Assembly: GCA_014189685.1 (NCBI GenBank)
Contig: DVAB01000052.1
Location: 1 to 10,721 of the forward strand
Length of the DNA stretch: 10,721 nucleotides
Origin: Candidatus Naiadarchaeum limnaeum
GTDB taxonomy: Archaea > Undinarchaeota > Undinarchaeia > Undinarchaeales > Naiadarchaeaceae
Direction of reading: 5' to 3'
This document shows, piece after piece, positions 1-10,721 of this stretch. A program made the translations under genes and the position numbers. Positions within the stretch are counted from its first letter, which is position 1, and every line of letters starts with the position of its first letter. Under the pieces are notes generated by a model. The model did not search any database. It was given only the letters and a program-made list of their open reading frames with translations, and was not told the origin of the DNA.

Positions 1-492
1 ACAATCTCTTGTCTGTTGCCCATTTACACAACTACCCCATATTTTACACTGCCAATTGGGACTACATATAGCTGCACAACTTGGTTCAGGAGGATTACAC
101 TTACCACAAACATCTCTATAACATGTCTTATAAACGGTTGAACAACTTGTTGAATAACAAGTACTCCATGTAGTAACACAATTCTTTCCATCTTTATCAC
201 AACTACTATTAGGATTACAAGCATAAGGATAAGTATTACAAACTTGTTCAGGATTACATTGATATGCCTCGCTAATAACAGGATTAGCACAAGAAGTTTT
301 ACTTCCTGTAGTTCCAGCAGGACACTCTTTATAAGTAAATCCACAATCAATTCCTCTTCCTGTAAAATAAATAAACTTTCCAGTCAAATAATTCCAAAAA
401 TTATCTAAATAATTAGAACTAGTAGATGCATTAACATTAGGAATAGATAATAAACCTATTAATAAAATTAATATACAGCATCTTTTTTGCAT
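1..492 (-). CDS. Exported cysteine-rich protein with TSP1-like motif (partial, C-terminus beyond window)
   Basis: The frame is open from the ATG at 492 to the left edge (164 codons, no stop). Residues 1-22 look like a signal peptide: a basic start (MQKR), a hydrophobic core and a small-residue end (VNA before ST). The mature part has 18 cysteines between residues 50 and 164, several in CNP contexts (79, 92, 132), and ends with W152-x-x-C155-x-x-G158-x-Q160-x-R162-x-C164, which resembles the core of thrombospondin type-1-like repeats. Such Cys-rich, W-x-x-C secreted proteins are common in DPANN archaea. I infer a disulfide-stabilised surface or secreted protein; no enzymatic role is visible. 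Codon use is skewed: 19 of 20 Cys codons are TGT and most Pro codons are CCT, unlike neighbouring genes, so transfer or a separate expression class is possible. A TATA-like box lies at 514-521. Confidence 0.8.
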   Translation of the reverse strand, partial: MQKRCCILILLIGLLSIPNVNASTSSNYLDNFWNYLTGKFIYFTGRGIDCGFTYKECPAGTTGSKTSCANPVISEAYQCNPEQVCNTYPYACNPNSSCDKDGKNCVTTWSTCYSTSCSTVYKTCYRDVCGKCNPPEPSCAAICSPNWQCKIWGSCVNGQQTRDC

Positions 493-513
493 TAATTAAT
501 AACTTATTTCTAC

Positions 514-521
514 TATTTATT
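514..521 (-). promoter_or_regulatory. TATA-like box for the Cys-rich exported protein
   Basis: On the minus strand this reads AATAAATA, centred about 26 nt before the ATG at 492. That spacing fits an archaeal leaderless promoter. No Shine-Dalgarno sequence precedes the start. The assignment rests on sequence and spacing only. Confidence 0.5.
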
Positions 522-563
522 CCTTTTCTTTTACAGGCTCAGTAGAGATTGTTACCTTTTTAG

Positions 564-1265
564 ATGGAACTTTCTACAGAGGAAAAAACCAGCATTTTTC
601 TTGCATTATATGTAGCTGGAATCATCGCTGCAAATCTTGCAGGCTCAAAACTCACTGTGCTTTTTGGAAAATCTGTTAGTGTTGCTATTCTTTCTCTGCC
701 GATAACTTATATTGTCCTGAGCGCTGCAAATGAGGTCTTTGGGGTTAATTTGTCAAGGAAGTATGTTCTCTCAGCTATTGTTGCGCAAATTGCTGTTCTA
801 GTTGTAATACTTGTTTCGCTTAACCTCCCTGCCGGGCCTAGACAGATTCTTGTATTTGGCAACGCAGAAGAATCGATCAAAATTTATAATACAGTCTTTA
901 AGCAGTCAGGCAGAATTATAATCGGAAGTATAATTGCATTTTTAACAAGCCAACTCTATACAATTTGGGCTTTTGATAGAATAAAAATAAAAATGTATGG
1001 AAAATTTGCTTGGTTAAGGTATAATGCTGCAACAATCTCAGGAGCATTTATCGATACATTTCTTTTTATGCTCATTGCGTTTTATAGTGGTGATATTGTC
1101 TTTACAACGAATATAGCCCTTAATTATTTCCTGTTCAAAGTGCTTGTAACAATTATAAGTACTCCTTTCTTTTACGGAGGAGTTTGGTGGCTGCGCCCTA
1201 AAAAAACTCCGCCTGAGGAGCCGATGAGAATTGCAGTTCGAGTTCCGGAAAGGCGCAAAGCATAA
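564..1265 (+). CDS. Queuosine/preQ0 precursor transporter, YhhQ (VUT, DUF165) family
   Basis: This 233-residue integral membrane protein has about six hydrophobic segments (roughly residues 10-30, 38-56, 67-88, 116-136, 156-178 and 182-208). Two family signatures are visible: the NEVFG motif at 57-61, matching the (D/N)EVYG of YhhQ, and a later stretch with LRYN (151-154) and FIDTFLF (162-168), matching the LRNN...IDT region. Bacterial YhhQ imports queuine precursors such as preQ0 and preQ1; in archaea preQ0 is the base exchanged into tRNA for archaeosine, so salvage for tRNA modification is the inferred role. The C-terminal tail after 210 is Pro/Arg-rich and cytosolic-looking. There is no Shine-Dalgarno and only a weak TATA candidate. 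The SDR gene starts 27 bp downstream, and its TATA-like box overlaps this stop codon. Confidence 0.8.
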   Translation: MELSTEEKTSIFLALYVAGIIAANLAGSKLTVLFGKSVSVAILSLPITYIVLSAANEVFGVNLSRKYVLSAIVAQIAVLVVILVSLNLPAGPRQILVFGNAEESIKIYNTVFKQSGRIIIGSIIAFLTSQLYTIWAFDRIKIKMYGKFAWLRYNAATISGAFIDTFLFMLIAFYSGDIVFTTNIALNYFLFKVLVTIISTPFFYGGVWWLRPKKTPPEEPMRIAVRVPERRKA

Positions 1266-1270
1266 ATTTA
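1263..1270 (+). promoter_or_regulatory. TATA-like box for the SDR gene
   Basis: TAAATTTA is centred about 26 nt before the ATG at 1293 and overlaps the TAA stop (1263-1265) of the transporter gene. The start has no Shine-Dalgarno sequence. A leaderless transcript initiating at or near the ATG is the simplest reading; read-through from the transporter is also possible. Confidence 0.45.
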
Positions 1271-1292
1271 AGCTCGGTATTCTAATTTTGTT

Positions 1293-2024
1293 ATGCTAAG
1301 TTTAATCGAGAAGGTGGCAGTAATAACAGGCTCAAATAGAGGCTTAGGCAGAGCTGTTGCTATAGAACTTGCAAAGCGCGGCGCAATTTTAGTTTTAAAT
1401 TATAGAAAAAGCAAAAAAGCGGCAGATAAAGCTTTCGCAGAAATAAAAAGGCACAGCCCGAAATCTATTTTAATAAAAGCTAACGTTTCGAGCGAAAAAG
1501 ATGTAAAGCGAATGTTTTCATATGTTTTCAAACGTTTTCATAGAGTGGACATACTAATAAATAATGTTGGGAATTTTTTGTTTAAAAAAATCAGCCAGCA
1601 CTCTCACTCTGAATTTAGAGGTGTAATTGAGAGCAATTTATATGGAACTTTTTTGTGCTCAAAATCTGTTTTAGAAAAAATGCGCGCCCGAAAATATGGG
1701 AAGATAATTAATATTGGCTGCGCAGGCTGCGACCGCATAACAATTCGCGAACATACAACTCCCTATTATATTGCGAAGACAGGAGTTTACATGCTAACAA
1801 AAGCAATGGCGGCTGAGGAAGCAAAATACAAAATTAATATAAATATGGTTTCACCTGGAATTTTGGAAACAAGCATAGTTAAACAGAAAGTCCCTGCAGG
1901 CAGACTTGCTAGTCATAAAGATATAATAAACGCGATTTTGTTTTTGTTGAATGAAAATTCATCTTATATCAACGGCGCAAATATTGAGGTTGCAGGAGGT
2001 TGGGTTCCTGGCCACTCCTCTTAA
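1293..2024 (+). CDS. SDR-family NAD(P)-dependent oxidoreductase (FabG-like), catalytic Ser not conserved
   Basis: This is a 243-residue classical short-chain dehydrogenase/reductase. Visible motifs are the cofactor-binding TGxxxGxG at 12-19 (TGSNRGLG), NNVG at 90-93 (usual NNAG), the active-site Asn in ESNLYG (N115), YxxxK at 158-162 and SPG at 187-189. Where FabG-like enzymes have the catalytic Ser (after NIG/S), this protein has Cys143, with another Cys at 146, and the stretch to Tyr158 is about two residues longer than usual. Length and order are otherwise normal, so it is probably an active reductase of unknown substrate; 3-oxoacyl reductase is the default database label but is not supported by context. 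It converges with folC: its TAA (2022-2024) directly abuts the folC stop, with no intergenic base. Confidence 0.85.
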   Translation: MLSLIEKVAVITGSNRGLGRAVAIELAKRGAILVLNYRKSKKAADKAFAEIKRHSPKSILIKANVSSEKDVKRMFSYVFKRFHRVDILINNVGNFLFKKISQHSHSEFRGVIESNLYGTFLCSKSVLEKMRARKYGKIINIGCAGCDRITIREHTTPYYIAKTGVYMLTKAMAAEEAKYKININMVSPGILETSIVKQKVPAGRLASHKDIINAILFLLNENSSYINGANIEVAGGWVPGHSS

Positions 2025-3230
2025 TTACTTGAAATTTTTAATTCCGAGCGCTTTCATAGCCTCACCCACAACATACATTGAACCGGTTATAAGAATAAGA
2101 TCGTCTTTATCTGAAAAATTTATAGCTTCTTTAACAGCCTCAGCGGTATTCTCAATGATTTTATAATTCTTATTCACATACTGGCTTAGTATTTCAGAAG
2201 TTTGAGCGCGGTCAGTTTTTGGATTTGCTAAGATGTACTCATCAACAATACTGTTTAGTTGATTAAGCATAGTAGCATAATCCTTATCCTGCAATATGCC
2301 TACAACCGCTCTTAATTTTTTATAATCAAAATTTTTGAATTCTGGGATAATGGTTCGGATACACGCAGGGTTGTGGGCGCTATCCAATAATATTTGTTTA
2401 CCCTTTATTTTCCTTAAATCGAGCCGCGCTGGCCAATCCACTTTTTCCAATGCATTTTCAATAATATCAGCTTTTATTTCTGGATTCAATTCCTTTACAG
2501 CCCGAACTGCAAGCCCAGCATTGATTTTTTGGAACTCTCCGCGCAAGTTTAATTTTTTATTATACTTTTTATTCGCAACTATAAGTTTTGAATTTCTTTC
2601 TGCGCATATTTTCTTTATCACGTTCAATGCCGGCTCATTTGCTGCTGTTAATGTTGGCTTATTTTGTTTTATTATTCCAGCTTTCTCAAAAGCAATTTTC
2701 TCTAATGTGTTGCCTAAATATTCTGTGTGCTCATAATCAATATTGGTTATAACAGAAACAAGCGGATTTATAACATTAGTAGCATCTAATCTTCCCCCCA
2801 ATCCAGTTTCAATTACAGCATAATCAATATTTTGCTCAGCAAAATAATTAAATGCTGCAGCTGTTGTCACTTCAAAATAAGTGGGCTGGCCAAAATTTTC
2901 TTTTATTTCTTCGGCAAAGGGTCTAAGGATTTCAACTTGTCTAATAACTTCGCTATTAGAAATTTTCTTGTTATTTATTAAAAAGCGCTCTTTGAAATCA
3001 ACTAAATGTGGAGAGGTGTATAAACCAACTTTATATCCGGCCTCCTGAAGAATTGTGTTTACCATTGCACAAACAGATCCTTTTCCGTTTGTACCTGCAA
3101 CATGAATTGCCTTTAGTTCGCGCTCAGGGCTGCCGAGCTTGGATAGTAGTAAGCTTATCCGTTCCAATCCAAGCTGAGTTCCAAAGCGCTCCAAATTTTG
3201 CAAATAAAGAAGAGCTTCTATTTTTCTCAT
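2025..3230 (-). CDS. folC: Folylpolyglutamate synthase / dihydrofolate synthase
   Basis: A 401-residue Mur-ligase-type enzyme adding glutamate to folates (and, in bifunctional members, to dihydropteroate) with ATP in the cytosol. The P-loop is at 46-52 (GTNGKGS), followed by YTSPHL at 71-76 and ERF at 81-83, ETGLGGRLDATN at 141-152, NIDYEHTEYLG at 163-173, an EKAGI motif with Lys183 at the usual carbamylated position, and DSAHNP at 283-288. GSMYVVGE (383-390) closes the C-terminal domain. Length is typical of the family. The ATG overlaps the stop of the upstream gene by 4 bp (ATGA), indicating translational coupling in the folate operon. Its presence implies tetrahydrofolate-based rather than purely methanopterin-based one-carbon metabolism. 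Confidence 0.95.
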   Translation of the reverse strand: MRKIEALLYLQNLERFGTQLGLERISLLLSKLGSPERELKAIHVAGTNGKGSVCAMVNTILQEAGYKVGLYTSPHLVDFKERFLINNKKISNSEVIRQVEILRPFAEEIKENFGQPTYFEVTTAAAFNYFAEQNIDYAVIETGLGGRLDATNVINPLVSVITNIDYEHTEYLGNTLEKIAFEKAGIIKQNKPTLTAANEPALNVIKKICAERNSKLIVANKKYNKKLNLRGEFQKINAGLAVRAVKELNPEIKADIIENALEKVDWPARLDLRKIKGKQILLDSAHNPACIRTIIPEFKNFDYKKLRAVVGILQDKDYATMLNQLNSIVDEYILANPKTDRAQTSEILSQYVNKNYKIIENTAEAVKEAINFSDKDDLILITGSMYVVGEAMKALGIKNFK

Positions 3231-3787
3231 TTTTCACCAATAACAACAGCACCCAAACTTCTCTCGAGCCTCCCGAACATTCTCGGTGTAAATCCGGTTT
3301 CTTCTGTTAGAGTATCTGGTTTTATTGGGACAAAAATCTTAATATTTTTTACTGCAATATTTTCATATAATATATTAAGCAGTTTTTCAATATCCTGAGC
3401 CTTGCGATGTTTTAGCATAGACTCAATATCTCCAAAAACAATAATTGCCTTTTCATAATGCCCTGAAAAATCTAAAATTCTGCGTGCGATAACATTAAAA
3501 TTGCCAAACAAAAGCGCAACCTTTTTAAGTGCACTATCAGACGGTATATCCTCACATAGATAATAGTAGAGATCAAGACGTTCAAACTCGCCCAGTTCTT
3601 TTGGCATTTTTGTTGAAAGCAAAAGCACCCCTGTATGGTCATCCTGAAGCATATTTACTGCTTTGACTGTTGTAATTGGCCTTTCTTCTAAAATAAATAT
3701 GAACTGAGGTTTTTCTACTAACTTTTTAAGTTCAGCTCTATTACGTTCCTCAAGAAATTTAAGAAACTCTTCATCAACATTAGCCAT
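3227..3787 (-). CDS. DUF835-like protein in the folate operon
   Basis: A 186-residue soluble protein of unknown function. After a charged helix (1-26), the order is strand-like QFIFILEE (28-35), GVLLLSTKMP (53-62), LDLYYYL (71-77), a helix containing LLFGNFNVIARRIL (92-105), a hydrophobic strand AIIVFGDIESML (114-125), then KIFVPIKPDTL (150-160). That pattern (short-ID strand, 'gly-leu-ile-ser' strand, strand with an acidic turn, then xVxPxxL) resembles archaeal DUF835, a KaiC/RecA-like degenerate fold; I infer membership from pattern memory, not from a search. It sits 52 bp after purN and overlaps folC by 4 bp, so it is probably translated together with folC. A role in folate metabolism is only suggested by position. 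Confidence 0.65.
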   Translation of the reverse strand: MANVDEEFLKFLEERNRAELKKLVEKPQFIFILEERPITTVKAVNMLQDDHTGVLLLSTKMPKELGEFERLDLYYYLCEDIPSDSALKKVALLFGNFNVIARRILDFSGHYEKAIIVFGDIESMLKHRKAQDIEKLLNILYENIAVKNIKIFVPIKPDTLTEETGFTPRMFGRLERSLGAVVIGEK

Positions 3788-3812
3788 TATTCTAAATTAT
3801 GCACAACTATGC

Positions 3813-3819
3813 TTTTAAT
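3813..3819 (-). promoter_or_regulatory. Possible internal TATA-like box before the DUF835-like gene
   Basis: On the minus strand ATTAAAA is centred about 29 nt before the ATG at 3787, inside the 52-bp gap after purN. This is the only sizeable gap in the folate operon, so a secondary promoter is plausible. In such AT-rich DNA the evidence is weak. Confidence 0.3.
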
Positions 3820-3839
3820 CTTTGCGAATTCCTAAAAGA

Positions 3840-4457
3840 TTATTTAATCAAAACTTTGCTGCCGCTCACTTTAAGTTTGTTTTCAGAAAATAGCTTTATT
3901 GCCTCAACATACGCCACTTTTTCAGCAGCCTGAACTCGTTCTTTTAAACTATCAGGAGTATCATTTGCCAAAACAGGAACTTTCTTTTGTATAATAATTG
4001 GACCCCCATCGACTTGTTCTGTAACAAAGTGAATTGTGCAGCCAGTTTCTTTTAATCCTGCTTTCAAAACTTCCGTGTGAACATCTTTATCCATTCCGCC
4101 AGCAAAGGCTGGAAGCAGAGAAGGGTGAACATTTATTATTCTGCTGCAATATTTTTTCACAAACCAATCTGAAACAATACGCATATACCCAATTAGACAA
4201 ATTAATTCAATACCGCGCTTATCAAGTTCTTTTGAAACTTCCTTATCGTATTCATCACGATTTTTTCCTTTTACATCAATAAAAATTGCTTCAATATTAT
4301 GATTTCTTGCACGCTCCAAAACAAAAGCCTCCGCTTTATTGGAAATAACACAAGCAATTTCGGCATTCAGCTTTCCAGAATTTATCGCATCTATTATTGC
4401 CTGTAAATCCGTCCCGCGCGTGGATGCAAGAACTCCAATTTTCAATTTTTTTTTCAT
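3840..4457 (-). CDS. purN: Phosphoribosylglycinamide formyltransferase (GAR transformylase)
   Basis: A 205-residue PurN-type formyltransferase. It transfers the formyl group of 10-formyl-THF to glycinamide ribonucleotide in purine synthesis. Visible features are the N-terminal Rossmann strand with ASTRGTDLQAII (11-22; the family usually shows SGxGSNLQAII), GYMRI (90-94), the catalytic NVHPSLLPAF (N109, H111) and VDGGPIII with Asp150. These correspond to the Asn-His-Asp triad of E. coli PurN (N106, H108, D144), with about three extra residues around GMDKDV. TGC at 138-140 followed by TIHFV is also typical. The start codon overlaps the stop of the cyclo-ligase gene (ATGA), so the two are translationally coupled. 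No Shine-Dalgarno is seen. Confidence 0.93.
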   Translation of the reverse strand: MKKKLKIGVLASTRGTDLQAIIDAINSGKLNAEIACVISNKAEAFVLERARNHNIEAIFIDVKGKNRDEYDKEVSKELDKRGIELICLIGYMRIVSDWFVKKYCSRIINVHPSLLPAFAGGMDKDVHTEVLKAGLKETGCTIHFVTEQVDGGPIIIQKKVPVLANDTPDSLKERVQAAEKVAYVEAIKLFSENKLKVSGSKVLIK

Positions 4458-5053
4458 GAACAGTTTATGATACGCTTTTCGGTTATAATCTTATGCACTT
4501 TGACATCATGCGGCTCTTCTGGGATATCATTTACAATTTGAAAATCAAACGCTAGGCCAATTATTTTAGCATGGTTTTGATATGTACTTAAATAGCGGTC
4601 ATAAAATCCTTTTCCACTCCCGATTCTATGCCCATGCAAATCAAAAACAGCCGCAGGGACCAAAATAACATCTACTTTCATTGGATCTACTTTAAAGGAG
4701 AATAGTCCGGCCTCAGGAATCCCAGCTTTATTTGGCTTTAAAACATTTAAAGAATTGATCTTAACAGGCCACATTTTGCCGGTTTTGAGATTAACTTTTG
4801 GTATGCAGACCTTTTTCTCCAAAAGAAGTGCCTTTCTCATAAGGTAATTTGTAGAGACCTCGCTCCCGTATGATGCATATGCAAAAATTGTTTTTGCATT
4901 TTTAAACGCCTCGCTTGCAAAAAATTGCATTGCAATAATTGTGCTTTTTACATCGCGTTCGCTCTCGCTCAGGGAATCGCGCTTTTGCAATATTTCTTGT
5001 CTTAACTGATCTTTTGTTTTTGGCTGAGCCGCTTGAGTTTGTTGTTCCATCAT
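4454..5053 (-). CDS. 5-formyltetrahydrofolate cyclo-ligase (MTHFS)
   Basis: This enzyme converts 5-formyl-THF to 5,10-methenyl-THF with ATP, returning the storage/inhibitory folate to the one-carbon pool. From the start chosen here it has 199 residues: KRDSLS (24-29), FAYASYGSEV (57-66), KKVCIPKV (80-87), LVPAxxFD (131-138), and the family signature GSGKGFYDRYL at 145-155. The open frame extends upstream to an ATG at 5128, but that would add 25 atypical residues and overlap the divergent Yip1-like gene. The double ATG at 5053/5050 lies about 26-29 nt from a TATA-like palindrome, so I prefer it; there is no Shine-Dalgarno. It is the first gene of the folate operon and overlaps purN by 4 bp. 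Confidence 0.92.
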   Translation of the reverse strand: MMEQQTQAAQPKTKDQLRQEILQKRDSLSESERDVKSTIIAMQFFASEAFKNAKTIFAYASYGSEVSTNYLMRKALLLEKKVCIPKVNLKTGKMWPVKINSLNVLKPNKAGIPEAGLFSFKVDPMKVDVILVPAAVFDLHGHRIGSGKGFYDRYLSTYQNHAKIIGLAFDFQIVNDIPEEPHDVKVHKIITEKRIINCS

Positions 5054-5074
5054 TTTATTACTCTGAGAAGCAAG

Positions 5075-5082
5075 ATTTAAAT
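5075..5082. promoter_or_regulatory. Palindromic TATA-like box shared by divergent folate operon and Yip1-like gene
   Basis: ATTTAAAT is a perfect palindrome located about 26-29 nt from the double ATG of the minus-strand cyclo-ligase gene (5053/5050) and about 30 nt from the plus-strand ATG at 5109. No other good TATA candidate exists in this 55-bp divergent gap and neither start has a Shine-Dalgarno. One TBP site therefore appears to serve both directions, with flanking BRE-like bases deciding orientation. This is an inference from spacing. Confidence 0.5.
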
Positions 5083-5108
5083 ACAATTTCCTATTAAAGT
5101 CTTTTGCA

Positions 5109-5948
5109 ATGGTACATCCACATCTCATAAATTATGTACGCGAACAATTAAAGGCCGGTTATAGCCCAGATGAGATTAGATCATTCCTTGTAGGCCATGG
5201 CTATCCAATTAGGGATATTGATGAGGCCGTTGAACATGCTAGAAGGCCTCTGCAAAAACCAGCTCCTCTTGTTTCAGAAAGGAAGGTAGAGCAACTTATA
5301 GCAAAAGCAGAATCTGAAAAAGTTTTTGAAGAAAATTTTGTTGATGTTTTTAGAATGTGGTTTATGGCGCTTTTCATGCCAGGCCGTGTTTTCCCTGAGG
5401 AAAAAACTCGGGCAACTTTGGGGAGAGCCGCTATGAATGTCCTAATTTCTGCTTCATTGGGAGGATTGATAACAGGGGTTATAGTTTTGTTGAGACTCCT
5501 ACTCACGCCAGTCGCACTCCCTCTTGAGGGCACGGCATTTTTTGGATTAGCACCAATTAGAACAGTACAGCAAATCATGGTAACGCCACTTTCTGCAATG
5601 TTTGCCTGGATCTCTATAACCGCATTTTTCTATCTATTTGGATTGCTGATAAGTGGCAGTGGGCCTTTTGAAAGATTTGCATACTTTACTTCGCTTATTG
5701 CAGCTCCTCTTGCATTTCTCCTCTCGTTTCTAACAGCACTTCTGCCAAAATGCATAAACTTCTTTGTCTTGGTTGTATTTGGCATACTTGGAGTTTATCC
5801 GCTGCTCTATGCCACAAAAGAAGCGCACGATACTAGTTTTGGAAAAGCAGCACTGGGGACTTTTATTCCAATACTTTTATTCGTAGTTTTGCTTGTGCCG
5901 GCATTTCTTAGATTCCCTGCGCTGTTTGGGGAAATCTGTAAGTTCTAA
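5109..5948 (+). CDS. Yip1-like multi-spanning membrane protein with N-terminal helical module
   Basis: A 279-residue protein in two parts. Residues 7-45 form a short helical module (YVREQ, AGY, EIRS, GY, ID) that recurs at the C-terminus of the protein at 10271-10705. Residues 78-270 are a membrane domain with about five to six hydrophobic segments (roughly 108-131, 157-181, 190-213, 216-234 and 247-268). It contains MWFMALFMPGRVF (83-95), a GLLISGSGPFERF stretch (178-190) and KEAHDTSFGKA (236-246), the general pattern of the Yip1 domain (W..l..P..ff, then GG.gsf, then h..s...A). Yip1-like prokaryotic proteins have no settled function. The ATG at 5109 fits leaderless transcription from the palindrome at 5075-5082. 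Its TAA overlaps the taw1 stop (CTAA) in convergent orientation. Confidence 0.7.
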   Translation: MVHPHLINYVREQLKAGYSPDEIRSFLVGHGYPIRDIDEAVEHARRPLQKPAPLVSERKVEQLIAKAESEKVFEENFVDVFRMWFMALFMPGRVFPEEKTRATLGRAAMNVLISASLGGLITGVIVLLRLLLTPVALPLEGTAFFGLAPIRTVQQIMVTPLSAMFAWISITAFFYLFGLLISGSGPFERFAYFTSLIAAPLAFLLSFLTALLPKCINFFVLVVFGILGVYPLLYATKEAHDTSFGKAALGTFIPILLFVVLLVPAFLRFPALFGEICKF

Positions 5949-6958
5949 GCTTTTACTTTTAAAAAATCAATTTTAGTTTCTTTTATATCAGGCTTGGCCA
6001 ATAGAGTGACTCTGGACTCTTCTTTCTCAGCTCTAAATTCATAATTAATTAATGGCGCAATTTTTTTAGCAAAACCGACAATCTCATTGTGCATTGGCAT
6101 CTCTGATTCAGGAAGCCTGTAAGTTGAGTATCCTACGTGAACGTATCCCTTTACTTCAACAAACATTGGCATTGCTAGTTTTATGAGCTCTGTATAATTC
6201 TCAGGCTCGATCATAGCGCTTCTTATTAAAGTTAAGCGCACAACTGTTCTACACTTTAATTTGCACATTGCTTCTAAAGATTTTTTCAATCGCTGCCAGC
6301 CATTTTTCACCTGAGAACGATCAATTTTATAATAAAGCTGTTCATTTGGAGCGCTTAAGCTTATGTATAATTGAGTTGGCTCATGGTGCTCATCTATTAG
6401 TTTTTGAATTGCCTCTGGATTTGAGCCATTGGTGACAAGAAAAGTTGTCATTCCATGCTTATGATATTCGGCAATCATTTCTCCTAAGCGCGGATATAAA
6501 GTAGGCTCTCCTGAAAGAGAAATCGCAACATGTTTTGGATAAAACATTTCCTTGACTTTTTCAGGAACCGCTGTTGGATCGCCTTTAAATCCGATTAATT
6601 GTTTCATTTGAGCCTGAATTGACTTTTCAACTAACGTTTTTGGGTCATCAGCTTCGCTCCAAGGAATTTCATGGCCAGGAGCATATTCCATTGGCCGCCA
6701 GCAAAAAGTACAATTATAGTTGCAAAGATCAACAGAAGGGGTCATCTGTATACATTGATGGCTCTGAATTCCATAAAACTGTTGCTTATAACAAGCAGTT
6801 TTTCCATGCAAAGAGTTTTTTGTGTAATGGCACGTCTTTACTGCTCCATGTTTCCCAAAAAAATCGTACTGCTGCTTTTCTAGAATAGAACGGACTTTTT
6901 CAACGCTTTGTTCTAAAACTTTGGGCTGTTCAGTTTTTAATTTAAGTAATTGTTTCAT
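5945..6958 (-). CDS. taw1: tRNA 4-demethylwyosine synthase (Taw1/TYW1-like radical SAM enzyme)
   Basis: This radical SAM enzyme condenses N1-methylguanosine at position 37 of tRNA-Phe with carbons from pyruvate, forming the tricyclic 4-demethylwyosine. Cys79, Cys83 and Cys86 form the CxxxCxxC motif for the SAM-binding 4Fe-4S cluster, followed by WRPMEYAPG, a Taw1 hallmark. Cys43, Cys56 and Cys69 give the second cluster; the spacing of all six (13, 13, 10, 4, 3) matches that known for M. jannaschii TYW1 (C26, C39, C52, C62, C66, C69). SLSGEPTLYPR (148-158) is the GEP motif. The 337-residue length fits the archaeal stand-alone enzyme. It begins 4 bp after the RNase Z stop, so both are probably co-transcribed. 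The first 67 nt of the gene are duplicated at 9302-9368. Confidence 0.95.
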   Translation of the reverse strand: MKQLLKLKTEQPKVLEQSVEKVRSILEKQQYDFFGKHGAVKTCHYTKNSLHGKTACYKQQFYGIQSHQCIQMTPSVDLCNYNCTFCWRPMEYAPGHEIPWSEADDPKTLVEKSIQAQMKQLIGFKGDPTAVPEKVKEMFYPKHVAISLSGEPTLYPRLGEMIAEYHKHGMTTFLVTNGSNPEAIQKLIDEHHEPTQLYISLSAPNEQLYYKIDRSQVKNGWQRLKKSLEAMCKLKCRTVVRLTLIRSAMIEPENYTELIKLAMPMFVEVKGYVHVGYSTYRLPESEMPMHNEIVGFAKKIAPLINYEFRAEKEESRVTLLAKPDIKETKIDFLKVKA

Positions 6959-6962
6959 GAAA

Positions 6963-7883
6963 TTATTTTAGAGTAATTTTCATTAAATCCTTTGCTACTT
7001 CAGTATTTTTGAAAATTTTTCGCGCCTCTTGTGAAAACACTTTTGTATCTTTATAGCGCGAGCTAAAATGAGTTAACAATAAGTTTTTTACTTTTGCTTT
7101 TTTTGCAATTTCTGCAGCTTCTTTTGCAGTTGTATGCCCGACCTCTTTTGCTTGATCAGATAATTCAGATGTATAAGTTGCTTCGTGTATGAGTAAATCC
7201 ACTTCTGAAGCAAACTTTACCATTTCAGAATTGTACGCAGTATCCCCTGAATAAACAATTTTCAACCCCGGCCGCGGCGCGCCCATTACATCGCTAGGCT
7301 TTACTACTTTATTTTCGACTTTAACATTATTTCCGCGCTGTAATTCGCCAAATTGAACTGGCTTTAAGCCCAGCTGTTTTGCTTTTTTCACATTAAATTT
7401 GCCTGGCTTGTCTTTTTCAGAAAATTTGTAAGAAACTCCGCTTACAGAATGAATAGACGGAATCGCTTCAATAATACAATTTTCGCCACTATAAACCAAT
7501 CCGCTTTCAATTTCTTTCACTATTAAATCGTATCCCAGATGAATCGGGCCTGCGAAGTGCGCATATTCATCTAGTTTTCTCAAAGTTTCAATAATTATTT
7601 TTGCAGGCTTTGGTCCATAAATATAAAGCGGTTCTTTCCTTTCAAGCAGTGCCATTGTTTGTATAATTCCAATAAGTCCGGCAAAGTGGTCAGCGTGCCA
7701 ATGGGTAATAAAAATTGCGTTGATTTTAAACAAGCTAATCCCTGCAATTCGAGCTTGCCTTTGCGCATTTTCCCCACAATCAAAAAGATAAACTTTCCCT
7801 TCGTGTTTTAATGCAATAGCTGAGTGCCCCCTTTCTTTTGTTGGCGCGCCGGCAGTTGTTCCTAAAATTGTAAGCTCGAACAT
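6963..7883 (-). CDS. rnz: Ribonuclease Z (tRNA 3' endonuclease)
   Basis: A 306-residue metallo-beta-lactamase-fold nuclease that removes 3' trailers from tRNA precursors, leaving the end ready for CCA addition. Zinc ligands are visible in order: H61-x-H63-x-D65-H66 (THWHADH; the family more often has HxHGDH, so Ala replaces Gly), H145 in PSIHSVSGVSYKF, D214 in YSGDT, and H272 in LLLTHFSSRY. HEAT (233-236) and GHTTAKEA (249-256) are further RNase Z/ElaC signatures. Length is usual for the short form. It leads a two-gene unit with taw1, and the window's tRNA gene lacks an encoded CCA, consistent with this processing route. A TATA-like box lies about 30 nt upstream. A 54-bp internal segment (7674-7727) and the last 25 nt of the gene, stop included (6987-6963), are copied at 9273-9416. 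Confidence 0.94.
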   Translation of the reverse strand: MFELTILGTTAGAPTKERGHSAIALKHEGKVYLFDCGENAQRQARIAGISLFKINAIFITHWHADHFAGLIGIIQTMALLERKEPLYIYGPKPAKIIIETLRKLDEYAHFAGPIHLGYDLIVKEIESGLVYSGENCIIEAIPSIHSVSGVSYKFSEKDKPGKFNVKKAKQLGLKPVQFGELQRGNNVKVENKVVKPSDVMGAPRPGLKIVYSGDTAYNSEMVKFASEVDLLIHEATYTSELSDQAKEVGHTTAKEAAEIAKKAKVKNLLLTHFSSRYKDTKVFSQEARKIFKNTEVAKDLMKITLK

Positions 7884-7910
7884 GCTCAGAAAGTTATTTT
7901 AATGAATAGA

Positions 7911-7918
7911 TAAATATT
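7911..7918 (-). promoter_or_regulatory. TATA-like box for the rnz-taw1 unit
   Basis: The minus strand reads AATATTTA here, centred about 31 nt before the rnz ATG at 7883, giving a leader of a few nucleotides at most. The sequence is nearly symmetric, so it may also act toward the acylphosphatase gene, whose start lies about 67 nt away across the heptamer repeat. Confidence 0.45.
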
Positions 7919-7925
7919 CGCATTG

Positions 7926-7974
7926 GCTAAACGCTAGAAGCTAGACGCTCGACGTCAAGCATCAAGCCTCAAGC
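7926..7974 (+). repeat. Degenerate heptanucleotide repeat, seven units
   Basis: Seven consecutive 7-nt units fill this stretch in two blocks. Units 1-4 follow GCTAGAC with one or two changes each; units 5-7 follow NTCAAGC, differing only in the first base. Adjacent units inside a block match at 5-6 of 7 positions. It ends 7 nt before the acylphosphatase ATG and would form much of that gene's 5' leader. The stretch is clearly richer in G+C than the surrounding intergenic DNA. Confidence 0.7.
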
Positions 7975-7981
7975 AAAGAAA

Positions 7982-8290
7982 ATGAAGTACCGGATCGTTT
8001 TAAACGGTGTTGTTCAAGGAGTTGGATGCAGGTCTTTAGTTAGAGGTGTTGCTAAAAAAATGAATGTGGGCGGCTGCGTGCGAAATATGGAAAATGGGAG
8101 CGTTGAAGTTTATGTTGAAGCAGCTGCTGATAAATTTGTGGAAAATCTCGTTGCTGAAATTAAGCGCACCACAGAAAACACAATGGTTGACATTATGAAT
8201 GTAAAAATTTATAATGAGGACCAAAATGAATTTTACTCAAGCAAACCGCCGAAGGATTATTCTGAATTTAGGATTGAGCATAGTTTTTAA
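7982..8290 (+). CDS. acyP: Acylphosphatase
   Basis: A 102-residue small cytosolic enzyme hydrolysing carboxyl-phosphate bonds. The signature GVVQGVGCR (9-17) carries the phosphate-binding loop and the catalytic Arg17 (usual GVGFR; Phe is Cys here), and VRNMENGSVEV (33-43) supplies the catalytic Asn35 and the following strand. These are the two defining motifs of the family. The C-terminus is slightly longer than the usual roughly 90-98 residues. The start at 7982 is the only one that leaves the N-terminal strand (KYRIVLNG) intact. There is no Shine-Dalgarno and no TATA at leaderless spacing, because the heptamer repeat occupies that position; the transcript probably has a leader including the repeat. 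The symbol is the family's generic one. Confidence 0.9.
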   Translation: MKYRIVLNGVVQGVGCRSLVRGVAKKMNVGGCVRNMENGSVEVYVEAAADKFVENLVAEIKRTTENTMVDIMNVKIYNEDQNEFYSSKPPKDYSEFRIEHSF

Positions 8291-8293
8291 AAG

Positions 8294-8301
8294 TTAATAA
8301 A
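8294..8301 (+). promoter_or_regulatory. TATA-like box for tRNA-Ser
   Basis: TTAATAAA is centred about 29-30 nt before the first tRNA base at 8327, the spacing expected for archaeal tRNA promoters that start at or just before the mature 5' end. It lies only a few bases after the acylphosphatase stop codon. Confidence 0.45.
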
Positions 8302-8313
8302 GAAGCAGGTATA

Positions 8314-8324
8314 TTTTTTGTTTT
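8314..8324 (+). terminator. T-rich tract after acylphosphatase, possible terminator
   Basis: Six Ts, a G and four Ts lie between the acylphosphatase stop (8288-8290) and the tRNA. Oligo-T runs on the non-template strand are the usual intrinsic termination signal in archaea. It also falls between the tRNA TATA box and the tRNA start, so it may merely be AT-rich promoter DNA. Confidence 0.3.
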
Positions 8325-8326
8325 GT

Positions 8327-8422
8327 GCCGAGATGGCGGAACCCGGTAACGCGCTATCCTGGAATTAAAATTCAGAAAGGTAGTCCCGCAAGGGGTTGCA
8401 GGTTCAAATCCTGCTCTCGGCG
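8327..8422 (+). tRNA. tRNA-Ser(GGA), with a 13-nt intron at 37/38
   Basis: The acceptor GCCGAGA (8327-8333) pairs with TCTCGGC (8415-8421). The D stem is GCG (8336-8338) with CGC (8350-8352); the T arm is GCAGG-TTCAAAT-CCTGC (8398-8414). A class II variable arm has CCC (8385-8387) pairing with GGG (8392-8394) over GCAA. The anticodon stem CTATC (8354-8358) pairs with GGTAG (8379-8383, one U-G), leaving a 20-nt loop. Removing 13 nt after position 37 gives the standard loop CTGGAAA with anticodon GGA. The discriminator is G (8422), as in Ser tRNAs. Exons total 83 nt and CCA is not encoded. A naive reading gives tRNA-Leu(UAA) from the nested stem CTGGA/TTCAG, but that leaves five unpaired bases after the D arm and lacks A73, so I favour Ser. 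Confidence 0.88.
8365..8377 (+). other. tRNA intron (13 nt) with bulge-helix-loop splice motif
   Basis: TTAAAATTCAGAA lies between tRNA positions 37 and 38. The splice motif can be drawn directly: a 3' bulge of three As (8376-8378) cut before its last base, a 4-bp central helix (8359-8362 with 8372-8375, one G-U), and a 5' bulge starting AA/T (8363-8365) cut after its second base. The intron is too short for an outer helix, so the motif is the relaxed bulge-helix-loop form of the archaeal BHB. Confidence 0.8.
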
Positions 8423-8445
8423 CTCCAAAATCTTGTAAAATAAAA

Positions 8446-8469
8446 GAAAACTTAATAGAAAACTTAATA
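8446..8469 (+). repeat. Tandem 12-bp duplication carrying the TATA-like box of the zinc-ribbon gene
   Basis: GAAAACTTAATA occurs twice in direct tandem (8446-8457 and 8458-8469) with no mismatch. The second copy places CTTAATAA about 29 nt before the ATG at 8496, the leaderless TATA position; the first copy lies 12 nt further upstream. The start has no Shine-Dalgarno. Confidence 0.6.
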
Positions 8470-8495
8470 AGACAGTTGCCCAACATTCTTATAAA

Positions 8496-9305
8496 ATGAC
8501 TGAGGCCGCTATATTAGTAGAGTTTGATGAATTTGGAGAAATTAAGAAACAGCGCTGCTCAAATTGTAAAGAGGCTTTACCACATAGAGTTAAAAGTGGA
8601 AGCAAATGCCCTAAATGCGGCGCAACACTTACCGCACCAATAGATTACAAATTAAGAAGAGTATTGGATAAACTAAGAAAAGGAAAACCAGTTACATTTG
8701 ATGAAGTAGAGCATGCTATTATACCGCCACATCTACAAGCCCCACCATTGAAACTTGTTATATTTGAAAAATTTACACCCAGTAACACACATCATTCAGG
8801 CAGGACGTACCTTTCAAGGTACCTGAGCCGCAGAAATATTAGCGGTGAAAATGTAATGATAGCCCTTATTGCGCGGCCAGAAACTGAATTAATCCAAAAA
8901 TATCGTCTCCCTGCAGTACATGAGGCTAGATATCTATGGATAACTGATAAAACAAGACGCCGCCACGCATTTGTTCATCCTGATGATATCATAGGTTTAA
9001 AGGAACTTGATAAGCTTACTTTTAGACTAAATCAATTTTTCCAAGAGAAGGGCGAAAACGCAGTTGTTTATGTTGAAACATTTGCTCTGCGAAAAGAGAT
9101 AGGTGATAAGGGAGTTATCAGGAAGTGCGAGGATATTGTTGGACAGCCAGACATCTTTAAAGGAATTCTTCTGATTAATTACGGCCGCGAGCTTAAGGAA
9201 ATGGAAAAAACTGCTGTAGCATATGCTATAAGATTAAAGAATTTAGCTTCAACTTCTGGATGCGTAATTGATTTTAATGAAAATTACTCTAAAATAATTT
9301 CATGA
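8496..9305 (+). CDS. Zinc-ribbon protein with DUF835-like C-terminal domain; last 10 codons from inserted DNA
   Basis: A 269-residue soluble protein. Cys21-x-x-Cys24 and Cys38-x-x-Cys41 (CPKCG) form an N-terminal zinc ribbon. A basic linker (50-90) follows. Residues about 95-259 resemble archaeal DUF835: VMIALIARPE (119-128), ARYLWITDK (143-151), HPDDIIGLKEL (161-171), AVVYVETFALRKE (189-201) and LLINYG (224-229), the last two aligning in pattern with 'vvlldgleyL' and the terminal strand. The family call is inference from pattern. Zinc-ribbon plus DUF835 suggests a signalling or regulatory adaptor; no catalytic residues are seen. Codons 260-269 and the TGA lie in a copy of the rnz/taw1 junction, so the native C-terminus is probably missing or altered. 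Confidence 0.65.
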   Translation: MTEAAILVEFDEFGEIKKQRCSNCKEALPHRVKSGSKCPKCGATLTAPIDYKLRRVLDKLRKGKPVTFDEVEHAIIPPHLQAPPLKLVIFEKFTPSNTHHSGRTYLSRYLSRRNISGENVMIALIARPETELIQKYRLPAVHEARYLWITDKTRRRHAFVHPDDIIGLKELDKLTFRLNQFFQEKGENAVVYVETFALRKEIGDKGVIRKCEDIVGQPDIFKGILLINYGRELKEMEKTAVAYAIRLKNLASTSGCVIDFNENYSKIIS

Positions 9306-9369
9306 AACAATTACTTAAATTAAAAACTGAACAGCCCAAAGTTTTAGAACAAAGCGTTGAAAAAGTCCG
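9273..9369 (-). repeat. 97-bp exact inverted copy of the rnz-taw1 junction (6891-6987)
   Basis: Every base of 9273-9369 equals the reverse complement of 6891-6987 (positions sum to 16260). The copied piece holds the last 25 nt of rnz with its stop, the 4-bp gap and the first 67-68 nt of taw1, here reading on the plus strand with a truncated taw1 start at 9302. Identity stops abruptly at both ends. It encodes the last ten residues of the zinc-ribbon/DUF835-like protein in another frame. Confidence 0.95.
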
Positions 9370-9416
9370 GCAAAGTGGTCAGCGTGCCAATGGGTAATAA
9401 AAATTGCGTTGATTTT
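9363..9416 (+). repeat. 54-bp exact direct copy of an rnz-internal segment (7674-7727)
   Basis: 9363-9416 is identical to 7674-7727 (offset 1689). The source encodes part of the RNase Z active-site region on the minus strand, including the HxHxDH segment. Here it lies between two unrelated convergent genes. It overlaps the 97-bp inverted copy by seven bases (AAGTCCG, 9363-9369), which belong to both sources. The methyltransferase's last 11 codons and stop fall in it. Confidence 0.95.
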
Positions 9417-10008
9417 TAGCAATGTAAACTCTGAACCCAGACTTTCTTCCAGTCTCCTCAACAGTTTTAAAAACTTTCAGCATCTCCTCTTTGTACATGC
9501 GGCCGCCTTTTGTGTGCCTGCCAACAATTTGCAAACTTCCTCGTAGGTTCAAATGTGCAGGCGCGCCATTTATTATTTGATTAACAATCTCTTTCCCTGC
9601 TGAATAAGGTGGATTTGAAACAATTGCATCAAACTTTTCAGATTCAACCGGCACATATAACTCTCCCCGCAAAACCTTAACCTGACTTTGCAAGTTATAA
9701 TTTGCCACATTTTTCTTTGCCAACAAAACCGCGCGCTCAGAAGAATCAATCATTGTAATTTCTAATTGCGGATAAAAGTGCGCAGCGACTATTCCAATAA
9801 CCCCATAGCCGCAGCCTATGTCAAGCAAAGTTTTTGTGCCCTCAATTTGCATTCCATTTGCTAAGCAAAGCGCCCCCTTATCTACTCTCCGCCATGAAAA
9901 AACTGGCGGGCTTGTGTAAAACTCAAATTCCTTTTTTCTTATAACAGCGTTTACAATTCCAAGCTGCAATGGAATTTCTGTTTTTTCCTTGAAATAGTGC
10001 TCATCCAT
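9379..10008 (-). CDS. MJ0882/RsmC-like SAM-dependent methyltransferase; C-terminal tail from inserted DNA
   Basis: A 209-residue class I methyltransferase. DIGCGYG (63-69) binds S-adenosylmethionine, MIDSS (86-90) is the acidic end of strand 2, and SNPPY (131-135) is the N-methylation motif of enzymes that modify exocyclic amino groups in nucleic acid bases. Residues 28-45, with SPPVFSWRRVDKG (33-45), and AGKE (137-140) match the MJ0882 pattern (GVFS...VDKG; NPP.RAGKE). The likely substrate is a guanine in rRNA, as for RsmC, but this is inferred. MJ0882-type proteins end soon after the GxRV strand (191-194); here the final residues 199-209 and the stop are encoded by the direct copy of rnz DNA, so the native end is lost. 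A TATA-like box lies at 10033-10039, about 28 nt upstream. Confidence 0.82.
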   Translation of the reverse strand: MDEHYFKEKTEIPLQLGIVNAVIRKKEFEFYTSPPVFSWRRVDKGALCLANGMQIEGTKTLLDIGCGYGVIGIVAAHFYPQLEITMIDSSERAVLLAKKNVANYNLQSQVKVLRGELYVPVESEKFDAIVSNPPYSAGKEIVNQIINGAPAHLNLRGSLQIVGRHTKGGRMYKEEMLKVFKTVEETGRKSGFRVYIAKNQRNFYYPLAR

Positions 10009-10016
10009 GGGGAAGA

Positions 10017-10023
10017 TATTTAA
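10017..10023 (+). promoter_or_regulatory. TATA-like box for the small membrane protein
   Basis: TATTTAA, within GATATTTAA at 10015-10023, is centred 27 nt before the ATG at 10047. It sits between the methyltransferase start and that gene's own TATA box, so the two divergent promoters interleave. Confidence 0.45.
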
Positions 10024-10032
10024 GTTCAGGGA

Positions 10033-10039
10033 TATTTAA
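10033..10039 (-). promoter_or_regulatory. TATA-like box for the methyltransferase gene
   Basis: The minus strand reads TTAAATA, centred about 28 nt before the ATG at 10008. On the plus strand the surrounding GATATTTAA (10031-10039) repeats exactly the sequence at 10015-10023, 16 bp away. Confidence 0.45.
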
Positions 10040-10046
10040 CTTGCGC

Positions 10047-10220
10047 ATGGAACTGAAATTAGATTTTGGCAAAGAAAAGGTTTTAGAGTTTCTTTTTATT
10101 ATAATTGTTGCGCTTGCGACAATAATTGCCTCATTTGGAAATATTTTGTTGGCGGCCGCGTTTGGACTTCTGGCAATTTTAGCAATAGGAGTGATTTTTA
10201 TTTTAATTGCAAAGGATTAA
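10047..10220 (+). CDS. Small two-segment hydrophobic membrane protein (57 aa)
   Basis: A short reading frame not recognisable by family. After a charged 12-residue start (MELKLDFGKEK), two hydrophobic segments follow at about 14-31 and 33-54, broken only by a GN turn (31-32), and the protein ends in AKD. It would form a helical hairpin in the membrane. Support for it being real: a TATA-like box at leaderless distance, a position filling the gap between the methyltransferase and the PLDc_N-like gene, and the continuous amphipathic-then-hydrophobic composition. It ends 50 bp before the next start, which has its own strong TATA. It may be functionally linked to the following membrane protein, but nothing in the sequence shows how. 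Confidence 0.6.
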   Translation: MELKLDFGKEKVLEFLFIIIVALATIIASFGNILLAAAFGLLAILAIGVIFILIAKD

Positions 10221-10234
10221 AAATCGAATAAAGT

Positions 10235-10243
10235 ATATAAATA
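10235..10243 (+). promoter_or_regulatory. TATA box for the PLDc_N-like gene
   Basis: ATATAAATA, preceded by AAAGT, is the best TATA match in the window, centred about 32 nt before the ATG at 10271. With initiation some 26 nt downstream the leader would be only about 5-6 nt, with no room for a Shine-Dalgarno. Confidence 0.6.
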
Positions 10244-10270
10244 CAATACATTTAGCACTAAAAGATTCAA

Positions 10271-10705
10271 ATGTTATTTCAAATCGGAGCCGGTCCGGCA
10301 ATAGCTGGGGCAGCTTTTGGAGCAATATTTTTTGTAATTTTTATTTTAGCGCTTGTCATACTCTCTTTAGTTGGGGTTATTTGGGCAGTCATTGATATTA
10401 TAAGAGCAAAAAATGAGGGCGACAATTGGAAAGTAATTTGGATTTTAGTTGTCGTTATTCTGGGAATTCTAGGAGTGGCGATTTATTATTTTGTTGGAAG
10501 AAAAGAAAGAATTTCCCCCGGGGGAGGAGCGCCGGCTTCAAAAAAGGCTGAGAGTGCCAGGGCAAATCCAAAAGCTGTTAAATATATCAAAGAACAGCGC
10601 AGTGCTGGCTACACCACCCCTGAGATACGCTCTGAACTCAAAGAAGCAGGATATTCGAATGATGAGATTGATGCTTCTTTTAGACAAGCAAAAGGAGGTG
10701 ATTAA
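10271..10705 (+). CDS. PLDc_N-like membrane protein with C-terminal helical module
   Basis: A 144-residue protein. Residues 1-78 carry two hydrophobic segments (about 10-42 and 53-75) flanking DIIRAKNEGDNWKVIW (42-57) and ending in YYFVGRK (72-78). This is the layout of the PLDc_N (phospholipase D-nuclease N-terminal) domain: a helix, a short polar loop with Asp and basic residues, W, a second helix with ILG, then Y.. and GRK. No phospholipase HKD motif is present, so it is a stand-alone membrane anchor. A flexible Gly/Pro/Ala linker (82-100) leads to a module at 102-140 sharing YxxEQ, AGY, EIRS, GY and ID with the N-terminus of the Yip1-like protein. The last codons (AKGGD) contain the Shine-Dalgarno of the next gene, 5 bp after the stop, so the two form an operon. 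Confidence 0.72.
   Translation: MLFQIGAGPAIAGAAFGAIFFVIFILALVILSLVGVIWAVIDIIRAKNEGDNWKVIWILVVVILGILGVAIYYFVGRKERISPGGGAPASKKAESARANPKAVKYIKEQRSAGYTTPEIRSELKEAGYSNDEIDASFRQAKGGD
10691..10701 (+). promoter_or_regulatory. Strong Shine-Dalgarno site for the downstream gene
   Basis: AAAGGAGGTGA lies 9 nt before the ATG at 10711 and matches the full anti-Shine-Dalgarno core (UCACCUCC) of prokaryotic 16S rRNA. It is the only strong site in the window and serves an operon-internal gene, whereas promoter-proximal genes lack one. Confidence 0.85.
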
Positions 10706-10710
10706 AAAAT

Positions 10711-10721
10711 ATGGCAGACGA
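10711..10721 (+). CDS. Start of a downstream gene (partial, three codons visible)
   Basis: ATG GCA GAC (Met-Ala-Asp) follows the strong Shine-Dalgarno with 9-nt spacing and runs off the right edge. It is 5 bp from the stop of the PLDc_N-like gene and so very probably co-transcribed with it. Nothing can be said about the product. Confidence 0.65.

Follow-up and report, generated by a model that had tools for sequence, protein, structure and literature searches.

The window comprises the whole of contig C39 (10,721 bases), one of the 52 contigs that make up the 984-kb, 98% complete genome of an uncultured archaeon. It carries the gene order RNase Z–TYW1–Yip1-like–MTHFS and a convergent pair of genes consisting of a zinc-ribbon ORF (269 aa; 8496–9305, plus strand) and a methyltransferase (9379–10008, minus strand), in which the MTS domain spans residues 28–195. 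At 8327–8422 (plus strand) Rfam recognizes a tRNA (46.8 bits) that ARAGORN missed; by eye this is a tRNA-Leu with the anticodon UAA.

A repeat search of the window returned exactly one inverted pair, 6891–6987 and 9273–9369 (97 bases, 100% identity), and one direct family, 7674–7727 and 9363–9416 (54 bases, exact). The two downstream copies form a composite patch across the ends of the convergent genes, as had been described in an earlier note on this DNA. Piece A of the patch (9273–9369, minus strand) is a perfect inverted copy of 6891–6987 (source A), and piece B (9363–9416, plus strand) is a perfect direct copy of 7674–7727 (source B). The repeat search also confirmed that the two pieces have the seven bases AAGTCCG in common (9363–9369). 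This microhomology appears as AAAAAGTCCG in source A and as AATAAGTCCG in source B, and the join lies in a 10-base context with one mismatch. No third copy of either piece was found in the genome of this organism. Since both pieces are present only at source and patch and not in multiple genome copies, we can eliminate an insertion sequence or MITE.

Both sources lie at their native locations. Source A (minus strand) contains the last residues and the stop codon of RNase Z, followed by the first codons of TYW1. Source B (plus strand) is located inside RNase Z, a gene on the minus strand, and encodes KINAIFITHWHADHFAGL, which includes the metallo-beta-lactamase HxHxDH motif in the form HWHADH. 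In a genome from another family of the same order (G001), the gene order RNase Z–TYW1–Yip1-like–MTHFS is the same as in the window. RNase Z from this relative can be aligned to its last residue (AKDFMKIEIK, read from the DNA, versus AKDLMKITLK in the window), and TYW1 is directly adjacent. Because G001 keeps the RNase Z–TYW1 junction and because source B encodes the active-site motif of RNase Z, the sequences identify both sources as the originals and the patch as the copy.

Short reads may leave the orientation of a segment between inverted arms ambiguous. We rejected an assembly ambiguity of this kind, with an inverted segment between the 97-base arms, because G001 conserves the RNase Z–TYW1 junction found at the left arm; the 2.3 kb between the arms are therefore drawn in the ancestral orientation. 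Tandem duplication was also rejected as the origin of the patch. A reverse-transcribed mRNA was dismissed on the grounds that, when the patch is read in one direction, the RNase Z/TYW1 genes appear in sense in piece A but in antisense in piece B.

The edges of the patch show a feature that had been missed in the earlier note. The eight bases TTGATTTT form a direct repeat on both sides: the left copy (9268–9275) comprises the last native bases before the insert, and the right copy (9409–9416) is identical to the end of source B (7720–7727). The three joins therefore carry microhomologies of 3, 7, and 8 bases, namely, TTT at the left join to source A (or GATTT with a one-base bulge), AAGTCCG between the two pieces, and TTGATTTT. 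For two joins placed at random in this genome, the probability of an 8-base match is 4e-5, or 4.7e-4 if offsets of ±5 bases are allowed.

If the 141 bases that separate the two TTGATTTT copies are removed, a putative empty site results that reads ...GGATGCGTAATTGATTTTTAGCAATGTAAACTC... (in another excerpt, ...GTAATTGATTTTTAGCAATG...). In this reconstruction the zinc-ribbon ORF would encode 260 aa and reach its stop codon directly at the join (..SGCVIDF-TAG). A paralogue on contig C28 that is 55–58% identical ends in ..NDKCIVEWY-stop, and in the alignment the two stops (after CVIDF and CIVEWY) fall within one residue of each other. The MTS domain of the methyltransferase is complete, as it ends at residue 195 of 209. 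The homologue from a genome of the same order (G002) ends a few residues past the domain (...SGYRVYRSVKK-stop), and in other families the homologues stop at the domain end or shortly beyond it, with a longer tail in the family of G003–G005. Because the reconstructed stop matches that of the paralogue and because the methyltransferase domain is complete, no native sequence need be missing, and it is plausible that the site was uninterrupted before the event. This empty site, with the zinc-ribbon stop at the join and a whole methyltransferase domain, does not bear out the earlier proposal that both native 3′ ends are gone. The accompanying doubt as to whether the order left and right of the patch is real is weakened by the TTGATTTT repeat with the stop at the join, by the C-terminus of the paralogue, and by the RNase Z–TYW1–Yip1–MTHFS order in G001.

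An unoccupied target site was not found among the relatives compared, the nearest of which belong to other families of the same order. In these relatives the zinc-ribbon and methyltransferase genes are not neighbors, since the zinc-ribbon gene is absent and the methyltransferase gene is located beside a TruB-like gene. This arrangement would be consistent with a larger rearrangement that joined formerly unlinked regions, in which case the patch would be breakpoint filler and both native ends would be truly lost. However, unlinked flanks are not expected to produce an 8-base repeat match together with a stop within one residue of that of the paralogue, and we regard this explanation as very improbable.

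Measured against the reconstruction, the zinc-ribbon protein is longer by nine residues (NENYSKIIS, following ..CVIDF), and these residues and the TGA stop codon derive from the patch. Both ORFs do end in the patch as previously described, but the new zinc-ribbon residues number nine and not ten because the TTT codon of residue 260, the first in the patch, also belongs to the flank. The last 11 residues and the TGA of the methyltransferase also lie in the patch, and from residue 201 onward its tail departs from the reconstruction, with ..IAKNQRNFYYPLAR in place of ..IAKNQLRIQKLKLNSLIL. In the empty site the methyltransferase would continue for 13 residues beyond NQ, which would give it an overlap of ~50 bp with the zinc-ribbon gene. 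Such an overlap is possible, although it is larger than in the other two convergent pairs of the window, which abut or overlap by 4 bp. With the patch in place, the two genes are separated by a 73-bp gap. The patch also creates a 31-codon ORF (9302–9397, plus strand) that begins with the copied TYW1 start codon. The idea that this ORF, or the T-runs acting as a terminator, gives the patch a function is without support, and we claim none.

The zinc-ribbon protein itself has no Pfam match at the threshold of E 0.001. The earlier assignment as DUF835-like is weakly favored by a DUF835 match below the cut-off in its paralogue (E 0.0045, 17.2 bits versus 33.1). Two zinc-ribbon paralogues adjoin each other on contig C28 (L005/L006). 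The first, a protein of 677 aa, appears to carry a membrane segment at its N-terminus and weakly matches CarboxypepD_reg and DUF835. A search of 60 further genomes from the same domain yielded no homologue.

Stretches totaling 853 kb, or 87% of the genome, were compared with one another and with themselves, and this sample contained no second local copied patch. The other local repeats resemble diverged gene duplicates, within-gene repeats, short repeats at chance level, and an apparent tRNA pair. The 97-bp pair is the longest exact inverted local repeat in the sample, and the 54-bp pair is the longest exact direct local repeat outside one diverged gene pair. With lengths this far beyond chance, we can exclude a chance origin of the copies.

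A laboratory artefact would require that a three-junction chimeric molecule from phi29 amplification or library preparation entered the assembly, while the cells carry the uninterrupted site. Chimeras from phi29 multiple displacement amplification (MDA) contain overlaps of mostly 5–8 bases with a peak at 6, span distances of 0–5000 bases, and consist of ~70% inverted joins (PMC4595205). The patch resembles these chimeras in overlap lengths, distances, and inverted joins, with two of the three joins within 5–8 bases, and an artefact would also fit the zero divergence of the copies. Because the ranges coincide, the joins alone cannot decide between an MDA artefact and an event in vivo. However, ~96–97% of MDA chimeras are single-join and three-join chimeras are far rarer, whereas the patch has three joins and comes back to its starting point, and 853 kb of consensus yielded no further exact copy resembling a chimera. 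The many, mostly single-join chimeras of amplified data are not seen in this sample, and the absence of a second patch argues against widespread amplification chimeras. In addition, no copy of another contig was seen at the contig ends tested except for end-to-end overlaps (69, 27, and 19 bases), which are uninformative on the k of the assembler. The smallest contig measures 2534 bases, and this cutoff at ~2.5 kb suggests a binned metagenome and not an amplified single cell; completeness of 98% in 52 contigs also speaks against the artefact. Finally, joins of 3–8 bases are too short to mislead a de Bruijn assembler alone, so that chimeric molecules would need to outnumber the true ones. On this evidence a laboratory origin is unlikely.

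The first candidate named in the earlier note, replication template switching (MMBIR/FoSTeS-like), provides the best fit. We conclude that the patch is probably a recent templated insertion that arose in vivo by replication template switching in this archaeon with a genome of ~1 Mb. As in other templated insertions, the insert is copied from elsewhere with the source retained, and microhomologies (3, 7, and 8 bases) are found at the switch points. According to this mechanism, a nascent strand moving rightwards would be copying the end of the zinc-ribbon gene when it left its template at TTGATTTT. The RNase Z/TYW1 boundary lies 2.3 kb from there; the strand would pair with it through TTT (or GATTT, if one base bulges out) and copy source A backwards on the other strand as far as 6891. 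At AAGTCCG the strand would switch to source B, a segment of RNase Z at a distance of 0.7 kb, and copy it forwards. Since source B happens to end in TTGATTTT, the strand could re-pair there with the TTGATTTT of departure. The outcome would be a gain of 141 bp with no loss, intact sources, and new tails on two convergent genes.

A related type of insertion is known from yeast. In rad27 and rtt105 mutants, two inverted pieces of the same locus with a join of ~6 bases (range 2–11) constitute a frequent class of complex insertions at breaks (PMC11724301). Like the insertions in rad27, rtt105, and rfa1 strains, the patch consists of two mutually inverted pieces of one locus joined by short microhomology. 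The model for these double inverted insertions comes closest to microhomology-mediated end joining at a double-strand break, by which a ready-made two-piece fragment of the RNase Z locus would have been captured between the two genes. This type of end joining is present in archaea, as described for the primase PriSL from Saccharolobus (PMC12019639), and a genome search for Ku, which found none, is also in line with it. Unlike in the yeast insertions, the source junctions of the patch are ~0.7–0.8 kb apart (versus ~2–119 bp), neither source is more than 2.4 kb from the target, the strand would return by a microhomology of 8 bases, and the host is an archaeon (PMC11724301). Moreover, bases are usually lost in end joining, whereas none need be lost at the patch, and the presence of TTGATTTT on both sides is better explained by a strand returning to an intact template. 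Because the strand would have returned to the same eight bases without loss, the original template appears to have been intact, and for this reason we prefer template switching over end joining. The two mechanisms are not sharply separable, and we consider end joining quite unlikely.

Comparison with human MMBIR/FoSTeS templated insertions, which commonly prime on imperfect homology, reveals the same origin of the insert from nearby DNA and the same short, partly imperfect join homologies (PMC8421209). In contrast to the human cases, the patch represents a single event in an archaeal consensus genome with no larger rearrangement attached. A small literature search uncovered no archaeal example of such events, which are described for yeast, worms, and human cells. 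The mutation type is known, and the patch would be a new, very clean, and very recent instance of a template-switch templated insertion, and less probably an artefact.

Patch and sources differ at 0 of 141 bases. From this identity we infer that the event is young, with a neutral divergence above ~1–2% being unlikely. Since no later mutation has blurred them, the templates, the joins, and the return point are readable at the single-base level. If real, the patch is an unusually readable record of a replication error with three switches in an uncultured archaeon with a small genome, and it illustrates that a single step can rewrite the tail of a gene. If it is an artefact, it warns that gene ends in assemblies of this kind call for caution. 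Both Hel308 and a Y-family polymerase are encoded in the genome, and this inventory, together with the failure to find Ku, is compatible with template switching but is no proof of it. Stalled replication in this lineage might more generally lead to multiswitch excursions of >100 bases with lossless return, and thereby serve as a natural source of C-terminal tails and of spacers between convergent genes; we offer this extension as a tentative and rather doubtful idea.

The comparisons also revealed several other repeats. The intergenic segment 7933–7974 of the window has an 88% identical copy on contig C19 (L055 5020–5061, opposite strand) and possibly belongs to a dispersed short repeat. A 100-bp sequence occurs with 97% identity at two distant places (L034 3505–3604 on contig C6 and L045 1784–1883 on contig C28). 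The 3′ end of contig C41 and the 5′ end of contig C43 overlap by 69 exact bases, and the two contigs are probably adjacent. On contig C3 (L031 10603–10883 and 12459–12739), a 281-bp tract with 96% identity is embedded in duplicates whose overall similarity is ~80%, which looks like recent gene conversion.
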